Shown here one piece after another: positions 1-64,000 of a stretch of DNA of 64,000 bases; position 1 is the stretch's first letter; each line of letters begins with the position of its first letter. The notes below the pieces were generated by a model that made no database searches, was not told where the DNA came from, and saw only the letters and a program-made list of their open reading frames with translations. A program made the translations under genes and the position numbers. The stretch is taken from assembly GCA_027487485.1 (NCBI GenBank), contig JAIYDN010000019.1, forward strand, positions 1 to 64,000, given 5' to 3'. Source of the stretch: Planctomycetaceae bacterium (lineage in GTDB: Bacteria; Planctomycetota; Planctomycetia; Pirellulales; Pirellulaceae).

Positions 1-505
1 CTGGCGGATAGTGCCTTCATGTGGGAGCTTGAGACGGGGAATCATTGAAAGCTCCATGAACAGTTGGGGACAACTGTTCGACATTGTCGAGCAGTTGTCC
101 TCAACTGCTCAGAACTGCCAACCAGGCCCACTTCCCGATCTCAGTGACTCGAACACGACGTTTCCATCGTGTTTTCTGGAACTCCATCTGGCGGATAGTG
201 CCTTCATGTGGGAACTTGAGATGGGGATTCGTTGCAAGCTCTAGGAACAGTTGAGGACAACTGTTCGACAATGTCGAGCAGTTGTCCTCAACTGCTTAGA
301 ACTGCCAACCCGGCCCACTTCCCGATTTCAGTGACTAGAACACGACGTTTCCATCGTGTCTTCTGAAACGCCATCTGGCGGATAGTGCCTTCATGTGGGA
401 ACTTGAGATGGGGATTCGTTGCAAGCTCCAGGAACAGTTGAGGACAACTGTTCGACATTGTCGAGCAGTTGTCCTCAACTGCTCAGAACTGCCAACCAGC
501 TTCCC
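1..505. repeat. 187-bp tandem repeat, about 2.7 copies, with nested palindromes
   Basis: The unit beginning CTGGCGGATAGTGCCTTCAT starts at 1, 188 and 375, a constant period of 187 bp, and the third copy fades near 505. Each unit carries the 16-mer CAGTTGAGGACAACTG (61-76 with one change, 248-263, 435-450) and its reverse complement CAGTTGTCCTCAACTG (92-107, 279-294, 466-481), separated by 15 bp containing GTCGA. Each arm is itself an imperfect palindrome (CAGTTG...CAACTG). Copies can therefore form one long hairpin or two small ones. The left end is cut by the window edge. Short open frames here follow the repeat and look non-coding. Confidence 0.9.
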
Positions 506-560
506 ACCCCAAAAATGCCAACAGGAGCGCTACGTTTCCAATGTGTTTTCGAGCCCTCAA

Positions 561-590
561 TTCCGTGTGTTCAGTGTATTCCGTGGTTCC
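561..590. repeat. short degenerate 9-bp periodic repeat
   Basis: Three near-identical 9-bp units (TTCCGTGTG, TTCAGTGTA, TTCCGTGGT) follow each other between the 187-bp repeat and the 3' end of the parE-like gene. They are not in a coding context. The role is unknown. The rest of 506-666 holds nothing I recognise. Confidence 0.55.
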
Positions 591-666
591 AAAATCGGCT
601 CTCCTGTAGATAGCTGTTTTGGCTCCACTAAACCACGACTGAAGTAGCATTGCTCGCCATGCCCAA

Positions 667-2580
667 CTAGACGTCAATCTCTTCAATGTCCTCAGCGCGT
701 TCCATGATGAAACGAAACCGGGCAGATGCATCGCGGCCCATCAAGTCGTTCATGATGCGGTCGGTTTCTAGCTGGTCATCGATCTCCACCTTCAGCAACC
801 TGCGGGTCGCGGGATTCAATGTCGTATCCCACAAGTCTTTTGGCATCATCTCTCCCAAACCTTTGAACCGAGTGATCTCCGGCTTGCCGCGTTTGCCATG
901 CTTTTCCAAAATGGTTTCACGCGCCGCTTCATCCGCTGCCCAATACCGCTCCTTGCCAATATCGATTCGAAACAACGGCGGGACCGAAATGAACACTCGT
1001 CCGTTGCTAATGAGTGGCAACATATGCCGGTACAAAAAGGTCAACAACAATGTGGTAATGTGATGTCCGTCCGAATCCGCATCTGCTAACAAGATGATTC
1101 GTTCGTAACGAATACGAGCCACGTCCATCGACTTTCCAATCCCGCACCCAAGAGCCGTTACTAGATCTTGAAGCTCTTTGTTCTCGAGCACTTTCGATAA
1201 GGCCACCGACTCGGTATTCAACACCTTTCCTCGCAAAGGCAAAATGGCTTGGAAATTACGATCGCGACCTTGCTTGGCACTGCCACCTGCGGAGTCACCT
1301 TCGACGATAAACAGCTCGGACTTGCCGCGCCCCGACGATAAACAATCGCTCAGTTTTCCCGGCAGCATAGCTCGCGAGGTACTGGTTTTGCGCGACACCG
1401 ATTCCGACGCTGCTCGCGATGCTGCTCGTGCCCGTGCGGACGCAATGATTCTTGCCACAATCGATTCTGCCACCGATCGATTGCTGTTCAACCACTGTTC
1501 CAAAGCTGGCCGAATGGCATTATCGACCGACGTCTGGACCTCAGGATTGTTCAGCCGATCTTTCGTTTGACCCTGGAACTGAGGGTCGGGGATAAACGTC
1601 GATAGGATGGCTACCAAGCCTTCGCGGATATCTTCATGACCAATCTTAACGCCTCGAGGAATCAGATTGTGCGTCTCGAAGAAGTTGCGTACGGCCTTAC
1701 CTAAACCAGCTCGAAAACCATTCTCATGCGTTCCACCGTTCGCGTTGGGGATACCATTGCAATATGATCGAACATGCTCATCCGTCGACTCGGTCCACTG
1801 CAGGGCTATTTCAATGCGATCGTCACCCTCTTTGCGAATGGAAAAAGGAGCTTCATGGATGGGGCTCGCATTGCGTTCCTTCAAAACCTTTCCAAGATAA
1901 TCCGTGATGCCATTCTCATGGAAGTAGCTGTCTTTCTTGCCGGTCACTTCGTCCACAAACATGACGCGAACCGCACGGTGCAGGAAGCTCGTGATTTCTA
2001 ATCGCTGACGAATGGCATCCGCATCAAATTCGGTCTTTGGAAAAATCGTCGGATCAGGCGTAAACGTGATCGATGTACCGGTGCCTCGCGCGCTGGATGC
2101 GGCCTTTTGCAGTTTGGTCGTCGGCTTCCCTTGCGCGAACTCCATTTTGTAGACCGCACCATCGCGACGGACCATCGCAACAAGCTCTTTCGACAAGGCG
2201 TTCACGACCGATGCGCCCACCCCGTGAAGTCCACCGGAAGTTTTGTAATTCTTCCCTTCAAATTTGCCACCCGCATGAAGCACGGTAAGCACAATCTCCA
2301 AAGCGCTTTTGCCGGTCTTAGCATGCTTATCCACCGGGATTCCACGCCCGTTGTCGGCAACCGTGACAGTTCGTCCATTCTTGTGCAACGTGACAACAAT
2401 CTCGTTGGCGTGCCCATTCATGGCCTCATCGACGGAGTTGTCCAGAATTTCCCATACCAAGTGATGCAAGCCTGCCGAACTGACACCACCGATATACATC
2501 GCAGGCCGCTTGCGAACAGGCTCTAGCCCCTCTAGGGCGACAATGTCCGATGCGGTGTAGGATTGGGATGCAGTGCTCAT
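667..2580 (-). CDS. parE: type IIA DNA topoisomerase subunit B (ParE/GyrB family)
   Basis: ATPase and TOPRIM subunit of a type IIA topoisomerase, which drives ATP-dependent strand passage to decatenate or supercoil DNA in the cytoplasm. Visible motifs are a GHKL ATPase core with EILDNSVDEA (44-53), DNGRGIP (76-82) and GLHGVGASVVNALS (117-130), the K-loop QTK (338-340), and a TOPRIM domain with LFIVEGDSAGGSA (423-435) and LADADSDGHH (498-507) carrying the catalytic Glu and Asp residues. At 637 residues it has ParE length and lacks the large GyrB insertion. It lies 70 bp downstream of the matching A subunit on the same strand, so the two are probably co-transcribed. Planctomycete genomes may encode more than one such pair, so gyrase versus topoisomerase IV is not settled by sequence alone. 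No strong Shine-Dalgarno site precedes the ATG. Confidence 0.9.
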   Translation of the reverse strand: MSTASQSYTASDIVALEGLEPVRKRPAMYIGGVSSAGLHHLVWEILDNSVDEAMNGHANEIVVTLHKNGRTVTVADNGRGIPVDKHAKTGKSALEIVLTVLHAGGKFEGKNYKTSGGLHGVGASVVNALSKELVAMVRRDGAVYKMEFAQGKPTTKLQKAASSARGTGTSITFTPDPTIFPKTEFDADAIRQRLEITSFLHRAVRVMFVDEVTGKKDSYFHENGITDYLGKVLKERNASPIHEAPFSIRKEGDDRIEIALQWTESTDEHVRSYCNGIPNANGGTHENGFRAGLGKAVRNFFETHNLIPRGVKIGHEDIREGLVAILSTFIPDPQFQGQTKDRLNNPEVQTSVDNAIRPALEQWLNSNRSVAESIVARIIASARARAASRAASESVSRKTSTSRAMLPGKLSDCLSSGRGKSELFIVEGDSAGGSAKQGRDRNFQAILPLRGKVLNTESVALSKVLENKELQDLVTALGCGIGKSMDVARIRYERIILLADADSDGHHITTLLLTFLYRHMLPLISNGRVFISVPPLFRIDIGKERYWAADEAARETILEKHGKRGKPEITRFKGLGEMMPKDLWDTTLNPATRRLLKVEIDDQLETDRIMNDLMGRDASARFRFIMERAEDIEEIDV

Positions 2581-2650
2581 GGGTCAGCTATCGTGTTGGT
2601 GAGAAAACTGTTTCGATCAACATGCGGTTCACGCTTCGCTTGGTTCAAGC

Positions 2651-5152
2651 TTAGCTTGGTTCCAGCGGGTCAGGTGCCTTGATGGGGTCAGTAACAATTG
2701 CCGAAATCTTGCCATTCTTCTGAAGCTCGATACCGCGTCCGCCCCGCGCTGTGACGCGATACTTGGCCGTCGAAATGGTCTTTTGGGCACCTCGGTTTGT
2801 TTCGACAACCAACAGATCGCGATCCGCAGTCGACGCCTTGAACCCGAGCAACCGATCTGTCTTGGCTATCTTGATCAGAATGACCCCTTTGCCTGCCCCC
2901 GACAGATAGTTGATTTCAACCGATGGGCAAACCATCGCGCGACATTCGGCGGTAATCGCCAAAATGGTCTCGGAACCATGAATGGCCTCTACACCAATCA
3001 CTTCGTGTTCCGGGGCCACTCTCGCGAATCGTCGACCACTGCGAGTGGACGGTTCAACAAATTGTTCTAGCCCGAACCGCATGGCGTATCCATTGCTGGT
3101 GGCCGCAAACCCATGAACCTCGGGACAAAGGTCTGGCTTTTTCGGATTCTCTTGCACATTGCCGATGACGCGTGGATCCAATGACATCACTGTCACGATT
3201 CTTTCGCCATCCTTCATCTTGAATAGCTTCTGGACAGGCTCCCCGTGGCCGGTCGACGCAGGAATGTCGATAATTCGAGCCGTATAGCAGACACCGAACG
3301 AAGAGAAGAATGCCATCGTGGCTCGTGTCGAACCTGCGACAACGCCAAGAATCGAATCCCCTTCGCGAAGCCTGCTCTTGCTGGGGTCTGCAATCTGCTT
3401 TTGCCGTTTCACCCAACCGTCTTTGGTCACCAGCACATGGCAATCTTCATCAATGATGAAGTCCTTCTCGCTAAACTCAGGCTCCTCGGCAATCGTGATG
3501 ATCTCCGTTCGTCGAGCTCCTTCCTTGGTCTTCGCATAGGTACCAATAATGGCTTCGATCTCTTCTCGCACAATGCTCCATCGACCTGAGTTGTTGGTGT
3601 CGCGGGTGCTCTCCTTCAGCAATCGCTGAATCTCGCGAGCCCGCTTTTGCTTGCCCTTGAGTTCGTCTTGGATCAAATTGATTTCCAAGCGAGCTAAACG
3701 GTACAGCTTCAATTCCAAGATGGCGTCGGTTTGCTCTGCGTCGAGCCCACCTTTGGCAGCTGGAAAGCGCTGCATGATCTTCTCGGCAGCGTCCGCTTTC
3801 CCTTCCGACTTTCGAATGATCCGAATGATCTCATCCAACGCATCAAAGATGAGAACAAAGCCTTCTAGGATGTGAATGCGTCGCAACAACGCTTCGAGCT
3901 CATGCTCCAGCCGCTTGGTCACCACTTCCAATCGGAATTGCAAGAAGAACCATAGAATCTCTTTCAATCCCAACCGACTCGGTGCACCCACTTCGGGATT
4001 CTCGGTTGGAATCAAGCAAGTCATGTTGACTGAGAAATTGGTTTGCAAAGGTGTATGCTTATAAAGATAAGCAAGCACCTTGGCTTCGTCCGCGTCCTTG
4101 CGCAGCTGCAAGTCAATTCGAATGTCTTCGGTAGATACATCCCGCACGTCTTCGATCAATGGCATCTTGCCACCGACAACGATATCCGCAATGCGTTCTA
4201 CCAAGACCGATTTGTTCACGCCGTAAGGGATCGCCGTGATGTGCAGTAGCTTGCTTGTCTTGGTCTCCTCACCCACAATCGTGGTGCCGCGAACCTTCAA
4301 TGTCCCTTGGCCCGTACGATAGATTTCTCGCAATTCTTCTTTTGAATTGATCAGCATGCCACCGGTCGGGAAGTCCGGACCGTTGACCGCGTCGTTGGCG
4401 ACCAATTGGTAGTCTTTGATGTCCGGGTCCGCAAGCAACTTCAACAGAGCTCTACAGACTTCCCCAAGATTATGCGGCGGTATGTTGGTTGCCATACCAA
4501 CAGCGATCCCAGTTGCCCCGTTCACCAGCAGGTTCGGTACTCGACTGGGTAGAACCACAGGCTCCAACCGGCTACCGTCGTAGTTGGCTTTGAAGTGAAC
4601 CGTACTACTGCTCAGGTCGGTCAAAACCTCGCGAGCAACCGCCGACATACGGCACTCGGTATATCGCATGGCAGCAGCATTGTCGCCATCGATCGAACCA
4701 AAGTTACCGCTGCCATCGACCAGCGGCATGCGCAAGGAGAAGGACTGTGCCATGCGCACCAGGGCATCATAGATGGCGGTATCACCGTGAGGGTGATAAT
4801 TACCCATCACATCCCCAACCACCTTCGCGCACTTGCGATGCTTGCTGGTGAAGTCCAGCCCCTGCTGGTCCATGGTGTACAGAATACGACGCTGGACCGG
4901 TTTCAAACCATCGCGAACATCGGGCAAGGCGCGACTGGTAATAACCGACAAGGAGTAATTCAGATACCTCGCTTGAGCTGCATCGCGAAGCGAGATTCCG
5001 GAGATCGTTGCGTCAATGTCTTCCGAGGTCGGTTCCTTGGGATTGGCTCGCCGGCGCTTTGGCTTGTCGGGACCATTACCGGATTGTGGATCCTCCGGCA
5101 GATCGTCTGGACCGACATCGTCATCGTCTTGCGGGCTTCGGCGCTTGGCCAT
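2651..5152 (-). CDS. parC: type IIA DNA topoisomerase subunit A (ParC/GyrA family)
   Basis: DNA cleavage and religation subunit of the same enzyme. The active-site tyrosine sits in [11 protein letters not shown] (Tyr164 from the chosen start). The quinolone-resistance-type loop reads [17 protein letters not shown], with Thr where E. coli GyrA has Ser83 and Asp at position 87. A charged, disordered N-terminal extension (KRR, DDDD, KPKRRR) of about 50 residues precedes the winged-helix core. The C-terminal beta-pinwheel has no canonical GyrA box. The closest match is TARGGRG near the end, which retains five of seven box positions. The start at 5152 is preferred over an in-frame upstream ATG at 5203 because a strong ribosome-binding site lies 8 nt before it. 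About 833 residues. First gene of a two-gene operon with the B subunit. Confidence 0.88.
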
Positions 5153-5160
5153 CCTTAGTC

Positions 5161-5169
5161 TTCCTCCCT
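5161..5169 (-). promoter_or_regulatory. ribosome-binding site that fixes the parC-like start
   Basis: Read on the minus strand this is AGGGAGGAA, followed by an 8-nt spacer and the ATG at 5152. It is one of the best Shine-Dalgarno matches in the window and argues against the 17-residue longer reading frame. Confidence 0.75.
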
Positions 5170-5411
5170 GAAATGGAATCCTGGTGCTGCTCTTGATTGC
5201 CAAAAATGGCCTAAAACGGATCGTTCACCAGCGCCACACTGCGCTGCTTGCGTCGACTGGGCAAGATTTTAGTCTCAATCGAGCGAACGTCTAGTTCCGT
5301 ATAGGCCCTGGTGTATCGGCATTTGCGTAGGATTAGACGAGCCTGCGAGATTTTTTTTGAATCGTCCTAGAAACCTAATGCATCGCAATGTGCATTCTGC
5401 ACCCAAGCGAA

Positions 5412-6539
5412 CTACTTTAGCCGAAGAACAACGTGCTTGATCTTTTGACGCTTCCAGGTGTAAGCAACGTGCACGGTGTCGTCAGCCGCCTGAATCACGG
5501 CCGGATAGCTAAACTCCTGATTCGGCTCATTCTCCAGCTCCAAGATGGATGTCCACTGCGATCCATCGGTTGAAATCGCCACATTGAGCGGCGAACGCTC
5601 TCCACCCCACTCACCCGACTTCTTCGTGGCATGGTTGTAGACCAGCAAGTGCCGACCGTCGCGCAACGTAATTGCATCGGTGCCCGAATTCGGGTTGGGT
5701 AAGGACGTCAACTTCATCTCGGACCATGTCAGACCTAGATCCGGCGATTCCATCTGGAAAACAAAGCCCTGCTGCGTTCTGCCGATGGCGGCAAGCCGGC
5801 TTCCGCCAAGCTTCAAAACACTCGGCTGAATCGCACCAATCTTCTTTGGATCGTTGAGCGGTTTGGTTCGCGACCAAGTGCGGTCCTTCAACGACAGACG
5901 CTCAAAATACACAGTCCACAAATCGCTACCGTCGTCCGTCTCATGACTGGTTGGACACAGGATCGAACCATCCTCAAGCTCGATGGGCTTGTTCTTGATC
6001 GGTCCCAGAATACCTTCCGGAAGCCTGACCGGGTCGCTCCAAGATACTCCATGATCGGCCGACGTTGTTAGCATTCCCCACCAAGACTGAGGGCTAGGTC
6101 CCGCTTTATAAAACAGCATCAAAGGACCTGATGACGGCTGGAACAGAACAGGATTCCATGTTGGGTACCGCTGCACCGATTGATTGGCAACGCCACCCAA
6201 TTCGGGTGCGCCCGTCCAGCGAAATTGGACGCCATTCGCAACCTCCACCGGCGATGTCCATCCATCGGCTCCCTTTCTAGAAATCCAAATTCCAACATCC
6301 TCGGACTTCTCATACTTACCACCAAACCAGGCGATGACGATCGTTCCATCCGACGCTTGTACGACGGTGGATGCATGACAGCTCGGGAACGGGACCTGAT
6401 CAAAGACAAATTCACTGACGACCACCGCTGCATCCTGGGCCCGACAATCCGCGCGCATCAGTACAAAACATGCACTCCAAAAAAGAGACAGGATTATCGC
6501 GCCCCAATGGATCCCGTTGCGAGAACACTTCCAAATCAT
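5412..6539 (-). CDS. secreted BNR-repeat sialidase-like protein
   Basis: Predicted exo-alpha-sialidase-like six-bladed beta-propeller (BNR/Asp-box superfamily, the group often called predicted neuraminidase). A hydrophobic N-terminal segment (about residues 13-30) followed by ADCRAQ suggests export. The body has the family's repeating pattern of short blades: VVQASDGTIVIAWFGG, TSADHGVSWSDP (an Asp-box, SxDxGxxW), ESPDLGLTWSEM and ISTDGSQWTS. Families of this type include both glycan-trimming enzymes and non-catalytic glycan binders, and I cannot confirm the full sialidase Arg triad. It is a minus-strand gene between the topoisomerase pair and an esterase. The 78-bp gap to that esterase leaves room for a separate promoter, so an operon is possible but unproven. 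375 residues. Confidence 0.75.
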   Translation of the reverse strand: MIWKCSRNGIHWGAIILSLFWSACFVLMRADCRAQDAAVVVSEFVFDQVPFPSCHASTVVQASDGTIVIAWFGGKYEKSEDVGIWISRKGADGWTSPVEVANGVQFRWTGAPELGGVANQSVQRYPTWNPVLFQPSSGPLMLFYKAGPSPQSWWGMLTTSADHGVSWSDPVRLPEGILGPIKNKPIELEDGSILCPTSHETDDGSDLWTVYFERLSLKDRTWSRTKPLNDPKKIGAIQPSVLKLGGSRLAAIGRTQQGFVFQMESPDLGLTWSEMKLTSLPNPNSGTDAITLRDGRHLLVYNHATKKSGEWGGERSPLNVAISTDGSQWTSILELENEPNQEFSYPAVIQAADDTVHVAYTWKRQKIKHVVLRLK

Positions 6540-6617
6540 GCTTACTCGGCTTTCTAAGAAAGGAAGAATGTGACTTGCAACACCTATCGCAAGGCGATGA
6601 CCATGATAGAAATTCGA

Positions 6618-8591
6618 CTATCGTAGTGGACCATAGCGCAACGCCCCGGGAATGAACATCGGATCGTAAACCGAATTAATCTTCTCAAAGTCGAACGGAG
6701 CAATTCCTTCCGAAACGGTCGCAGTTCCAGGCCGTAGCTTCTTTGCTGCGATAGCCAAAAATCCGGATTCCTCTTTACCATCCAGCGTCACCTTCGTTCC
6801 TTCGCTCTGGGCATTCAATTCATCCAGCACGCGAACCAAGACGGCAACTTTACGAATGGCCTGTGGTGCGTTGTAGCCGTAAGTGTAGCTTGCAGCAGGT
6901 CTAGGATTTTTTACGCGAGGCTGCTCGGTTGCGCTTGAAAACCCATTGGCATCGCGAACCCACATCGCAGCTGCTCCATTCGTTATGCTGCCGATCGAGG
7001 TGCCGCCTTCTGCTTCAGGTTCCTTTATAAGCTGAATCCGCTTGAGTGGCTCTGCACTGATGCTCTTAGCGACAATCAACTCACCCACAACGGTATCGAC
7101 CGAATTCATTACTTGGTAACGGGTGTCGCCAGAATCCGTCACGGACTTGGTCACGCTCAGCGATTTCGCAATCGTGTTGGCAGGCTCCAAAATGGTGTTC
7201 CAACCTTCCACGGAGATTTCCGGCTTGTTCTTGATCTGTTGCGCCACATCCGCTTTCCAATTCGCCAATAGCTTTGCCTCCCAGTTGACACCGCTGCTTG
7301 GGGCAGGATGCTCTTGATCCCAAACCGTCAACGCACTCGGATCGAGTACTTCGAAGTCCTTTTCTAGTATCGGCTCTTTAAATCCAAGGCCAAACGATTG
7401 GTTGATAAATCCATAAAGAGCGACCCGAGAGACATGGTTGAAGTTATGCGGGAAGTGGACAGCAGGAAACAATCGCACGCGATCTTTTACGCCGAACAAC
7501 TCATAGATTTTTTGCAATTCTGGAAACCCGTCTTTGGGCATGGTTCGCGTCCAATCATCCGCCGCCGTTAACCCCATAGGTCTTGGAGCAATCAGGGATG
7601 CAAGTTCGATATTCCCAGTGCCAACGCGAAGGCTGGATGCGTTCTCGCACGTGCATCCACCTTGCATGCCCGTGCTGACCATCACAGCTGGAAAAGCACA
7701 TGCGATTCGAGGTTCCACGGCTGCTGCCACAAAGGCTTGAGTCCCACCACCACTTGCTCCGGTGATAGCGATCTTGGTTGCGTCAACGTCGTTTCGGCTC
7801 GCAAGAAACTCAAACGCTTGCAACGAGTTGATCGTCTGAAGAGCCATAGTGCTTTGAAAGTGACCTTCTGCGATCGAACTGTAAAGCAACCATTTGTCCG
7901 CTCCCAAATCTGGGTTCGGCCCCTTCATGCCAAACAAGTGAGATCGATTGTGATCCATCTGTTGGCTATCTGCATACCCTAGCATATCATACTGAAAAAC
8001 AACGCAACCCATACGAGCTAACTGAACACAGCGAGCTTGCATGTGGTTCCGAGCTGCCGATTCAAAACGCTCTGCTCCGGTTGCAAGTAGTTGCGCGATC
8101 TCGTTATCTGGAGCTTGGTAAAAACGGCCATTGATCCAATGCCCGTGCGGACACAAGACGGCTGGATACCGTCGGCCTGATTTCTCCGCTTCCGAACCTT
8201 GAGGCAAAAACAGACTGCCTGTAACAAACAAGCCAGGCAAACTTTCAAAATAAACTTTCGACACGGAATAACCATCCATCTGCCGTGGCGAATGAATCAC
8301 GGGTTGAAGCGGAGCCATGGTCGGCTTAGGCCAAAGTCCAAGCGAAACCAGAACTTGCTTTCGAACCACTTCGGCTCGTTCTTTCCATGCATCTAAGCTT
8401 GCAGGCGGTTGGAAAGGAAAATGTCCATCCAGATCTTTCAGCGGAACGACGTCGGCTACTTTGCTGGCCTCTACCAAATTTTCTGTGGGGGTCTCTGCAA
8501 GCGTTCGATTCCACAATGATGGAACAAATGCGGTCGAGCCGACGGCGATGAGGGCTATCGTGCTTCGAAGGGTACGTAGCATTCTGGGCAT
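6618..8591 (-). CDS. exported acetyl-xylan-esterase-like alpha/beta hydrolase
   Basis: Large (657 aa) alpha/beta hydrolase of the kind planctomycetes encode for ester hydrolysis on polysaccharides. An N-terminal hydrophobic segment (about 9-26) suggests secretion. The nucleophile elbow is ITGASGGGTQAF, with Ser in GxSxG. Upstream, PAVLCPHGHWINGRF matches an oxyanion-loop region with HGHW, and the probable catalytic His is in FPAVHFPHNFNH. The C-terminal 200 residues look like an extra beta-rich domain. AAGGA lies about 10 nt upstream of the ATG and supports this start. Substrate is unknown; acetylated plant or algal glycans are plausible by analogy only. Confidence 0.7.
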   Translation of the reverse strand: MPRMLRTLRSTIALIAVGSTAFVPSLWNRTLAETPTENLVEASKVADVVPLKDLDGHFPFQPPASLDAWKERAEVVRKQVLVSLGLWPKPTMAPLQPVIHSPRQMDGYSVSKVYFESLPGLFVTGSLFLPQGSEAEKSGRRYPAVLCPHGHWINGRFYQAPDNEIAQLLATGAERFESAARNHMQARCVQLARMGCVVFQYDMLGYADSQQMDHNRSHLFGMKGPNPDLGADKWLLYSSIAEGHFQSTMALQTINSLQAFEFLASRNDVDATKIAITGASGGGTQAFVAAAVEPRIACAFPAVMVSTGMQGGCTCENASSLRVGTGNIELASLIAPRPMGLTAADDWTRTMPKDGFPELQKIYELFGVKDRVRLFPAVHFPHNFNHVSRVALYGFINQSFGLGFKEPILEKDFEVLDPSALTVWDQEHPAPSSGVNWEAKLLANWKADVAQQIKNKPEISVEGWNTILEPANTIAKSLSVTKSVTDSGDTRYQVMNSVDTVVGELIVAKSISAEPLKRIQLIKEPEAEGGTSIGSITNGAAAMWVRDANGFSSATEQPRVKNPRPAASYTYGYNAPQAIRKVAVLVRVLDELNAQSEGTKVTLDGKEESGFLAIAAKKLRPGTATVSEGIAPFDFEKINSVYDPMFIPGALRYGPLR

Positions 8592-8745
8592 ACTGGCTTC
8601 CTTAGGTGGGACAACATGTTGGCAAGTGACTGGAGGTCGAGAAACTGGGGGCCAAGAAACTGGGCGGCGAGAAACTAGGCAGGACCCCTATTGTAGCACG
8701 CGACCTGGCAGCAAACCTCAATCACTTAAATGCAGACGCAGTTTT

Positions 8746-9963
8746 TTAAGCAGGTGTTTCGTTCAACTTGCTTTTGGACTGCAATAGGGCAGCGGTGTAT
8801 CCCACGATGTCACCTCGCTCCTTAGCATGGTTCATCATGGGCTCAAACTGACCCGACAACTGAGCCAATTCAATCAAGGAAGGAGCGATGCCGAAGGGAC
8901 GCATTCCGCGTGGCATCTTCTTCATCAAGAATTGCATCGCCTCAGCCGGTCTTCCGACACGAGTAAGCAAGTCGGCATACGTTTCAATCGCGACCGTCCC
9001 ATGCTCTTGTGGATCTAGCGATTCTGCTTTTTGAAGGAACATCCGCAATGCGGCTTCCACGTGCTCGCCAAGCAGTGCCCGGAAAAAAGCCAATGACATC
9101 GGATACAGTTCCGCGAACGGCTCGTCACTTGCATACTGATACTGGGTATGCAACTGACGACCGTATTGCGCCAAATCCACCGCCAAACGTAATAGACGAG
9201 CATCATCAAGAATTCTTGCGAATCGGACTGTCGACGCCAGGTGCGTTGTGTCCAAATGATAGGACCCATCGCGCAATAACGCAGTGCGTGTTGCAAGCAA
9301 GGCTTCAATCGATTTCGATGCATGAACATCGCTGGTCGCATCTAGTTTCTCACGTCGCACGATATCCGCTTTCAGGCTCGCTAAAAGCTCGCTGTGCACA
9401 TGCTCCACCAACGTCCCTACAGCAGCTTGCTGATCGGCACGGCCACGCATCGACACCACCGACTCCAACATCGTTATCGTGTTGCACGTACCTCGCAAAT
9501 CCAGCGAAAGCTTGGTCCCTCGACCGATATCGACGGCTTCATGCACCAGCAGCCCCAGGACCGTATCGAGATTTTCATGAGTGACTTCGATATCGGCCAT
9601 GGCCGCAGCCGCAGCAGCTCGATCTCCAACGGCTCGCATGTACATCCAACCTTCCTGCAAACTTCCCTGTCGGAGCAATGCAGTTCCTACTTCGCTGCAT
9701 GCTTCAATCAGTCTCTTATCCAGTTGATCTTGAACGTCCGAGTTCCTGAGTGTACCGGATGCGTTATCATCGTCCTCACCCGACGGGTTGATTTGCACGG
9801 CAGGTAAGCCAAGCTCAACGCGATGAAACATTTTCAAAGCTTCGAAGAGCTCCGAGTAACGCTTCTCATTGCGCATTTGCTCCACCAGCAGCCGTGCCGC
9901 TTGCGATGCGCCCTGGTCTTTGGCTGTGCTTTCCAGTTTGTCGAATAGCTCGTTTGCGTTCAA
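8746..9963 (-). CDS. conserved hypothetical, alpha-helical repeat protein
   Basis: Not assigned to a known enzyme. The 405-residue protein is soluble, with no signal peptide or membrane segment. It is rich in Leu, Ala and Glu in helix-pair patterns resembling TPR-like repeats (for example VGTALLRQGSLQEGWMYMRAVGDRAAAAAAM and later ALLGEHVEAALRMFLQKAESL segments). A scaffolding or bookkeeping role would be typical of such folds but is not shown. The frame opens at a TTG; the next in-frame Met is about 30 residues in, so the N terminus is uncertain. It lies 88 bp downstream of the U32-family gene on the same strand and may be in one transcript. Confidence 0.6.
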   Translation of the reverse strand: MNANELFDKLESTAKDQGASQAARLLVEQMRNEKRYSELFEALKMFHRVELGLPAVQINPSGEDDDNASGTLRNSDVQDQLDKRLIEACSEVGTALLRQGSLQEGWMYMRAVGDRAAAAAAMADIEVTHENLDTVLGLLVHEAVDIGRGTKLSLDLRGTCNTITMLESVVSMRGRADQQAAVGTLVEHVHSELLASLKADIVRREKLDATSDVHASKSIEALLATRTALLRDGSYHLDTTHLASTVRFARILDDARLLRLAVDLAQYGRQLHTQYQYASDEPFAELYPMSLAFFRALLGEHVEAALRMFLQKAESLDPQEHGTVAIETYADLLTRVGRPAEAMQFLMKKMPRGMRPFGIAPSLIELAQLSGQFEPMMNHAKERGDIVGYTAALLQSKSKLNETPA

Positions 9964-10051
9964 TTTAGTCTAGTGGTGGTTGAGAGTAAGGAATATCAAG
10001 TTCAAAGTACGATTAGACAGTGCAAGACCGGACGGTGTGACACCTTCGAAT

Positions 10052-12586
10052 CTACAAGATGGCCAGTGGATTACGAGGATGTTCTAACGTGCCTCGCGTA
10101 ACCCCGACACGGTTTTCCGCTTTAAGCGATTTCCACACGGTTGCCCCATCTATTTCCCCCTGAAGGAGATCGCGATACAAGGACAGAAGACGCCGAGTTT
10201 CGTCGGTAGGTGCGTCGCGTAGGAGCTCGATTCGAAAATGTTGTACGCCCATCTTGATAAGCTTCTCCACGGCCTCGGCACCGCTTTGGGCGTGCCCGTT
10301 GTACAAAGTATTGCGACAGCCGATATCCGCATGCAGCACGTGCTCCACCCCCAACCGATCGCGAAGCTTGACATCGTGTCGGTCACACGGCCTACCGCAG
10401 TTGGACTTGTTCGTTCCCGGCGAAAGAACTGTACAAAACACACAATGCTCCATGTGAAACATCGGCATGTGCTGATGAATCACAATCTCTAACCAACCGC
10501 TGGGCATCCCCTGAACCAATTCGGTCAATTGATCGCGATTCAAGTCATACGAAGCAGTAACGCGCTGGACTTTGCGATTCATCAGCCACTGGGCTGTCAA
10601 AGGGTTCGTAACATTCAGCGAAAAGTCCCCGACACTTGGAATGTTGTTTTGCTCTGCATACTCCAACGCCGCTAAGTTCCGGACCAACCATCCATCGGCG
10701 CCGTGCTTGGCCAACGCTTTAAACAGCCCCAGCTCGCCCGGTTTCTGAATGCGCAGCGTTGCGAGAAACACCGTCGCACCCGCTTCATGCGACATCTGAA
10801 CAGCCTGCCGGTATTCGCGGATATCATGAAAATCGACGTAGACGGTTTTCTGCCCCGCTTGCAGCACTTGCTCCAGCTGCTGCAACGAGCGAACCAACAC
10901 AATCAGTTCGGGATCCGATCGCGAAGCTTCCGACGTCACAGGAATCGAATCCAACATGCGTGCACTAACGCCAGAATCCGAAATCGTTCGCGTCGGCAAT
11001 TCCATGCGTGCCGCATCCAAACGAATGACCATTTCCTTTCGCAGCTCACCGAGCACGCTCAATGGAATCATGGGGCTACCTGCCAGTTCGGCTTGCAAGT
11101 CACGCAACTGGTAAGGAGTATTGCCAAGCCTAGACAGCTGCTTTTTGAGATCGTCAACAGACGTCGGATGCTTTCTTGCCTCCTCCGAAACATGATCGCT
11201 TTGCAGTTCGAATTGACGCTGGCTGCCGTCGCTAGCTTCCCACCGAACCGCCATGGCAATCGGGCTACCAACACTTGCACGGAACTGAATGTCGATCGAC
11301 AAACGTCGCGCAAACTGCTCCGAAGCAAAGCTCGCTCGAAGTCGTTTGCTCAATTGAGGTGCATCGGTCTGCCAAATGATTTGTCCGGGGTGAACATCAG
11401 CGTTCTTCAAAAGTCCATTTTGAAAGGCTAGCTCCACTCGTCCAGACGCCGGATAGTCGGTGGATTTCCCCTGGACGAAAACTTGGAAGATGCGCCCCCC
11501 AATCTCCGCGCCCGCAATCCGATCACCCTGCAATACAATTCCGTCCCCTTTGATAATGGACGAGTCGAGATCAGCGACCAAACGTTCCCCATGGAGCGCA
11601 ACCACCTTGCCGATTTCGACTCCTCGCTTGGAGCTGGAAAGACCTGGGACCAATCGTTTGTGATCACACCCCTCTAGCCAACCAGGCGTGAAACCTCTCG
11701 AAAAGCTCATCTCCATCTCGCGTTTAGAATCTTCCGTCCACGTCAGACGCCGACCCAACATCGCCGCGTCGATCGCCTCGCGATAGTGCCCCACAATGTT
11801 GGCTACATACTCCGGAGTCTTCAGTCTACCTTCGATTTTGAGCGAACACACGCCCGCTTCAATCAAATCAGGTATGTGTTCGTAGCCAGCCAGATCCTGT
11901 GGAGAAAGCAAGTATCGATTGTCGCCAAGGTTCTGATCCACTCCATCGCAGATAAGATCGTAATTCAATCGGCATGCCTGCGCGCATTGCCCACGATTTG
12001 CGCTTCGGCCCCCCAAGGATTCACTGGTCAAACACTGACCGCTATACGCCACACACAAAGCACCATGCACAAATGTCTCAACAGGCATCGTCGTCGCTGC
12101 CGTGATCTTCCTGATTTCAGCAATAGAAAGCTCCCGAGCCAACACGACTCGATCGATCTTCAGCGACTCGATGGCTCGGATTGTTTCCGCCGAAACCATG
12201 GTCATTTGAGTGCTTGCGTGAACGCTCAGCGTGGGACAAATCTCATGAATCAACCGAACGGCACCCAGGTCCTGCACCAGCACAGCATCGACACCTGCCG
12301 AAGCGAGCTGGGCTACGTGATGCTCAAATTGAGCAAGCTCGTCGGTGAAGATCAGCGTGTTCAGCGTGACATAGCCCGCGACCCCGCGTCGATGCAACAG
12401 CTGCATCAACTTTGGGAGATCTTCTAAAGAAAAATTGACCGCTCGTGCGCGGGCATTGAACCCAGACTCCAGTCCAAAATAAACAGCATCGGCTCCGTTT
12501 TCGATCGCCGCGTGGATACATTCCCAGTTTCCCGCCGGTGCCAGCAGCTCGGGCGCTGGCCTCGTACAGGACAATTGATTTGTCAT
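10052..12586 (-). CDS. U32 peptidase family protein (RlhA/YhbU-like)
   Basis: Member of peptidase family U32, whose characterised bacterial members include RlhA, which hydroxylates a cytidine of 23S rRNA, and TrhP, which hydroxylates tRNA uridine. The N-terminal TIM-barrel begins ELLAPAGNWECIHAAIENGADAVYFG, typical of the family. Cysteines at 178, 185, 201 and 205 (CVAYSGQC, GQCAQAC) form the conserved cluster thought to bind Fe-S. A second Cys set occurs late in the protein (MEHCVFC, CGRPCDRHD), and the central part matches the long collagenase-like insertion found in RlhA-type proteins. At 844 residues it is a long-form member. The match to RlhA is at family level, and the rRNA substrate is inferred. 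The Dabb-fold gene is only 25 bp upstream. Confidence 0.8.
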   Translation of the reverse strand: MTNQLSCTRPAPELLAPAGNWECIHAAIENGADAVYFGLESGFNARARAVNFSLEDLPKLMQLLHRRGVAGYVTLNTLIFTDELAQFEHHVAQLASAGVDAVLVQDLGAVRLIHEICPTLSVHASTQMTMVSAETIRAIESLKIDRVVLARELSIAEIRKITAATTMPVETFVHGALCVAYSGQCLTSESLGGRSANRGQCAQACRLNYDLICDGVDQNLGDNRYLLSPQDLAGYEHIPDLIEAGVCSLKIEGRLKTPEYVANIVGHYREAIDAAMLGRRLTWTEDSKREMEMSFSRGFTPGWLEGCDHKRLVPGLSSSKRGVEIGKVVALHGERLVADLDSSIIKGDGIVLQGDRIAGAEIGGRIFQVFVQGKSTDYPASGRVELAFQNGLLKNADVHPGQIIWQTDAPQLSKRLRASFASEQFARRLSIDIQFRASVGSPIAMAVRWEASDGSQRQFELQSDHVSEEARKHPTSVDDLKKQLSRLGNTPYQLRDLQAELAGSPMIPLSVLGELRKEMVIRLDAARMELPTRTISDSGVSARMLDSIPVTSEASRSDPELIVLVRSLQQLEQVLQAGQKTVYVDFHDIREYRQAVQMSHEAGATVFLATLRIQKPGELGLFKALAKHGADGWLVRNLAALEYAEQNNIPSVGDFSLNVTNPLTAQWLMNRKVQRVTASYDLNRDQLTELVQGMPSGWLEIVIHQHMPMFHMEHCVFCTVLSPGTNKSNCGRPCDRHDVKLRDRLGVEHVLHADIGCRNTLYNGHAQSGAEAVEKLIKMGVQHFRIELLRDAPTDETRRLLSLYRDLLQGEIDGATVWKSLKAENRVGVTRGTLEHPRNPLAIL

Positions 12587-12611
12587 GAATTCATTCCCAA
12601 AAAAGCAATAG

Positions 12612-13043
12612 TTACTCGCTTGCCCAATAGTCCAGCACTTGCACTTTGTCCAAATGAGGCTTCAACACTTCGACAAATTCTTTGTGCTTCGGGTGAGGCA
12701 AATAGACTTCGCGGTCTGCTTCCGACTTGAAAGTAACCAAGAAGCAATGAGTGAACCCGCCTGCAAGCCCCTCGGGGCTATTGTCCGTTCCGTATTCAAA
12801 TGCAGCCACTTGAGGAATACTTGTCTTGAGCGAGCGGAACGCATCCACCACTTTCTGAACATCTTCCTTGCTGCTCGAGTCCTTAAACTTAAACATGACA
12901 ATATGGCGTAGCATCTTAGTCGGTTTCTCTTGAAGGTTGGCAAACCCCAAAGGCATCGCAATCATCGCTGCGAATAGGATGACCATAGCAAATGCGACGG
13001 GGCGGACTTGATTTGGCTTTGGACGGGAAGTCGAATCGGTCAT
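12612..13043 (-). CDS. membrane-anchored or exported Dabb (stress-responsive A/B barrel) protein
   Basis: The C-terminal 100 residues are a Dabb domain, a small dimeric alpha+beta barrel. It opens with LRHIVMFKFKDSSSKEDVQ, then AFRSLKTSIPQV, GFTHCFLVTFKSEADREVYLPHPKHKEFV and the closing VLDYW. Dabb proteins include plant stress proteins and some decarboxylase or cyclase relatives, but most bacterial ones have no known reaction. A hydrophobic stretch (VAFAMVILFAAMIAMPLGFA) precedes it, so it is exported or membrane-tethered. The ATG at 13043 is preferred over one 29 codons upstream because AGGTG lies just before it and because the upstream residues look non-coding. 143 residues. Confidence 0.75.
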   Translation of the reverse strand: MTDSTSRPKPNQVRPVAFAMVILFAAMIAMPLGFANLQEKPTKMLRHIVMFKFKDSSSKEDVQKVVDAFRSLKTSIPQVAAFEYGTDNSPEGLAGGFTHCFLVTFKSEADREVYLPHPKHKEFVEVLKPHLDKVQVLDYWASE

Positions 13044-13166
13044 CAGGCACCTGATTAGTTTGAATGGCTTGTGGAAAGATGGAAGGAATTGCGAACGTTT
13101 AGTTGTACTTGAGACAGTCCAAAACGGCAATTCAATTCGCTCGCGAACGAGCTCCAGACGAGGTTT

Positions 13167-13457
13167 CTACCAAACAACTTCCACCGAAGCACCAGCGCGA
13201 ACACCAAGCATCATCGACGCAGAATCCGATACCAGATGCAGCCGAAGTGGCTTTTCGGGTTCAGTAATGGCAATAAAAGTCATCGGAGGTTGCTGATGGT
13301 CCAAACCAAATAGACCAAAGGTCTCATGCTCTTCGTCGACGATCACTTTCGTTTCGCTCGAACGATTGATTCGGTCCCATTGCTCATGACCAATGTCGGT
13401 AATCAAATCCCCTTGAGGATCAACTTCTATGATTTTACCTTGGATTTTGTCTGCCAC
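13167..13457 (-). CDS. stand-alone SAM hydroxide adenosyltransferase C-terminal domain
   Basis: A 96-residue protein matching only the C-terminal beta-barrel of the SAM hydroxide adenosyltransferase (DUF62 / chlorinase-fluorinase-like) family. Diagnostic segments are GKIIEVDPQGDLITDI near the N terminus and SASMMLGVRAGASVEV at the C terminus. In full-length enzymes this barrel helps to bind SAM, but the N-terminal catalytic domain with its conserved Asp is absent here. The 412 bp upstream are too short to have held it. The start is GTG. The function of the lone domain is unknown; adenosine-nucleotide binding would be a guess. Confidence 0.65.
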   Translation of the reverse strand: MADKIQGKIIEVDPQGDLITDIGHEQWDRINRSSETKVIVDEEHETFGLFGLDHQQPPMTFIAITEPEKPLRLHLVSDSASMMLGVRAGASVEVVW

Positions 13458-13869
13458 GAAAACTACGACCTGTTTACTTGGAGCTCACAATTCGGATGCG
13501 CATCACTGCCGCATTTTACCAACGAATCCCCAAAGAGGTTGCGGTCACAAGGAAAAGTTTTCAGGCCTCCCACATAACAACTCGAATTGCACGCGTTCCG
13601 AAACGTCTTGCCGGGACCACATGTTCTCTGGCCCGGACGTCCGGACAAACCGCCCTCTTGGAGAACGCAAGCCTCGCTTGCACCAGCGAAAATGTTGGGA
13701 ATCTCACTTGAATTCCGGTGCAAACACGTGCCCAACCTGCTCTAGGCCAGATTCCCAATTGAATCCATTCCGACCGCCGGACCTAGCAAGCAACCCGCAC
13801 CTCGCAGGCAACAATGCGAGGCCCAAGACAGTAGGATTAAATTTTTATGAAGCCTTCCGCCTGCCAAGA
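13458..13869. other. 412-bp intergenic stretch without a recognised gene
   Basis: Only short overlapping frames without family signatures are present. A 7-bp perfect stem (CCTCGCA / TGCGAGG, 13800-13821) lies about 50 bp beyond the stop of the minus-strand repeat protein and could help to end its transcript, but no T-run follows it. Confidence 0.5.
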
Positions 13870-14979
13870 TCAATCAAGATTCGACAGCGTCAAGAGAACG
13901 TAGCCGGTAACCAAGTTGGGGTCTCCCTCCATCCAACGTGCATCGGGATTGGTCCAAGAACCGTTTTCTTGCTGAGTCTCTGCAAGCTGTTTCATCAAAT
14001 CTGCTTTCCAGTCCTTGGGACCATCGACGGTCTCGAACAAGGGCTCATCCAACGCATCCAACGCTTTGGACATAGTCTGTTGATAATAGTACAACCCCGA
14101 GCTTCCCATCCCCGGGTTGGTGGAAACGGAATAGTGCTTTTGAAGAAAATCACGAGCCGCCTTCACGCGATAATCGTCTTTGTTCACCCCAGCAAAAATC
14201 ATGCTCTTCAATCCCGCATAGGTCATGGACGCATACGATCGAAGCCCACCATTCTCATCTTTGCCTGCCATGGAATCTCCGCCGGCAGCGGGCGTGTAGT
14301 AAAACCCTCCGTCGTTCACTTTCGACGCAAACTCGGTGGAGTTCGCTGGCGACTCCAAATTTTGGCATCGCGATACAAACAACAGTGCACGCTGAATCGC
14401 TTCATCTTCTTCGGAGCATCCCGCATTGCGAAGAGCCTCAATCATGAACGCGGTGTTGGAGAGATCGGGACGTGATTTGCTTCCGTATCCCGCTCCCCCA
14501 TAAGCGCCATCATCGGATTGAATCCCTTCCCCTTCATCCCACTGTTGCTGTTTAATGAACCGCTCAGCGCCTTGAATCACTTCGGTATAGCGACCGTCCG
14601 AATTCGCTTTCGAGAACGCCATGATCGCAAGGCATGTTTCGTAGTTAGCGTGTCGCGACTGCGGAGCGTAATACCCGCCATCCTCGCGGCGTATGCTTTC
14701 CAAGTACTTCAGCGATTTCGCAACCACAGGATCTGAAGTGGGCAAATCGACAGCGAGCAGCCCGGCTGCGATGAGGCCCGTGATGCCTGGACCGGTCTTG
14801 CTACTAAAAGACCCATCTTCCATCTGCCCAACATCGCGCAAGTAAGCCACCGCCTTCGCGATCATGGCCTTGCGATCACCGGCCGAGCTCCCTTCGGATT
14901 TTTCAGCAACATCCCCTGCCATCGTCGTTCGCGCAGCCATGATGCAGGCAAAACAGAGAGTCAAGAATCGGAGCTTCAT
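13870..14979 (-). CDS. exported squalene-cyclase/prenyltransferase-repeat protein
   Basis: Predicted alpha-alpha toroid made of prenyltransferase/squalene-oxidase repeats. Repeats carry the QxxxGxW-like pattern, for example QMEDGSFSSKTGPGITGLIAAGLL (about 56-79), SIRREDGGYYAPQSRHANYETCLAI, and at the C terminus QQENGSWTNPDARW. A signal peptide (LRFLTLCFACIMAARTTMAGD) indicates export. True squalene-hopene cyclases are about 650 residues and have a DxDD motif. This protein is 369 residues and shows no DxDD, so catalysis by cyclisation is unlikely. A structural or binding role outside the cytoplasm is more plausible. A related protein, exported by a Tat-type signal, lies at 61648-62733. Confidence 0.8.
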   Translation of the reverse strand: MKLRFLTLCFACIMAARTTMAGDVAEKSEGSSAGDRKAMIAKAVAYLRDVGQMEDGSFSSKTGPGITGLIAAGLLAVDLPTSDPVVAKSLKYLESIRREDGGYYAPQSRHANYETCLAIMAFSKANSDGRYTEVIQGAERFIKQQQWDEGEGIQSDDGAYGGAGYGSKSRPDLSNTAFMIEALRNAGCSEEDEAIQRALLFVSRCQNLESPANSTEFASKVNDGGFYYTPAAGGDSMAGKDENGGLRSYASMTYAGLKSMIFAGVNKDDYRVKAARDFLQKHYSVSTNPGMGSSGLYYYQQTMSKALDALDEPLFETVDGPKDWKADLMKQLAETQQENGSWTNPDARWMEGDPNLVTGYVLLTLSNLD

Positions 14980-15543
14980 AGTGCTGTCCTTCGGATGAAA
15001 TAGCTTGAAAAAAGAGGTGCGTGAAAATAAGGGATGCTAACGGATGCTCAACTGGCGAGTCCAATTTTGCACGACTCCTGTGCAACACCCTTTGCCAATA
15101 CCGTCCGTGACTGCATTATAGGCTCTAGTCCATCGAAGTCGAAGCGAACGGGCTGCACATATTTTGTCCTGCAGGGAATTGTTCTTGGTTTTCCTTCAAG
15201 TACTCTTGAACTGAAGTCCGAAGATTTGCTATTGGAGATGCTGGCCGGTTGTCGGAACGCGGATTCAACGATTCGCGAGGCCCGAACCAGGTTTCCATCG
15301 TGTTTCTATTTGTTTCCGATCGAAGTCGATCTGAGCCTCTGATACAAGGGAATCGCATTGAAGATTCGCAATATGATGTAACGCGGCCTCTCTCTCACCC
15401 TCTCCCTCCAATCGCTTAACGACCGCAAAACCTTCGTTCGCGATGGAAGCACCGCGCTGCACCCGGCGGCTTATGTGATCTCTTCGTATGGCTTTCTAGA
15501 CCATCGATCTACCTGAGGAGTTCTAAATTGAGGGTTCGCGGTC
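14980..15543. other. 564-bp intergenic region
   Basis: Divergent upstream region for the minus-strand repeat protein and the plus-strand 167-aa protein. An inverted repeat TTGCAC-7 bp-GTGCAA at 15067-15085 could be an operator for the former. No other structure was recognised, and short frames inside it look random. Confidence 0.4.
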
Positions 15544-16047
15544 ATGTTTTCGAGTTCTATCCTGCTGGTCCTTTGCGCTTTCGGTACGGTGATTTCTAAG
15601 AACACTGGCGTTGCCGAAGAGTATGTTGATCTGATTGAGTTAAACCATTTCTACGACCATCAAGGTCGTCATGTTTACGATCAGGTTATTTTCTATGAAC
15701 AGGCTCCCGAGTCTGGTCGCTTTCTAGTGCGTGCCTGGTGCTTGGTAGAAGACCGAGAATTCCAGAATCGTCGGCCGGTCAAAGACGCTAGCTCGGATCT
15801 CTACCGAGTCCATTGGTACGATAGCGATCAACGCATGCACCGAAAAATCGTCAGCCAACTATACCGTGAGAGTTGGACTCAGGTGGATCCCGAAAGAGCC
15901 AACAAGAGAATTCACGACGAACACTCCCGTATCTCGCTCGTTCAAGTCCCCAAGAAAGCGGACGGACCCAATCAAGATAACAGTCTCGCTGAACGCGAAT
16001 CGCGACCGGCTCCGACCGCCGCGACAGAGACACTTGTCCAGCGCTAA
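15544..16047 (+). CDS. small exported hypothetical protein
   Basis: 167 residues with a hydrophobic N-terminal segment (SSILLVLCAFGTVIS) likely to act as a signal peptide. The mature part contains ELNHFYDHQGRHVYDQVIFYEQ and an Arg/Trp-rich stretch (RFLVRAWCLVEDREFQNRR). The C-terminal 35 residues are polar and probably disordered. I know no family function. The gene ends 1 bp from the stop of the convergent site-2 protease gene. The short, well-patterned hydrophobic/charged alternation suggests a small beta-sheet domain. Confidence 0.6.
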   Translation: MFSSSILLVLCAFGTVISKNTGVAEEYVDLIELNHFYDHQGRHVYDQVIFYEQAPESGRFLVRAWCLVEDREFQNRRPVKDASSDLYRVHWYDSDQRMHRKIVSQLYRESWTQVDPERANKRIHDEHSRISLVQVPKKADGPNQDNSLAERESRPAPTAATETLVQR

Positions 16048-16048
16048 A

Positions 16049-16858
16049 CTAACGAACACGCTTCACTTCAACAGCATCCACAATATCGCCGTCATTGCGC
16101 GGCGAATTGGATGGACTTGAAGGGTTGACTCCAAACGGAAATGGGTTGCCCATCATCTGATCACGTGCAGCGGCAATACGCTCTTTAAGCAGCTCGCCAC
16201 TGCACACCGCAAACACCATGACCGAGATCAACAACAAACTGATCCCAAACGTGCTGAAGTAGTAGATACCGCACATAAACATCCCTATCGCCATGATCTG
16301 ACCTGTTCTCGCAGCATAACGCGTTGCCGTAGAGTAGGGCATGATCATGGCCAAAAGGCTGCGAAGAACTCGCCCACCATCCATCGGAAAGGACGGAAGC
16401 ATGTTGAACAAAACCAAGCCGATATTGGCCAGAAGAAGCTGCTCCAGGGGCGCCATCCGAGCCAAAGTCATGTCCTTATCGGGGGTCAGGTTGGCTTGAA
16501 TGGAAAGTCCCAAAACCAAAACAATCGCAATCACGACATTGACCATGGGGCCTGCAATCGCAACCACCAGTTCCGCCACGGGCGATCGAGTAAAGTCACC
16601 CATACGCGCAACACCCCCAATCGGCAACAACGTGATGTCGATGGTTGGAATACGGAACCAGCGACCTGCCAATGCATGCCCCATTTCATGCAAGAAAACA
16701 CATCCAAAAACGGCGAAAACAAAACCTAAGGCTTTCAAGGCAGAAACAAACCCTTGATTCAAATTCGTCAGCAACACATACATGGCCAAAAGCCAAAAGG
16801 ACCAATGGATGTAGACTTTGATGCCCAGCAACTTGCCGACATAAATGGTTTGTAACAT
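16049..16858 (-). CDS. site-2 protease family membrane metalloprotease (M50)
   Basis: Intramembrane zinc protease of family M50. The zinc-binding HEMGH (57-61) lies in a transmembrane helix (FVFAVFGCVFLHEMGH), and the second metal-site motif is FNMLPSFPMDGG (Asn152, Asp160). At least four hydrophobic segments are visible, giving the compact SpoIVFB-like layout without a PDZ domain. Such proteases cut membrane-bound regulators or signal-peptide remnants; the substrate here is unknown. The ATG at 16858 is chosen because an upstream start at 17002 would overlap the preceding NHL-repeat gene by 124 bp and add a segment unrelated to M50. 269 residues. It is 20 bp downstream of the NHL gene, so the two are probably co-transcribed. 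Confidence 0.88.
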   Translation of the reverse strand: MLQTIYVGKLLGIKVYIHWSFWLLAMYVLLTNLNQGFVSALKALGFVFAVFGCVFLHEMGHALAGRWFRIPTIDITLLPIGGVARMGDFTRSPVAELVVAIAGPMVNVVIAIVLVLGLSIQANLTPDKDMTLARMAPLEQLLLANIGLVLFNMLPSFPMDGGRVLRSLLAMIMPYSTATRYAARTGQIMAIGMFMCGIYYFSTFGISLLLISVMVFAVCSGELLKERIAAARDQMMGNPFPFGVNPSSPSNSPRNDGDIVDAVEVKRVR

Positions 16859-16878
16859 AAAGTTGGAAATGGCCTTTG

Positions 16879-17859
16879 TTAAATTCGAAAGCGCTGAACA
16901 CGGTTGTTGCCTGAGTCTACAACGTAGACTCGATTGCGAGAATCGGTCGCCGTTGCCCACGGCTGATTGAGCTGCCCCGGTTGGCTTCCCGGACTTCCCC
17001 ACGAAGCAATCGGATTGCCATCCAGATCCAGCTTTTGAACCCGATGGTTTCCGAACTCGCTAACCAAAATGGAGCTATCTTTTGTCAACGCAATGCCATA
17101 AGGATATTGAAGCTCGCCTGGCGCGTTCCCCTGCTTGCCAATCGCTTTGACAAATAAGGGGGTCGCACCGCGCCAATCAAGCACCTGAATTCGATGGTTG
17201 CATGCGTCTGCCACCCACAGCAAACCCTCGCCGTCTATACAGAAGCTCTGAGGGCGGCTGAATTGAAGCGAACCGTTTCCATGCTCACCCATGCGATCGA
17301 TGTAGGTTCCATCGGCCGAATAGCGATGAATGCGATCAAACTCCCCGTACTCACCGCAAAAGAAGTCTCCGCCGGGTGATCGAAGGATGTCGGTCACAAA
17401 CGCGAACTGTCCCGGCTCCGGACCGTTTACCCCGCCAATGGTTCGATCCTCCAGCAATTGCCCTTCGGGGGTGTAAAACAAAAAACGATAGTAGTGAGTA
17501 TCGGCGACCATCAAGACCCCATCCCGATCCATGCTCAAACCCGTTGGCTTGCCCGATTCAATCTCCGGCGTACGCCAGCCGCGTATGAACTTGCCTTGAT
17601 CGTCAAAAACTTGAATGCGGCCCGTTTTGTCCGATACATAGATTCGGTCGGCACCGTCGATCGTGATCGCTCTCGGCTTCTGAAAACGACCGTCCGCAAG
17701 GCCTCGCTGCCCAAAAACAAGATCGGGCAAATCCGATCGTCCACTGGCACCCGTTCCCGTGCAACCTGGCAAGCCAACCACCAAAGGAATCGCGGATGTG
17801 CCTGCCAAGACGGCTCCAGCCGAACATGCATTTTGAAGAAATGTCCGCCTTTTCTGCAT
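16879..17859 (-). CDS. NHL-repeat beta-propeller lipoprotein
   Basis: Predicted six-bladed NHL-repeat propeller. Blades share the pattern AITIDGADRIYVSD, LSMDRDGVLMVADTHYYRF, FCIDGEGLLWVADACNHRIQV, IALTKDSSILVSEFGNHRVQK and ATDSRNRVYVVDSGNNRVQR. The N terminus MQKRRTFLQNACSAGAV looks like a twin-arginine signal, and LPGC (about residues 30-33) like a lipobox, so it is likely a Tat-exported lipoprotein. An in-frame Met 39 codons upstream is possible, but the Tat motif directly after Met40 and a GGA just upstream favour 17859. It probably acts as a ligand- or protein-binding scaffold. Its 3' neighbour is the M50 protease. Confidence 0.82.
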   Translation of the reverse strand: MQKRRTFLQNACSAGAVLAGTSAIPLVVGLPGCTGTGASGRSDLPDLVFGQRGLADGRFQKPRAITIDGADRIYVSDKTGRIQVFDDQGKFIRGWRTPEIESGKPTGLSMDRDGVLMVADTHYYRFLFYTPEGQLLEDRTIGGVNGPEPGQFAFVTDILRSPGGDFFCGEYGEFDRIHRYSADGTYIDRMGEHGNGSLQFSRPQSFCIDGEGLLWVADACNHRIQVLDWRGATPLFVKAIGKQGNAPGELQYPYGIALTKDSSILVSEFGNHRVQKLDLDGNPIASWGSPGSQPGQLNQPWATATDSRNRVYVVDSGNNRVQRFRI

Positions 17860-18059
17860 TGATTCCACGTTTTTAGCTCGGCTTGGCGCCATATCTCTTG
17901 GGGGCAGGAAACTTATCTTCAGACACACGATTCGGCCACGCGGGGAATCGACCGGCTCTGCAACATCCGATATCATACCGGATTGGTATTCAAAAACACA
18001 GAATCAGCCGATCTGATTCTGTGGGCTTTGCTCCTGAATCGGAATGTAATGCTACCTGT

Positions 18060-19187
18060 ATGACGAAGATTCTAAACTGGAAACATTCCGATGATCCTCG
18101 AGATGTTGTTCATCTGGCAGTACAAGCCTTAACCGAAGGCCATATTGTTGCACTTCCATCGAGCAATTCTTACCTGCTGGCCGCCAGTGGGCTACAGCCA
18201 GACGCCGTAGCGAAGCTGAACGAGTACGCAAAAACGAGCCCCATTGGACTTTCGTTGGCCATGCGTGCCGCCGATGAAACCTTGGATTACTTTCCGGATC
18301 TGAGTTCCGCAGCCCGTCGGTTGGCCAATAAATCATGGCCCGGACCAATCATGATCAGCTTGAAGGATTCCCACCCCGCCAGCCTGGTCAAGTGCATGGC
18401 GCCCTCCGTTTCCAATCTTTTGACGCAAGACACTGAACGAATTCATGTTTGGCAACCTCATCACGAGGTACTGGAGCACGTCGGGAAACTGTTTTCAGGA
18501 CCACTGGTTTGCGCCTTGGCGACCGGCCCCAAAAACTCGTTTGCCCCGCAATTAAGCGATTTGCAAACCGCTCTAGCCGTGCTTGCAATCGACGATGGGG
18601 CCGCAGAAGCGCCTGGAATACCCACAATTGTTCAAATCGATGGAAACCAAGGTCAAATTGTTCATCAGGGGATCGTCGGGGAAGATGCCCTGAAGAGCAT
18701 GTCGCAATGGATAGTTTTGTTTGTGTGCACCGGCAACACTTGCCGCTCTCCCATGGCCCAAGCCATGATGCAACGAAAGATTGCAGAGCGATTCAGCGGC
18801 ACTTCGAAAAACGGGAACACACCCGTGGTAGCAATTTCAGCTGGTGTTTCTGCCTTTGGCGGCGAACCTGCCTCGCACGGCGCCGCAGCGGCTATCAAAA
18901 GTTTTGGAACCACCTTGGACCAACATCAAAGCACTCAATTAAATTCGCGTCTGGTAGAACAGGCGGATTTGATTTTGGCGATGGGGAATCGCCATCGTCA
19001 AGTGATCTCCTCGCAGTGGCCTGCCATGGCACACAAGGTGCACTTGATCTCTCCCGACGGCAATGAAATCAGCGATCCATTTGGTGGTCCATTGGAGATC
19101 TACCAACGATGCGCATCGCAACTCGATCAACACACATCCTATTGGGTTGATCAACTGAACCTGGAATCGCTCATACAATGGCGATAG
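18060..19187 (+). CDS. fusion of YrdC/Sua5-like domain and low-molecular-weight protein phosphatase
   Basis: Two domains in one 375-residue chain. Residues about 1-215 resemble the YrdC/Sua5 threonylcarbamoyl-AMP synthase fold: TEGHIVALPSSNSYLLAASG stands where the family has the PTETVYGL segment, SWPGPIMISL matches WPGPLT, and APGIPTIVQIDG plus the closing IVHQGIVGEDAL match the end of the fold. The KxR and KP nucleotide-binding signature is not recognisable (EYAKTSPIGLS). Residues about 216-375 are an arsenate-reductase-like phosphatase: VLFVCTGNTCRSPMAQ has the CX5R loop with Cys223, and SDPFGGPLEIYQRC carries the DP acid motif. It starts at an ATG divergent from the NHL gene and is followed 45 bp later by rpiB. 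Confidence 0.8.
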   Translation: MTKILNWKHSDDPRDVVHLAVQALTEGHIVALPSSNSYLLAASGLQPDAVAKLNEYAKTSPIGLSLAMRAADETLDYFPDLSSAARRLANKSWPGPIMISLKDSHPASLVKCMAPSVSNLLTQDTERIHVWQPHHEVLEHVGKLFSGPLVCALATGPKNSFAPQLSDLQTALAVLAIDDGAAEAPGIPTIVQIDGNQGQIVHQGIVGEDALKSMSQWIVLFVCTGNTCRSPMAQAMMQRKIAERFSGTSKNGNTPVVAISAGVSAFGGEPASHGAAAAIKSFGTTLDQHQSTQLNSRLVEQADLILAMGNRHRQVISSQWPAMAHKVHLISPDGNEISDPFGGPLEIYQRCASQLDQHTSYWVDQLNLESLIQWR

Positions 19188-19232
19188 AGCAGTCGGATGA
19201 ATTCACTTTTGCAAATGAATGGAGTTTAAACA

Positions 19233-19679
19233 ATGCGAATCGCCCTAGGTAGCGATCATCGTGGGTTTCAAATCAAAGCCAAGCTCATCACTTTGTTGAC
19301 CGCGGACGGTCACGAAGTCGAAGACTTTGGCACACAGAGCGACCAAGCCGTCGATTACCCCGACTTCGCAATAGAAGTTGCAAAACGGGTAGCCAATGGA
19401 TCGGTCGAGCGAGGTATTCTTATCTGCGGGACCGGTTTCGGTATGGCTATCGCCGCCAATAAGTTTCACGGTGTCCGAGCTGCCGCTTGCGCTGATGAAG
19501 TGATGGCAGAAATGTGCCGGCGGCACAACGATGTCAACGTATTGTGCTTGCCTGGTGACTTGATCGGGGACCGCCCTGTTGGAGATCTTGTCCGTGTCTG
19601 GCTCGCAACGGAGTTCGAAGGTGGCCGGCATACGCGACGGCTTGAGAAGATCGTTGAAATTGAAAAACAAGCCGGTTAG
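19233..19679 (+). CDS. rpiB: ribose-5-phosphate isomerase B
   Basis: Interconverts ribose 5-phosphate and ribulose 5-phosphate in the pentose phosphate pathway. The RpiB/LacA/LacB fold is clear: MRIALGSDHRGFQIK at the N terminus, and the catalytic loop GILICGTGFGMAIAANK with Cys65 and Thr67, corresponding to Cys66 and Thr68 of the E. coli enzyme. RRHNDVNVLCLPGD follows as in the family. 148 residues is the normal length. In Bacillus-type genomes rpiB follows a separate Sua5 gene and a separate low-molecular-weight phosphatase gene; here it follows a fusion of the two. Confidence 0.95.
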   Translation: MRIALGSDHRGFQIKAKLITLLTADGHEVEDFGTQSDQAVDYPDFAIEVAKRVANGSVERGILICGTGFGMAIAANKFHGVRAAACADEVMAEMCRRHNDVNVLCLPGDLIGDRPVGDLVRVWLATEFEGGRHTRRLEKIVEIEKQAG

Positions 19680-19766
19680 AGTCTAAAGCTCGTTGGAAAA
19701 TTTTGCGTTTCCGGTGGCTCCGGATACATTGACGAAGTTTAATATTCCATTTGGAAGCGTAAGACC

Positions 19767-20915
19767 ATGAATATTGTCGAGTCATTGCGAGGGCAGTTTT
19801 CAACGGAGTTGAGCAACAAGCTAGGCGGTCTTGTTGGCGCCAAGGAATCGGACATGAGAAAGCTAATTGACGCAGGAATCCCTTGTATTCTTGCCAGCCT
19901 CGCCCTAATTGCTTCGAAACCCTCTGGTGCCCAAACGATAGCCAAGGCGCTCGATAGCTTAGGCCCAAATGCATTTGGCTCGAACGAAAAAATGCTTGAA
20001 TCAGATGCCATGATTTCAGGTGGAAGCCTGCTCAGCAACGTACTCGGAAACAACTTGGTTGACCAGATCGCAGCGACCGTTTCGACGTATACCCAGCTGA
20101 ACCTATCCGCCGTGAGGATCGGCTTGGGCTACTTGATGCCTATGATCTTGGGAGCCGTCGGTGCGGAAACCATTGCTGCCAACGAGGCGGTTGACGCCAC
20201 CCATCCTGACAACCAGGCTTGCGAGGCGACATCCATTTCAAATCTGTTTCGTACACACCGGCTCGGGATATTGTCCGCGATTCCTGATGAACTTCCGCTC
20301 ACAAAGATACCAAGCTTTCAAGCGTTCCTAAAAAAAGTTTCGCAGGGCGAACAAGGGGTGCCACTGGAACGTGCCAGCATTCTCGGCCCATCACTGGTTT
20401 CGTTCGCCGTTCTCGTGGCCCTTTTGGTTTCTGGGCTATTTGTTTTTGATCCTAATCGCACGACTGAAGAACAGAACACTCAACGAATATCAAATGCCTC
20501 AGACGCACGTCCCAGAATGATCTTGGGAACAACCGGCGTGTTCACCATGGCATTAGATCTATCCGATGATACAGCCAAACAAGAAGGCCCCCCCAAAGCT
20601 ATCAAGGCCCTCAAATCAAGAGTCAAGGAATCGGTAAATCGTTTAGCCACAGTCTTGGAGAGTTTTGATACCGAATCCGTTTCAGAAGCGAACTCCCAAA
20701 CCCTCGAAGAAGCGATTAGCAACCTGGATGAACTTGCGGAAAGCACCAAGTCCATGCCATCCGAAGGACGATTCGTGGTAGCATCGCTCGCGAAATCCTA
20801 CTCGAAGCAATTGAATCCACTCATTGAAACCGTACTTCAGATGCCGGAACTCAACGAATCGATCCGAAAGTCGCTCCACCAGTTCCGGGATAAATTACAG
20901 GCCATGGCCGGTTAA
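19767..20915 (+). CDS. DUF937-domain protein with one membrane segment
   Basis: The N-terminal 150 residues match the DUF937 (YidB-like) pattern of amphipathic Ala/Gly/Leu helices, for example ISGGSLLSNVLGNNLVDQI and LSAVRIGLGYLMPMILGAVGAE. A single transmembrane helix (SFAVLVALLVSGLFVF, about 212-228) is followed by a polar C-terminal region rich in Glu and Ser, with helical heptads around LDELAESTKSMPSEG. No enzymatic residue set is visible. It is 87 bp after rpiB and 17 bp before the HGSNAT-like gene, so it probably shares a transcript with the latter. Function unknown. Confidence 0.68.
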   Translation: MNIVESLRGQFSTELSNKLGGLVGAKESDMRKLIDAGIPCILASLALIASKPSGAQTIAKALDSLGPNAFGSNEKMLESDAMISGGSLLSNVLGNNLVDQIAATVSTYTQLNLSAVRIGLGYLMPMILGAVGAETIAANEAVDATHPDNQACEATSISNLFRTHRLGILSAIPDELPLTKIPSFQAFLKKVSQGEQGVPLERASILGPSLVSFAVLVALLVSGLFVFDPNRTTEEQNTQRISNASDARPRMILGTTGVFTMALDLSDDTAKQEGPPKAIKALKSRVKESVNRLATVLESFDTESVSEANSQTLEEAISNLDELAESTKSMPSEGRFVVASLAKSYSKQLNPLIETVLQMPELNESIRKSLHQFRDKLQAMAG

Positions 20916-20932
20916 GAAAGTAGTTCTTCGAG

Positions 20933-22207
20933 ATGAGCACAGCATCCGAACTGTCGAATGAAGTTTCAACCCGCCAAGCTGCCCCAGCACGCCTTGCCAG
21001 CGTCGACATCTATCGCGGCATGGTCATGTTTCTCATGCTTGCTGAAATGCTTCGGCTGGAAGAACTGCACAAGATTGCCACCGATGGCGGATGGCTATCG
21101 AAGATGTTCGGCTGGATAAGCTTTCATACCTCGCACGTCGAATGGCATGGTTGCTCGCTCCATGACATGATTCAGCCAAGCTTCACATTCTTGGTAGGAA
21201 CTGCCATGGTCTTTTCGCTCGCCTCGCGAAAAGCCAAAGGTCAATCCTGGGGCGGAATGTTCTTGCACGCAATGCTGCGTAGCCTGACCCTCATCTTTCT
21301 AGGTATCTTCCTGAGAAGCCTCGGCAAGCCAATAACGAATTTCACTTTCGACGACACCCTGACGCAAATTGGACTTGGATACTGGATCCTTTTTTTGCTC
21401 TCTGGATTATCCCTCCGAGGGCTAATCATCAGCTTGAGCATCATCCTGGTTGGCTATTGGATCGCGTTCGTTGCGTATCCTTTGCCAGGGCCCGACTTCT
21501 CTTACGAAAGCGTCGGCGTTGCATCGACTTTGGCCGAACACGACTCGGGACTCGCTGCTCACTTCAACAAGAATTCCAATCTTGCATGGGCCGCTGATCG
21601 TTGGTGGATGAACCTGTTTCCTCGCGAATCACCGTTTCTATTCTCGGCCGGGGGCTATGCGACACTTAGCTTTATTCCCACTCTGGGAACCATGATCTTA
21701 GGCTTGATTGCAGGTCGATTCCTTCAGCAAAGTCATGCTGCTGGCCGAAAACAAATTCTGCTATGGTCCGCAGCCGTTATCTGCATGCTTGTCGCTGTCG
21801 CAATAGATGCAATGGGAATTTGCCCCATTGTGAAGCGTATCTGGACACCAACCTGGACCCTTTGGAGCGGCGGAATATGCTTCGCATGGCTGGCCTCGCT
21901 GCATTTGATCTGCGACATGGAGGGATGGAAATGGTGGGGATTCCCGTTTCTCGTAATCGGATCCAATTCGATCGTTGCTTATGTCATCAGCTGGACGCTC
22001 GTGGAACCGATCCATCAAGCCCTAGAACGCCATTTCAGCTTCATCATCAACGCAGTAGCTCGCGTGCTTGAAAACCTGTTGAGCCAATTCGCGAGCCTAA
22101 ACGACCAAGCGATCGTTCGTGAATTCACGCTAGGAGCCATGACGATGTGCGTCGTTTGGCTGATGTTGTGGTGGCTGTATAACAAAAAAATCTTCGTTAA
22201 GATTTAA
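20933..22207 (+). CDS. HGSNAT-like (DUF5009-type) polytopic membrane protein
   Basis: Polytopic membrane protein of the group related to heparan-alpha-glucosaminide N-acetyltransferase. The N terminus LASVDIYRGMVMFLMLAEM matches the first helix of that family (typically SLDxxRGxxxxxM). The loop SHVEWHGCSLHDMIQPSF contains the conserved His-rich, Asp and Gln-Pro region facing the membrane. About 10 hydrophobic segments follow to the C terminus, which ends WLMLWWLYNKK. Such proteins transfer acetyl groups across membranes to amino sugars. The substrate in this organism is not known. It ends 4 bp into the convergent ABC-F gene (shared TTAA). Confidence 0.72.
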   Translation: MSTASELSNEVSTRQAAPARLASVDIYRGMVMFLMLAEMLRLEELHKIATDGGWLSKMFGWISFHTSHVEWHGCSLHDMIQPSFTFLVGTAMVFSLASRKAKGQSWGGMFLHAMLRSLTLIFLGIFLRSLGKPITNFTFDDTLTQIGLGYWILFLLSGLSLRGLIISLSIILVGYWIAFVAYPLPGPDFSYESVGVASTLAEHDSGLAAHFNKNSNLAWAADRWWMNLFPRESPFLFSAGGYATLSFIPTLGTMILGLIAGRFLQQSHAAGRKQILLWSAAVICMLVAVAIDAMGICPIVKRIWTPTWTLWSGGICFAWLASLHLICDMEGWKWWGFPFLVIGSNSIVAYVISWTLVEPIHQALERHFSFIINAVARVLENLLSQFASLNDQAIVREFTLGAMTMCVVWLMLWWLYNKKIFVKI

Positions 22208-24042
22208 CTGTTCTGCTGATCTCTCGCTAAAAGATCTTCCCATCGAGCGTACGCAGCAACCAACAGCTCATTCAGTTGACTGAGACGCGCCTGATCCTTT
22301 GCCAATTTGTTTTGTGATGACTTAAAGTACTCGGGTTTTTGCATTTCTGCGTGGATCGTTCGCTGCTCTGCCTCGTAGCTTTCGATCTGCTGAGGAAGCT
22401 TTTCTAGATCTTGCCGTTCTTTGAACGATAGCTTCTTAGCGACGGCAACACCTTGACCGCCACCGGATGCGGACTTCTCTGCTTTGGAATTGCTAGACGT
22501 GCCCGGTTTCGCAGCGTTCTCTTTGTTGGCTTTATTCAGGTCCGCTTTGCGCTGACGAAGCCAATCGTCATAGCCACCGACATATTCCTTGATACCTGAC
22601 TTCTCGAAGACAACAGTACTGGTCACCACGTTATTCAAAAAGGAACGATCGTGGCTGACAATCAGAACGGTCCCTTCGTAGTCGACCAATCGATCCTCCA
22701 AAAGCTCCAACGACTCCGTATCCAAATCATTGGTCGGTTCGTCCATCACCAGCATGTTGGCAGGTCGAGCAAACAGTTTCGCCAACAGCAATCGATTGCG
22801 CTGCCCACCGGAAAAGAAACGAATGGAGGATCGAGCCTGTTCCGGAGTGAACAAGAAATCCTGCAAGTAGCCAATGACGTGCTTCGACTTTCCATTGACC
22901 GTGATCATGGTCTTGCCTTGGCCGACATTCTCTTCGGCGGTCTTGTCCATATCGAGAACTTCGCGCGTTTGATCGAAGTATGCAATCTCCAACTTCGTCC
23001 CAAGCTTGACAGTACCGGCCATGGGTTCCAGACGCCCAAGCAAACCTTTTAGCAGGGTCGACTTACCGGCTCCATTGCGTCCAATGATCCCCAGCTTATC
23101 CCCTCGCATGATCGTGAGATCCAAAGGTGGAATGATTGTCTTTCCACCATATCCGAACGACGCCTGCTTGAGGTCGCAAACCAGCATGCCGCTTCGTTCC
23201 CCAGCATCAATTTGCAAACTGACGCTTCCTTCTTTTCGATAACGCTGAGCATGCTTCTCACGAAGTGCTTCCAAGGCGCGGACACGCCCTTCGTTTCGCG
23301 TTCGCCGGGCCTTGACCCCTGTTCGAATCCAAACTTCTTCCTCGGCCAATTTCTTATCGAACAAGGCTTGTTGCTTTTCTTCTGCAAGCAAAGCCTGCTC
23401 TTTCCGCTTCAAAAACGTCGGGTAATCGCACGACCAATCAAAGAGCTTGCCGCGATCGATTTCAAGAATTCGGTTGGCAAGCTTGGTGAGAAACGCACGG
23501 TCGTGAGTCACGAACAACAGCGTCGAAGGTAACGACGCCAAAAATCCTTCAAGCCATGTAATTGCATCGATATCCAAATGGTTCGTCGGCTCGTCCAAAA
23601 GAAGCACATCGGGCTTGCTGACAATCGCCTGAGCCAACAGCACACGACGCTTCATGCCTGTCGAAAGCCGTTCAAAATGAGCTTCCCCATCCAGCTCCAT
23701 TTGCTCCAAAGTGCGTTCCACCATCTGGTCTCGTTGCCAATGGTTCTCCAGCTCCGAAAGCTCGGCGGGCAAGCCTCGGGCGATAATCTCGGAAACCTTT
23801 CCGGTAATCTCCAGGGGAACATCTTGAGGCAGGATCGCGACTCGCGTGCCATCGTTAAGTTCGATCTTTCCACCTTCAGGTTGCTCTTGCCCCGATATCA
23901 ACCGCATTAAGGTGGTCTTGCCACATCCGTTGCGTCCCAAAAGTCCGATGCGTTCCCCCATATCGATTCTGCAAGAAACCTCGGAGAGCAAGCGAGGCCC
24001 GCGATAGCTGATCGTTAAGTCTTGGATAGTAATCTGCGGCAT
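22204..24042 (-). CDS. uup: ABC-F family ATPase (Uup-like)
   Basis: Soluble tandem ATP-binding-cassette protein that acts on the ribosome or on DNA rather than in transport. Cassette 1 has GLLGRNGCGKTTLM, the signature LSTGMKRRVLLAQA and LLLDEPTNHLD. Cassette 2 has GIIGRNGAGKSTLL, FFSGGQRNRLLLAK and LVMDEPTNDLD. There are no transmembrane helices. The inter-domain linker is a Glu/Arg/Lys-rich helix, and the C-terminal 80 residues form a coiled coil (DLEKLPQQIESYEAEQ onward), as in Uup, which also binds branched DNA. 612 residues, within the family range. Assignment to Uup rather than another ABC-F subgroup rests on the C-terminal coil and is moderate. Confidence 0.85.
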   Translation of the reverse strand: MPQITIQDLTISYRGPRLLSEVSCRIDMGERIGLLGRNGCGKTTLMRLISGQEQPEGGKIELNDGTRVAILPQDVPLEITGKVSEIIARGLPAELSELENHWQRDQMVERTLEQMELDGEAHFERLSTGMKRRVLLAQAIVSKPDVLLLDEPTNHLDIDAITWLEGFLASLPSTLLFVTHDRAFLTKLANRILEIDRGKLFDWSCDYPTFLKRKEQALLAEEKQQALFDKKLAEEEVWIRTGVKARRTRNEGRVRALEALREKHAQRYRKEGSVSLQIDAGERSGMLVCDLKQASFGYGGKTIIPPLDLTIMRGDKLGIIGRNGAGKSTLLKGLLGRLEPMAGTVKLGTKLEIAYFDQTREVLDMDKTAEENVGQGKTMITVNGKSKHVIGYLQDFLFTPEQARSSIRFFSGGQRNRLLLAKLFARPANMLVMDEPTNDLDTESLELLEDRLVDYEGTVLIVSHDRSFLNNVVTSTVVFEKSGIKEYVGGYDDWLRQRKADLNKANKENAAKPGTSSNSKAEKSASGGGQGVAVAKKLSFKERQDLEKLPQQIESYEAEQRTIHAEMQKPEYFKSSQNKLAKDQARLSQLNELLVAAYARWEDLLARDQQNS

Positions 24043-24121
24043 GCAACGGAAACTTTCGAGCGAAGGAGCGATTCATCGGCCAGAACGGCCAATATAGCTC
24101 GAATCCTTGATTTTCCTACCG

Positions 24122-25153
24122 CTATCTTCTTCGAAGCAACCCCGGCTGCGCATCCAAATCCAAATCATCGAACTGACCCAAGTGAATTTTCTCCCACGCC
24201 AAGGCCCCCATCACTGCGTTATCCGTGCACAGTTCCGAGGGTGCAATGTGCAGTTCGATTTGGTGCCGCTGGCATGCGACCGCCAATTGCTCTCGAAAGG
24301 GACGATTCGACGCGACTCCGCCCCCAACGCACAACCGGTTCACCGAAACCTGCTTGCATGCCTGCACACTTTTACCGATCAAACAATCTAGGATCGCTTG
24401 CTGGAACGAAGCCGCAATGTCCGCTCGCACTTGATCGGGCAGCTCCGATGGCCCCCAAGTGTGTTTTCCAACACCCGCAATCCGATAGCGAACCGCAGTC
24501 TTCAATCCCGAAAAACTAAAGTCCAGTCGTTTCTTGTCATCTAACATCGGCCGTGGGAACGCGATCGCCTTGGGATCTCCCTTTTCTGCTAGCTTCGAAA
24601 GTTGAGGGCCGCCAGGAAACGGCAGACCAAGCATGACCGCAACCTTATCGAATGCCTCCCCGGCCGCATCGTCGATCGTTCCAGAAATGTAAGTCCATTG
24701 AGCCGGTGACTCGCAATGGTACAAACTGGTATGCCCACCGCTGACCACAAACCCAACGCAAGGAAAAATGCTTTCGGGTTTGCCGATACCGCATGCATAA
24801 ATGTGTGCCTGGACATGATTGATTCCCACCAGTGGCTTGTTCCACGCAAGAGCCAGCCCCTTGGCAGCCGAAAGCCCAACCAGCAACGATCCGGGCAAGC
24901 CAGGATGAGTGGCCACCGCGATCGCTTCTAAATCGCATGGGGCAACCCCTGACTGCTTTAATGCTTGATCAATAACAGGCAAGATACGTTCCAGATGAGC
25001 GCGGGCTGCAATCTCAGGAACCACCCCCTGGAATCTTTCATGAAGCTCCGTTTGAGTCGCGATGCATTCGCCCAGCACGATACCATCATCCGTAATGACC
25101 GCAGCCGCAGTCTCATCGCACGTGGACTCGATCGCCAACAAGATACGTGGCAT
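24122..25153 (-). CDS. tsaD: tRNA N6-adenosine threonylcarbamoyltransferase TsaD
   Basis: Transfers the threonylcarbamoyl group from TC-AMP to A37 of tRNAs reading ANN codons, in complex with TsaB and TsaE. The N-terminal ASKHA segment ILLAIESTCDETAAAV, PEIAARAH (46-53), and the metal-binding NHVQAH with His113 and His117 are all present, as are GGGVASNRPFRE and CTDNAVMGALAWE near the C terminus. 343 residues is normal. It is the last gene of a minus-strand run with an oxidoreductase and a HEAT-like protein, 10 bp after the latter's stop. It needs a Sua5/YrdC product as substrate supplier, and a YrdC-like domain is encoded about 5 kb away (18060-19187). Confidence 0.95.
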   Translation of the reverse strand: MPRILLAIESTCDETAAAVITDDGIVLGECIATQTELHERFQGVVPEIAARAHLERILPVIDQALKQSGVAPCDLEAIAVATHPGLPGSLLVGLSAAKGLALAWNKPLVGINHVQAHIYACGIGKPESIFPCVGFVVSGGHTSLYHCESPAQWTYISGTIDDAAGEAFDKVAVMLGLPFPGGPQLSKLAEKGDPKAIAFPRPMLDDKKRLDFSFSGLKTAVRYRIAGVGKHTWGPSELPDQVRADIAASFQQAILDCLIGKSVQACKQVSVNRLCVGGGVASNRPFREQLAVACQRHQIELHIAPSELCTDNAVMGALAWEKIHLGQFDDLDLDAQPGLLRRR

Positions 25154-25163
25154 CAGTAGGAAC

Positions 25164-26243
25164 CTATTCCTTGGACCGGGAGCGAAGGAGCTGCAAAGTG
25201 CGTTCTTTGTCGGAATCAGGCAAGGCCTCCGCTAACGGTTCAATCACCGCCAGCTGGCTTCTCAACCGAGAGAAAATCGAATCTTCGACAATCACCAGCG
25301 ACTCAAGCCAATCTTCGAGCGCTGTAAAGTCAAATTGAAGAATCTCCGATGCGACCAAAGCATTCTGCACTTCATGGCCGCGACCGTGCGGTCGTAGAAA
25401 GCGAAGCAATTCCGAGGTTTTCGGCAATCGACCTCGTCGTAACACATCGATGGAACGAAGCTGCCCCGATTTGGAGTAGTCTGAAAATCGGTCCGCAATC
25501 AAAGACAACGTGGTGTCGGTCCGGCATCGAGCTAAGCTGATGGCGGCAGTGTCCGCAATCATGGCATCCATGTGATCGATCAGCTCAACAAAGTAGGCTT
25601 CGTAACCGATCAGCCGATAACGACTGCTTAGCTCAAGACACGCCAGCGACACTTGTTCCGCAGAGCGTTCTTGGCCGCTGGTCTGAAGAGCCATCAGCCC
25701 TTCTTTCAAAATGTCATCGATGCGCCCTTGAAGAAACTGGCTCTCTAAGACTTCATAGAGATTGCCAATGCTTCCGGGATTGGTCGACAACGTCTCTGCC
25801 AAGTCTGGAAAATCGCGATCGATCCATTCGCAACGGGCTTGCATCTTCTGATCGCTGACACGAAAAAAGATTTTGGATGTTTGCTTCAGCTGACGAATGG
25901 CTGCAATATGCGGGGCAAAGGTCACGGGAGCCGAAACCGATACGGCTTCGATGAGCTTGCCAGCGCAACGGCAAGTGCGATCTGTTAGCTCCCGACCGGC
26001 CACCATTCTGCCAGCTCGTTCAATGCACTCCCCAACGAATTCGGCGGGGATCGAGAAGTAGGTCAACAGGGGAAATTCTGGAAACGCTTCACTGACTCCG
26101 TATTGGTCCCAGGCCTCAAAAATTTTGGGGAGCCAACGTTTGTCATTCGAGAAACTGCTGCTCAGAAGTTCTAAAGCCGCCGAACGGACATTCTGCTTTT
26201 CGTGATTTAAGAGACCAATTAAGGTCGTATCATTCAGTGCCAT
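25164..26243 (-). CDS. hypothetical HEAT-like repeat protein
   Basis: 359-residue cytoplasmic protein without known motifs. Its beginning, LIGLLNHEKQNVRSAALELLSSSF, has the look of a HEAT/ARM repeat helix pair, and similar paired helices recur (for example MIADTAAISLARCRTDTTLSLIADRF). The C terminus ends in a helical segment, ALPDSDKERTLQLLRSRSKE. Its ATG is 3 bp after the oxidoreductase stop (TAAGCAATG) and its stop is 10 bp before tsaD, so tight operon linkage is likely. A protein-protein interaction role is plausible, but nothing in the sequence says with what. Confidence 0.6.
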   Translation of the reverse strand: MALNDTTLIGLLNHEKQNVRSAALELLSSSFSNDKRWLPKIFEAWDQYGVSEAFPEFPLLTYFSIPAEFVGECIERAGRMVAGRELTDRTCRCAGKLIEAVSVSAPVTFAPHIAAIRQLKQTSKIFFRVSDQKMQARCEWIDRDFPDLAETLSTNPGSIGNLYEVLESQFLQGRIDDILKEGLMALQTSGQERSAEQVSLACLELSSRYRLIGYEAYFVELIDHMDAMIADTAAISLARCRTDTTLSLIADRFSDYSKSGQLRSIDVLRRGRLPKTSELLRFLRPHGRGHEVQNALVASEILQFDFTALEDWLESLVIVEDSIFSRLRSQLAVIEPLAEALPDSDKERTLQLLRSRSKE

Positions 26244-26246
26244 TGC

Positions 26247-27416
26247 TTACAGGTCGACCCATCTGCGCTCCGTCGCGCTCTGGAGAATAGCTTCGCAAAG
26301 CAAGATCTCTCGATGCCCATCCTCAAAGGTTGGATAGGCCGCTAAGCTCGCTGCGTTTGCGGATCCGGGTTGCTCATTTGGATGCTCGATCGCTTGATAG
26401 AACGCTCGGAACAATTGTTTGAAGGTGTCGGGGAAGCCTTCATTGTGTCCGCCAGGATACTGCGCATGCGACCGAGCGGGTTCCGACAGCAGCCCAGGGT
26501 CGCGAAGGAGTGTTTGATTGGCGGTATCGCGATTGCCCAATTGAAGCTCGTCAGGGTGTTGGCTGTTCCAGGACATACTTTGCTGGGAGCCAGCTATTTC
26601 CCATCGAATCGAATTCTTATGGCCAGCCATCACCTGAGACACATGCATGACCCCTCGAGCACCATTGCCGAATCGAATCAACACGCTCCCGAAATCTTCG
26701 GTGTCGATGGGGACTTCAACGCATTGTTTTGGAGCTGTGCTGAGCTTGCTAGTGAACGTCTCGGTGGTACCGACAGGTCGCTTGCGAATCGGAAACACTG
26801 TATGCAGATCGGCGCAAACAGAATGGATGTCGAGCGAGCTAATGGATTGGACCAAGTCCAGCCAATGAGTTCCAATATCGGCCAGGGCACGCAGCGGGCC
26901 TCCTTCGGACGCAAGCACTCGCCAATTGAAGTCCGAATCTTGATGCAACCAGTCTTGGGTGTAGCTGCCTGTGATGTGAAAAATGTCCCCAAGCAAACCT
27001 TGCTGAACACGCGTCGCAGCTTCGATACACAGTGGATAGAAACGCACGTTGTAATTGACGCCAGTGAGCGTTTTGGCCAGCCCAGCGTGTCGAACAAGCT
27101 CAGCGCTTTCGGTCGAGTTCATCGCCAACGGCTTTTCGCACAGAACATGCTTTCCCGCGTCCATACACCGAATCGTTTGTTCGAAATGATACCGGTTGGG
27201 GCTGGTGATATGGACGACATTCACTTCCGGATCTGCAAGCAAATCGTCTAAGTCAGCGTACGCTCTGGGGAGTCCAAATTTGGCTTGGGTGGCCTGGGAT
27301 TTGGCCAAATTCGACCCTAGAACTCCTTGAACGCCAACGCCCGCACGAAGCAATCCTTCGATGTGAACCGGACCTATAAATCCAGTCCCTATGACAGCAG
27401 CTTTTGAACGGAACAT
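26247..27416 (-). CDS. Gfo/Idh/MocA family NAD(P)-dependent oxidoreductase
   Basis: Two-domain sugar or inositol dehydrogenase type. The Rossmann motif AVIGTGFIGPVHIEG (7-21) and the catalytic-loop CEKPLAMN (Lys95) with preceding TSPNRYHFEQ are clear. The C-terminal alpha/beta domain starts near GVNYNVRFYPLC and carries GPLRALADIGTHWLDL, which has the family's conserved Asp and His. The ATG at 27416 fits the family start; the frame extends 57 codons upstream but without similarity. About 389 residues. Substrate unknown. First gene of the operon with the HEAT-like gene and tsaD, divergent from the methyltransferase with 124 bp between starts. Confidence 0.85.
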   Translation of the reverse strand: MFRSKAAVIGTGFIGPVHIEGLLRAGVGVQGVLGSNLAKSQATQAKFGLPRAYADLDDLLADPEVNVVHITSPNRYHFEQTIRCMDAGKHVLCEKPLAMNSTESAELVRHAGLAKTLTGVNYNVRFYPLCIEAATRVQQGLLGDIFHITGSYTQDWLHQDSDFNWRVLASEGGPLRALADIGTHWLDLVQSISSLDIHSVCADLHTVFPIRKRPVGTTETFTSKLSTAPKQCVEVPIDTEDFGSVLIRFGNGARGVMHVSQVMAGHKNSIRWEIAGSQQSMSWNSQHPDELQLGNRDTANQTLLRDPGLLSEPARSHAQYPGGHNEGFPDTFKQLFRAFYQAIEHPNEQPGSANAASLAAYPTFEDGHREILLCEAILQSATERRWVDL

Positions 27417-27540
27417 GTTGATTTGGCAAGACAAAATGGAAAACGCAGAGTACTCTGAGGCCCAAAATACACCACAATCGAGCTGCCGAGGAGGGGAGTT
27501 CTCGATTCTGCTGGGATAAGCAAAGGCGAAAGCAAGGACC

Positions 27541-28035
27541 ATGCATCGATTCGAACATATACGGCACAAGCCACCCACGGTACCCATTCAACCCAGAGAA
27601 TTGCTGATCGTTTTGGCCCCCATGCGCAGCAATGTCAACCTCAGCCGAATCGTGCGGCTAGCTGGGTGCGCCGGAGTTCTCAAAATCATCCAATGCGGGC
27701 CGGGCAAAGTGGATCGGGAAATCGCTCGGGATGCAATCGATGCGGTCGAAATTGTCCAGAGAAGATCGCTCGCACCCGTTCTTGAACAACTCAAAGAAGA
27801 AGGCTATTCCCGGGTAGGACTGGAACAGACCACCAATTCTAATTGTCTTTATGATTTTTCTTTCGAGCATCGCACTGCGTTGGTCATCGGAGCCGAACGA
27901 GAAGGGCTCACCCAAGACGAATTGGACCGTCTGGATCATGTGGTGGAGATTCCAGTATACGGACGCCCATTCAGCTACAACGTGGCGACCGCAACCACCA
28001 TGGCCGTTTACGAATACTGCAACCAGTTTCGTTAA
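27541..28035 (+). CDS. SpoU/TrmH-family RNA methyltransferase
   Basis: SPOUT-fold 2'-O-ribose RNA methyltransferase. The three SpoU motifs are present: motif 1 MRSNVNLSRIVRLAGCAG near residue 23, motif 2 TALVIGAEREGL near 108, and motif 3 IPVYGRPFSYNVATATTM near 137. The last two form the trefoil-knot SAM site. At 164 residues it is the single-domain short form, closer to TrmL/TrmH-like proteins than to RlmB. The exact tRNA or rRNA target cannot be read from the sequence. AAGGA lies just upstream of the ATG. It is the last chromosomal-type gene before the attC array. Confidence 0.85.
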   Translation: MHRFEHIRHKPPTVPIQPRELLIVLAPMRSNVNLSRIVRLAGCAGVLKIIQCGPGKVDREIARDAIDAVEIVQRRSLAPVLEQLKEEGYSRVGLEQTTNSNCLYDFSFEHRTALVIGAEREGLTQDELDRLDHVVEIPVYGRPFSYNVATATTMAVYEYCNQFR

Positions 28036-28156
28036 CCTTGTTGGTCGGCGGGCAAAGTTCGGAGGGCAAAGTAGAGAACTCCGTAAAACGGCTTGGTATC
28101 CATTGGATGACATTGGGAAGAAGTCGAAACGTAGTCAACACGACACGGCCGCCAAA

Positions 28157-28213
28157 AGTAGCAGGCACGCTCCGCCGTGCCGTCCGCAGCGGCGCACGGA
28201 AAGTGCCTACTAA
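28157..28213. repeat. imperfect palindromic (MITE- or REP-like) element
   Basis: TAGCAGGCAC at 28159-28168 is mirrored by GTGCCTACTA at 28203-28212, with a GC-rich inner segment (CCGTGCCGTCCGCAGCGGC) that can also pair. The size, terminal inverted repeats and intergenic location fit a small non-coding hairpin element. It has no open reading frame. Confidence 0.6.
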
Positions 28214-28414
28214 GATAGATTTTGTCAGTTGCGCCTAACGGATCCCGAAACCAACGGAACGTTCGCAGACCTACCGTCGATTGATAGCGAACCGAGTCCG
28301 GTTTCCCGAGTCGAAAATGGCTAAAGAAACGAACGTCGCAGGAGAAGATTCCGGGCGACTTTCTTAACATTTGCCAGCATTCCCCAAATCGGACTTGCGG
28401 TGTTTTGTCGCGGT

Positions 28415-28472
28415 ATTTAACGTGGGTCAGCCAGGGGGAAAAACTATTTTCCTCGGCTGACCGGTGTTAGAC
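28415..28472 (+). mobile_element. attC-like integron recombination site 0
   Basis: Opens with ATTTAAC (28415-28421), a perfect match to the R'' core RYYYAAC, and closes with GTTAGAC (28466-28472), a perfect match to the R' core GTTRRRY. Inner arms GGTCAGCC and GGCTGACC are exact complements. At 58 bp it is at the short end of the attC size range. It lies directly before the first cassette gene. Alone it could pass for a terminator hairpin; the two perfect core boxes and four further sites downstream argue for attC. Confidence 0.75.
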
Positions 28473-28532
28473 TCCTTTTCCCCCCAAATGACTCTGGGGA
28501 GAATTTATTGTTACCCAACTCAAGAGCAGCGC

Positions 28533-29237
28533 ATGAAGTATGGAATCGCTTTCACACTTTTGGCCGCTCTGATCGCCTACATCGCGATCACAAACGGAGG
28601 CTCGGCATACCTCTTGCTTTGGCCTGCACTATCATTCCTTTTTGTCGCCTTCGCGTACTTCGGCGCTGGCCCAACAGTGTTTGGCAAACAGCAATGCGGA
28701 ACGCTGGAACCAATTCGGCAGATCCTCCTTGCTCCATTCCTGCTCTATCTTTGGCTGGTCTGGCACATGGTTCGTCTAATCTCTCGTGAAGCCCCTTACG
28801 ACCAACTGACCGAGTCCGTTTTTATTGGCCGACGCCTCCTTTCATCGGAGCGGCCAAAGCAATTTGACCATATTGTTGATTTGACATGCGAATTCAACGA
28901 ACCGTCCGCAATGCGATCGACTGGATACATCTCGTTTCCAACGCTTGATACACATCACCCGTCTATTGAGGAATTGCGCAGACGCGTTGAAATCATTGCA
29001 AATCTTGATGGCACCGTTTACATTCATTGTGCACAGGGGCACGGACGGACTGCCACGCTTGCAATTGCGTACTTGCTCCATACTGGTCATTCGGCTACGG
29101 TCGACGCTGCCATCACATACGTTTTGGATCGCCGTCCGCTCGCCCACCTCGGACGTTCGCAGCGTCAAATACTTCAAGCACTCAGGATGTCGGGTAACAA
29201 TCCGATGCACCCAAGCGGCGGATCAGCCGTTGCCTGA
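28533..29237 (+). CDS. membrane-anchored dual-specificity/tyrosine phosphatase (cassette 1)
   Basis: 234-residue protein with two or three N-terminal hydrophobic segments (AFTLLAALIAYIAI, LLLWPALSFLFVAFAYFGAG, ILLAPFLLYLWLVW), followed by a cytoplasmic cysteine-phosphatase domain. The catalytic loop HCAQGHGRTATLA has Cys166 and Arg172, and the likely general-acid Asp139 is in FPTLDTHH. The last residues (NNPMHPSGGSAVA) are encoded by the left arm of the following attC site, typical of cassette genes whose stop lies in attC. The ATG at 28533 is chosen because it precedes the first hydrophobic segment; an earlier GTG-type frame would run through the attC core. It could dephosphorylate a protein or a lipid; which one is unknown. 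Confidence 0.8.
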   Translation: MKYGIAFTLLAALIAYIAITNGGSAYLLLWPALSFLFVAFAYFGAGPTVFGKQQCGTLEPIRQILLAPFLLYLWLVWHMVRLISREAPYDQLTESVFIGRRLLSSERPKQFDHIVDLTCEFNEPSAMRSTGYISFPTLDTHHPSIEELRRRVEIIANLDGTVYIHCAQGHGRTATLAIAYLLHTGHSATVDAAITYVLDRRPLAHLGRSQRQILQALRMSGNNPMHPSGGSAVA

Positions 29238-29281
29238 TGGAAAATTAACTCGCCGCCGCTGGGTGATCGGTCGCGTTATCC
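29192..29281 (+). mobile_element. attC-like site 1
   Basis: R'' region GGGTAAC (29192-29198) and R' region GTTATCC (29275-29281) bound a 90-bp imperfect palindrome. The left arm reads AACAATCCGATG then CACCCAAGCGGCGG. The complement of the right arm reads AACGCGACCGAT then CACCCAGCGGCGG. The left strand has an extra G and an extra A, the extrahelical bases that give attC its strand polarity. Orientation is the same as in sites 0 and 2-4. Confidence 0.85.
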
Positions 29282-29431
29282 CTCTCAATCACATTGTTGA
29301 ATGTAAGGTCCCCGCATTATCGTCGCTTACAGATTTATGAAATGCTCCAGAAAGCAGGCAATAATTTCTCCCGATTTGCGAATACGGATGCGAACACCAG
29401 TCTTCCTGTTCTTCCGAGGCATAAAGTCAAA

Positions 29432-30070
29432 ATGAGACACTTAACCGGATCAATTCTTTTGTTGTTTCTGCTAGTGATGACTGGGTGCGGCAAAAAGAAT
29501 CCCGTTGGCGCTGGCGGCCCTCCTGCAAGAATGCTTAAACAGAAAGAGATCGACGAAAAACATGCCGCAAACTTCCTTGCGGGTGCAAAGGATTTTCAGA
29601 ATGACGGTCATCCGAAATACGCGATCAACACACTCAAAGAACTGCTTGAACAGTTTCCAGATTCCGAATCTGCTGTTGAGGCGAAGCAAATGCTTGCTGA
29701 AATAGAAAAACAAAAATCCGATGCCGAGACGGAGGCCAACGATCGCGAATCGGGAGAGACTATTGCCGTTCAAGGGTTGCTGAGGCATTTCCCACAGGAC
29801 GTGAAAAGCACGGAGGCTTGGCTTGGGCATGAATTCATGGTCGGCGAAACACCAATTCGAATTACCGAAAAAGTTCCGCGTGACGTTTTGATAAATATGG
29901 TAGGAGAGAACGTTGAGATCGAGGGCTTATGGAATGCAGGTGAGAAATGGGAGCCCCCCAAGCCTGCCGAGGAAGGATTTCAGTTGCAGTATCCTTTGTA
30001 TCCTGAGGGCTCGACTGTAGTAAGGGGGGCAGGAATCGAGGCGTCCTCGGTTACAAAGATTGATAAGTGA
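29432..30070 (+). CDS. lipoprotein of unknown function (cassette 2)
   Basis: 212-residue lipoprotein. The N terminus MRHLTGSILLLFLLVMTGCGKK gives a lipobox VMTGC with Cys18. A helical region follows (KHAANFLAGAKDFQNDGHPKY and INTLKELLEQFPDSESA), resembling one TPR-like pair. The C-terminal half, with GETIAVQGLLRHFPQDVKSTEA, is mixed alpha/beta. I recognise no enzyme motif. The ATG at 29432 is used because the signal sequence begins there; the frame extends 46 codons upstream without a signal. It has no own terminator and sits between attC sites 1 and 2. Confidence 0.7.
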   Translation: MRHLTGSILLLFLLVMTGCGKKNPVGAGGPPARMLKQKEIDEKHAANFLAGAKDFQNDGHPKYAINTLKELLEQFPDSESAVEAKQMLAEIEKQKSDAETEANDRESGETIAVQGLLRHFPQDVKSTEAWLGHEFMVGETPIRITEKVPRDVLINMVGENVEIEGLWNAGEKWEPPKPAEEGFQLQYPLYPEGSTVVRGAGIEASSVTKIDK

Positions 30071-30093
30071 GTCGCAGCGCAGGTTCTCAATTG

Positions 30094-30187
30094 GGATAAC
30101 CAGTCGATGCACGGGAGCCGGAAAACGTCATGCTTTTGCTTCGCTCGTCAACGTCTACTCCCGGCCCCGTGATCTCAAACGTTATGC
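30094..30187 (+). mobile_element. attC-like site 2
   Basis: R'' GGATAAC (30094-30100) and R' GTTATGC (30181-30187) enclose a 94-bp imperfect palindrome. Left AACCAGTCGATG with CACGGGAGCCGG pairs with the complement of the right arm, AACGTTTGAGAT with CACGGGGCCGG, leaving one extra A on the left strand. The next gene starts 11 bp after the R' core, as expected for a compact cassette. Confidence 0.88.
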
Positions 30188-30197
30188 GAGAAGATTG

Positions 30198-30872
30198 ATG
30201 CGACTCGAACAGTACACAGTTGACGCAATTGGACGGGCAATGGGGATCGCTTCCATTGCTACCCTGCCTCCGCCCACTGTACGTTCATTCCGCGTGCTCC
30301 TAAAGCCATCCTTCACACCAGAAGTTTGCTTGACAGCAATCGAATCAGACACCGAAGCGATCATTGAGGTTGTGAGCTTGTACGAAATGCTATGGCATCG
30401 ACCTTTTCCGTGCGTTTTAAGAAGCGAAAAAGAGTCTTTAGCAATCGAAAGAGAATTCTTTCAACAGTTGAATGATCTTTTTGACGACGCATGGGATGCT
30501 ATTCATCTCGACGCGCGTCCGGTGGTGGTTTGCGATGGAATGGGAATCGACATGTTTCGACGTTGCGAATGCAATACCGAAACAATTAGTACATATGTGA
30601 GTGGACGACCACTCGCGACATTCCTAGAAACAATCTTGCCTCGATTGCATTCCGGTTTCAGGAATCGTCTTTTGCGCAACAACCTCGCTCATTGCGGAAA
30701 ATATGCTAGATTAGAACTGGGTCTCGAAACACCACCTCATTTCGAGAGTCCCAAACGATATCTTGGCGTCTTCGGTGTCGAAGAAGATCGCGGTGAGATC
30801 ATTCGCGTACTTTCAAACATGCCGGAATCGCATAACAAACCGATGCACCCAAGCGGCGATCAGGCGCACTAA
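30198..30872 (+). CDS. unrecognised protein (cassette 3)
   Basis: 225 residues, no signal peptide, no membrane helix. The middle contains Glu-rich helices (SEKESLAIEREFFQQLNDLFDDAWDAI), and near 170-190 FRNRLLRNNLAHCGKYARLEL, a helical segment with a conserved-looking Arg-Asn-Asn and His. No family could be named. The last residues (NKPMHPSGDQAH) come from attC site 3. The ATG at 30198 is chosen because it follows the site 2 core directly; the longer frame reads through the attC. Confidence 0.65.
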   Translation: MRLEQYTVDAIGRAMGIASIATLPPPTVRSFRVLLKPSFTPEVCLTAIESDTEAIIEVVSLYEMLWHRPFPCVLRSEKESLAIEREFFQQLNDLFDDAWDAIHLDARPVVVCDGMGIDMFRRCECNTETISTYVSGRPLATFLETILPRLHSGFRNRLLRNNLAHCGKYARLELGLETPPHFESPKRYLGVFGVEEDRGEIIRVLSNMPESHNKPMHPSGDQAH

Positions 30873-30918
30873 CAAATCAATGCTTCATCCCGCCGCTGGG
30901 TGAATCGAACCGTTCTGC
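30830..30918 (+). mobile_element. attC-like site 3
   Basis: R'' GCATAAC (30830-30836) and R' GTTCTGC (30912-30918) bound 89 bp. Left AACAAACCGATG with CACCCAAGCGGCG pairs with the complement of the right arm, AACGGTTCGATT with CACCCAGCGGCG, again with one unpaired A on the left. The left arm shares CCGATGCACCCAAGCGGCG exactly with site 1, so the two sites are close relatives. The preceding gene's stop codon lies inside it. Confidence 0.85.
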
Positions 30919-30938
30919 GTTGAAAATCCAAGGATGCA

Positions 30939-31316
30939 ATGGACAAGGAAGAAGCCATCGAAATTGTTCTGAACGAGGTATGCCAAGAGTCTGGTGTATA
31001 CACTTTACTTAGGTTGGGGCAGACGCCCGATCCAGTACTTGGTCGAGACCTTTGCATCGCACTTCGAACACTCTGGCGAGCGTTTCAGGATCAACCGACG
31101 CAACTACCAACCGATGTCATGAGAGCGTGCGCCGGGATTCTCGCCTTTTATCACGAGGCAACAATTAACTTAAACGAGAGCTCGGATTCAAAGGCTGTTA
31201 CTTTACTCAACGACATAGGATTAAATGCCTACGGTGTGCTTATGGGGAGGGAAACACAAATGGTTTTTCGTGCCGATCTAGATGACAATGCCGAGTACTT
31301 TCGTTACAAAAGCTGA
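30939..31316 (+). CDS. unrecognised small protein (cassette 4)
   Basis: 125 residues, soluble and helical (KEEAIEIVLNEVCQESG, VMRACAGILAFYHEATINL), with a short charged C terminus. The ATG lies 20 bp after the core of attC site 3, and the stop precedes site 4 by 6 bp. No domain could be named. The compact spacing on both sides is the main reason to accept it as a genuine cassette gene. Confidence 0.65.
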   Translation: MDKEEAIEIVLNEVCQESGVYTLLRLGQTPDPVLGRDLCIALRTLWRAFQDQPTQLPTDVMRACAGILAFYHEATINLNESSDSKAVTLLNDIGLNAYGVLMGRETQMVFRADLDDNAEYFRYKS

Positions 31317-31322
31317 ATGATC

Positions 31323-31416
31323 GCAGAACAATGGCATGCACTCCGAGGGCTCGATCGTCCGAGTTTGGTCGTTGCCCTTGTTTTTTACTCGCCCCGGGTG
31401 ATGCCGGGCGTTCGGC
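31323..31416 (+). mobile_element. attC-like site 4
   Basis: R'' GCAGAAC (31323-31329) and R' GTTCGGC (31410-31416), 94 bp apart end to end. Left AACAATGGCATGCAC and the complement of the right arm AACGCCCGGCATCAC share GGCAT and CAC, with one unpaired G. The inner arms are weaker than in sites 1-3. Same orientation as the others. Confidence 0.75.
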
Positions 31417-31451
31417 AGAAACATCCGTAACGAGTGCTCGGAAACCATAAA

Positions 31452-32372
31452 ATGCAATTTCATTCTCTCTGTATTGCTGCATTTTTTGTCGCCGTTGCTC
31501 CGACCGGATCTGTCGCTTCCGATCCCGTCACCACGGGCGAGTACGTCATTACTCAGTCGTGGTCGCAGGAAACGGCTTTTCAACGTGCGTATTACGTCCA
31601 TGTTCCCGAACACGCAGGGAAGAATAGGCTTCCGGTTTTCATCTTCCTACACGGTAACGGCGGTCACGCACTGGAAGCCATGCGCGGATTCAGCCGACAC
31701 CGCAAGACCATAGCGTCGCAATACATTACAGTGTTTCCGCAGGGCTATCGCGAGAGTTGGAACATTGTTGCCGAGCGATCCAAAGCCGATGATTGCGAAT
31801 TCATTGAAGCGATTGTTGGGAAGCTGGCCAAAGCGGACAACGTCGATCCAAAGAACTTTACGATCATGGGCTCGTCCAACGGATCAGCTCTGGTGAATCA
31901 ACTGATGATCGAAAGCGACCTGTCACACGTTCGCAACTACATCAGCGCCGTCAGTCCTCTTAACGTGATGCAGTACGACGGCAAGGACTTCAAGGCCAAG
32001 GGCGACGACAACAATTACACAGTTGCGGCGACTCCCGTCAGGGGCAAGCGACTGATGAATATCTCGGGGCTGAAAGACGATCTCGTTCCATACATGGGCG
32101 GACCTTCAAGAGCGATTCCAGGCAAAGACGGCAAACTGACGTTTGTTGCCGCCGAAGAGTCGACGTTTGTTTGGGCCCGTCACATGGGACATGAGGGGAA
32201 AAGAATCACGGAGCCATCCCGAATCAGCGGCAATTTGGAGGTTTTCAGCTATCTTGACGGCGACGTAATCCATTACAAAGTCCAGCATGAAGGGCATGGT
32301 GCAGAGCGTGGAATCCCAGAGCAAGCGTTACTGGATTTCCTCAAAGGCAATCATCCCGACCGTAAGAAGTGA
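31452..32372 (+). CDS. secreted PHB-depolymerase-like esterase (cassette 5)
   Basis: 306-residue alpha/beta hydrolase with an N-terminal signal (FHSLCIAAFFVAVAPTGSVAS). FIFLHGNGGHALEAM matches the oxyanion region HGxxG, and the nucleophile is Ser in IMGSSNGSALVN. A late His in VQHEGHGAERG would complete the triad, with an Asp near SGLKDDLVPY. The family acts on poly(3-hydroxybutyrate) or other acyl esters; the actual substrate is unknown. It starts 35 bp after the core of site 4. No attC was recognised after its stop, where REP-like repeats begin. Confidence 0.78.
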   Translation: MQFHSLCIAAFFVAVAPTGSVASDPVTTGEYVITQSWSQETAFQRAYYVHVPEHAGKNRLPVFIFLHGNGGHALEAMRGFSRHRKTIASQYITVFPQGYRESWNIVAERSKADDCEFIEAIVGKLAKADNVDPKNFTIMGSSNGSALVNQLMIESDLSHVRNYISAVSPLNVMQYDGKDFKAKGDDNNYTVAATPVRGKRLMNISGLKDDLVPYMGGPSRAIPGKDGKLTFVAAEESTFVWARHMGHEGKRITEPSRISGNLEVFSYLDGDVIHYKVQHEGHGAERGIPEQALLDFLKGNHPDRKK

Positions 32373-32405
32373 GCAAAGGCCCGACAAGCGATTTAGGGGG
32401 CATTA

Positions 32406-32455
32406 GGGCAGAACGGTGCCACCCACCTTCGGGCAGAACGGTGCCACCCACCTTC
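32406..32455. repeat. 25-bp REP-like unit, two direct copies
   Basis: The unit GGGCAGAACGGTGCCACC with ACCTTC (32406-32430) is repeated exactly at 32431-32455. Each unit contains the small hairpin GGTG...CACC. Inverted forms of the same core (GGTGGGTGGC) recur on the far side of the transposase near 33987, 34127 and, degenerate, 34465. Confidence 0.75.
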
Positions 32456-32497
32456 CGCTTGATTTTGGCGATGACCGTTGGTAGAATGGTCGCACTC

Positions 32498-32503
32498 AAG
32501 GAG
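32498..32503 (+). promoter_or_regulatory. ribosome-binding site for the transposase
   Basis: AAGGAG with a 7-nt spacer before the ATG at 32511. It selects this start over one 11 codons upstream. Confidence 0.8.
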
Positions 32504-32510
32504 ATTGATT

Positions 32511-33662
32511 ATGCCTAGGCCTTTGCGTTCTGAGATCTATAGCCCACTAGAAGTTTCTATCCTGCACGTGTGCCAACGTTGCGTTCGGCGGGCGTACTTG
32601 GCAGGTGTTGATGATGCCTCCGGGAAAGACTACTCCTACCGGAAAGAGTGGATTCGGCAGCGGATTGAGAAGCTTGCCTCGGTCTTTAGCGTGGATATTT
32701 TATCCTATGCGATTCTTTCGAACCACCTGCACATTGTCGTCCGCAACCGGCCCGATGTCGTGAAAACTTGGTCGGATAAACAGGTTGCCTTGCGGTGGCT
32801 TCAGATTTTCCCTGGGAAGCGAATCGACGAGCAGTTGGGCGATCCAACCACGAGCGATGTGGATGCCCTAGCTAAAGATGCTGAAAGGCTGGCATTGGTG
32901 CGTAAAAGGCTTTCGGATATCTCTTGGTTTATGCGAGCGTTGTCGGAGCCGATCGCTCGAATTGCAAACCGTGATGACAAATGCACGGGGGCTTTTTGGG
33001 AAGGTCGTTTTCGGGCTCAGAGAATTATTGATGAAGCGGCTTTGCTGGCTTGTTGCATGTATGTCGATTTGAATCCGATTCGTGCTGCTATGGCCGAATC
33101 GCTTGAGAAATCGGAGTTTACGTCCGCTTATGATCGGATTGCGGCTCAGGCTGGAAAGAAGATCGACTCGTCGGCAGCTCAAATGAAAACGATTCCGAAA
33201 GAGGAAGCGGCCAAGATGTTGCGCGAGCTGACGCCGGACCAGTTGAGTGAGACTCGCAAGCAGGCCAGGAAACGCAAGGGTGCTAGAGTTTTGCGGGACG
33301 CTTGGTTGGCACCATTAACGTTGGATCGCAAGTCGCATGGTCCGATGGCGAGCAAGGATGGGCTTCGAGCCAGTGACAAGGGGTTCTTGGACATGAGTTT
33401 CGACGAATACCGTCGGTTGTTGGAATGGACTGGACGTCAGAAACGTTCGGACAAGAAGGGATCGATTCCAGAGGATTACGCTCCGGTGCTGGAGCGAGTT
33501 GGGATCGATGCAGGGATGTGGTGCGATTTGGTGTGGAACTTCAAGAAGTACTTTGGCAAGAGCCGCGGCGCGGGTTCGCCCGACCGCATGCGTGAGATGG
33601 CAGCATCTGGAGGCAAGATGTTTCAGCCGGGCCAAAAAATGGCACGTAAGTGCTTTGCATGA
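32511..33662 (+). CDS. REP-associated tyrosine transposase (Y1/HUH, IS200-related)
   Basis: 383-residue transposase of the Y1 single-strand family. The HUH motif is LSNHLHIVV (His-Leu-His), and the probable catalytic Tyr is in CCMYVDLNPIRAAM, where REP-associated transposases have YxxxNPVRA. The N terminus MPRPLRSEIY and the FWEGRFRAQRI motif fit the planctomycete branch. The C-terminal 160 residues are a basic extension (RKQARKRKGARV). Flanking REP-like units in inverted orientation (32406-32455 and 33987-34480) are the likely substrates. It follows the cassette array directly, and the esterase cassette's expected attC is not seen. Confidence 0.88.
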   Translation: MPRPLRSEIYSPLEVSILHVCQRCVRRAYLAGVDDASGKDYSYRKEWIRQRIEKLASVFSVDILSYAILSNHLHIVVRNRPDVVKTWSDKQVALRWLQIFPGKRIDEQLGDPTTSDVDALAKDAERLALVRKRLSDISWFMRALSEPIARIANRDDKCTGAFWEGRFRAQRIIDEAALLACCMYVDLNPIRAAMAESLEKSEFTSAYDRIAAQAGKKIDSSAAQMKTIPKEEAAKMLRELTPDQLSETRKQARKRKGARVLRDAWLAPLTLDRKSHGPMASKDGLRASDKGFLDMSFDEYRRLLEWTGRQKRSDKKGSIPEDYAPVLERVGIDAGMWCDLVWNFKKYFGKSRGAGSPDRMREMAASGGKMFQPGQKMARKCFA

Positions 33663-34012
33663 ACGAGTCGGTGCACGGATGGGCAGTGAACTTTTGGGCA
33701 TCGAGATAGATACAAACGCGTCAGTCGCGATGAGGCCTTTCTTGTCAATGAAGTCAGAATGGACAACTTCATTTTTGCGTTGGGCGATCGTTGGTGAGTG
33801 ATCATTTACTCAGATACCGCACGGCCGATGGCATGGGACAAAAACTGCTGGCCAATAGTGCAGAGTGGCTTAGCTTGACTTTTTTCCTGTTATCCCGTCA
33901 AGACGCAACGCGATTGATTGCCCGGTGGGCCATTGGCTTGCGATTGCTGGTTACATCATACCGCCGCTTTACGGCAAAACGCTAGCTTGAAAGGTGGGTG
34001 GCTCCGATCTGC

Positions 34013-34113
34013 TGTGGGCCGGACACCCTCGTGCTCGGTCTTGTAGGGGGAGTCGCGTATTAACGCACCAAACCTGTTGCGAAGGTGGGGCACAAGGCCC
34101 CACCTTCGCGTTG
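34013..34113. repeat. dispersed hairpin repeat, copy A
   Basis: Contains CGCACCAAACCTGTTGC followed by a perfect 13-bp stem, GCGAAGGTGGGGC (34079-34091) and GCCCCACCTTCGC (34097-34109), around the loop ACAAG. The preceding 50 bp (GTGGGCCGGA... GGAGTCGCGTATTAACGCACC) also match copy C at 48649-48751. Confidence 0.85.
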
Positions 34114-34621
34114 TGCGGATGAGAACGGTGGGTGGCACAGCCCTGCTGGCCTTATGCTGTCGACCACACGGGTTTGCGACCCCTTCGACTGCGCCGATTC
34201 ACGGCTGTCCTTTATTACAAAATCGAAGAATACCTCATTCCGGCTCCCGCCATTATTGTGATTGTTGGTTTGCTTGTGGGTGGTCGCGACGAGCAATGCC
34301 TCAGGTATCGCGGGTAACCAACAGTGCCTTCGGACGGTGCCACCGCTCCGGCAGGGATAGATTACTGTTCGTTCGTCGAGTGCAATTGCGGTGTGTTTTG
34401 ATGCAAGAATTGAACCCATGCGAACCAACTGAACGATCCGACAAATCGAAACGTAGGGATGAAAACGGTGGGCGGCACAGCTCAGCTGCTGCTTAGCTCA
34501 GCTAGCCTCGAAGCTAGAACACGGCAGGGCAAATCCCGTGAAATATTGGAGAATTTGATCAATCAGTATCTTGGAACAGGCTGTAGGAGTTTAGACTGTG
34601 GGCCGTCGGTTTGAGGAGCGA

Positions 34622-34695
34622 GGGCGTCTCGCCCGCTGAACCCTTCAACCAACGTAATTACGAAGATTGATTTAGGAATTGCCGGCGAGACGCCC
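34622..34695. repeat. 12-bp inverted repeat
   Basis: GGGCGTCTCGCC (34622-34633) and its exact complement GGCGAGACGCCC (34684-34695) are separated by 50 bp, just upstream of the copper-monooxygenase-like gene. It may be another hairpin repeat or a regulatory site. Confidence 0.7.
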
Positions 34696-34723
34696 GCGAT
34701 CCGAGAGACTACCCTGGGCGAAG

Positions 34724-34730
34724 AAAAGGA
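34724..34730 (+). promoter_or_regulatory. ribosome-binding site selecting the start at 34736
   Basis: AAAAGGA, 5 nt before the ATG. It favours 34736 over an in-frame upstream start at 34679 that would lie inside the 34684-34695 repeat arm. Confidence 0.7.
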
Positions 34731-34735
34731 CTCGT

Positions 34736-36739
34736 ATGTTCATGAAGATCTACCGATGTTTAGCACTCGTTCTTTGCGGTTTCATTTCGCTGTCGACGCA
34801 AGCCGATGAGCCGCAATTGGGCGACTTGCGATCGATGGAGTTAAAGTCTATCGACGGCTCAATTGTTTCGTTCGCCGATACGAAGTTGCATGTTTATTGC
34901 GTGCTGGGGACCGAATGTCCGGTGTCTCGGTTCTATGCGGCTCGCTTGGATGAGCTTTCGAAGCAATATGCCGATCAAGGAGTTCGCTTCGTAGGTATTC
35001 ATTCCAATATGCACGATTCGGAAGCGGATGTTCAAAAGTTCATGAAGGAACTCAGCGTTTCGTTTCCGCAAGTTCACGATGCAAGACAAGCTATTGCGCG
35101 GCAGCTCAGTGCAACGCGAGTGCCGGAAGTTTTCTTGCTCGATACGGAAGGCAAAGTACGCTACAGCGGTCGAGTCGATGACCAGTATGCGCCGGGTGTG
35201 AAACGCTCTGCTGCAAACACCAATCATTTGAAAAATGCCATTGACGCGGTACTTGCTGGAAAGAAGCCGGTAGAATCTCGTGTTGAACCAGTGGGTTGTT
35301 TGATCACGTTTGAGAAACCGGCTGAGACTGTTCCGGCAACAGATATCACCTACTGCAAAACAATTGCACCTCTATTCAATGAACATTGCGTTGAGTGTCA
35401 TCGAGAGGGTGAAATCGGGACGTTTGACATCACGAACTACGATGAAGTTCGCGGTTGGTCAGAGATGATCGTGGAAGTGGTCGAACAAAAACGAATGCCG
35501 CCTTGGCATGCTGACCCGAAGTTTGGCGAGTTCAAGAACCAGCGTCACATGCCGGACAGTGCGCTGGTAGTCTTGAAAGAATGGGTCAAAGCTGGAACGC
35601 CCTATGGCGACAAAGCCGATTTGCCGCCACCACCAAAATTCGTGGATGGATGGCGACTAGATAAAGAACCTGAATTGATTGTGTCGATGCGCGACAAGCC
35701 TTACACGATTCCTGCTAGCGGTTCGGTGGATTATCAATATTTTGTAGTGGATCCAAAGATCACCGAGGATCGCTGGGTTGCCTCAGCGCAGATTGTTCCG
35801 GGCAATCCATCAGTCGTTCATCATGCGATTGTGTTTGTGAGACCGCCCGATGGAGTCGACTTTTCTGGAATCGGTTGGTTGACGGCCTATGTGCCTGGGC
35901 AGCGCGCGACAATTTTCCCACCAGGCTTTGCCAGAAAAATCCCAGCTGGGTCCAAGCTCGTGTTTCAAATGCACTACACACCAAATGGGCAAGAACAAAC
36001 GGACGCGACACAAATTGGTATGACGTTTATGAATCCCAACGAAGTGACACATGAAGTATTCACGATGGTTGGTATCGATCAAGAGTTCGAAATACCACCG
36101 GGCGAATCAAATCACGTGGTTACCTCGAGTGTCAATCGGTTACCGCATGATGGTGTTCTGCTGGCAGTTTCGCCGCATATGCACTTGCGAGGCAAATCGT
36201 TTGAAATGGCTGCCGTGGCGAATCGCAATACAACGGGGGAGGATCGAAGCACGTTGTTGAAAGTCCCGCAATACGATTTCAACTGGCAGCACACCTATGA
36301 ATTTGCCGAGCCGATACGATTCAGCGAACTGAAATCGCTTGAGTTAACGACGACCTTTGATAACTCGAAAGGAAATCCCTTCAATCCAGCGCCTGAAGAA
36401 TATGTTGTGTGGGGCGATCAAACTTGGGAGGAAATGTCGGTTGCATTTCTAGAAGTTGCCAAGCCGCTAAAGCAAGATTCGGCCGTGATTAAACTGGCGA
36501 ACACGCCCGCTGAGGTTCTAACAACGAGCAAGGAAATGGACGAACCGACTGCAGGTCAAACAGAGTATGCGGATGATTTCTTGGCCAAATTCGATTCCAA
36601 CAAAGATGGCGCAGTTGTCGTTGCGGAAGTACCACGCATCGTAAAAGATTATTCATTCCGCCGCATTGATGCAGATGATAACGGTTCGATCACTCGCGAT
36701 GAGTTGATTGCAGCAGCAAAGGCGAAACGTGGAAAATAG
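34736..36739 (+). CDS. exported thioredoxin-like / haem c / copper monooxygenase-like / EF-hand protein
   Basis: 667-residue multi-domain exported protein. Order: signal peptide (about 6-22), thioredoxin/AhpC-like domain (about 30-175, single Cys in TECPVSRF), a haem-c motif CVECH (218-222) with MPPWHADP downstream, then a copper type II ascorbate-dependent monooxygenase-like region. In that region the metal-ligand candidates are VVHHAIVF (362-363), QMHYTPNG (His413) and SPHMHLRGK (481, 483). Two C-terminal EF-hand loops follow (DSNKDGAVVVAEV, DADDNGSITRDEL). Such redoxin/copper fusions are typical of planctomycetes; the reaction is unknown. The 3' end overlaps the MMPL exporter gene by 11 bp. 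Confidence 0.85.
   Translation: MFMKIYRCLALVLCGFISLSTQADEPQLGDLRSMELKSIDGSIVSFADTKLHVYCVLGTECPVSRFYAARLDELSKQYADQGVRFVGIHSNMHDSEADVQKFMKELSVSFPQVHDARQAIARQLSATRVPEVFLLDTEGKVRYSGRVDDQYAPGVKRSAANTNHLKNAIDAVLAGKKPVESRVEPVGCLITFEKPAETVPATDITYCKTIAPLFNEHCVECHREGEIGTFDITNYDEVRGWSEMIVEVVEQKRMPPWHADPKFGEFKNQRHMPDSALVVLKEWVKAGTPYGDKADLPPPPKFVDGWRLDKEPELIVSMRDKPYTIPASGSVDYQYFVVDPKITEDRWVASAQIVPGNPSVVHHAIVFVRPPDGVDFSGIGWLTAYVPGQRATIFPPGFARKIPAGSKLVFQMHYTPNGQEQTDATQIGMTFMNPNEVTHEVFTMVGIDQEFEIPPGESNHVVTSSVNRLPHDGVLLAVSPHMHLRGKSFEMAAVANRNTTGEDRSTLLKVPQYDFNWQHTYEFAEPIRFSELKSLELTTTFDNSKGNPFNPAPEEYVVWGDQTWEEMSVAFLEVAKPLKQDSAVIKLANTPAEVLTTSKEMDEPTAGQTEYADDFLAKFDSNKDGAVVVAEVPRIVKDYSFRRIDADDNGSITRDELIAAAKAKRGK
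36718..36722 (+). promoter_or_regulatory. ribosome-binding site inside the upstream gene
   Basis: AAAGG lies in the last codons of the monooxygenase-like gene, 6 nt before the GTG at 36729, indicating translational coupling of the two genes. Confidence 0.65.
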
Positions 36740-39053
36740 TTCGCGCCAATCGTTGGTTGCCCAATCGTGGGTTGCTCGTACGTTCGCAAGCATCGTTGAC
36801 CACCCGTGGGTGTGTTGGTCCGCACTTGTTTTACTTATCGCTTTGGCCATAGGTGGTTACTACCGTCCTACTTGGCCTCAAGATCTATGGCGTGGTCTGA
36901 AGCCCCTTGCAATTGAAAAAGAAGACGCGAATCAGAAAGCCAACGAGCGACGTCAGACGCCGGCGATGAACGTCGAACGCAATTCGTTGGGCCGAGCGCA
37001 GGCGTTCTTGGTTGTTTCGTCGAAGCAGTTTTTTAGTCGCGATGGTGCGGCCGCAATTCGCGATATTGTCGATACTCTTGAACAGCAGGATACGATCGCT
37101 AGCATCCAGTGGCTTGATCAAGCTCCACCGCTGAATATCTTTGGTCTATCCGAGCCTATCCTGCCTCGCGGACAAGCTTCGCCACAACGGTTTGCGTTGG
37201 CCAAGGAGAAAGCCCTGAAGCATCCGTTAGTCGTCGGCATGTTCATGTCAAAGGATGCGAACACGTTACTGATTGGGATCAACTTCAACTGGATTTTTGT
37301 TGACGAAGATGCAGATTGTACGACGCACGTGATCGACGTTGCCAAGAAGACCTTGGCCAAACATCCTGGCGTTGAGATGTCGTTTGAAATGACTGGCGGC
37401 GTACCGATCCGAATCGCGTTGCTTGAGAACCAAGCCTCGAATGAATTTACGTTTCAATTGATCGGATACGGAATGATTCTTGCAATGGCGATCATCCTGT
37501 TTCGCGGATTTATCGTTGTACTGGTTGTTGCGACCGCGCCGGCACTAGGTGTGTTTCTATCGCTTGGATTCTTGCGGTACTTTGGATGGGAGGACAACCC
37601 GTTCAGCCAAGTGATTTTGCCAGTGCTGCTTAGTTTAGTTGGCTTTGCGGACGGTGTGCACATGATGGTCTACATTCGTCAGTGCTTGAGCGAAGGACAG
37701 CTGCCCAAGGTGGCGTGTAGGAATGCGTTGGCGACGGTTGGTGTGGCGTGTAGTTTAACAACGATCACAACTTCGATCGGAATGGGCTCGTTGGGATTTT
37801 CGCGAAGTGCAGTGGTTCGCGAGTTCGCTTACTCTTGTGTGCTTGGGTCATCAACCATTCTAATTGCCGTCCTGCTGGTTATTCCGCTGGCATGTTGCAC
37901 TGGCTTGGGGCGTCGGCTGGCAAAGGGGGCTGATCGCGGCATTGTTGATCGCTATTTACAGCATATAGGCGAACCTGTAATGGCAGTTGTGCGATACTCT
38001 CGATATGTAGCTTACTTTGCAATTTTTTTGCTAGCTGTGTTGGCGATGATGACTTTCCAGTTGCGTCCGGATGATCGTCAATCGAATGCACTGCCAAGCG
38101 GCAGCGAGGCTCAGCGGGCACTCGCAGGACTTGATAGCACCATGGGTGGCCTGGAAGTCGGTTCGATCAAACTGAATTGGAGCGAGGAGGGTGCCGACCC
38201 ACGGACGATTGCGACTGTGATCGATGCTGTGGATAAATTGCTGGATCAGGAACCGCTGCTCGCGCATCCTCTTTCGCTTTGCAAACTGTTAGCAGCGTTG
38301 CCCGGTGAAGAATCCGCAGTAGACAAGATGCCGATGGCCGAGCTGTTGCCACCTCCGCTCAAGCTGGCTTTATACGATCCAGATAACCGTCAAGCTGTTG
38401 TGAATTTTCGCGTTAAGGATCTTGGAACCGCGAAGTACAAACCGACTTTTGAACGAGTCGAAGCGGGGTTGAAGAAAATTGAGCAAGAACATGAGGGCTT
38501 TACTTGCAAGATGGAAGGCGGTCCGATTTTTCGATGGCGGAACCTGTTCAAAATCGTTTCTGATTTAGCGATGAGTCTTGGGACGGCGTCGATTGAGATC
38601 TTGATTGTGATGGGAATTGCATTTCGGTCGTTGAAGCTTGGATTGATTGCGATTATTCCAAACATGGTTCCGCTAGCTGCCGCCGGGACGTTTATGGCGA
38701 TTTTCGGCTGGCCGCTGGATATCGTTAGCGTATGTTCGTTTACGATTTGCTTAGGAATTGCCGTCGATGACACGATTCACTTTTTGTCGCGTTATCGTGA
38801 AGAACAACAACATCAACCGGATAGGAAACTGGCGCTTCAACAAGCGTTCCAAGGCGTTGGTACTGGGATGATTATGACGACAATTGTCTTAGTGGCAGGC
38901 TTCAGTTCGGTGTTGATCAGTGAGACTCGAGATCATCGCGTGTTCGGCATCCTGGGGATCATTACGTTGATTTCGGCGCTGGTATGTGATCTGTTCTTGC
39001 TACCGAGTCTATTGGCGCACTTTGACCGAGCACCGAAGGCAAAGACGGAGTGA
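36729..39053 (+). CDS. MMPL/RND-type membrane exporter
   Basis: 774-residue polytopic protein of the RND superfamily (MMPL branch, two sterol-sensing-like halves). An N-terminal helix is followed by a large periplasmic loop, then five or six membrane helices (FQLIGYGMILAMAIILFRG, VVLVVATAPALGVFLSLGF, ILPVLLSLVGFADGVHMMVY and others). The pattern repeats in the second half, with GIAVDDTIHFLSRYREE as the conserved Asp-containing helix. Members export lipids or small hydrophobic compounds. Its GTG start at 36729 overlaps the upstream gene, so the two are probably made together and may work on the same substrate or cell-envelope site. A TTG 7 codons upstream is an alternative start. Confidence 0.82.
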   Translation: MENSSRQSLVAQSWVARTFASIVDHPWVCWSALVLLIALAIGGYYRPTWPQDLWRGLKPLAIEKEDANQKANERRQTPAMNVERNSLGRAQAFLVVSSKQFFSRDGAAAIRDIVDTLEQQDTIASIQWLDQAPPLNIFGLSEPILPRGQASPQRFALAKEKALKHPLVVGMFMSKDANTLLIGINFNWIFVDEDADCTTHVIDVAKKTLAKHPGVEMSFEMTGGVPIRIALLENQASNEFTFQLIGYGMILAMAIILFRGFIVVLVVATAPALGVFLSLGFLRYFGWEDNPFSQVILPVLLSLVGFADGVHMMVYIRQCLSEGQLPKVACRNALATVGVACSLTTITTSIGMGSLGFSRSAVVREFAYSCVLGSSTILIAVLLVIPLACCTGLGRRLAKGADRGIVDRYLQHIGEPVMAVVRYSRYVAYFAIFLLAVLAMMTFQLRPDDRQSNALPSGSEAQRALAGLDSTMGGLEVGSIKLNWSEEGADPRTIATVIDAVDKLLDQEPLLAHPLSLCKLLAALPGEESAVDKMPMAELLPPPLKLALYDPDNRQAVVNFRVKDLGTAKYKPTFERVEAGLKKIEQEHEGFTCKMEGGPIFRWRNLFKIVSDLAMSLGTASIEILIVMGIAFRSLKLGLIAIIPNMVPLAAAGTFMAIFGWPLDIVSVCSFTICLGIAVDDTIHFLSRYREEQQHQPDRKLALQQAFQGVGTGMIMTTIVLVAGFSSVLISETRDHRVFGILGIITLISALVCDLFLLPSLLAHFDRAPKAKTE

Positions 39054-39242
39054 TTGATCCTTCGGGCGGGATTACCCACATTTTGCTTGATTCTTTGAAT
39101 CCAATTGCCTCACCGAACCGGTCAAGTCATACCCAGCAGCCATGTCGTAACTGCATCCCCGCCTCGCCCCAGCTAGCGTCACTTTAGCCCAGAGGTCGGC
39201 ATTTTTCTGCCAGTTGCGTATGCCACCGGACTCGCGGACTTG

Positions 39243-40499
39243 CTATTCTGCACTCGTGTCCAGCGGAAGCATCTTCACATCGTTTGGGTTGAGCTCGGGC
39301 TCGGATTTTTCAATCTCGGCAAAGAGCTGGTAGATTTGTTGCGCACGTTCGACTTTGATGACGGCTAAATCTAAACGCATACTTTGTTCGCTCAGTTCTG
39401 TCTGACTTAGGCTACCCTCCGAGTATTGCTTATTCGCTTGCTCTACTTTTCGTGCAAGAAACGACAATTGTTTCTCAGCTTCTTGTATATCCAACCGAAG
39501 AAGTTGCAATTGTGTCTGATACTCGGACCATGCTCGCTTCCAGTCACCTAAAGAGCGTGCCTGGCCTTTTTCAGCTAAAACCAAATCCTGTTTCTCTAGT
39601 TTCAGTCTGTTTTCATCTTGAGAGTCCAGATTCTCGACCTTCGATAGCTTGTCGATAACAGCCAGCCTGGAGGTGCGACTCTCTGTCTGATATCTGTAAT
39701 TCCTCCAATGAACTTGCAGTAGCCTAACATACTCATCCGGCTTTCTCATTGCTTGCGTAGCTGTGGCTTCCAGGCCTGAACTTGTCGCACTCAATGGAGC
39801 GTTCGGAAGCCGTGATCTAGCTGACTCTGCGGCAGGCGGTAGTACTCCCGAAGCTTTCGCGGCAGTAAGTTCTTTGAATCGAAGATCGATAATCTCATCC
39901 GCCAGTTGGTCGCGACGTTCAAGTAGCTCTTGCGCGGCCTTAATTCGAGTGCTTAACTCCATCAGTGATTCTCGGAGCTGGTTTTGATTCAGCTCGAACT
40001 CCTTCCTTAAAGCAGCCTTCAGCCGATCACGTCCCTCAGGGATCTCGACATCCTTTAGTGTAATTTTCTCGCTGATTCCTTTGGCTACCGCATTCGGACC
40101 CGGAGCATTCGGACTCGGAGCAATCCGTGGCTCTTCGGGGCGGTCGATCGCAACAACGACTTCTATTATCTCGTCGATTAAACGACGATCGGCTCGAACG
40201 ACTATCTGCTTTTCATCATCTCCAATGATCGAAAATTGGCCTTTCTGTTTTTTGAACAACTGCTCAATGTTCCTGACCGCCCAATTCGCTTTGACGTATT
40301 TCAGAGGTATTACTTTACTAACCTCTCGTTCATCCGATTCGTTGGTTGGGTTATTGCTAGAGCCCGAGTCCGCCGTTAAGGGTGATGACGAAGAATGTGG
40401 AAGAATTTCCTGCCCAGACATTTCCTGTCCAGAGACAATATTCAACAGCAACGCCGCCGTGATTATTATGAGCTTGGATGGACTAAAGTGTGTTGGCAT
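39243..40499 (-). CDS. exported protein with secretin N-domain and coiled coil
   Basis: 418 residues with a signal peptide (LIIITAALLLNIVSG). Residues about 62-122 resemble a secretin N1/NolW-type domain (KVIPLKYVKANWAVRNIEQLF ... IVVRADRRLIDEIIEVVVAID). The C-terminal half forms long helical coiled coils (for example QLRESLMELSTRIKAAQELLE and LDIQEAEKQLSFLARKVEQAN). No secretin pore domain is present, so this is not a complete secretin. The start is 10 bp downstream of the kinase stop; with the ECF sigma gene it makes a three-gene operon. Confidence 0.72.
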   Translation of the reverse strand: MPTHFSPSKLIIITAALLLNIVSGQEMSGQEILPHSSSSPLTADSGSSNNPTNESDEREVSKVIPLKYVKANWAVRNIEQLFKKQKGQFSIIGDDEKQIVVRADRRLIDEIIEVVVAIDRPEEPRIAPSPNAPGPNAVAKGISEKITLKDVEIPEGRDRLKAALRKEFELNQNQLRESLMELSTRIKAAQELLERRDQLADEIIDLRFKELTAAKASGVLPPAAESARSRLPNAPLSATSSGLEATATQAMRKPDEYVRLLQVHWRNYRYQTESRTSRLAVIDKLSKVENLDSQDENRLKLEKQDLVLAEKGQARSLGDWKRAWSEYQTQLQLLRLDIQEAEKQLSFLARKVEQANKQYSEGSLSQTELSEQSMRLDLAVIKVERAQQIYQLFAEIEKSEPELNPNDVKMLPLDTSAE

Positions 40500-40509
40500 G
40501 TTTGAATCC

Positions 40510-42387
40510 TTATTGGCTGGTTGCGGAACGGGAATAAGTAAACGAGCCGCGAGACTCGTAGGAGCGAATGCGATCCATCTCGGCTTGAGTCAGCTCCAAT
40601 TCGATCGGCACCAATCGATTGAGCGTGCTCTCGGGACTGTCGTCTTTGGTGCTAACAACTCGAACCTCACGCACGACCGAAACAACCTCAGGATTTGACA
40701 CGTCGATATCCGGTAAGCAAACGTTGATATCGATGAAATCTCCAAGCGTTGGCGAGGTACCGTTCCCAGTTGTCCAAACATGGACGATGCACTGCTTTGC
40801 GGCCCCACCCGTTTCGATCGCCATTTTTTCTCGACGCAATAGGCTTGCCATCGCTCCCGTTCCTTCGAGCTGGGTTTCCACTTGCTGTAACGATTGATCG
40901 ATCGTACCAAGCAGATCGGAGGTAACGTTCCACTGGAGAGAGGGATCGGTTGCCGGCGGTACTAGTACCTGCGGATCAAATTGCTGCTGGATGAGATTGG
41001 ACGACTGAGGTTGGTCAGACTTCGCGTTGGGTGAAGGTTCTGCCGTTCTTCCGATACTCGACGCGATGTTTCCTGCTTCGGATTCGCTGGATAGCATCCC
41101 TTGGTTCGTATTCTGTACGACCAAGATTCCAGCAAAGAATACCAAGCATGAAAACATCCCAACGGCAATCCATCGGAGGATCGTTGGAAGACTCCTTTGC
41201 TGGGCTTTGTTCATGCTCGCGATCAACATCCGTGGCAATGCTGTTGTCGTTGGTTGTTGAACATGAGCCAGGCAATCTTCGAGCAATGAAGTAACTTCAC
41301 TTGCGGTTGAGGGGCGATCGTCGGGTGACTTGGATTGAAGTTTGGCAACAATCCATTCCAACCATTCGGGCACCGTGGGCTCGATCTCTCGCATCGGTCG
41401 AGCGGACTCGTTAACGATCCGATTGAGTACTTCGAAGCAAGCTTCACCTCGAAAAGGTGGTCGGCCAGTTGCCATGGTGTAGAGCACACTCCCAAGACTG
41501 AATAGATCGCTGCGTGCATCGAGCGATCTTGCTTCGGCTTGCTCGGGGGACATGAATTGTGGCGTTCCCGCAATGACTCCAGTCCGAGTGATCGAGGCAT
41601 CATCGGCGGCTCGCGCCAAACCAAAATCGGTGATCGTAACGCGTTCAACCCCTTGCTCGAGCAATATGTTGGCAGGCTTGATGTCTCGATGGATCAAGCC
41701 TTGAGCATGTGCTGCGGCCAATCCTGAAGCGACTTGAATACCCACTCGCAACGTTTGTTCGATGGTCAAAGGACCGTCGGTGTCGATTCGTTTTTGCAGC
41801 GAAATCCCACCAGCGTAAGGCATTACGAGAAATGGCAATCCATGCCATTCGTCAACCCGATGAATAGCAATGATATTGTCATGTCGAACGGCGGCTGCAG
41901 CTTGCGCTTCACGTGAGAATCGCTTTCGGGCACTTCCGTTGGTCGCGAGCCGAGGAGCTAGTATTTTGATGGCAACATAGCGATTGAGCGAGTGTTCGAA
42001 TCCCTTCAGAACGATCCCCATGCCACCGTGTCCTACGATGCCTACGATTTCGTAACCGGCGAATCGCCCAATCATCCTTGGGTCGTCCGTCGCGTCCAGC
42101 CAGCCGCGGATCTCGCGCGTTAGCATCGACGATACATCCGCAGGCGAATCTACATCGGATTCGATACCAGTCGAGAGTTGACCATCGAAAACATCCGGCA
42201 ACAGAAGCGATCGCTTACGTTTCCAATCCGCCACATCGGAATCGGAATGTTCAATGCGACGTCGGCATTCGGAACATTCCGTTAAATGCGACTCCACCAG
42301 CTCGCACGCTGCGTCGTCCAATCGGGCGTCCAGGTACTCATCCAGCAGTCGCGGGTCGCAGCTTAGGTTATCTTTCGCTTTCATCAT
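40510..42387 (-). CDS. zinc-finger Ser/Thr protein kinase with membrane anchor
   Basis: Pkn-type kinase of 625 residues. N-terminal zinc-finger segment HLTECSEC (His34, Cys38, Cys41) of the anti-sigma type, then the kinase domain: glycine loop IVGHGGMGIVLKG, VAIKIL lysine, HRDIKPANILL catalytic loop and TDFGLARA. A transmembrane helix (RWIAVGMFSCLVFFAGILVV) is followed by an extracytoplasmic domain of about 200 residues with no recognised fold. The ATG at 42387 (or the next codon) is chosen; a GTG adjoining the sigma-gene stop would lengthen it by 32 residues. The zinc finger plus the adjacent sigma gene suggest that the kinase controls that sigma factor. Confidence 0.85.
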   Translation of the reverse strand: MMKAKDNLSCDPRLLDEYLDARLDDAACELVESHLTECSECRRRIEHSDSDVADWKRKRSLLLPDVFDGQLSTGIESDVDSPADVSSMLTREIRGWLDATDDPRMIGRFAGYEIVGIVGHGGMGIVLKGFEHSLNRYVAIKILAPRLATNGSARKRFSREAQAAAAVRHDNIIAIHRVDEWHGLPFLVMPYAGGISLQKRIDTDGPLTIEQTLRVGIQVASGLAAAHAQGLIHRDIKPANILLEQGVERVTITDFGLARAADDASITRTGVIAGTPQFMSPEQAEARSLDARSDLFSLGSVLYTMATGRPPFRGEACFEVLNRIVNESARPMREIEPTVPEWLEWIVAKLQSKSPDDRPSTASEVTSLLEDCLAHVQQPTTTALPRMLIASMNKAQQRSLPTILRWIAVGMFSCLVFFAGILVVQNTNQGMLSSESEAGNIASSIGRTAEPSPNAKSDQPQSSNLIQQQFDPQVLVPPATDPSLQWNVTSDLLGTIDQSLQQVETQLEGTGAMASLLRREKMAIETGGAAKQCIVHVWTTGNGTSPTLGDFIDINVCLPDIDVSNPEVVSVVREVRVVSTKDDSPESTLNRLVPIELELTQAEMDRIRSYESRGSFTYSRSATSQ

Positions 42388-42483
42388 CAATATTTTTTGA
42401 AGAGTATTTTTGGTAACGGAGTCTGTCTGAGACGTAATCGTTTGGCGTACCCGAAAGACGCGGCCCCTATTTTGAAACAACAC

Positions 42484-43074
42484 CTAGTCTGTTTTGAGGA
42501 TGCTCGCCGTTTCGTTTTGCAGCATCCGCAGCACGCGTCCTTTTGCACCGTATACTTTCCCGACCGACAATCTCAATGAATCTGCGACATCCTGTGCTGG
42601 ATGATCCAGCATGGCCGTCATCTCGAAGGCTCGCCAAGTGAGAGCAGAAACTTTTGCCTGAACTCTTGCAGAAGCGAGTCTCAAAACGGATCGCTCGTGC
42701 TCGTCCTCAATCCACTGATCCAACTGCTCTGTCGGTGATTGAATACCTTGGCAGAGTTCCAAGAAATGACTCCCTCCCACTGCCATCGATTTAGGAGCCC
42801 GGTTCAATGTGTTGATGATTGCGTTCCGGGTAACAGCTCGCAACCAAACGCGAAAGCCACCCCGAGCGGGATCTTTCTTCCAATCAGCGATCGCACATGC
42901 GACGGTCATCAAAACTCTCTGGGTCATGTCTTCGGAATCACTGGCTTGCAATCCCATTCTCAGTCCTAAGCGCAAGATCATGGGCCGATAGATCGCCACA
43001 AATTCGTCCCAAGCAAGCGCGTCGCCTGCGTCGGCAAGTCGAATTAGCAGGCTTTCACGAGTTTCAGGCAGCAT
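42484..43074 (-). CDS. ECF-type sigma factor
   Basis: 196-residue extracytoplasmic-function sigma factor. Region 2 reads WDEFVAIYRPMILRLGLRMGLQASDSEDMTQRVLM with the -10-binding segment FRVWLRAVTRNAIIN. Region 4 reads FEMTAMLDHPAQDVADSLRLSVGKVYGAKGRVLRML. The gene lies directly upstream of a zinc-finger kinase, the arrangement common in planctomycete ECF groups. The ATG at 43074 is preferred because an upstream Met 16 codons earlier adds no conserved residues. Target promoters are unknown. Confidence 0.87.
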   Translation of the reverse strand: MLPETRESLLIRLADAGDALAWDEFVAIYRPMILRLGLRMGLQASDSEDMTQRVLMTVACAIADWKKDPARGGFRVWLRAVTRNAIINTLNRAPKSMAVGGSHFLELCQGIQSPTEQLDQWIEDEHERSVLRLASARVQAKVSALTWRAFEMTAMLDHPAQDVADSLRLSVGKVYGAKGRVLRMLQNETASILKTD

Positions 43075-43499
43075 ATTTCTCAGGTGCAAGGACAGCAATG
43101 GTTTGACAATCAGCCGCGGCAAGAAGCCTATCCTACCGCTCTTCTAACCATCTATACCCAAGCCAGCTCCCGTTTTCGCGTTTTCGAGCCCTGTGTTTTG
43201 CAAAAAATTACGTTTAAATTAGCGCACCAAACCTGTTGCGAAGGAGGGGCACACGGCCCCGCCTTCGCGTTGCACTTGCCTAGCTTCTGAAAGGTTCTTG
43301 ATAATCCCTGAACTATGACAACCATGGAGATAACGGTTGCCGCGGCCCTAGGGTCGATTCCAACGAGCGATAAATGCCTGAGCATTATTTTTATAGAGAA
43401 ATCTAACTCGATAAAAATGATTGGAATTTAGTCAACGATATGTAACAATGCTTCGCGATCAATCTCCATGGCAGTCCCGAATTCAACAGAAGGCATACT
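43075..43499. other. divergent intergenic region with hairpin repeat copy B
   Basis: Upstream region of the ECF operon and of the long repeat protein. Copy B of the dispersed repeat is at 43217-43275: AGCGCACCAAACCTGTTGC and arms GCGAAGGAGGGGC (43238-43250) and GCCCCGCCTTCGC (43256-43268), with one mismatch. No other gene or site was recognised. Confidence 0.75.
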
Positions 43500-46400
43500 A
43501 TGTTTGCGAAATGTTGCTTTGCGTTTGTTCAGCGAAACTTGATTTCGATCCAACTTGCTTTGGTGATTGTCTTTTCGCTCATGGATTATTCCGCACTGGC
43601 CCAGAGCCCTCGCGATGCGAAAGAGCTTATTCGCGAACTTAAGCAGCTTCCGCAATGGAAGCATTTAGACGAGTCGATCGTGGACGAATTGACACAAGTG
43701 CCTCGCGGTGGCCCTCGCATCCATTACACCATAGAAGTCGTGACTCCCGATCAAAAGCCAGTCCCGGAGGCTCTGGTGGTTTTGTTCGAGTCATCTTCGG
43801 ATTTGGTTAACTCCATTTACAGAACGATCGAAAGATGGGACAAGCGATTCCTAGAGATGCCCCTTGATATATCTGCAACAGATGCTCAAGGCAGAGTGAT
43901 TCGAACGGACGTGCGTACCAGCCGCCATGTCCAACCTACAACGGAAGGGAGGCAGGGTTTTGCGCAATTGAATGTTCTTGTTATCCATCCTGATTGGGGC
44001 TGGACCGCGCAGATGCTTCCACCGAACTCAGGTCCGCATTCGGTTAAGATCCAAATGCTACCGACCTCTGTGATTAAGGGGCGGTTTGTAGTGCCGGAAA
44101 CAAATCCAATCGATCCTGCGATTGTCAACGCTCAATTGACATTCGGAGCATGGTCTTCCCATGCTTTCGGGATGAGCGATTCCGACTCGATAAGCATATG
44201 GAAACTACCCTTTAAGCCTCAAGCAACGATTACAGCGGACGGAACCTTCGAATGGTTGGGTATGCCATCAACCGGTTGGATTTCCATGGGGCTGGCCAGT
44301 ACGAACTATCAAGTTGATTTCGAGGGCGTCCAAGAACGGAACAACTATTCCAGAGAGATTACGGGGAAAGCAATGGAGGTCAAACTGAAGCCGAAGCAGC
44401 AGCAGTCCCTGGAAGTCCGAGTTGTCGACTTGGAAACCAAAGAACCGATCGCGAATTGCCAGATTCCTGGATGGCTGTCCAACGAAACCACAAACGAATT
44501 GGGGATTGCTACCCTAACAGCCTATCAGGCTTTTCCGACACGCGAAAATCCCGCAATCAAGAACGTTTTCTTGTCCTTGCACCCGACCACAGATCATTTT
44601 CCTGTGAATGTTTACGAGGTCCTTCCGGAACCTGGCCGGCCTCTCGAAATTGCTCTGGAACGCGGCGTCAAAATCAATGGACGTGTTTTCGATCAAGCAA
44701 GTAATGCGGGAATCCAGGACATTGAAATCGCTTTCCAAGATAGCGAAACGCCGCCAAACCGATTGAGCAGGGGAATGCCTCAAGGAAAGACGCCTCTTCT
44801 GATCGCCACTACGGACATTTCTGGCCGATTCGAAACCGTGGTCCCCAAGAAGAAGTTAATGACAAAGGTCAATTCACTTGCATTTGGTTACGAAGTGCCA
44901 TTGCCGAGCTACCTGGGGTACGGGAACGAGCCAACCAAGACTTTCGACCCGCCGGAACCTTTACAAATAGAAGTCGACCTCACCAACAAGAATTCATATT
45001 CGGTAGAAATACCGCTTCGACGCGCGATTCCACTTCAAGGTAAAGTCATTGGCTTGGACAACAAGCCACTTTCAGATGCCGTAGTCGACGTATCGTTGAC
45101 ACGATTGGCGAAGCCCTATCACTTTCAAACGAAAACCGATAACGACGGTGAATTTCAATTGCCATTCATTCCAAATCTGGGGCGTGAGGCGTTTGTCGTT
45201 GCCACCAAGGATTCCATGAGAACAAGCGGAAAAGCGACGTTCAATTCCGTAGGTTCTTTTTCGGCCAAGCCCATGGAATTGCGCCTGGCAGAACAGACTC
45301 CGCCACGCAGCATCAAAGGACGCGTTTTGATTGACAATGAACCGGCGCCAGGAGTCTCCGTGGTTGCCTATTCGATGGCCCCACGCAATTTTACCCAAGG
45401 CGTTGTTACTACCTCCTATGGTCCAGACAATACGATTGGCTCTGCAACCACGGATGCTAAAGGATTCTATTCAGTTGAAGTTTCTGACAGCGAAACGCAA
45501 AATGCAGAAGTTCGTATCGTTGCCCCTGAATATTTGGCGATGAGCTCTTGGCATTCTCAACAATTCCAATTGGGGGACGAGGAGACTAGAGCACCAGACA
45601 TGCACTTTAAATCGAAGTATGGCGATCTAACGATCACTGGCGAGATTTTTTCGCCCGATGCCGACCCAGTTCAGGGTGCAACGATCCACGCCATTCAAGA
45701 AGAATCAAACGTTGAGCTGATTCGACGCAATCGAACTGGGGAAACCGATAGCTCTCAGGACACGACAGGTGTGTCTGACGAAGAAGGTCGGTTCATTTGC
45801 AAGAATCTTGGTGAAGGAAAAGTTCAGTTACAGTTGCGGTCGGGACCAGCTGACTTCTGGTCGAGCCCGATGTTCCAGTCCTTTAAGACCGTCGCGAATT
45901 CTCAGGATCTCGTCTTTGTTCTTGATCCTAAGCTCATCGTTCCGCCAAAGCTCGTCGAGCCAGTCGAAACATTGCAACTCAACCTGCCATCGATCCATCA
46001 ACGCTTTGCCGCCAATGGCGAATCGGTAACTTTTCGCGGGCGTGTCGTCAATGAACAGAAGGTTGGCGTGGAAGATGCAACTGTATTCGTGTTCGCGGCG
46101 AAACCCATGGAGGGATTGGGGAGCGTCAATGCGTTTCTTCATCCGTTTTGTGGCCTAGAAACGAAGACCAATTCCAGCGGAGAATTTGAGCTTGTTTTGC
46201 CGGACAATTCACAAATGGTTCGACTGGCAATGGGCAAGTCCGGCTACACCGCGAGCGTGACCGACTATCTTCGACCCTCGAAACCATCCCCCATTCAGGT
46301 ATCCATCAAGCCCGTCAAAAGTTCATTGAATCGCAAGTTTGTAAATTCGAATCAATTGCCGATTGCGAACGCCTTAGTTGCCGTAAGCAAGCAATACATG

Positions 46401-47165
46401 TCCATTGAAAACCCCGACGAATTCCCCGCCAATGCTGACTTTAGCCTGCAATTGAGTGACCGCGATGGAACGATCCGCATTGAAGATCAACGGCAAATGT
46501 TTTCAGGAAGCCTTTTGGCAATCAAGCCTGGCTATCCAGCCACGGTAGAGAATCATTTCTATGGCGAACAGGTAACTTTAAAGCGCCCATGGGGGGTAGA
46601 AGGCCGTGTCATGAACGCGGAAGGACCAGTAGCGAATTACAGCGTGCTTTGCTCTGCCCAATATGGCAATTTTTCCCAACGTACTAAAACCGACGCACAA
46701 GGTTTCTTTCGATTCGAACAATCTGTATCGCAAGACCAACAGCAGGAACTGTTGCTCTATGGCGATCCCAATGAACGAGATGAAAGAGGTTGGTTCAAGA
46801 CCTGCAGATTGAAACCGCTCTGGGAAGGCAACTTAGTCCGGATACCCGACGTTCTGTTGGACGAGTGCCGAACACTTAAGGTTGAAATCAATGACTTGTC
46901 AGGAAAACCTATCATCGACCAGGGGACACTTACGTATCGCCTACGGCAACAGAACGGGAATTCGTCCACTATCAAATTGCAGGGTGCGAAATTTCAGACG
47001 ATCGTTGGCATGCCGAGCGAACCATTGATCGTTACATTTTCGTTGGGTCGCGCTAAGATCATTGACATTCAACCCACGTTGCAACGGGTGGGATTCGAAG
47101 AGATGATGTCCACGGGAATCCCCATGGACGAAGATATTCAGGTGACCTATACGATCAGTCAATGA
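43500..47165 (+). CDS. large secreted carboxypeptidase-regulatory-like repeat protein
   Basis: 1221 residues with an N-terminal signal (ISIQLALVIVFSLMDYSALAQ). The chain consists mostly of repeating beta-sandwich modules of the carboxypeptidase-regulatory-like/CNA-B type. These are recognised by recurring strands such as IKGRFVVPETN, INGRVFDQASNAGIQDIEIAF, LQGKVIGLDNKPLSDAVVDVSL, IKGRVLIDNEPAPGVSVVAYS, ITGEIFSPDADPVQGATIHAI and FRGRVVNEQKVGVEDATVFVF. No catalytic motif is visible. Likely cell-surface or extracellular. It is the longest gene of the window and stands alone. Confidence 0.8.
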   Translation: MFAKCCFAFVQRNLISIQLALVIVFSLMDYSALAQSPRDAKELIRELKQLPQWKHLDESIVDELTQVPRGGPRIHYTIEVVTPDQKPVPEALVVLFESSSDLVNSIYRTIERWDKRFLEMPLDISATDAQGRVIRTDVRTSRHVQPTTEGRQGFAQLNVLVIHPDWGWTAQMLPPNSGPHSVKIQMLPTSVIKGRFVVPETNPIDPAIVNAQLTFGAWSSHAFGMSDSDSISIWKLPFKPQATITADGTFEWLGMPSTGWISMGLASTNYQVDFEGVQERNNYSREITGKAMEVKLKPKQQQSLEVRVVDLETKEPIANCQIPGWLSNETTNELGIATLTAYQAFPTRENPAIKNVFLSLHPTTDHFPVNVYEVLPEPGRPLEIALERGVKINGRVFDQASNAGIQDIEIAFQDSETPPNRLSRGMPQGKTPLLIATTDISGRFETVVPKKKLMTKVNSLAFGYEVPLPSYLGYGNEPTKTFDPPEPLQIEVDLTNKNSYSVEIPLRRAIPLQGKVIGLDNKPLSDAVVDVSLTRLAKPYHFQTKTDNDGEFQLPFIPNLGREAFVVATKDSMRTSGKATFNSVGSFSAKPMELRLAEQTPPRSIKGRVLIDNEPAPGVSVVAYSMAPRNFTQGVVTTSYGPDNTIGSATTDAKGFYSVEVSDSETQNAEVRIVAPEYLAMSSWHSQQFQLGDEETRAPDMHFKSKYGDLTITGEIFSPDADPVQGATIHAIQEESNVELIRRNRTGETDSSQDTTGVSDEEGRFICKNLGEGKVQLQLRSGPADFWSSPMFQSFKTVANSQDLVFVLDPKLIVPPKLVEPVETLQLNLPSIHQRFAANGESVTFRGRVVNEQKVGVEDATVFVFAAKPMEGLGSVNAFLHPFCGLETKTNSSGEFELVLPDNSQMVRLAMGKSGYTASVTDYLRPSKPSPIQVSIKPVKSSLNRKFVNSNQLPIANALVAVSKQYMSIENPDEFPANADFSLQLSDRDGTIRIEDQRQMFSGSLLAIKPGYPATVENHFYGEQVTLKRPWGVEGRVMNAEGPVANYSVLCSAQYGNFSQRTKTDAQGFFRFEQSVSQDQQQELLLYGDPNERDERGWFKTCRLKPLWEGNLVRIPDVLLDECRTLKVEINDLSGKPIIDQGTLTYRLRQQNGNSSTIKLQGAKFQTIVGMPSEPLIVTFSLGRAKIIDIQPTLQRVGFEEMMSTGIPMDEDIQVTYTISQ

Positions 47166-47203
47166 TTGCAAGGTTGGAATCGCCACTCGATCGCTCCACC
47201 CTG

Positions 47204-48205
47204 CTAATCTTCGTTGCTAGACAGGGAGATGGTTGGAAGCTTGTCTTGAAGTTTCGACTTGATCTTGAAAAGCGTACCGGTGCTGTTCTCAAAATCCTTG
47301 ATCGACGAATCTGAAAAAATATCGGTACTCAAGCCATCGATACTCCACGCCACTTTCAAATCCAGAGTGTGCGATTCCGTTACCTTGGGATTGACCCGAT
47401 GCACAACATTGGTGATCGCGACTGGAACCATCAGGTTCGTTCCTATCTTCTCCCATTGTGATTTAGAATCAAAATTGACGGCTTCATAGGATTCCAGCGT
47501 CAACTCCCCGTGATAATTCTTGCGAAAGAGTCCACGGCTATAAGTTGGCATGTAGTCAAACTTGGAGTTAAACAGGATTTCCGTACCCGAATGCTTTCTA
47601 GCAAAGAACCCCTTGAAACTTCCATCGTCCGATTCTTCCGATTGAAGCAATTTCGTACCGGCAAAAAATTTCTCCATGGCTCCATCTCCGGTGGAAACGA
47701 AAGCAGAACCGGTCAAGATTGTATATTCGAGAGGCTCAGGAATCCTGTTAACACGTTTGACACCAATCATTGGCTTACCATCAATGTCGGTTTCGCTCTT
47801 GTTCACGCGTGCGAGTTTAGTCTCGTAATCACCCATGCACCAAAAGAAGTCTTCATCCCTTCTCATCCATTTTTCCCACCAATTTGCTTGCACACCGTTG
47901 GCATAGACCTTCCTAAGCTCGCTGTAGCTGAAGTGTTTTTGAGTTGTAGGTTCATTGAACTTCACCTCGAACCACTCTACCGTCACGGAACCCTCACCAT
48001 CGTTACTCATCGAACGGAGTTCCCCTACGCATGCGTATTTTCTTTCCAAAATATTCCGGTTGGCTAGGAACCAATCACCACATTCTCCAGCGGAATCCAA
48101 CTTCGGCGTTTGCGCCTGGCTTACGGACAATACTACCTCGCCAACAATAGATATCACAATCAACTGCAAGACCCGAAAAATACTATGAGTCAGCAAGATT
48201 ACCAC
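47204..48205 (-). CDS. exported hypothetical protein
   Basis: 333-residue exported protein: the N terminus ILLTHSIFRVLQLIVISIVGEVVLS is hydrophobic and followed by SVSQAQ. The mature part has alternating beta-type segments (EGSVTVEWFEVKFNEPTTQKH, VNRIPEPLEYTILTG). No motif of a known enzyme family was recognised. Its C terminus lies 38 bp from that of the convergent 1221-aa protein gene. Confidence 0.58.
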   Translation of the reverse strand: MVILLTHSIFRVLQLIVISIVGEVVLSVSQAQTPKLDSAGECGDWFLANRNILERKYACVGELRSMSNDGEGSVTVEWFEVKFNEPTTQKHFSYSELRKVYANGVQANWWEKWMRRDEDFFWCMGDYETKLARVNKSETDIDGKPMIGVKRVNRIPEPLEYTILTGSAFVSTGDGAMEKFFAGTKLLQSEESDDGSFKGFFARKHSGTEILFNSKFDYMPTYSRGLFRKNYHGELTLESYEAVNFDSKSQWEKIGTNLMVPVAITNVVHRVNPKVTESHTLDLKVAWSIDGLSTDIFSDSSIKDFENSTGTLFKIKSKLQDKLPTISLSSNED

Positions 48206-48889
48206 CTCCTACTGGATTTAAAGAAAGGCAATCACTTTGTGTAGCGACAAGACTACACCACGATCAATCCGACCGAAAAGGACCTTCAGACTCATCAATT
48301 CGCCGTTTGAAACCTCACTTATGACTTCCATGGGCATAGCAACCTCAAACCGACACATCATCACAAACGACAATTTTTCGCTAGTTATCACTACAGACCG
48401 AAAGGCGAAATTCTTTTCTCAAGAATAATGTCGGAACGCTCACCACAGCAAGTGGCCCTTCGGACATTGACGTTCATTTTCCGATTGATTCTTCGAATCC
48501 AATTACCTCATCGAACAATCAAGTCACAACTAGCAAGCTATACAGCAAAGGTATCCCCGCGTTGCCTTAAATTGCGTCACGTCGGGCTCGCCCCGGCGTG
48601 TCGCAATAGGTTTGGTGTGCTAAACCAATCCCAACCGAACTCGATATCTTCGTGGGCCGGAGGCCCACGAAGTCGGTCTCGCAGAGGGAGTCGCGTGTTA
48701 GCGCACCAAACCTGTTGCGAAGGAGGGGCACAAGGCCCCACCTTCGCGTTGCACTTATTTGGTTTCTCGAAAGATTCTTGAAAATCCACGCACGACGACA
48801 ACCATGAAGATATCGGTTTCCGGGGCCCGTTGGACGGTGCCATTCACTCTCAATCTCGGAGATTTTGCGTTCTACTTTTTTAACGTTAC
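48206..48889. other. 684-bp intergenic region with hairpin repeat copy C
   Basis: No supportable gene. Copy C of the dispersed repeat (48585-48751) is the fullest one: an inverted half (CGCAATAGGTTTGGTGTGC) at its left end and CGCACCAAACCTGTTGC at its right end, followed by the stem GCGAAGGAGGGGC / GCCCCACCTTCGC (48717-48747). Confidence 0.75.
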
Positions 48890-49801
48890 TTACCTGAGCA
48901 CTTCACGGGCGCGAAGCCAACGGGCGCATGCGTTCGACCATTCCGAGGTGCCTGGTATGCTTCGGCCCAGCCCAACACCATGTGCTCCCTTTTCAAAAAC
49001 GTGAAGTTCACCTGGGACACCATTCCTTACCATAGCTGCATAGAACTCGATCGAATTTTGTGGCAGAACTCCTTTGTCCTCATAGGTGTGGAACAAGAAT
49101 GTTGGAGGTGTGTCTTTGGTGACTCGGGAAGCATTCTGTAGCGATTCCAAAACTTTAGGATCAGGCGACTCGCCCAGCAGATTGACTTGACTTCCTTTAT
49201 GGGCTTCTGGTTGTCCAAAAAGAATCACGGGGTAGCACAAGATGCCAAAATCAGGGCGCGAGGATTGGCGTGCTACGGGATCTTTCGATTTGGAATCCCC
49301 GGCGTCAAACTGAGTCAGAACCGTCGAAACGAGATGCCCTCCCGCTGAAAAACCGATCATGCCTATTCGCTTGGGATCAATATTCCAACCTTTAGCATTC
49401 GCTCGAACCAGCCGGACGGCGCGTTGCGCGTCCAGCATGGGTGCTGGATGCCCGTAGCCTTTCCCGCGATGTCGATAGTCGCAGATGATTGCTGCCATCC
49501 CAAGATCGTTCACCCATTGAGCGATCTCATGTCCTTCGTGCCCCATGGCCAACCCACCATAGCCCCCACCGGGACAAATGATAATTGCGGCAGTGGGTGG
49601 TAGTTTGGAGCTTGGCAATCGAACCATTGCCACAGGAACATCCTCCGGGTCATTTCCATTAGCACCGGGAGCTGGCCCATCCCAAAGCGGCATGTCCATC
49701 GAAACGGATTCCACGGGCTGCGAGAAAGCTGGCTCCGAAGCAAAAATAAAACACAAGCTCGCGAGAGATGCGAATCGCAAAATGCAACCGAAGTCATGCA
49801 T
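48890..49801 (-). CDS. secreted alpha/beta hydrolase (BD-FAE/esterase type)
   Basis: 303 residues with a signal peptide (LRFASLASLCFIFASEPAFS). The oxyanion motif is AAIIICPGGGYGGLAMGHEG, the nucleophile Ser is in IGMIGFSAGGHLVSTVL, and a late His is in FEKGAHGVGLG, completing a likely triad. Members of this group cleave acyl esters of sugars such as acetyl or feruloyl groups. The ATG at 49801 is used because GGAG stands 9 nt before it; a GTG at 49816 overlaps that site. A neighbouring operon link is not evident. Confidence 0.78.
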   Translation of the reverse strand: MHDFGCILRFASLASLCFIFASEPAFSQPVESVSMDMPLWDGPAPGANGNDPEDVPVAMVRLPSSKLPPTAAIIICPGGGYGGLAMGHEGHEIAQWVNDLGMAAIICDYRHRGKGYGHPAPMLDAQRAVRLVRANAKGWNIDPKRIGMIGFSAGGHLVSTVLTQFDAGDSKSKDPVARQSSRPDFGILCYPVILFGQPEAHKGSQVNLLGESPDPKVLESLQNASRVTKDTPPTFLFHTYEDKGVLPQNSIEFYAAMVRNGVPGELHVFEKGAHGVGLGRSIPGTSEWSNACARWLRAREVLR

Positions 49802-49935
49802 AACAGAATTCTCCACGAATCTAATTGTTAGCTTATTGTATCCGAGAAAACGAAATGGTTTCAGAGGGTTCCAATGGCTCCGTTTAGTTCACATTCTATC
49901 AAACAATTATTTCTGTTGTTATCAATTCTTCGTTA

Positions 49936-50814
49936 TCAATCTTGTTTTAGACGCTCGGCAAGAGCAGCAAACTTGGTTTCGTCTTCCGCAGAAACCGTTG
50001 GGTATTGCAAATCGAGTGATTCGAGATGACCAGCGATGATATCAGCCACCGCAGCCCGGGCGTACCACTTATCATCTGCCGGTATGACAAACCAGGGTGT
50101 TGCCTTGGTGCTTGTCGCTGGTAGAGCTTCTTCGGCAGCTTCTTGATATTGTTTCCAGAGTTTGCGTTCTTCCAAGTCGCGTTCATTAAACTTCCAGCGT
50201 TTATCCGGCTGGGTCAATCGTTCCATGAGGCGTTCTTTTTGCGTTTCCCGTGAGATGTGAAGATAGAATTTTAGGACGCTGGTCCCGCTATGCACGAGCG
50301 TTTCTTCGAAGGCCCGAATTTCTTCATAGCGTCGCATCCATACATCTTCCAGTTTTTTATAAGGAGGCAGGTTCTGAGGTGTCAAGAATTCAGGATGGAC
50401 GCGGACCACCATCACTTCTTCATAGTATGAACGATTGAAGATCGCGATCATTCCTTTCGCGGGCAGGAACCGCATAGGTCTCCATAAGAAATGATGTTGA
50501 AGTTCTTCGGTGTTCGGAGCTCGGAAACTGTGGATCCGACAACCTTGGGGATTAACCCCGTTCATCACGTGCCGAACCGTTCCGTCTTTGCCAGCCGCAT
50601 CCATGCCTTGCAAGATGACCAGAAGACTTTGGCGATTCGCGGCAAACAACTTGTTCTGAGCTTCTTGAAGAGACGAGTTATCGACACGCAGCGCTTCGAC
50701 CCCATCCTCTTTCTTGAGCAGTTCGTCCCCGGCCTTGGTCGATAACTTGCCTAGGTTGAGAGGTTCGTTTTCTTTGACCCGGAATTTTTTGGGTTCAAAA
50801 CGATGTTCAGCCAT
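49936..50814 (-). CDS. ppk2: polyphosphate kinase 2 family protein
   Basis: PPK2 uses polyphosphate to phosphorylate nucleoside di- or monophosphates (or the reverse). The Walker A motif VILQGMDAAGKDGTV (67-80), the Walker B-like segment IFNRSYYEEVMVVRVHPE, and the lid region (KRWKFNERDLEERKLW) are all clear. 292 residues, class I or III single-domain form. The nucleotide specificity is not predictable here. Its start lies 8 bp inside the 3' end of the upstream nadC gene, so the two are likely translationally coupled. Confidence 0.92.
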   Translation of the reverse strand: MAEHRFEPKKFRVKENEPLNLGKLSTKAGDELLKKEDGVEALRVDNSSLQEAQNKLFAANRQSLLVILQGMDAAGKDGTVRHVMNGVNPQGCRIHSFRAPNTEELQHHFLWRPMRFLPAKGMIAIFNRSYYEEVMVVRVHPEFLTPQNLPPYKKLEDVWMRRYEEIRAFEETLVHSGTSVLKFYLHISRETQKERLMERLTQPDKRWKFNERDLEERKLWKQYQEAAEEALPATSTKATPWFVIPADDKWYARAAVADIIAGHLESLDLQYPTVSAEDETKFAALAERLKQD

Positions 50815-51739
50815 GATGCAAAACCCAGTCGAGCCCTAGATCGAGATTGATGGCCGAATGCGTGAGGGCTCCTACACTGATTCGGTCGACGCCTGTTTGA
50901 GCGATACTTGCAATCGTTTCTAAATTGACTCCGCCGGACGCTTCGAGTTCGACCTTGGCCGCGATACGATTTCGCATGGCAACACATTCGCGAAGCAGTT
51001 CGCAGTTCATATTGTCCAGCAAGACGATATCAGGGCCAGCTAACAGAGCGGATTCCAATTGGCTGACTCGGTCGATTTCCACTTCGATCATGATTGGATT
51101 ATCGAATCGAAAGGCGCCACTTTTCACGAAGGCTTTGGCGGTTTCTACGGCGGCGCCGGCGTCGAGCAATTGTCCGTCGGCAGCTGCTCGACAAGCGAGA
51201 TGGTTGTCTTTGATCAGTATGCCATCATACAGTCCCAGCCGATGGTTGTGCCCTCCGCCGCAATGCACGGCGTATTTCTCCAAGCGGCGCCAACCTGGGG
51301 TTGTTTTGCGAGTGTCATAGACTCGGGCTTGAGTGCCTTGCAATTTTGAAACGTAGCGGCTGGTTAGCGTAGCGATTCCGCACAATCGTCCCAGGAAGTT
51401 GAGAATGGTTCGCTCACAAGTTAACAAATCACGCGTTTCGCCCGACAATGTTGCCAGGGGCTGCTTGGGTTGGAATTCGTCACCGTCCGCGACATGCAGA
51501 GTGACAGAGATTCTGGCGTCTAGTTCCTCCAGCATGGTTTCGATCAAGTCAAAACCTGCGGCAATTCCATGGACGCGGGGCAGAATATAGGCCGAGCCTT
51601 GGCCCCCTTGAGGAACCAGAGCCATGGTGGTCAGATCGGCTGTTCGATCTAAATCTTCGCGAATTGCAAGTCGTACCAATTGGCAAAGGTCGTCTCGTAA
51701 CGCGGCATCGATGGTTTGTGAGCGATAGTCGGCTGGCAT
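50807..51739 (-). CDS. nadC: quinolinate phosphoribosyltransferase
   Basis: Converts quinolinate and PRPP to nicotinate mononucleotide in de novo NAD synthesis. The family pattern is complete: NFLGRLCGIATLTSRYV, YDTRKTTPGWRRLEKYAVHCGGGHNHR with the active-site Arg and His, DGILIKDNHLA, VEVDRV-like IMIEVEIDRVSQLE, DIVLLDNM and LEASGGVNL at the barrel end, and VDRISVGALTHSA. 310 residues. No nadA or nadB is adjacent; the downstream neighbour is PPK2. Confidence 0.95.
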   Translation of the reverse strand: MPADYRSQTIDAALRDDLCQLVRLAIREDLDRTADLTTMALVPQGGQGSAYILPRVHGIAAGFDLIETMLEELDARISVTLHVADGDEFQPKQPLATLSGETRDLLTCERTILNFLGRLCGIATLTSRYVSKLQGTQARVYDTRKTTPGWRRLEKYAVHCGGGHNHRLGLYDGILIKDNHLACRAAADGQLLDAGAAVETAKAFVKSGAFRFDNPIMIEVEIDRVSQLESALLAGPDIVLLDNMNCELLRECVAMRNRIAAKVELEASGGVNLETIASIAQTGVDRISVGALTHSAINLDLGLDWVLHHG

Positions 51740-51963
51740 GCTTTGAATTAAACTGGGCGCAGTTACGGTTATGGGAAGAAGGCTGGAATGACTAGTGAAA
51801 GACTGGTCAGGAACGCAATAATCGTATAGTGTAACTAATGCTCAGGGATACAGTATTCCGCTCAGCAAGGTTTTCTCAGCGCTGCTGTTGTCAAAAACGA
51901 GCGTTCGACGGATACCCACCCGCCTTCAACTACGTTACCAACCATTTTGCCGGAGATCAGGCT

Positions 51964-52533
51964 ATGAATTTGCGTGCTTACCTTACTTTTGCATTGATGT
52001 GCTTGATGTGCCAAGCCGGATTCGCTCAAGAAAAAACCGAAGCCAAAGAAGAAGTGCTGAAATTAGCACAAGGCAAGATTCTTGCGATCAAGCCAACCAC
52101 TTGGAAGACCATGCCCCCCAAGTCGAACATCGTTCAATACGAGTTCAAGACGCCTGTCGAAGGGGACAAGACCGCTCGAATCACGATCATGTCCGCGGGT
52201 GGATCCATTGAAAGCAACATCGACCGTTGGGTAGGTCAATTTGAAGGTGCGAAGAAAGAAGACATTCAAGTAGAGAAAAAGGAAGTAGAGACCACTACCG
52301 TTCATATCGTTGAGATTGCCGGCACGTTCAAGGAGTCGATGGGTGGTCCGTTCGCTCCAGGGGGCGGCAAAGTCACCAAGATGGAAAACTACAAAATGCT
52401 CGGTGGTATTCTTGAGTTGAAGGATGGTGAGAAAGTTTTCATCAAAGCGACTGGCCCAGCTGAAATCATCGGTGGTATGAAAGAAGGTTTCATGAAGATG
52501 CTTTCGGAGATCAAGCTCCAAGACGTCAAGTAA
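51964..52533 (+). CDS. small exported hypothetical protein
   Basis: 189 residues. The signal peptide LRAYLTFALMCLMCQAGFAQ is followed by a polar region and a repeated beta pattern (ILAIKPTTWKTMPPKSNIVQYEF, ARITIMSAGGSIESNIDRWVGQFEG). No catalytic residues could be identified. The ATG at 51964 directly precedes the signal peptide; an upstream frame start at 51838 has no signal. A hairpin terminator follows. Likely a planctomycete-specific periplasmic protein. Confidence 0.65.
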   Translation: MNLRAYLTFALMCLMCQAGFAQEKTEAKEEVLKLAQGKILAIKPTTWKTMPPKSNIVQYEFKTPVEGDKTARITIMSAGGSIESNIDRWVGQFEGAKKEDIQVEKKEVETTTVHIVEIAGTFKESMGGPFAPGGGKVTKMENYKMLGGILELKDGEKVFIKATGPAEIIGGMKEGFMKMLSEIKLQDVK

Positions 52534-52557
52534 ATGAAGTAAAGTCGGTATAGGAAG

Positions 52558-52587
52558 AAGGTGCTGGAGACAGCCGTCTCCCACCTT
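52558..52587 (+). terminator. hairpin terminator candidate
   Basis: AAGGTG at 52558-52563 pairs with CACCTT at 52582-52587, with an inner GGAGAC/GTCTCC stem around AGCC. No clear T-run follows, so it may also serve as a stem for the nagB leader. Confidence 0.5.
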
Positions 52588-52610
52588 GGACGCTTGCGAA
52601 AGAAACGATC

Positions 52611-53408
52611 TTGAGAGTTGTTGTTCTTGAAACTGCGAAACAGGTCAATGAGTTTGCAGCGGATGTGGTTTGTGCTTTAATCGGTTTGCGTCAACAGCAA
52701 CATCAACCGACCATCCTAGGACTTGCGACAGGGGGAACACCTCTGGGTTTGTATAGCGAACTCATCACCCGACACCAATCAGGGAAGATTTCTTTTAGCA
52801 ACGTCGACACCTTTAATCTGGACGAATACGTAGGAGTCGCCCCGAGCAGCCCTTGCAGCTATCACTATTACATGTTGGAGAATTTATTCCGGCATGTGGA
52901 TATCGATCTTACGCGAACTCATGTGCCGCAAACCTACGACGTTGATTTGTCGGAAAGTGCGAGCCGTTTTGAACGCCAGATTGAACAAGCGGGCGGCATC
53001 GACTTGCAGATCTTAGGGATTGGCGTGGATGGGCATATTGGCTTCAACGAGATTGGTTCGTCGCTGGGCTCTCGCACCCGAGTAAAAACGCTGACCCATC
53101 AAACACGCTCGGATAACGCTCGGTATTTCGAGAGTCTCGAACATGTTCCTCGTACGGCACTCACGATGGGAATCGCGACCATTCTAGAGAGCCAATCTAT
53201 TCTGTTGATGGCTCACGGTGCTGGAAAAGCGCAAACGATTCGGAACACCATCGAAGGCCCGATCACGGCGTCGGTCCCGGCGTCAGCACTTCAGCTTCAC
53301 CCTGACGTAACGATCGTATTGGACGAGGCGGCGGCATCGTCCCTTTCCAACAAGGAATACTACTTGGAATCCGAACGCAATCGCGGCTTGCTTTCCCGAT
53401 CGTCTTGA
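52611..53408 (+). CDS. nagB: glucosamine-6-phosphate deaminase
   Basis: Converts glucosamine 6-phosphate to fructose 6-phosphate and ammonia in amino-sugar catabolism. Motifs GLATGGTPLGLY, VDTFNLDEYVG, LGIGVDGHIGFNEIGSS and SILLMAHGAGKA are complete, including the catalytic Asp, the His and the Glu pair in the loop. 265 residues. The start is TTG, with no stronger ATG in frame. The 3' end overlaps that of the convergent helicase by 49 bp. Confidence 0.92.
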   Translation: MRVVVLETAKQVNEFAADVVCALIGLRQQQHQPTILGLATGGTPLGLYSELITRHQSGKISFSNVDTFNLDEYVGVAPSSPCSYHYYMLENLFRHVDIDLTRTHVPQTYDVDLSESASRFERQIEQAGGIDLQILGIGVDGHIGFNEIGSSLGSRTRVKTLTHQTRSDNARYFESLEHVPRTALTMGIATILESQSILLMAHGAGKAQTIRNTIEGPITASVPASALQLHPDVTIVLDEAAASSLSNKEYYLESERNRGLLSRSS

Positions 53409-55879
53409 AGCACTTCGTCGGTGCTTTCAGGATCCACTTTGCGACAGCATTCAATCAGTCTTTCCACGATTGCATCGAGAGGCTCCTCCCAAGTTTCCGG
53501 AGTGCTATTCTCAGGGGCGATTTGACTGATTTCTTCGGCTAGCAAGATGAATCGCAATACGTGCCGAAACAAGACTCCTTCTTGTTTTTGAAAGCCACGG
53601 GCAGCGATGTATTTGTGGAAGTCGCAGTTGAACTCCAACAGTTCCCCCACAACCCAAACCCCGCGTGTGTAAACATCGTGAACACGTGGGAAATCGTAAT
53701 TGAACAGCCTCCGCATTTTTTCCGCCAACGGGATAGGGCGTGGCGGCGGCGGCTTGAATCGATCATCATCGTATTTAGTTCGCGATGTACCACCGGCGGT
53801 CGCAGCCAACGTTTCCGCGTCAGGCTCTTCTTCGTCGTCGGGCCATTGACCGGTCAGCTCCGAAACGCCGGCAAGTCCAAGCTCCAACAGTTTTGGATGG
53901 AGCACTTCAGAGGCGAGCGGGCCTACGGGTAGATATTCAGGGGTCGGTACTTGAACCAATTTGGAGATATTGGCCGGCAGTTCCAAAACGCTTTCCAGCG
54001 CTTGAATCCGCTCGGCTTCGTTAGCATATTGCAACAAGTGGATCATGAACAAACCGTACAGGGGGTTCATGCTTCGCAGCTGCGAGACCAGTTCGAGCCG
54101 ATCGGTTGGTTCCGCCCGATCGGGTCGGTAGTTATCCAGATCGTAGCCTCGGCCGGCCTCCTCAGCAGCGACCAGCTGAGCAAGCTGCTCTTCGGAAAGC
54201 GTGTCGTCGTCATCATCGACGTCACCCGCCCCACCTTCCGAGTTCGGGTTGTTTTCGGCGGAGTAAGCGATCCAAGGTTTGCGTTCAGGTTCTTTGGCTT
54301 TTTGGTTGGCGACGATTTCCGACTTCGTGGGAGCCGCCAGTAGTTCTGGTCTTGGATGGAGATTCACAAATCCCGCCGTCCATAATGTAATCAGCATCTG
54401 ATTCAGATCCCGCTGCCCCTGAGCGATTTCATTGTTAGGCAGAAGCCGTTTCCCAACCAGTTCGCGCAAGGGCTGAACTCTCGCATCATTTAACAATACG
54501 TAGGCAAGCAGACGCCAAGGAAGAAGCCCTTTGCTGGCCAGCCGAGCGGACGGAGCGAGGCGAAGTTTTTCGAACTGCTCTTTGGTCCAATAGGTTTCGC
54601 CAGCTCGCTTGGTTGGCATTTTCTTTTTGAGCTGTTTCTTGGCTCGGATCAAGTTGGGGTCTTTGGTGTCCTCTGGGATCATGTCGTATTGTTTGCGCCA
54701 TCGCAGGTATTTGACATCGTCCTCATGAGCCAACACGTAAACGAATCCTTGCGAATCAAATTGCGGGCGTCCTGCACGTCCAAAAATTTGCTGAGCCGTG
54801 CTGGGTTCGACAATCTTCTTTTTACCAAAGGGGCCTTTGACGATACTGGGAAGAATAACGCTGCGGGCGGGCAGATTAATACCTGCGGACAAGGTCTCGG
54901 TGCAAACCGTGATGCTCAAGAGCTTTTCTTGAAAGAGTTGTTCGACGATGCGTCGGTAGCGAGGCATCAAGCCGGCATGGTGAACGCCGACACCTCGAAT
55001 AAGAATCTGCTTGAGTTTTGGGCCTGCTCCTGTTGTAAAGTCATAGGCTTCGAGACGTTTGGTTAAAAAGGCTTGTCGCTCTTTATCGATCAGCCTTTTC
55101 CCTTTCAAGAGTTCAGCAACTTGCCAGCACTGATCTCGATTGAAGCAGAAAACCAAACCTGGCGTACGTCGTTTGGCTTCGTCCCCTTCAGCGATCCTCT
55201 CCAGGTGCTCGTCAAGATAAGCATCGTCCACCCATTCAAACTGAAGAGGGACTTTTCGATCCGAGCTTTGAACCAATTCAAGACTTCGATCGTGAGCACG
55301 CATCAGCCAACTACAGAATTCGACGCTATTGCCGATGGTTGCAGAGAGCAGCATGATACGAGTGTGACGCGGCAACATCCCAAGGCTCAATTCCCAAACG
55401 ATCCCGCGTTCTGGATCGTTAAACGAATGGAATTCATCCATCACCACCGAGGATACCGAATCGAACATCTCACGATTCTGCATGAGGCGATTCAGTAGGA
55501 TTTCGGCGACCACAACCAGAACGGGCGCGTCGGGATTCACTCGGCGATTGCCTGTAATCAACCCAACGCTCGAAGCGGGAAATCCCCATCGAACGGCGGC
55601 CTGCTGAATCTCCGTCAGCTTTTGGTCGGTGAGAGCAATAAGAGGCGTGGTGTAATAGCACTGTTTGCCGGTACGCAGTGCTTCGTAAATGGCGGATTCC
55701 GCAATGAGAGTTTTGCCGGTCCCGGTAGGAGCGCAAACCAGCACCCCTTGCTCACAGGAAAACCATGCGTAAAGCGCCTCCTCTTGAACAGGGTAAGGTG
55801 GGTAGAGTAGGCGATCAAAGTACTCTGCGGCGATGGTGTCGCGATCGATGGTCTGGGAATCTTGATTGGGTGTATTCAT
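53360..55879 (-). CDS. Ski2-like DEAD/DEAH-box helicase
   Basis: Superfamily 2 helicase of the Ski2/Mtr4-like group, 839 residues. Motif I CAPTGTGKTLIAE, motif II VMDEFHSF, motif III LLSATIGN, a motif IV-V region with VHHAGLMPRYRRIVEQLF and GINLPARSVI, and motif VI QIFGRAGRPQFD. The C-terminal half has an acidic stretch (DVDDDDDTLSEEQL) and no further recognised domain. RNA processing is the usual role. The ATG at 55879 is chosen for its fit to the N terminus. The convergent overlap with nagB is 49 bp. Confidence 0.85.
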   Translation of the reverse strand: MNTPNQDSQTIDRDTIAAEYFDRLLYPPYPVQEEALYAWFSCEQGVLVCAPTGTGKTLIAESAIYEALRTGKQCYYTTPLIALTDQKLTEIQQAAVRWGFPASSVGLITGNRRVNPDAPVLVVVAEILLNRLMQNREMFDSVSSVVMDEFHSFNDPERGIVWELSLGMLPRHTRIMLLSATIGNSVEFCSWLMRAHDRSLELVQSSDRKVPLQFEWVDDAYLDEHLERIAEGDEAKRRTPGLVFCFNRDQCWQVAELLKGKRLIDKERQAFLTKRLEAYDFTTGAGPKLKQILIRGVGVHHAGLMPRYRRIVEQLFQEKLLSITVCTETLSAGINLPARSVILPSIVKGPFGKKKIVEPSTAQQIFGRAGRPQFDSQGFVYVLAHEDDVKYLRWRKQYDMIPEDTKDPNLIRAKKQLKKKMPTKRAGETYWTKEQFEKLRLAPSARLASKGLLPWRLLAYVLLNDARVQPLRELVGKRLLPNNEIAQGQRDLNQMLITLWTAGFVNLHPRPELLAAPTKSEIVANQKAKEPERKPWIAYSAENNPNSEGGAGDVDDDDDTLSEEQLAQLVAAEEAGRGYDLDNYRPDRAEPTDRLELVSQLRSMNPLYGLFMIHLLQYANEAERIQALESVLELPANISKLVQVPTPEYLPVGPLASEVLHPKLLELGLAGVSELTGQWPDDEEEPDAETLAATAGGTSRTKYDDDRFKPPPPRPIPLAEKMRRLFNYDFPRVHDVYTRGVWVVGELLEFNCDFHKYIAARGFQKQEGVLFRHVLRFILLAEEISQIAPENSTPETWEEPLDAIVERLIECCRKVDPESTDEVLQDDRESKPRLRSDSK

Positions 55880-56052
55880 ATTGCGGGTATTGTACGAACA
55901 AATAGACACATGGCGCACGAAGGAATGTTTTTTTCGAACTTGAGATTGATCTATATTTTTGAATGAGAAATTTTGTAGTATCGATGGGTTAGTCGAGTCG
56001 CATGCTATTTTTGAGCGGTGGATTCGAGACCACTACAGGTCGCAACCGGGTT

Positions 56053-56059
56053 GGAAGGA
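56053..56059 (+). promoter_or_regulatory. ribosome-binding site selecting the 56069 start
   Basis: GGAAGGA, 9 nt before the ATG at 56069; the frame is open from 56018, but without such a site. Confidence 0.65.
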
Positions 56060-56068
56060 CTCATCGCG

Positions 56069-57145
56069 ATGGCAATATTTGGACGCCAGAAACGGCAACC
56101 TCGAACCTACTGGGCCGAGCTCGGTTTTATGATCCTTGGACTGCTTGGATTGCAGCCAACGTTGTTCATGAGCCTGCTTCAGGGGACACCGGAAAAGGTG
56201 GCGAACTATGCGGAGCAAAATGGCTACTCCGTATCACCTCAGTCGCTCGAAGCGATTCGTGACTGGACAACATCCCATTTGAACGGCTTGCTTCCGCATT
56301 CGCAGCAAGGCCCAATGAGCACTCCTAACGGTTGGGCGCCGGTCCCGGTTCAAGCGACTGGAGCGTTGCCTTCGACGACCTATACGCCCGGCGGATACTT
56401 GGCATCCCAGCCAATGACGCAGCCCTATCCGATGCAAAATGCCTACGGGACAGCAGCGGGCTATGCGCAGCAACCTGCCACTTATGGTCAGGCAGCGGCC
56501 GGTTATGGCCAGCCCAACTACAACCAGCCCAACTACGGGCAATTTGGCAATGCTCAAACCGGCTATGGCCAGCAACCGCAATATGGAACCAATCCGACGA
56601 ATACGAACGCCAATGGTTGGAATGGCCAGCCCATCAATGGAGTCCAGAATCCAAACGCAAGGTACCAAAACGGCTATCAGAACAATTATCCCAACAGCTC
56701 GTTGCCAGCGAATACCTACTCCACCAACACTTACTCCGCGAATGCAAATCCAACGAATTCGTTCGGGACCCAGTATCAAACCGCCCAGCATCCCGCGGTA
56801 AATCCTCAAACTGGCTATGGGTACAACAGTCCTTACCAAACCCCGGGATACAACGTACCGCCATCCAATCAGCAGCCTTATTACGGAGGTTCGACGCTGA
56901 ACGCGAACGCGAATCCTTATGGAGTGCCAGGTCCCAATGGAGCAACGAATTCTTACAATTCCAACAACACTTGGAGCCGAGCGACGCCGTTGGGCAGTTC
57001 GACTGGACTTTCGGGATTCGGGGCCCCTAGTTATTCGCAGAATTATTCCCCGACGAATTACTCCGCCTCGCAATTCAATGGTACCCAGCCAAATGCTGGA
57101 ACTTGGCAGCGTTACCAGCCATCTGGCTCGCCGTTGTACCGATAG
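56069..57145 (+). CDS. Gln/Asn/Tyr-rich low-complexity protein with membrane segment
   Basis: 358 residues. The first 80 form a conserved-looking domain with a hydrophobic segment (LGFMILGLLGLQPTLFMSLL). Residues about 100-358 are low in complexity and rich in Gln, Asn, Tyr, Gly, Pro, Ser and Thr, with repeated YGQ or GYGQ elements (AAAGYGQPNYNQPNYGQFG, QTGYGQQPQYGTNPTN). This composition resembles prion-like domains. No enzyme motif. Its antisense frame of 321 aa is an artefact of that composition. Function unknown. Confidence 0.7.
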   Translation: MAIFGRQKRQPRTYWAELGFMILGLLGLQPTLFMSLLQGTPEKVANYAEQNGYSVSPQSLEAIRDWTTSHLNGLLPHSQQGPMSTPNGWAPVPVQATGALPSTTYTPGGYLASQPMTQPYPMQNAYGTAAGYAQQPATYGQAAAGYGQPNYNQPNYGQFGNAQTGYGQQPQYGTNPTNTNANGWNGQPINGVQNPNARYQNGYQNNYPNSSLPANTYSTNTYSANANPTNSFGTQYQTAQHPAVNPQTGYGYNSPYQTPGYNVPPSNQQPYYGGSTLNANANPYGVPGPNGATNSYNSNNTWSRATPLGSSTGLSGFGAPSYSQNYSPTNYSASQFNGTQPNAGTWQRYQPSGSPLYR

Positions 57146-57306
57146 ACGCTGGATATAACCAAGTCGTCGCGAAAGAAAAAAAAAGGTTGGGCTAGCCAAT
57201 TCCCAGCAAAAACGTTATTTAGATGGTTCCCAATAGGTGGGATTCCAATTTCCTATTCCCAATTCTCAAAGAAATTTGACGATTTTTGTTCGAGGAACAA
57301 ACGAAA

Positions 57307-57690
57307 ATGCAAGTTAGTGAAGATGTTTTTGCCAAGGTTCAATCCGCCCTCGTTGATGCACTTGGGGTCGACGAAGATGAAGTGACGCCACAGGCGACGA
57401 TGGTCGGAGACTTGGGAGCAGAATCGATTGACTTTTTGGATATCGTTTTCAAGTTGGAAAAGAGTTTTGGTATCAAGATTGCCACCGAAGATCTTTTTCC
57501 CAAGGATATTCTGACCGAAAGCACTTACGTTCAAGACGGCAAAGTGACTGCAACAGGCCTAGAAGAACTCAAGAAGCGTATGCCCTGGGCAGACCTGTCT
57601 AACTTTGAAAAGAATCCACGAGTTCAAGACTTCGGCGATTTGCTAACCGTTAGCGATTTGTGCCGTTACGTCGTCTCCAAGGTTGCGTAG
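57307..57690 (+). CDS. atypical acyl carrier protein
   Basis: 127 residues. The four-helix ACP core is followed by a 40-residue C-terminal extension. The phosphopantetheine-bearing Ser40 is in GDLGAESIDFLDIVFKL. Ordinary AcpP is about 77 residues, and its DSL motif is ESI here. The extension (TGLEELKKRMPWADLSNFEKN) is unusual. The gene stands 17 bp upstream of a dehydratase-like gene and near a ketosynthase, so it probably serves a dedicated acyl-modification route rather than bulk fatty-acid synthesis. Confidence 0.85.
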   Translation: MQVSEDVFAKVQSALVDALGVDEDEVTPQATMVGDLGAESIDFLDIVFKLEKSFGIKIATEDLFPKDILTESTYVQDGKVTATGLEELKKRMPWADLSNFEKNPRVQDFGDLLTVSDLCRYVVSKVA

Positions 57691-57707
57691 TTCGGAACGG
57701 ATGCGAA

Positions 57708-58265
57708 ATGAGATGGTTCTGGATCGATCGATTTACGGAGTTCGTTCGCGATACGCGGGCGACTACGATCAAGAACGTTTGTTTCGGTGAAGAACCGATT
57801 GATGATTATTTGCCAGGCTTTCCGCATTATCCTCATTCGTTGATCATTGAGGGTATGGCTCAAACGGGAGGTCTTCTTGTTTCTGAGGCTGAAGGTTTTC
57901 GAAAGAAAACCGTTCTTGCCAAAGTTTCCAAGGCCATTTTCCATCATGTGGCAATCCCCGGCGATCAAATGGTCCTGGAAGCGATCGTCCAAAACAAGCA
58001 GCCCGCTGGCGCTCTTGTCGAAGGAAAGGTTACCATCGGAGGGGTTTTGCTTGCTGAGATGGAGCTTGGATTTGCGTTTCTAGACGACGATCGGTTCGGA
58101 GACACCACCCTTTTCCCACCCGAGGATTTGTTGCGAACCCTTCGGATTCTGAAGATGTTCGACGTTGCTGTCGATCAAAACGGGAATAGAATACAGGCCC
58201 CTGAGCATATGCTTGAGGCCGAACGTCAGGCGGCTCGCGATATTCGATTTGCCCGCGTTCGATAG
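57708..58265 (+). CDS. FabA/FabZ-like hot-dog dehydratase
   Basis: 185-residue hot-dog fold protein. PIDDYLPGFPHYPHSLIIEGMAQTGGLL matches the FabZ helix region: the FabZ catalytic His corresponds to the His in GFPHYPHS and the acidic residue to Glu in IIEGMAQ. MVLEAIVQNKQPAGALVEGKV completes the sheet. The C-terminal 40 residues are an extra helical tail. It probably acts on acyl groups of the adjacent ACP. The ATG at 57708 follows GGAACGGA. Confidence 0.78.
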   Translation: MRWFWIDRFTEFVRDTRATTIKNVCFGEEPIDDYLPGFPHYPHSLIIEGMAQTGGLLVSEAEGFRKKTVLAKVSKAIFHHVAIPGDQMVLEAIVQNKQPAGALVEGKVTIGGVLLAEMELGFAFLDDDRFGDTTLFPPEDLLRTLRILKMFDVAVDQNGNRIQAPEHMLEAERQAARDIRFARVR

Positions 58266-58374
58266 TCAGCACTCGTTTGCTGATTCGATTTTCCAAGACC
58301 GAAGTTTCGCATGCGGAAAAAAAACCGCGGCGAGCATCAGTCTCCAACACTGGTAACTGGGAGAGAATGCGTTG

Positions 58375-59661
58375 ATGCGACGCCGTGTGGTTGTAACTGG
58401 GATTGGGATGATCAATCCTCTTGGGCATGATGTTCAGACGGTCTGGTCCGCGCTGAAAGAAAGCCAAAGTGGCGTGGGGCAAATTTCGGTGTTCGATCCG
58501 ACAGGTTACCCCACCACCATCGCTGCTGAAGTCAAGAATTGGGACATCTCCAAAGCGGGTGAAGATCTGAATGTTTGGAAACATCGCGGTCGGCACACGC
58601 GGTTTGCTATCGGTGCAGCCAAGCAAGCGATCGCTCAGTCTGGAATTCTCGAGTCCGGTTTAGCTCCGACCCGATTAGGCGTTTACATGGGCGCCGGGGA
58701 AGGCAACCAAGACTTTCCGAACTTCACCAACATGATCGCGGCAGGAGTCCAGAACGGAGAATTCGACCTGGCTTCTTTTCTTCGCCGGGGTCGCGAGATT
58801 CTCGATGTGGAAGCGGAACTGGAACAAGAACCCAACATGCCAGCAGCCCATTTGGCTGCCTTCTTTGATGCCCAAGGACCGAATAGCAATTGCTTGACCG
58901 CATGTGCCGCAAGTAGCCAAGCCGTGGGTGAAGCAACCGAACTCATTCGTTGCGGGGACGCCGACGCCATGATCGCCGGCGGAGCTCACAGCATGATTCA
59001 TCCCTTCGGCTTAACGGGCTTCAGTTTGCTGACCACTCTGTCGCAACGCAACAGCGACCCGACTCGAGCATCGCGCCCCTTCGATAAGGATCGAGATGGA
59101 TTTGTCTTGGGAGAAGGTGCTGCGATCGTGATTTTGGAAGAATACGAACATGCACGCAAACGTGGTGCCCCCATTTTTGGTGAAGTACTGGGCTATGGAA
59201 GTACAGCAGATGCTTATCGAATCACCGACATTCACCCTGAAGGACGTGGCGCTATCGGCTGCATGCGACAAGCCATCGCTGATGCGAAATTGAACTTGGA
59301 TGAGATTGGTTACGTCAATGCGCACGGAACGAGTACGTCGGTGAACGACCGAACCGAAACGCTGGCTTGCAAAGGCGTTTTTGGCGATCGCGCAAAACTG
59401 ACCCCAGTTTCAAGTACCAAGAGCATGATGGGACACCTAATCGCTGCCGCTGGCGTGACCGAGATGATCGTGTGCATGATGGCAATCCGCGATGGAGTTT
59501 TGCCACCTACGATCAATCAAGAAACGCCCGATCCGGATTGCGATTTGGACTATATTCCTAATGTTGCTCGCCAATCCAAGCTCAAAGTGGCTCTCAACAA
59601 TAGCTTCGGGTTCGGTGGCCAAAACGTAACGCTAGCCGTTGGCGCGTTAAGGAACATCTAA
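58375..59661 (+). CDS. fabF: beta-ketoacyl-ACP synthase II type ketosynthase
   Basis: Condensing enzyme, 429 residues. The triad is Cys177 (CLTACAASSQAV), His317 (VNAHGTSTSVND) and His354 (MMGHLIAAAGV), the FabF/KAS II arrangement. The N terminus RRVVVTGIGMINPLGHDV is typical. An ATG at 58375 overlaps a TTG just upstream; the ATG is preferred. It follows the ACP and the hot-dog gene, but there is no ketoreductase nearby, so the pathway cannot be completed from this cluster alone. Confidence 0.9.
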   Translation: MRRRVVVTGIGMINPLGHDVQTVWSALKESQSGVGQISVFDPTGYPTTIAAEVKNWDISKAGEDLNVWKHRGRHTRFAIGAAKQAIAQSGILESGLAPTRLGVYMGAGEGNQDFPNFTNMIAAGVQNGEFDLASFLRRGREILDVEAELEQEPNMPAAHLAAFFDAQGPNSNCLTACAASSQAVGEATELIRCGDADAMIAGGAHSMIHPFGLTGFSLLTTLSQRNSDPTRASRPFDKDRDGFVLGEGAAIVILEEYEHARKRGAPIFGEVLGYGSTADAYRITDIHPEGRGAIGCMRQAIADAKLNLDEIGYVNAHGTSTSVNDRTETLACKGVFGDRAKLTPVSSTKSMMGHLIAAAGVTEMIVCMMAIRDGVLPPTINQETPDPDCDLDYIPNVARQSKLKVALNNSFGFGGQNVTLAVGALRNI

Positions 59662-59662
59662 C

Positions 59663-60067
59663 GTGGTGATTACGGATCAGATGCTGCTGGCCTACATTGA
59701 GGAATCGCTACCTAGCGAAACGATGGCAAGCATCGAGACAGAACTGCGCACGGATGATTCGCTTCGAAACCGGCTCGCACAATTGATTGGGCGTCGAGAC
59801 AGCGGCGTTCATACCGTGGGCGATATATGGCGACGCCATCGCCTAACTTGCCCCAGTCGCGAATTGCTGGGCAGCTATCTTCTTGGAGCCATGATGGATG
59901 AACAAGCGGATTACATTCGCTTTCACTTGGAACAAGTCGGTTGTCGCTTTTGCCAGTCGAATCTCGAAGATCTTTCAGACAGTCATCATCGCGATGCCGT
60001 GACGGCTCGCAGAAAAAAGTATTTTCAAAGCAGCGTTGGACGACTCCGTCCGGAAGGACCAGGTTGA
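59663..60067 (+). CDS. anti-sigma-like zinc-finger hypothetical protein
   Basis: 134 residues. Helical N-terminal part (QMLLAYIEESLPSETMASIETEL), then YIRFHLEQVGCRFCQSNLEDL, a His-x3-4-Cys-x2-Cys pattern like anti-sigma zinc fingers. No transmembrane helix. The start is GTG, 1 bp after the ketosynthase stop, with AAGGA about 10 nt upstream, and it probably shares the transcript. No partner sigma factor is adjacent. Confidence 0.6.
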   Translation: MVITDQMLLAYIEESLPSETMASIETELRTDDSLRNRLAQLIGRRDSGVHTVGDIWRRHRLTCPSRELLGSYLLGAMMDEQADYIRFHLEQVGCRFCQSNLEDLSDSHHRDAVTARRKKYFQSSVGRLRPEGPG

Positions 60068-60070
60068 TCC

Positions 60071-60520
60071 ATGCGAGTTGGTTTTGTCGCAAAGGTAATT
60101 TACGATCGCAAATTTGGCTTCATTAAGTCAGACCACTTCCGCGACGATGTTTTTTTTCACTTTTCGAAGTTGGAAGGAATTCAGGGCCGATTTTTAGAAG
60201 AAGGCCAAGAGGTCGAGTTTGAGATCAACGAGATTTTGCGACTGGATGAACAAAAGCTGGAGGCGACTTTGGTCAAACCAGCCACGAGGCCTTTAAGCAA
60301 ATCGCTTGACGAAAAATCGATCCCCTTCATGCAGGCTTCTCACCATCCGAAAGCTCGGCAGCGAAAGCCTCGTTGGCGAGAAAAAGAAGTCCCTACAGAT
60401 CCAAACCTTGCAGCAGCACCGCTCGCCATCGAATCCGCTGAACCAAAATCAGACGAAGTTCCTGGAGGGCCCGATCTGGATTCAACGATTCCGATGGAGC
60501 CTGAGAAGTTGGCCGATTAA
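60071..60520 (+). CDS. cold-shock-domain protein with C-terminal extension
   Basis: 149 residues. The OB-fold RNA/ssDNA-binding domain carries RNP1 KFGFIKSD (14-21) and RNP2 DVFFHFS (26-32). A basic, Pro-rich tail (KARQRKPRWREKEV) of about 80 residues follows and is unlike the 65-70-residue CspA. It starts 3 bp after the previous stop, so it belongs to the same transcript. RNA chaperone function is inferred from the domain. Confidence 0.85.
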   Translation: MRVGFVAKVIYDRKFGFIKSDHFRDDVFFHFSKLEGIQGRFLEEGQEVEFEINEILRLDEQKLEATLVKPATRPLSKSLDEKSIPFMQASHHPKARQRKPRWREKEVPTDPNLAAAPLAIESAEPKSDEVPGGPDLDSTIPMEPEKLAD

Positions 60521-60670
60521 GTCGCATAGAATCGACCCGTGTCATTGCCGCAAGCAAGGAGACGCAGGATCGATTACCCTTTTTGGTTCGCTTCAAGATC
60601 GAAACAAAGACAAGAACGAGACAACTGTTGATCCGTTTGCTTCCCTTTTCAAGCAAGAAAGTTTCAGAAT

Positions 60671-61612
60671 ATGGCGCTGGGTAAGACTTTTGATAGTGTC
60701 GTGAACACCGTTGGAAATACTCCGATGATTCGAATCAATCGTTTGGTTCCTGCGGATCACGCGACGGTTTTCGCGAAGTGCGAGTTCTTCAATCCGCTTC
60801 ACAGCGTGAAAGACCGTATCGGGATGGCCATGGTGGAAGATGCCGAGAGGAGCGGCAAACTCACCAAAGAGACGCATATCATTGAACCGACCAGCGGCAA
60901 CACGGGTATCGCCCTGGCCTTTGTCTGCGCCGCAAAAGGCTATCGGCTCACTCTTACGATGCCTGAATCGATGTCGATTGAACGTCGATCGCTGCTTCGA
61001 GGCCTAGGGGCAAATCTTGTTCTAACCCCTGCAGCCGAAGGGATGCGAGGTGCGATTGCCAAAGCTTCCGAAATGGTCAACAACGACCCTAACGGCTGGA
61101 TGCCTCAGCAGTTTGAAAACCCAGCCAACCCCGCCGTTCACGAACGGACAACAGGCCCCGAAATCTGGGCCGATACCGCAGGCAACATCGACGCGATCGT
61201 GGCAGGCGTGGGAACGGGTGGAACGATTACGGGCGTTTCCAGATACCTAAAGAAAATGAATCCGAACTTTAAAGCGATCGCTGTCGAACCCAAGCAATCG
61301 CCTGTGATTAGTGGCGGTCAACCTGGCAAACATCGTATCCAAGGCATTGGAGCTGGTTTTATCCCTAAGAACTTAGATCAGTCGATCATCGACGAAGTCA
61401 TCCAAGTGGATGACGAACTGGCTTTCGAATGGGGCCGAAAGCTATCCAAGCAAGAGGGTATCATGGGTGGTATCAGCAGTGGTGCCAACATGTGGGCCGC
61501 CGCTCAAGTTGCCGCCCGCCCTGAATTCAAAGGGAAACGTATCGTGACCATCATGTGCAGCTTGGGCGAGCGTTATCTCTCCACACCGTTGTTCGGTGAC
61601 TTAGGTACCTAA
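60671..61612 (+). CDS. cysK: cysteine synthase A
   Basis: O-acetylserine sulfhydrylase, PLP-dependent, last step of cysteine biosynthesis. The PLP Lys47 is in NPLHSVKDRIG; the substrate loop EPTSGNTGIALAF, PESMSIERRSLLRGLGANLVLT, the PLP-phosphate loop GVGTGGTITGVSRY and GISSGANMWAA are all present. 313 residues. The 150-bp leader shows no riboswitch that I can identify. Confidence 0.95.
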   Translation: MALGKTFDSVVNTVGNTPMIRINRLVPADHATVFAKCEFFNPLHSVKDRIGMAMVEDAERSGKLTKETHIIEPTSGNTGIALAFVCAAKGYRLTLTMPESMSIERRSLLRGLGANLVLTPAAEGMRGAIAKASEMVNNDPNGWMPQQFENPANPAVHERTTGPEIWADTAGNIDAIVAGVGTGGTITGVSRYLKKMNPNFKAIAVEPKQSPVISGGQPGKHRIQGIGAGFIPKNLDQSIIDEVIQVDDELAFEWGRKLSKQEGIMGGISSGANMWAAAQVAARPEFKGKRIVTIMCSLGERYLSTPLFGDLGT

Positions 61613-61647
61613 ATCCAATCAACATCGATTCCATTGCGAGAGCATGT

Positions 61648-62733
61648 ATGAGCGAACAGCAGTTCCTTCCAAGACGGCGATTTCTGACTCATCTAGGACA
61701 AAGCGCTGTCGGTCTTTCCGCATTGGCGTCTACTGGCGGTCTCCTTTCTTCGGCTCGCGCGGCCGAGAAGGGATCAGCTTCGCGCGATCCGTCTTGGAAC
61801 GAAGCAACCCGCAATGGACTCGATTTTTTGGCTCGGTCGCAATCGGCTCGTGGGCAGTGGAATACGCCCCCCTATCCCGTGGCCATCGCAGCGCTCGCAG
61901 GGACTGCATTGCTGTGTAGTGGTTCCACCATCACGCAAGGGCCTTACGCGAAGTATCTAAGCCGAACAGCCGATTACTTGATCAGCAAAAGCCGATCCAA
62001 TGGACTCATTGGGGACCCGATGGAAACCGACCCTCGTTATACGTACGGTCATGGATTTTCCATGCTCTTTCTTTCGCAAGTGCTTGGTGAAGAAGGTCTG
62101 CAAGATCGACGCGACGATTTGGTGGACGTTCTCAATCGAGCCATCGCGTTTTGTGGCAAAGCGCAAACGCCTGCCGGCGGTTGGGGGTACGTAAGCGGCA
62201 AGGACCAGAACGACTACGATGAAGGCTCCACCACAATCACTCAGGTTCAAGGTCTTCGAGGATGCCGCAATGCGGGACTAGCGGTCCCATCGGAAATCAT
62301 CGAGTCCGCGAAGCGATATATTTACAAGTGCCAAAACGATGATGGTGGAATCAGTTACTCCAGCCAGCAAATGGGAACCTCTCGACCAGCGATCACAGCA
62401 GCTAGCTTGGCAGCCTTGTACAACGCTGGTGACTACGAAGGAAAGAAAGTCCCAGAGATGTTGGCTTACACTCGGCGAACTCTGTACCCTTTGGTTGGAG
62501 GGGACGAGTCCTTCGGGCATTGGCATTACACTTACCTGTATTACAGCCAAGTCGTCTACCGACAAGGGGACGAAGATTGGCTTCCATTTCGCGATCGACT
62601 CTACACGCGTATTGCGAATGAGCAAAACCAAGACGGATCTTGGGAGGGTCAAATCAACAATATCTACACGACTGCATGCAATTTGATTATGCTGCAATTG
62701 GATCTTGGGTATCTCCCAATTTTCCAGCGATAG
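61648..62733 (+). CDS. Tat-exported squalene-cyclase-repeat protein
   Basis: 361 residues. The N terminus has RRRFLTHLGQSAVGLSALAS, a twin-arginine signal (SRRxFLK type), ending near SSARAAE. The body has alpha-alpha toroid repeats: NGLDFLARSQSARGQWNTPPYPV, AFCGKAQTPAGGWGYVSG, YKCQNDDGGISYSSQQ, NEQNQDGSWEGQINNIY. No DxDD cyclase motif. It is a paralogue-like counterpart of the 369-aa protein at 13870-14979, but uses Tat export. 35 bp after cysK; a separate function is likely. Confidence 0.82.
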   Translation: MSEQQFLPRRRFLTHLGQSAVGLSALASTGGLLSSARAAEKGSASRDPSWNEATRNGLDFLARSQSARGQWNTPPYPVAIAALAGTALLCSGSTITQGPYAKYLSRTADYLISKSRSNGLIGDPMETDPRYTYGHGFSMLFLSQVLGEEGLQDRRDDLVDVLNRAIAFCGKAQTPAGGWGYVSGKDQNDYDEGSTTITQVQGLRGCRNAGLAVPSEIIESAKRYIYKCQNDDGGISYSSQQMGTSRPAITAASLAALYNAGDYEGKKVPEMLAYTRRTLYPLVGGDESFGHWHYTYLYYSQVVYRQGDEDWLPFRDRLYTRIANEQNQDGSWEGQINNIYTTACNLIMLQLDLGYLPIFQR

Positions 62734-62750
62734 CAACGCGCGTCCGTTGA

Positions 62751-62816
62751 TTGGCAATGAGGAACCGATGCCTGCTGGGCATCTAACGAAGGGTCTCAGT
62801 AACGCATCTAAGACGC
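62751..62816. repeat. imperfect direct repeat, left copy
   Basis: TTGGCAATGAGGAACCGATG ... CGCATCTAAGACGC is repeated imperfectly at 63444-63509 (GTGGCGATGGAGAACCAATG ... TGCATCTAAGACGC). The pair flanks the repeat island at a distance of about 690 bp. Confidence 0.7.
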
Positions 62817-63172
62817 AACGCCACCAGGGGCATCTTCATGTTCATTGCGTTAATGATGCCTAAACGCCTTGATTTACTCAAAAAAAGCGATTCTATTACG
62901 AGCACGGGCACCACTTCATTGAGCACGAGCACGACGGAAGTCAAATAGATGCGGGCAATGACAATGTTATCGCCGTTCGAAAATCAGTTTGTTTCACTCG
63001 AAGACTCATACCGATGTGCCTATCATAGGAAACACGCCCTCAACGACAAACGTTAGTCTTTTGTAGGTCTCATGGTTCGCCCTCGGGGCTTAGCAACTCG
63101 GTGCACCCAAGTCGCGGCATTCCGGAGGAATGAAATCGCGTAGCCGAATCCTGGCATTCCGTAGGAATCTAA

Positions 63173-63385
63173 GCCTGTAGCCGGCGGTTGAGCGTCAGCG
63201 ACACCGCCGGTTACACGTCAGTTCGCTCATCGCACCCCGATGGGGTGCCAGCAGTAAAGCGCTAACCAAGTCGATCTCGATCGGAGCGATATTGCCCGCG
63301 ACGTTGCTTGCATCCTTTCAGGATGCCAATGTGTGGGTTGCACCATTCCGGTGGTGTCGCTGACGCTCAACCACCGGCTACAGGC
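63173..63385. repeat. 36-bp inverted repeat pair with compensatory changes
   Basis: GCCTGTAGCCGGCGGTTGAG and the following 16 bp (63173-63208) face the inverted copy at 63350-63385. Only two positions differ between the copies (CGG/TGG and CCGCC/CCACC), leaving G-T wobbles rather than breaking the stem. The spacer of 141 bp contains small CACCCCGATGGGGTG and TCCTTTCAGGATG hairpins. Confidence 0.8.
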
Positions 63386-63443
63386 TTTTATCCTTTCAGG
63401 ATGCTAATTACCCAAGGGATACCACAGTATCTCACTGCGTTGA

Positions 63444-63509
63444 GTGGCGATGGAGAACCAATGCCTGCCTAACATCTACTGACATGGGCCTATCATGCAT
63501 CTAAGACGC
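63444..63509. repeat. imperfect direct repeat, right copy
   Basis: Partner of 62751-62816; it shares the ends GGCGATGGAGAACCAATGCC and GCATCTAAGACGC. The differences are in the middle. Confidence 0.7.
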
Positions 63510-63536
63510 CGCGCGTGCACGCCGCCGCGACGGTTG

Positions 63537-63708
63537 GGCTTGTCCCGACACGTCGCAACAGGTTTGGTGCGCTAGACATCGCGGATAGCCGACCAAACCT
63601 GTTGCGTTCTTCGGGCACAAGGCCCTTGAACGCAGAGGCTTTTTGGGGCTCGGTTGTGGTAGCACACCAAACCTGTTGCGAAGCTTGGCACGAGACCCAA
63701 CTTCGCAT
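63537..63708. repeat. dispersed hairpin repeat, copy D (degenerate, three cores)
   Basis: Holds an inverted CGCAACAGGTTTGGTGCGC near 63547, a direct CCAAACCTGTTGCG near 63593, and CACACCAAACCTGTTGCGAAG near 63664, the last followed by a weaker stem (GAAGCTTGG ... CCCAACTTCGC). It is the most rearranged copy of the family seen at 34013, 43217 and 48585. Confidence 0.7.
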
Positions 63709-63981
63709 TGCTCACGCGGGCGCCGCGTGCACTTAAACGCGACAGACAAGGGCAGCTCAACACCACTGCGAACCGAAGCCTGTAATTCGTTTCTTCGCGA
63801 GTTACGTCGACGCTACTACTTGAGCGATTACTTTTGGACTTGTGGCTGGCTGCGATCGCACCTTCAGTTGCCTCGCCCGATTCGCAGCTCCGGCGACCAA
63901 TGAATTGCCTTAAGTTCCCTGATCAACTAAAATCGAAACGACACCAATCTTATTGCAGACCACAACGAAAAGAACTCCCAA

Positions 63982-64000
63982 ATGACAACCAAAGAGAAAG
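63982..64000 (+). CDS. possible CDS start cut by the window edge
   Basis: An ATG followed by codons Met-Thr-Thr-Lys-Glu-Lys runs to the end of the window. Only six codons are visible. There is no recognisable ribosome-binding site, so this is a weak call. Confidence 0.25.

Follow-up and report, generated by a model that had tools for sequence, protein, structure and literature searches.

A chromosomal attC cassette array beside a trmL-like gene in a Planctomycetaceae bacterium, with a putative attI site and a probable intI fossil

A large survey counted 2961 clusters of attC sites lacking an integrase (CALINs) and 2760 complete integrons, and CALINs were proposed to be degraded integrons (PMC9024848). 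The sedentary chromosomal integrons of Vibrio and Xanthomonas are described as having many related attC sites and cassettes of mostly unknown function at a fixed locus. Xanthomonas integrons with truncated intI and the attC remnants of Treponema phagedenis have lost or truncated intI and kept cassettes, and the published accounts associate the loss of intI with frozen or static arrays (PMC12444791, PMC3607928). Integrons have already been reported in Planctomycetes, and an attC model for the phylum exists (PMC8352920, PMC2426708, PMC9668308). The accessible text of the literature searched describes no attI family and no integrase-less attI platform for this phylum, and a literature search returned no record combining CALIN, attI, integron and pseudogene.

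We analysed a stretch of 64,000 nucleotides (the window) that carries a cassette array next to a trmL-like gene. The array is very probably a decayed chromosomal integron, in which intI has been cut to an N-terminal fossil, attI is intact, and four cassettes each have their own attC site. The preliminary description had called it a CALIN. That label agrees with the IntegronFinder definition in that at least two attC sites (here four) are present and no intI is nearby; it misses the attI and the probable intI fossil, both still recognisable. The genome itself has three IntI loci elsewhere. Because attI was kept together with the probable intI fossil, the locus is a decayed platform rather than a free-standing attC cluster. 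It resembles the integrons of Vibrio and Xanthomonas in its related attC sites, in cassettes that are mostly without a known function and in its fixed chromosomal position, whereas here at least 203 attC matches are dispersed over a single genome that also has three integrases, divergent from each other, and, in the DNA examined, two intI-less attI platforms. Unlike the static arrays of Xanthomonas and T. phagedenis, the DNA following attI differs between relatives that seemingly share the truncation. The parts are all known; an attI-bearing platform without intI is what is new, and it bears on whether CALINs are dead remains or working sites.

Four cassettes and their attC sites

The preliminary description had proposed five attC-like sites in one orientation, alternating with five genes, and had suggested an attC covariance model as a check. 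We built a genus-specific model (R1) on 63 attC sites, none of them from the window, and scored the window with filters off. The last four sites were recovered in the same orientation and with exactly the proposed coordinates (Table 1), but the first (site 1, 28415-28472) gave no match even at E ≤ 10. Elsewhere in the 64 kb the top plus-strand match reached 14 bits. The training set contains paired double changes in 357 cells, vs. 118 in shuffles. The R''/L''/L'/R' architecture, the conserved structure and the extrahelical bases were found in four of the five proposed sites. The one-sided unpaired bases noted for sites 1-3 were seen in the model and in all four aligned attC sites. Site 1 is not an attC.

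Training candidates (64, of which 63 were aligned) had been picked by a heuristic palindrome scanner, later replaced by the covariance model. The scanner ranked all five proposed sites high and did not separate site 1 from the rest, and its control was poor (five matches per strand on the reversed window). A pattern search with one attC core returned nothing besides the window's own site. No Rfam family reached its gathering threshold in the window, and ARAGORN detected no tRNA there.

Table 1. Features of the array and its flanks (positions in the window).
Feature	Position	Strand	Evidence and remarks
SpoU-family RNA methyltransferase gene, trmL-like	27541-28035	+	Pfam PF00588 E 5.6e-25; chromosomal flank
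Probable intI fossil	28073-28139	-	Peptide LTTFRLLPNVIQWIPSRFTEFS; ~residues 10-31 of G006-type IntI N-terminus; remainder of intI absent
Dispersed repeat between intI fossil and attI	28134-28189	.	Short matches in G002, G008, G014 and G016 among the matches listed
Putative attI, primary cassette insertion site	28387-28512	+	Covariance model R2, G006 likeness, G002 orthologue; ends at G/TT crossover point
Cassette 1 (765 bp)	28511-29275	+	Gene 28533-29237, dual-specificity-phosphatase-like; Pfam PF00782 E 4.3e-13
attC of cassette 1	29192-29281	+	R1 85.1 bits, E 3.8e-21
Cassette 2 (906 bp)	29276-30181	+	Gene 29432-30070, encoding a probable lipoprotein (lipobox recognised by eye)
attC of cassette 2	30094-30187	+	R1 39.7 bits, E 1.8e-8; weakest of four
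Cassette 3 (731 bp)	30182-30912	+	Gene 30198-30872, 224-aa protein of no assigned function
attC of cassette 3	30830-30918	+	R1 55.3 bits, E 7.9e-13
Cassette 4 (498 bp)	30913-31410	+	Gene 30939-31316, 125-aa protein of no assigned function
attC of cassette 4, last of array	31323-31416	+	R1 68.8 bits, E 1.4e-16
Gene resembling PHA depolymerase/esterase, right flank	31434-32372	+	NF050058 E 2.1e-15, under its cut-off
REP-associated tyrosine transposase-like gene (RAYT)	32511-33662	+	NF047646 E 1.6e-9, under its cut-off

All four cassettes lie in the same orientation, with one gene, one attC and a G/TT boundary each. The first seven nucleotides of each are the exact reverse complement of its own R'' (GTTACCC and GGGTAAC in cassette 1, GTTATCC and GGATAAC in cassette 2, GTTATGC and GCATAAC in cassette 3, GTTCTGC and GCAGAAC in cassette 4). 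The entire cassette 1 is 93% identical in genome G020 (C312) among the matches listed, and its protein has a hydrophobic N-terminus by eye. The cassette 2 protein contains a weak BamD/YbgF-like stretch (TIGR03302 E 1.6e-6, under its cut-off). The cassette 3 gene reads into attC at its C-terminus, and its protein has one homologue, 93% identical, among the matches listed; the cassette 4 protein gave three matches, at 100% (the window's own), 78% and 66%. A defence-system search with six genes returned no match.

The alternation of genes with attC sites stands for four cassettes and fails for the fifth gene (in-frame ATG at 31452): no R1 match above chance follows it, and no GCCGAAC partner was present in 31401-36000. 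Region 31417-32400 had no DNA match among the matches listed. The RAYT gene begins 1.1 kb past the last attC, and related copies are scattered through the genome (90% DNA identity at C95:94573-95795 and 85% at C3:195412-196965, among the matches listed). The best match of the next large gene to the right in the close relative G002 is a 41% paralogue. On the left flank, the trmL-like gene is identical to that of G002 at 467 of 495 nt, and relatives of it were found in 57 of 60 genomes.

The element at the head of the array and the intI fossil

The site 1 hairpin is part of an element of ∼126 nt. A covariance model of this element (R2) was run on 27 same-genus genomes, with 127 candidates scored per genome, and found 13 copies in seven of them. 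Two of 15 listed matches had been dropped, a reverse-strand match inside the window element and G012:C88, which was rejected as an attI copy (score 24.1 bits and no terminal GTT, with 495 of 1000 shuffles equally high). By DNA comparison with 119 family genomes, the element was found in the window's own genome only. An attC array follows on the same strand in nine of the 11 copies with enough downstream DNA; for the nine copies outside the R2 training set, this was the case in six of the eight that could be tested. The two G010 copies (C642 and C776) showed no attC over 4.6 and 6.8 kb downstream, respectively. The terminal GTT of the element fits R'' of the first attC in seven of eight tested copies.

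Genome G006 has a similar element, with an intact, divergently oriented intI on one side and the first cassette on the other, and for this reason we read the window element as a putative attI, on the basis of homology and of the boundary tests. Alignment of the G006 element with the family copies gave z of 12.5-19.6 for five of them and 3.0-8.7 for the other eight (window, 4.9). In shuffle tests of window against G006 attI, the highest of 500 shuffles scored 43 against 38, and in a second test one of 1000 shuffles was as high as the window score; the likeness is weaker for G002 (8/1000 shuffles) and for the G015 C193 copy (18/1000). R2 scored the G006 site at 13.6 bits (E 0.13). The direct likeness between the window and G006 sites is thus weak alone, and the proposed connection passes via intermediate copies. 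One of the four intI-linked insertion sites that could be delimited belongs to the attI family of the window.

We then have the probable intI fossil. This 22-residue peptide ranked top of 2462 six-frame window peptides (E 8.6e-4 to 8.7e-4) when scored with a profile whose training set excluded both the window and G002. It is common to G002 over 67 nt at 79% identity and sits 247 nt from attI, vs. ∼100 nt in other copies. Divergent G006-type IntI N-terminal fragments were found 75-122 nt upstream of attI in five copies (E 2.5e-5 to 8e-20); those in G002 and the window are weaker matches, and in six of the 13 copies no stub was found upstream of attI. Taking window and G002 as a single locus, a stub is recognisable at six loci, and at five of these the truncation falls at nearly the same position, to within about ten codons. 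This would be consistent with a single ancestral module, already truncated, that was copied to new loci.

The preliminary description had noted no tyrosine recombinase in the window, and no complete one was found: 17 genus IntI queries (three partial) matched weakly, with a best E of 0.02. The fossil is the only trace of the functional intI that accompanies attI in a complete integron. The search covered 28 kb to the left and 32 kb to the right of the array; a contig break is thus not the explanation for the missing gene.

Alternative readings and the comparison with a close relative

By established integron biology, an integrase from elsewhere in the genome would fold the bottom strand of a cassette attC and recombine the folded site with attI, the crossover falling between G and TT. 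Cassettes would then come and go at 28510/28511 and at each attC. The array is probably served in trans in this way. On this reading, the attI and attC sites would still be functional, the remote integrases would act on them, and attI or the flank may drive cassette expression.

A rather unlikely alternative is that only the sequences of attI and attC have survived intact and that the array has not changed since the loss of intI. Xanthomonas strains sharing a broken intI are reported to have mostly identical arrays (PMC12444791), which is in line with this reading. The comparison with G002 argues against it, as both loci retain the stub alone, with matching adjacent DNA, yet diverge exactly after GTT. 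The G002 orthologue of attI is identical to the window at 111 of 126 nt; beyond GTT the identity drops to 17 of 62 nt, and the G002 contig ends 62 nt past GTT. Therefore this boundary does change in a relative, as the preliminary description had predicted for the G/TT positions. If the truncation of intI is common to the two genomes, the change after GTT came later. The different DNA after a shared attI suggests continued use of the site by a recombinase produced from another locus in the cell. The spacing from stub to next aligned block is 138 nt in the window vs. 10 nt in G002, and beyond the 67-nt fossil match there is an 11-nt exact G002 match (E 0.64 on its own).

It is quite improbable that the leader is a conserved promoter or regulatory element of arrays and no recombination site. 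Within the element the hairpin varies and the 3' segment is conserved, and according to the IntegronFinder 2.0 report a promoter is usually found close to attI in integrons; both would suit a regulatory role. However, the element ends exactly at GTT, with distinct cassettes joined there in different copies, and its G006 relative occupies the position required of attI. The two roles are mutually compatible.

Very improbable, in our judgment, is the view that a remote integrase inserted the cassettes by chance at an attG-type site in the chromosome, where no platform had ever been. Insertion at attG is known from the literature consulted, no complete intI is nearby, and 20 trmL loci of relatives searched with R1 contained no attC match; but the 126-nt sequence leading into cassette 1 is also found as a conserved element, again with GTT at its end, in front of arrays at further loci and in different genomes, and the divergent IntI fragment at five element copies is unexpected of a chance site. 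Hardly credible is a true short attC at site 1 with a fifth cassette on its left: the hairpin is genuine (DNA fold z -4.5), with AAC and GTT well placed and 47 points in the palindrome scanner, but R1 does not match it, the AAC/GTT core is lost in the C75 copy, and the start motif of cassette 1 (GTTACCC) occurs at 28510, not 28466, as the sole fit among 17 GTT in 28036-29191.

Integrases, platforms and cassettes elsewhere in the genome

The genome-wide search for intI and further attC sites that had been proposed at the outset gave positive results for both. Three full-length IntI genes above the curated IntI cut-off are present at other loci, with the IntI-specific insert and catalytic residues by reading of the alignment (the subsequent comparisons of integrases exclude L156). 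A window-family attI was found beside none of the three, each of which sits at a contig end. The attC matches, spread over many contigs and loci, were reduced from 212 to 203 for the statistics by dropping the overlapping loci L158 and L168. Where an array sits on a short contig, an integrase may in some cases be linked to it. In the DNA examined of this genome, two attI platforms without intI were found (window and C75), and with two platforms and three integrases in one genome, service in trans is directly testable.

For the genus as a whole, we tentatively propose, as a possibility somewhat short of even, that the integron is split into a few integrase genes at some loci and, at others, dispersed attI platforms without intI, about half of them with a stub, which exchange cassettes in trans. 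The platform at G008 C22 may not be integrase-free, because an IntI-like recombinase frame lies within its first cassette. An attI family recognisable outside class 1 separates an integron with a lost integrase from randomly landed cassettes.

The agreement between the start of a cassette and its own R'' extends through the genome. All four outer bases fitted in 121 of 148 adjacent cassettes, vs. 13 of 173 when the R' following each attC was compared (sites with exact AAC/GTT and ≤2500 nt apart were kept; window cassettes 2-4 supply three of the 148 pairs). This own-start/own-end rule provides a simple computational route to cassette boundaries and attI.

attC Sites and Cassettes of the Window

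We built an attC covariance model (R1) from 63 attC sites found elsewhere in this genome and in relatives, with none from the window. Within this training set, the attC stem is supported by covariation, since both pairing (92.8% of cells vs. 67.5% in shuffles) and double-sided changes (357 cells vs. 118) exceeded the shuffles. R1 was scanned over the entire window with filters off and detected four attC sites; the plus-strand runner-up elsewhere in the window reached 14 bits. The preliminary description had listed five attC-like sites, but the first (28415-28472) gave no match at E ≤ 10 in the whole-window scan. At the right end of the window (63553-63681), a palindromic repeat containing AACAGGTTTGGT motifs scored high in a heuristic palindrome scanner and was rejected as an attC by the covariance model.

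Table. attC sites of the window and integrase genes of the same genome
Feature	Location	Strand	Support
attC, cassette 1	window 29192-29281	+	R1 85.1 bits
attC, cassette 2	window 30094-30187	+	R1 39.7 bits
attC, cassette 3	window 30830-30918	+	R1 55.3 bits
attC, cassette 4	window 31323-31416	+	R1 68.8 bits
IntI	C85:417-1415		passes IntI cut-off
IntI	C110:23243-24253	-	passes IntI cut-off
IntI	C95:188-1135		passes IntI cut-off

The first seven bases of a cassette (R', GTTNNNN) are expected to pair with the R'' of its own attC because circularization of the cassette brings the two together. In the window, GTTACCC (28510), GTTATCC (29275), GTTATGC (30181), and GTTCTGC (30912) are the exact reverse complements of GGGTAAC (29192), GGATAAC (30094), GCATAAC (30830), and GCAGAAC (31323) for cassettes 1-4, respectively. 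Genome-wide, R'' matched its own cassette start at all four outer bases in 121 of 148 adjacent pairs (including three from the window, cassettes 2-4), and it matched the R' following the same attC in 13 of 173. By own R''/R' pairing, cassette 1 therefore begins at 28510, which is 44 nt rightward of the boundary originally drawn; of the 17 GTT in 28036-29191, a single one belongs to a GTTACCC.

Four of the five cassette genes first proposed have their own attC and were retained. The gene past the last attC, whose product is depolymerase/esterase-like with a score below the cut-off, was not retained as a cassette. The cassette 1 product resembles dual-specificity phosphatases, and its relatives (28 loci) occur in Planctomycetota, Myxococcota and other groups. 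A copy of the entire cassette (28510-29277), 93% identical, is present in a second species of the genus (G020:C312:736-1502), where it is preceded by another attC and begins at the GTT of that site. Cassette 2 probably encodes a lipoprotein, one stretch of which weakly resembles BamD/YbgF. The proteins of cassettes 3 and 4 have very few relatives. None of six genes tested had a PADLOC match. The frames of cassettes 1 and 3 continue into their own attC (29192-29237 and 30830-30872), so that the C-terminus of each protein is a tail encoded by attC (NxPMHPSG); a close homologue of the cassette 3 protein has the same end motif and a different last stretch. Such tails could mark cassette proteins in databases. 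The stretch 32403-33662 holds a REP-associated tyrosine transposase-like gene together with a 25-nt tandem repeat that precedes it, and a 90% identical copy of the gene adjoins another attC array at C95.

The Leader Preceding Cassette 1

DNA ending exactly at 28512 precedes arrays at C75 in the same genome and at G015:C181, and G002:C375 carries this leader at the orthologous place, the contig stopping soon after. A covariance model (R2) built from these four copies, the window included, yielded 13 leader copies in 7 of 27 genus genomes (two rows dropped). Nine of the 13 are followed on their own strand by R1 attC sites, the first attC being 2.4 kb away in G008 C22 and reaching only 25.9 bits in G015 C193. 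Two copies are cut by contig ends (62 and about 500 nt of downstream DNA), and the G010 C642 and C776 leaders showed no R1 attC in 4.6 and 6.8 kb downstream. Of the nine copies outside R2 training, six stand at the head of an array and two do not; the ninth is cut short by a contig end. The leader-terminal GTT fits the R'' of the first attC in 7/8 copies tested, with G010:C655 as the exception.

At G006:C233, the 126 nt before the GTT of the first cassette resemble the leader family. They separate that cassette from a divergent, intact intI, which is where an attI would be located. Their z was 12.5-19.6 against five leader copies (G004, G010, G018) and 3.0-8.7 against the eight others (4.9 for the window). 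Of 1000 fresh shuffles, one attained the real score for the window, 8 did so for G002, 18 for G015 C193, and none for the ten remaining copies. R2 by itself gave the site only 13.6 bits (E 0.13), the top among 18 integrase loci. Judged by sequence, we read the leader as an attI. Integrase-linked sites in G008 C83, G018 C120, and G020 C416 were delimited and do not belong to the family.

A comparison with a related strain for cassette gain and loss had been proposed, and G002 is the closest relative compared (467/495 nt identical in the left-flank gene trmL). Its leader adjoins trmL at the corresponding position, with 111 of 126 nt identical, including 47 of the last 49. Directly past the GTT, only 17 of 62 positions agree; the G002 contig ends after these 62 nt, hiding any attC of its own (the assembly is about 77% complete). 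A difference starting exactly at G/TT is what distinct first cassettes would produce. Within the DNA fetched, no attC was matched at 20 trmL loci of relatives.

Upstream of the genome's second leader copy, at C75, lies a divergent gene (G000:C75:219771-226892; L158:5772-12893) whose 2373-aa product is a surface-type repeat protein. The gap between leader and first attC in G008:C22 (L224:3863-7784) has a frame 28-35% identical to IntI, antisense to the cassettes.

Integrase Remnants beside the Leader

Using the G006 IntI in tblastn, we found a divergent IntI N-terminus 75-122 nt upstream of the leader at C75, G015 C181, G015 C193, G008 C55, and G008 C22 (E 2.5e-5 to 8e-20; at most open-frame residues 30-109). 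In our reading, these stubs stop near residue 31-40 of the IntI start, except for the longer one in G008 C22. No stub was found at 6 of the 13 leader loci. A profile of the five stubs plus G006, leaving out the window and G002, had LTTFRLLPNVIQWIPSRFTEFS (28073-28138, minus strand) as its top match among 2462 six-frame peptides of the window (E 8.6e-4, or 8.7e-4 with script-cut peptides). The orthologous G002 peptide matched at E 2.4e-4 among 261 peptides and at 0.004 in a larger set, and the two stub DNAs align over 67 nt at 79%. The stub-leader distance is 247 nt in the window vs. about 100 elsewhere, and the next aligned block is 138 nt from the stub vs. 10 in G002. Part of this 138-nt stretch belongs to a dispersed repeat that also occurs in G002, G008, G014, and G016.

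Both the window and G002 have only a stub of intI, and just past it they share an 11-nt exact match (E 0.64 alone). The shared stub and the match beyond it suggest that the truncation probably predates the G002/window split; if so, cassettes would have changed at the attI after local integrase loss.

Integrases and Arrays across the Genome

The genome-wide check proposed for intI and further attC sites was positive, with three intI above the cut-off (Table) and at least 203 attC matches in the fetched stretches, a few of them partial; the whole-genome attC search scored 150 of 2778 candidates. The integron-specific insert is present in all three IntI by alignment, and the catalytic residues appear, in our reading, to be kept. 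The attI side of each faces a contig end. The stretches outside two different integrases (G000:C85:1-416 and G000:C110:24254-24656) share 77 nt from GTTGAAC; the two attI sites there probably hold a common first cassette. IntI was found at E ≤ 1e-60 in 14 of 27 genus genomes.

Published accounts already cover integrons in Planctomycetes, CALINs interpreted as degraded integrons, and pseudogenes of intI, which make up nearly one third of intI (PMC2426708, PMC9668308, PMC8352920, PMC9024848), and intI loss with static arrays is reported in Xanthomonas and Treponema (PMC12444791, PMC3607928). The components here are classical. The arrangement, in which one genome retains members of an attI family at several loci that lack intI, is uncatalogued as far as we could see; no such report turned up in searches of open PMC papers.

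An attC (G000:C110:23122-23214, plus strand; L002:1380-1472) lies ∼30 nt from the 3' end of the C110 intI, whose 5' end faces the cassettes; this intI therefore seems to be embedded in an array. In G007:C446, L144 and L086, intI and the attC sites share a strand and the attC sites lie 3' of the gene, opposite to the usual divergent arrangement. At G004:C206, an intI frame shortened at its N-terminus has its start overlapped by an attC (L154:1101-1191).
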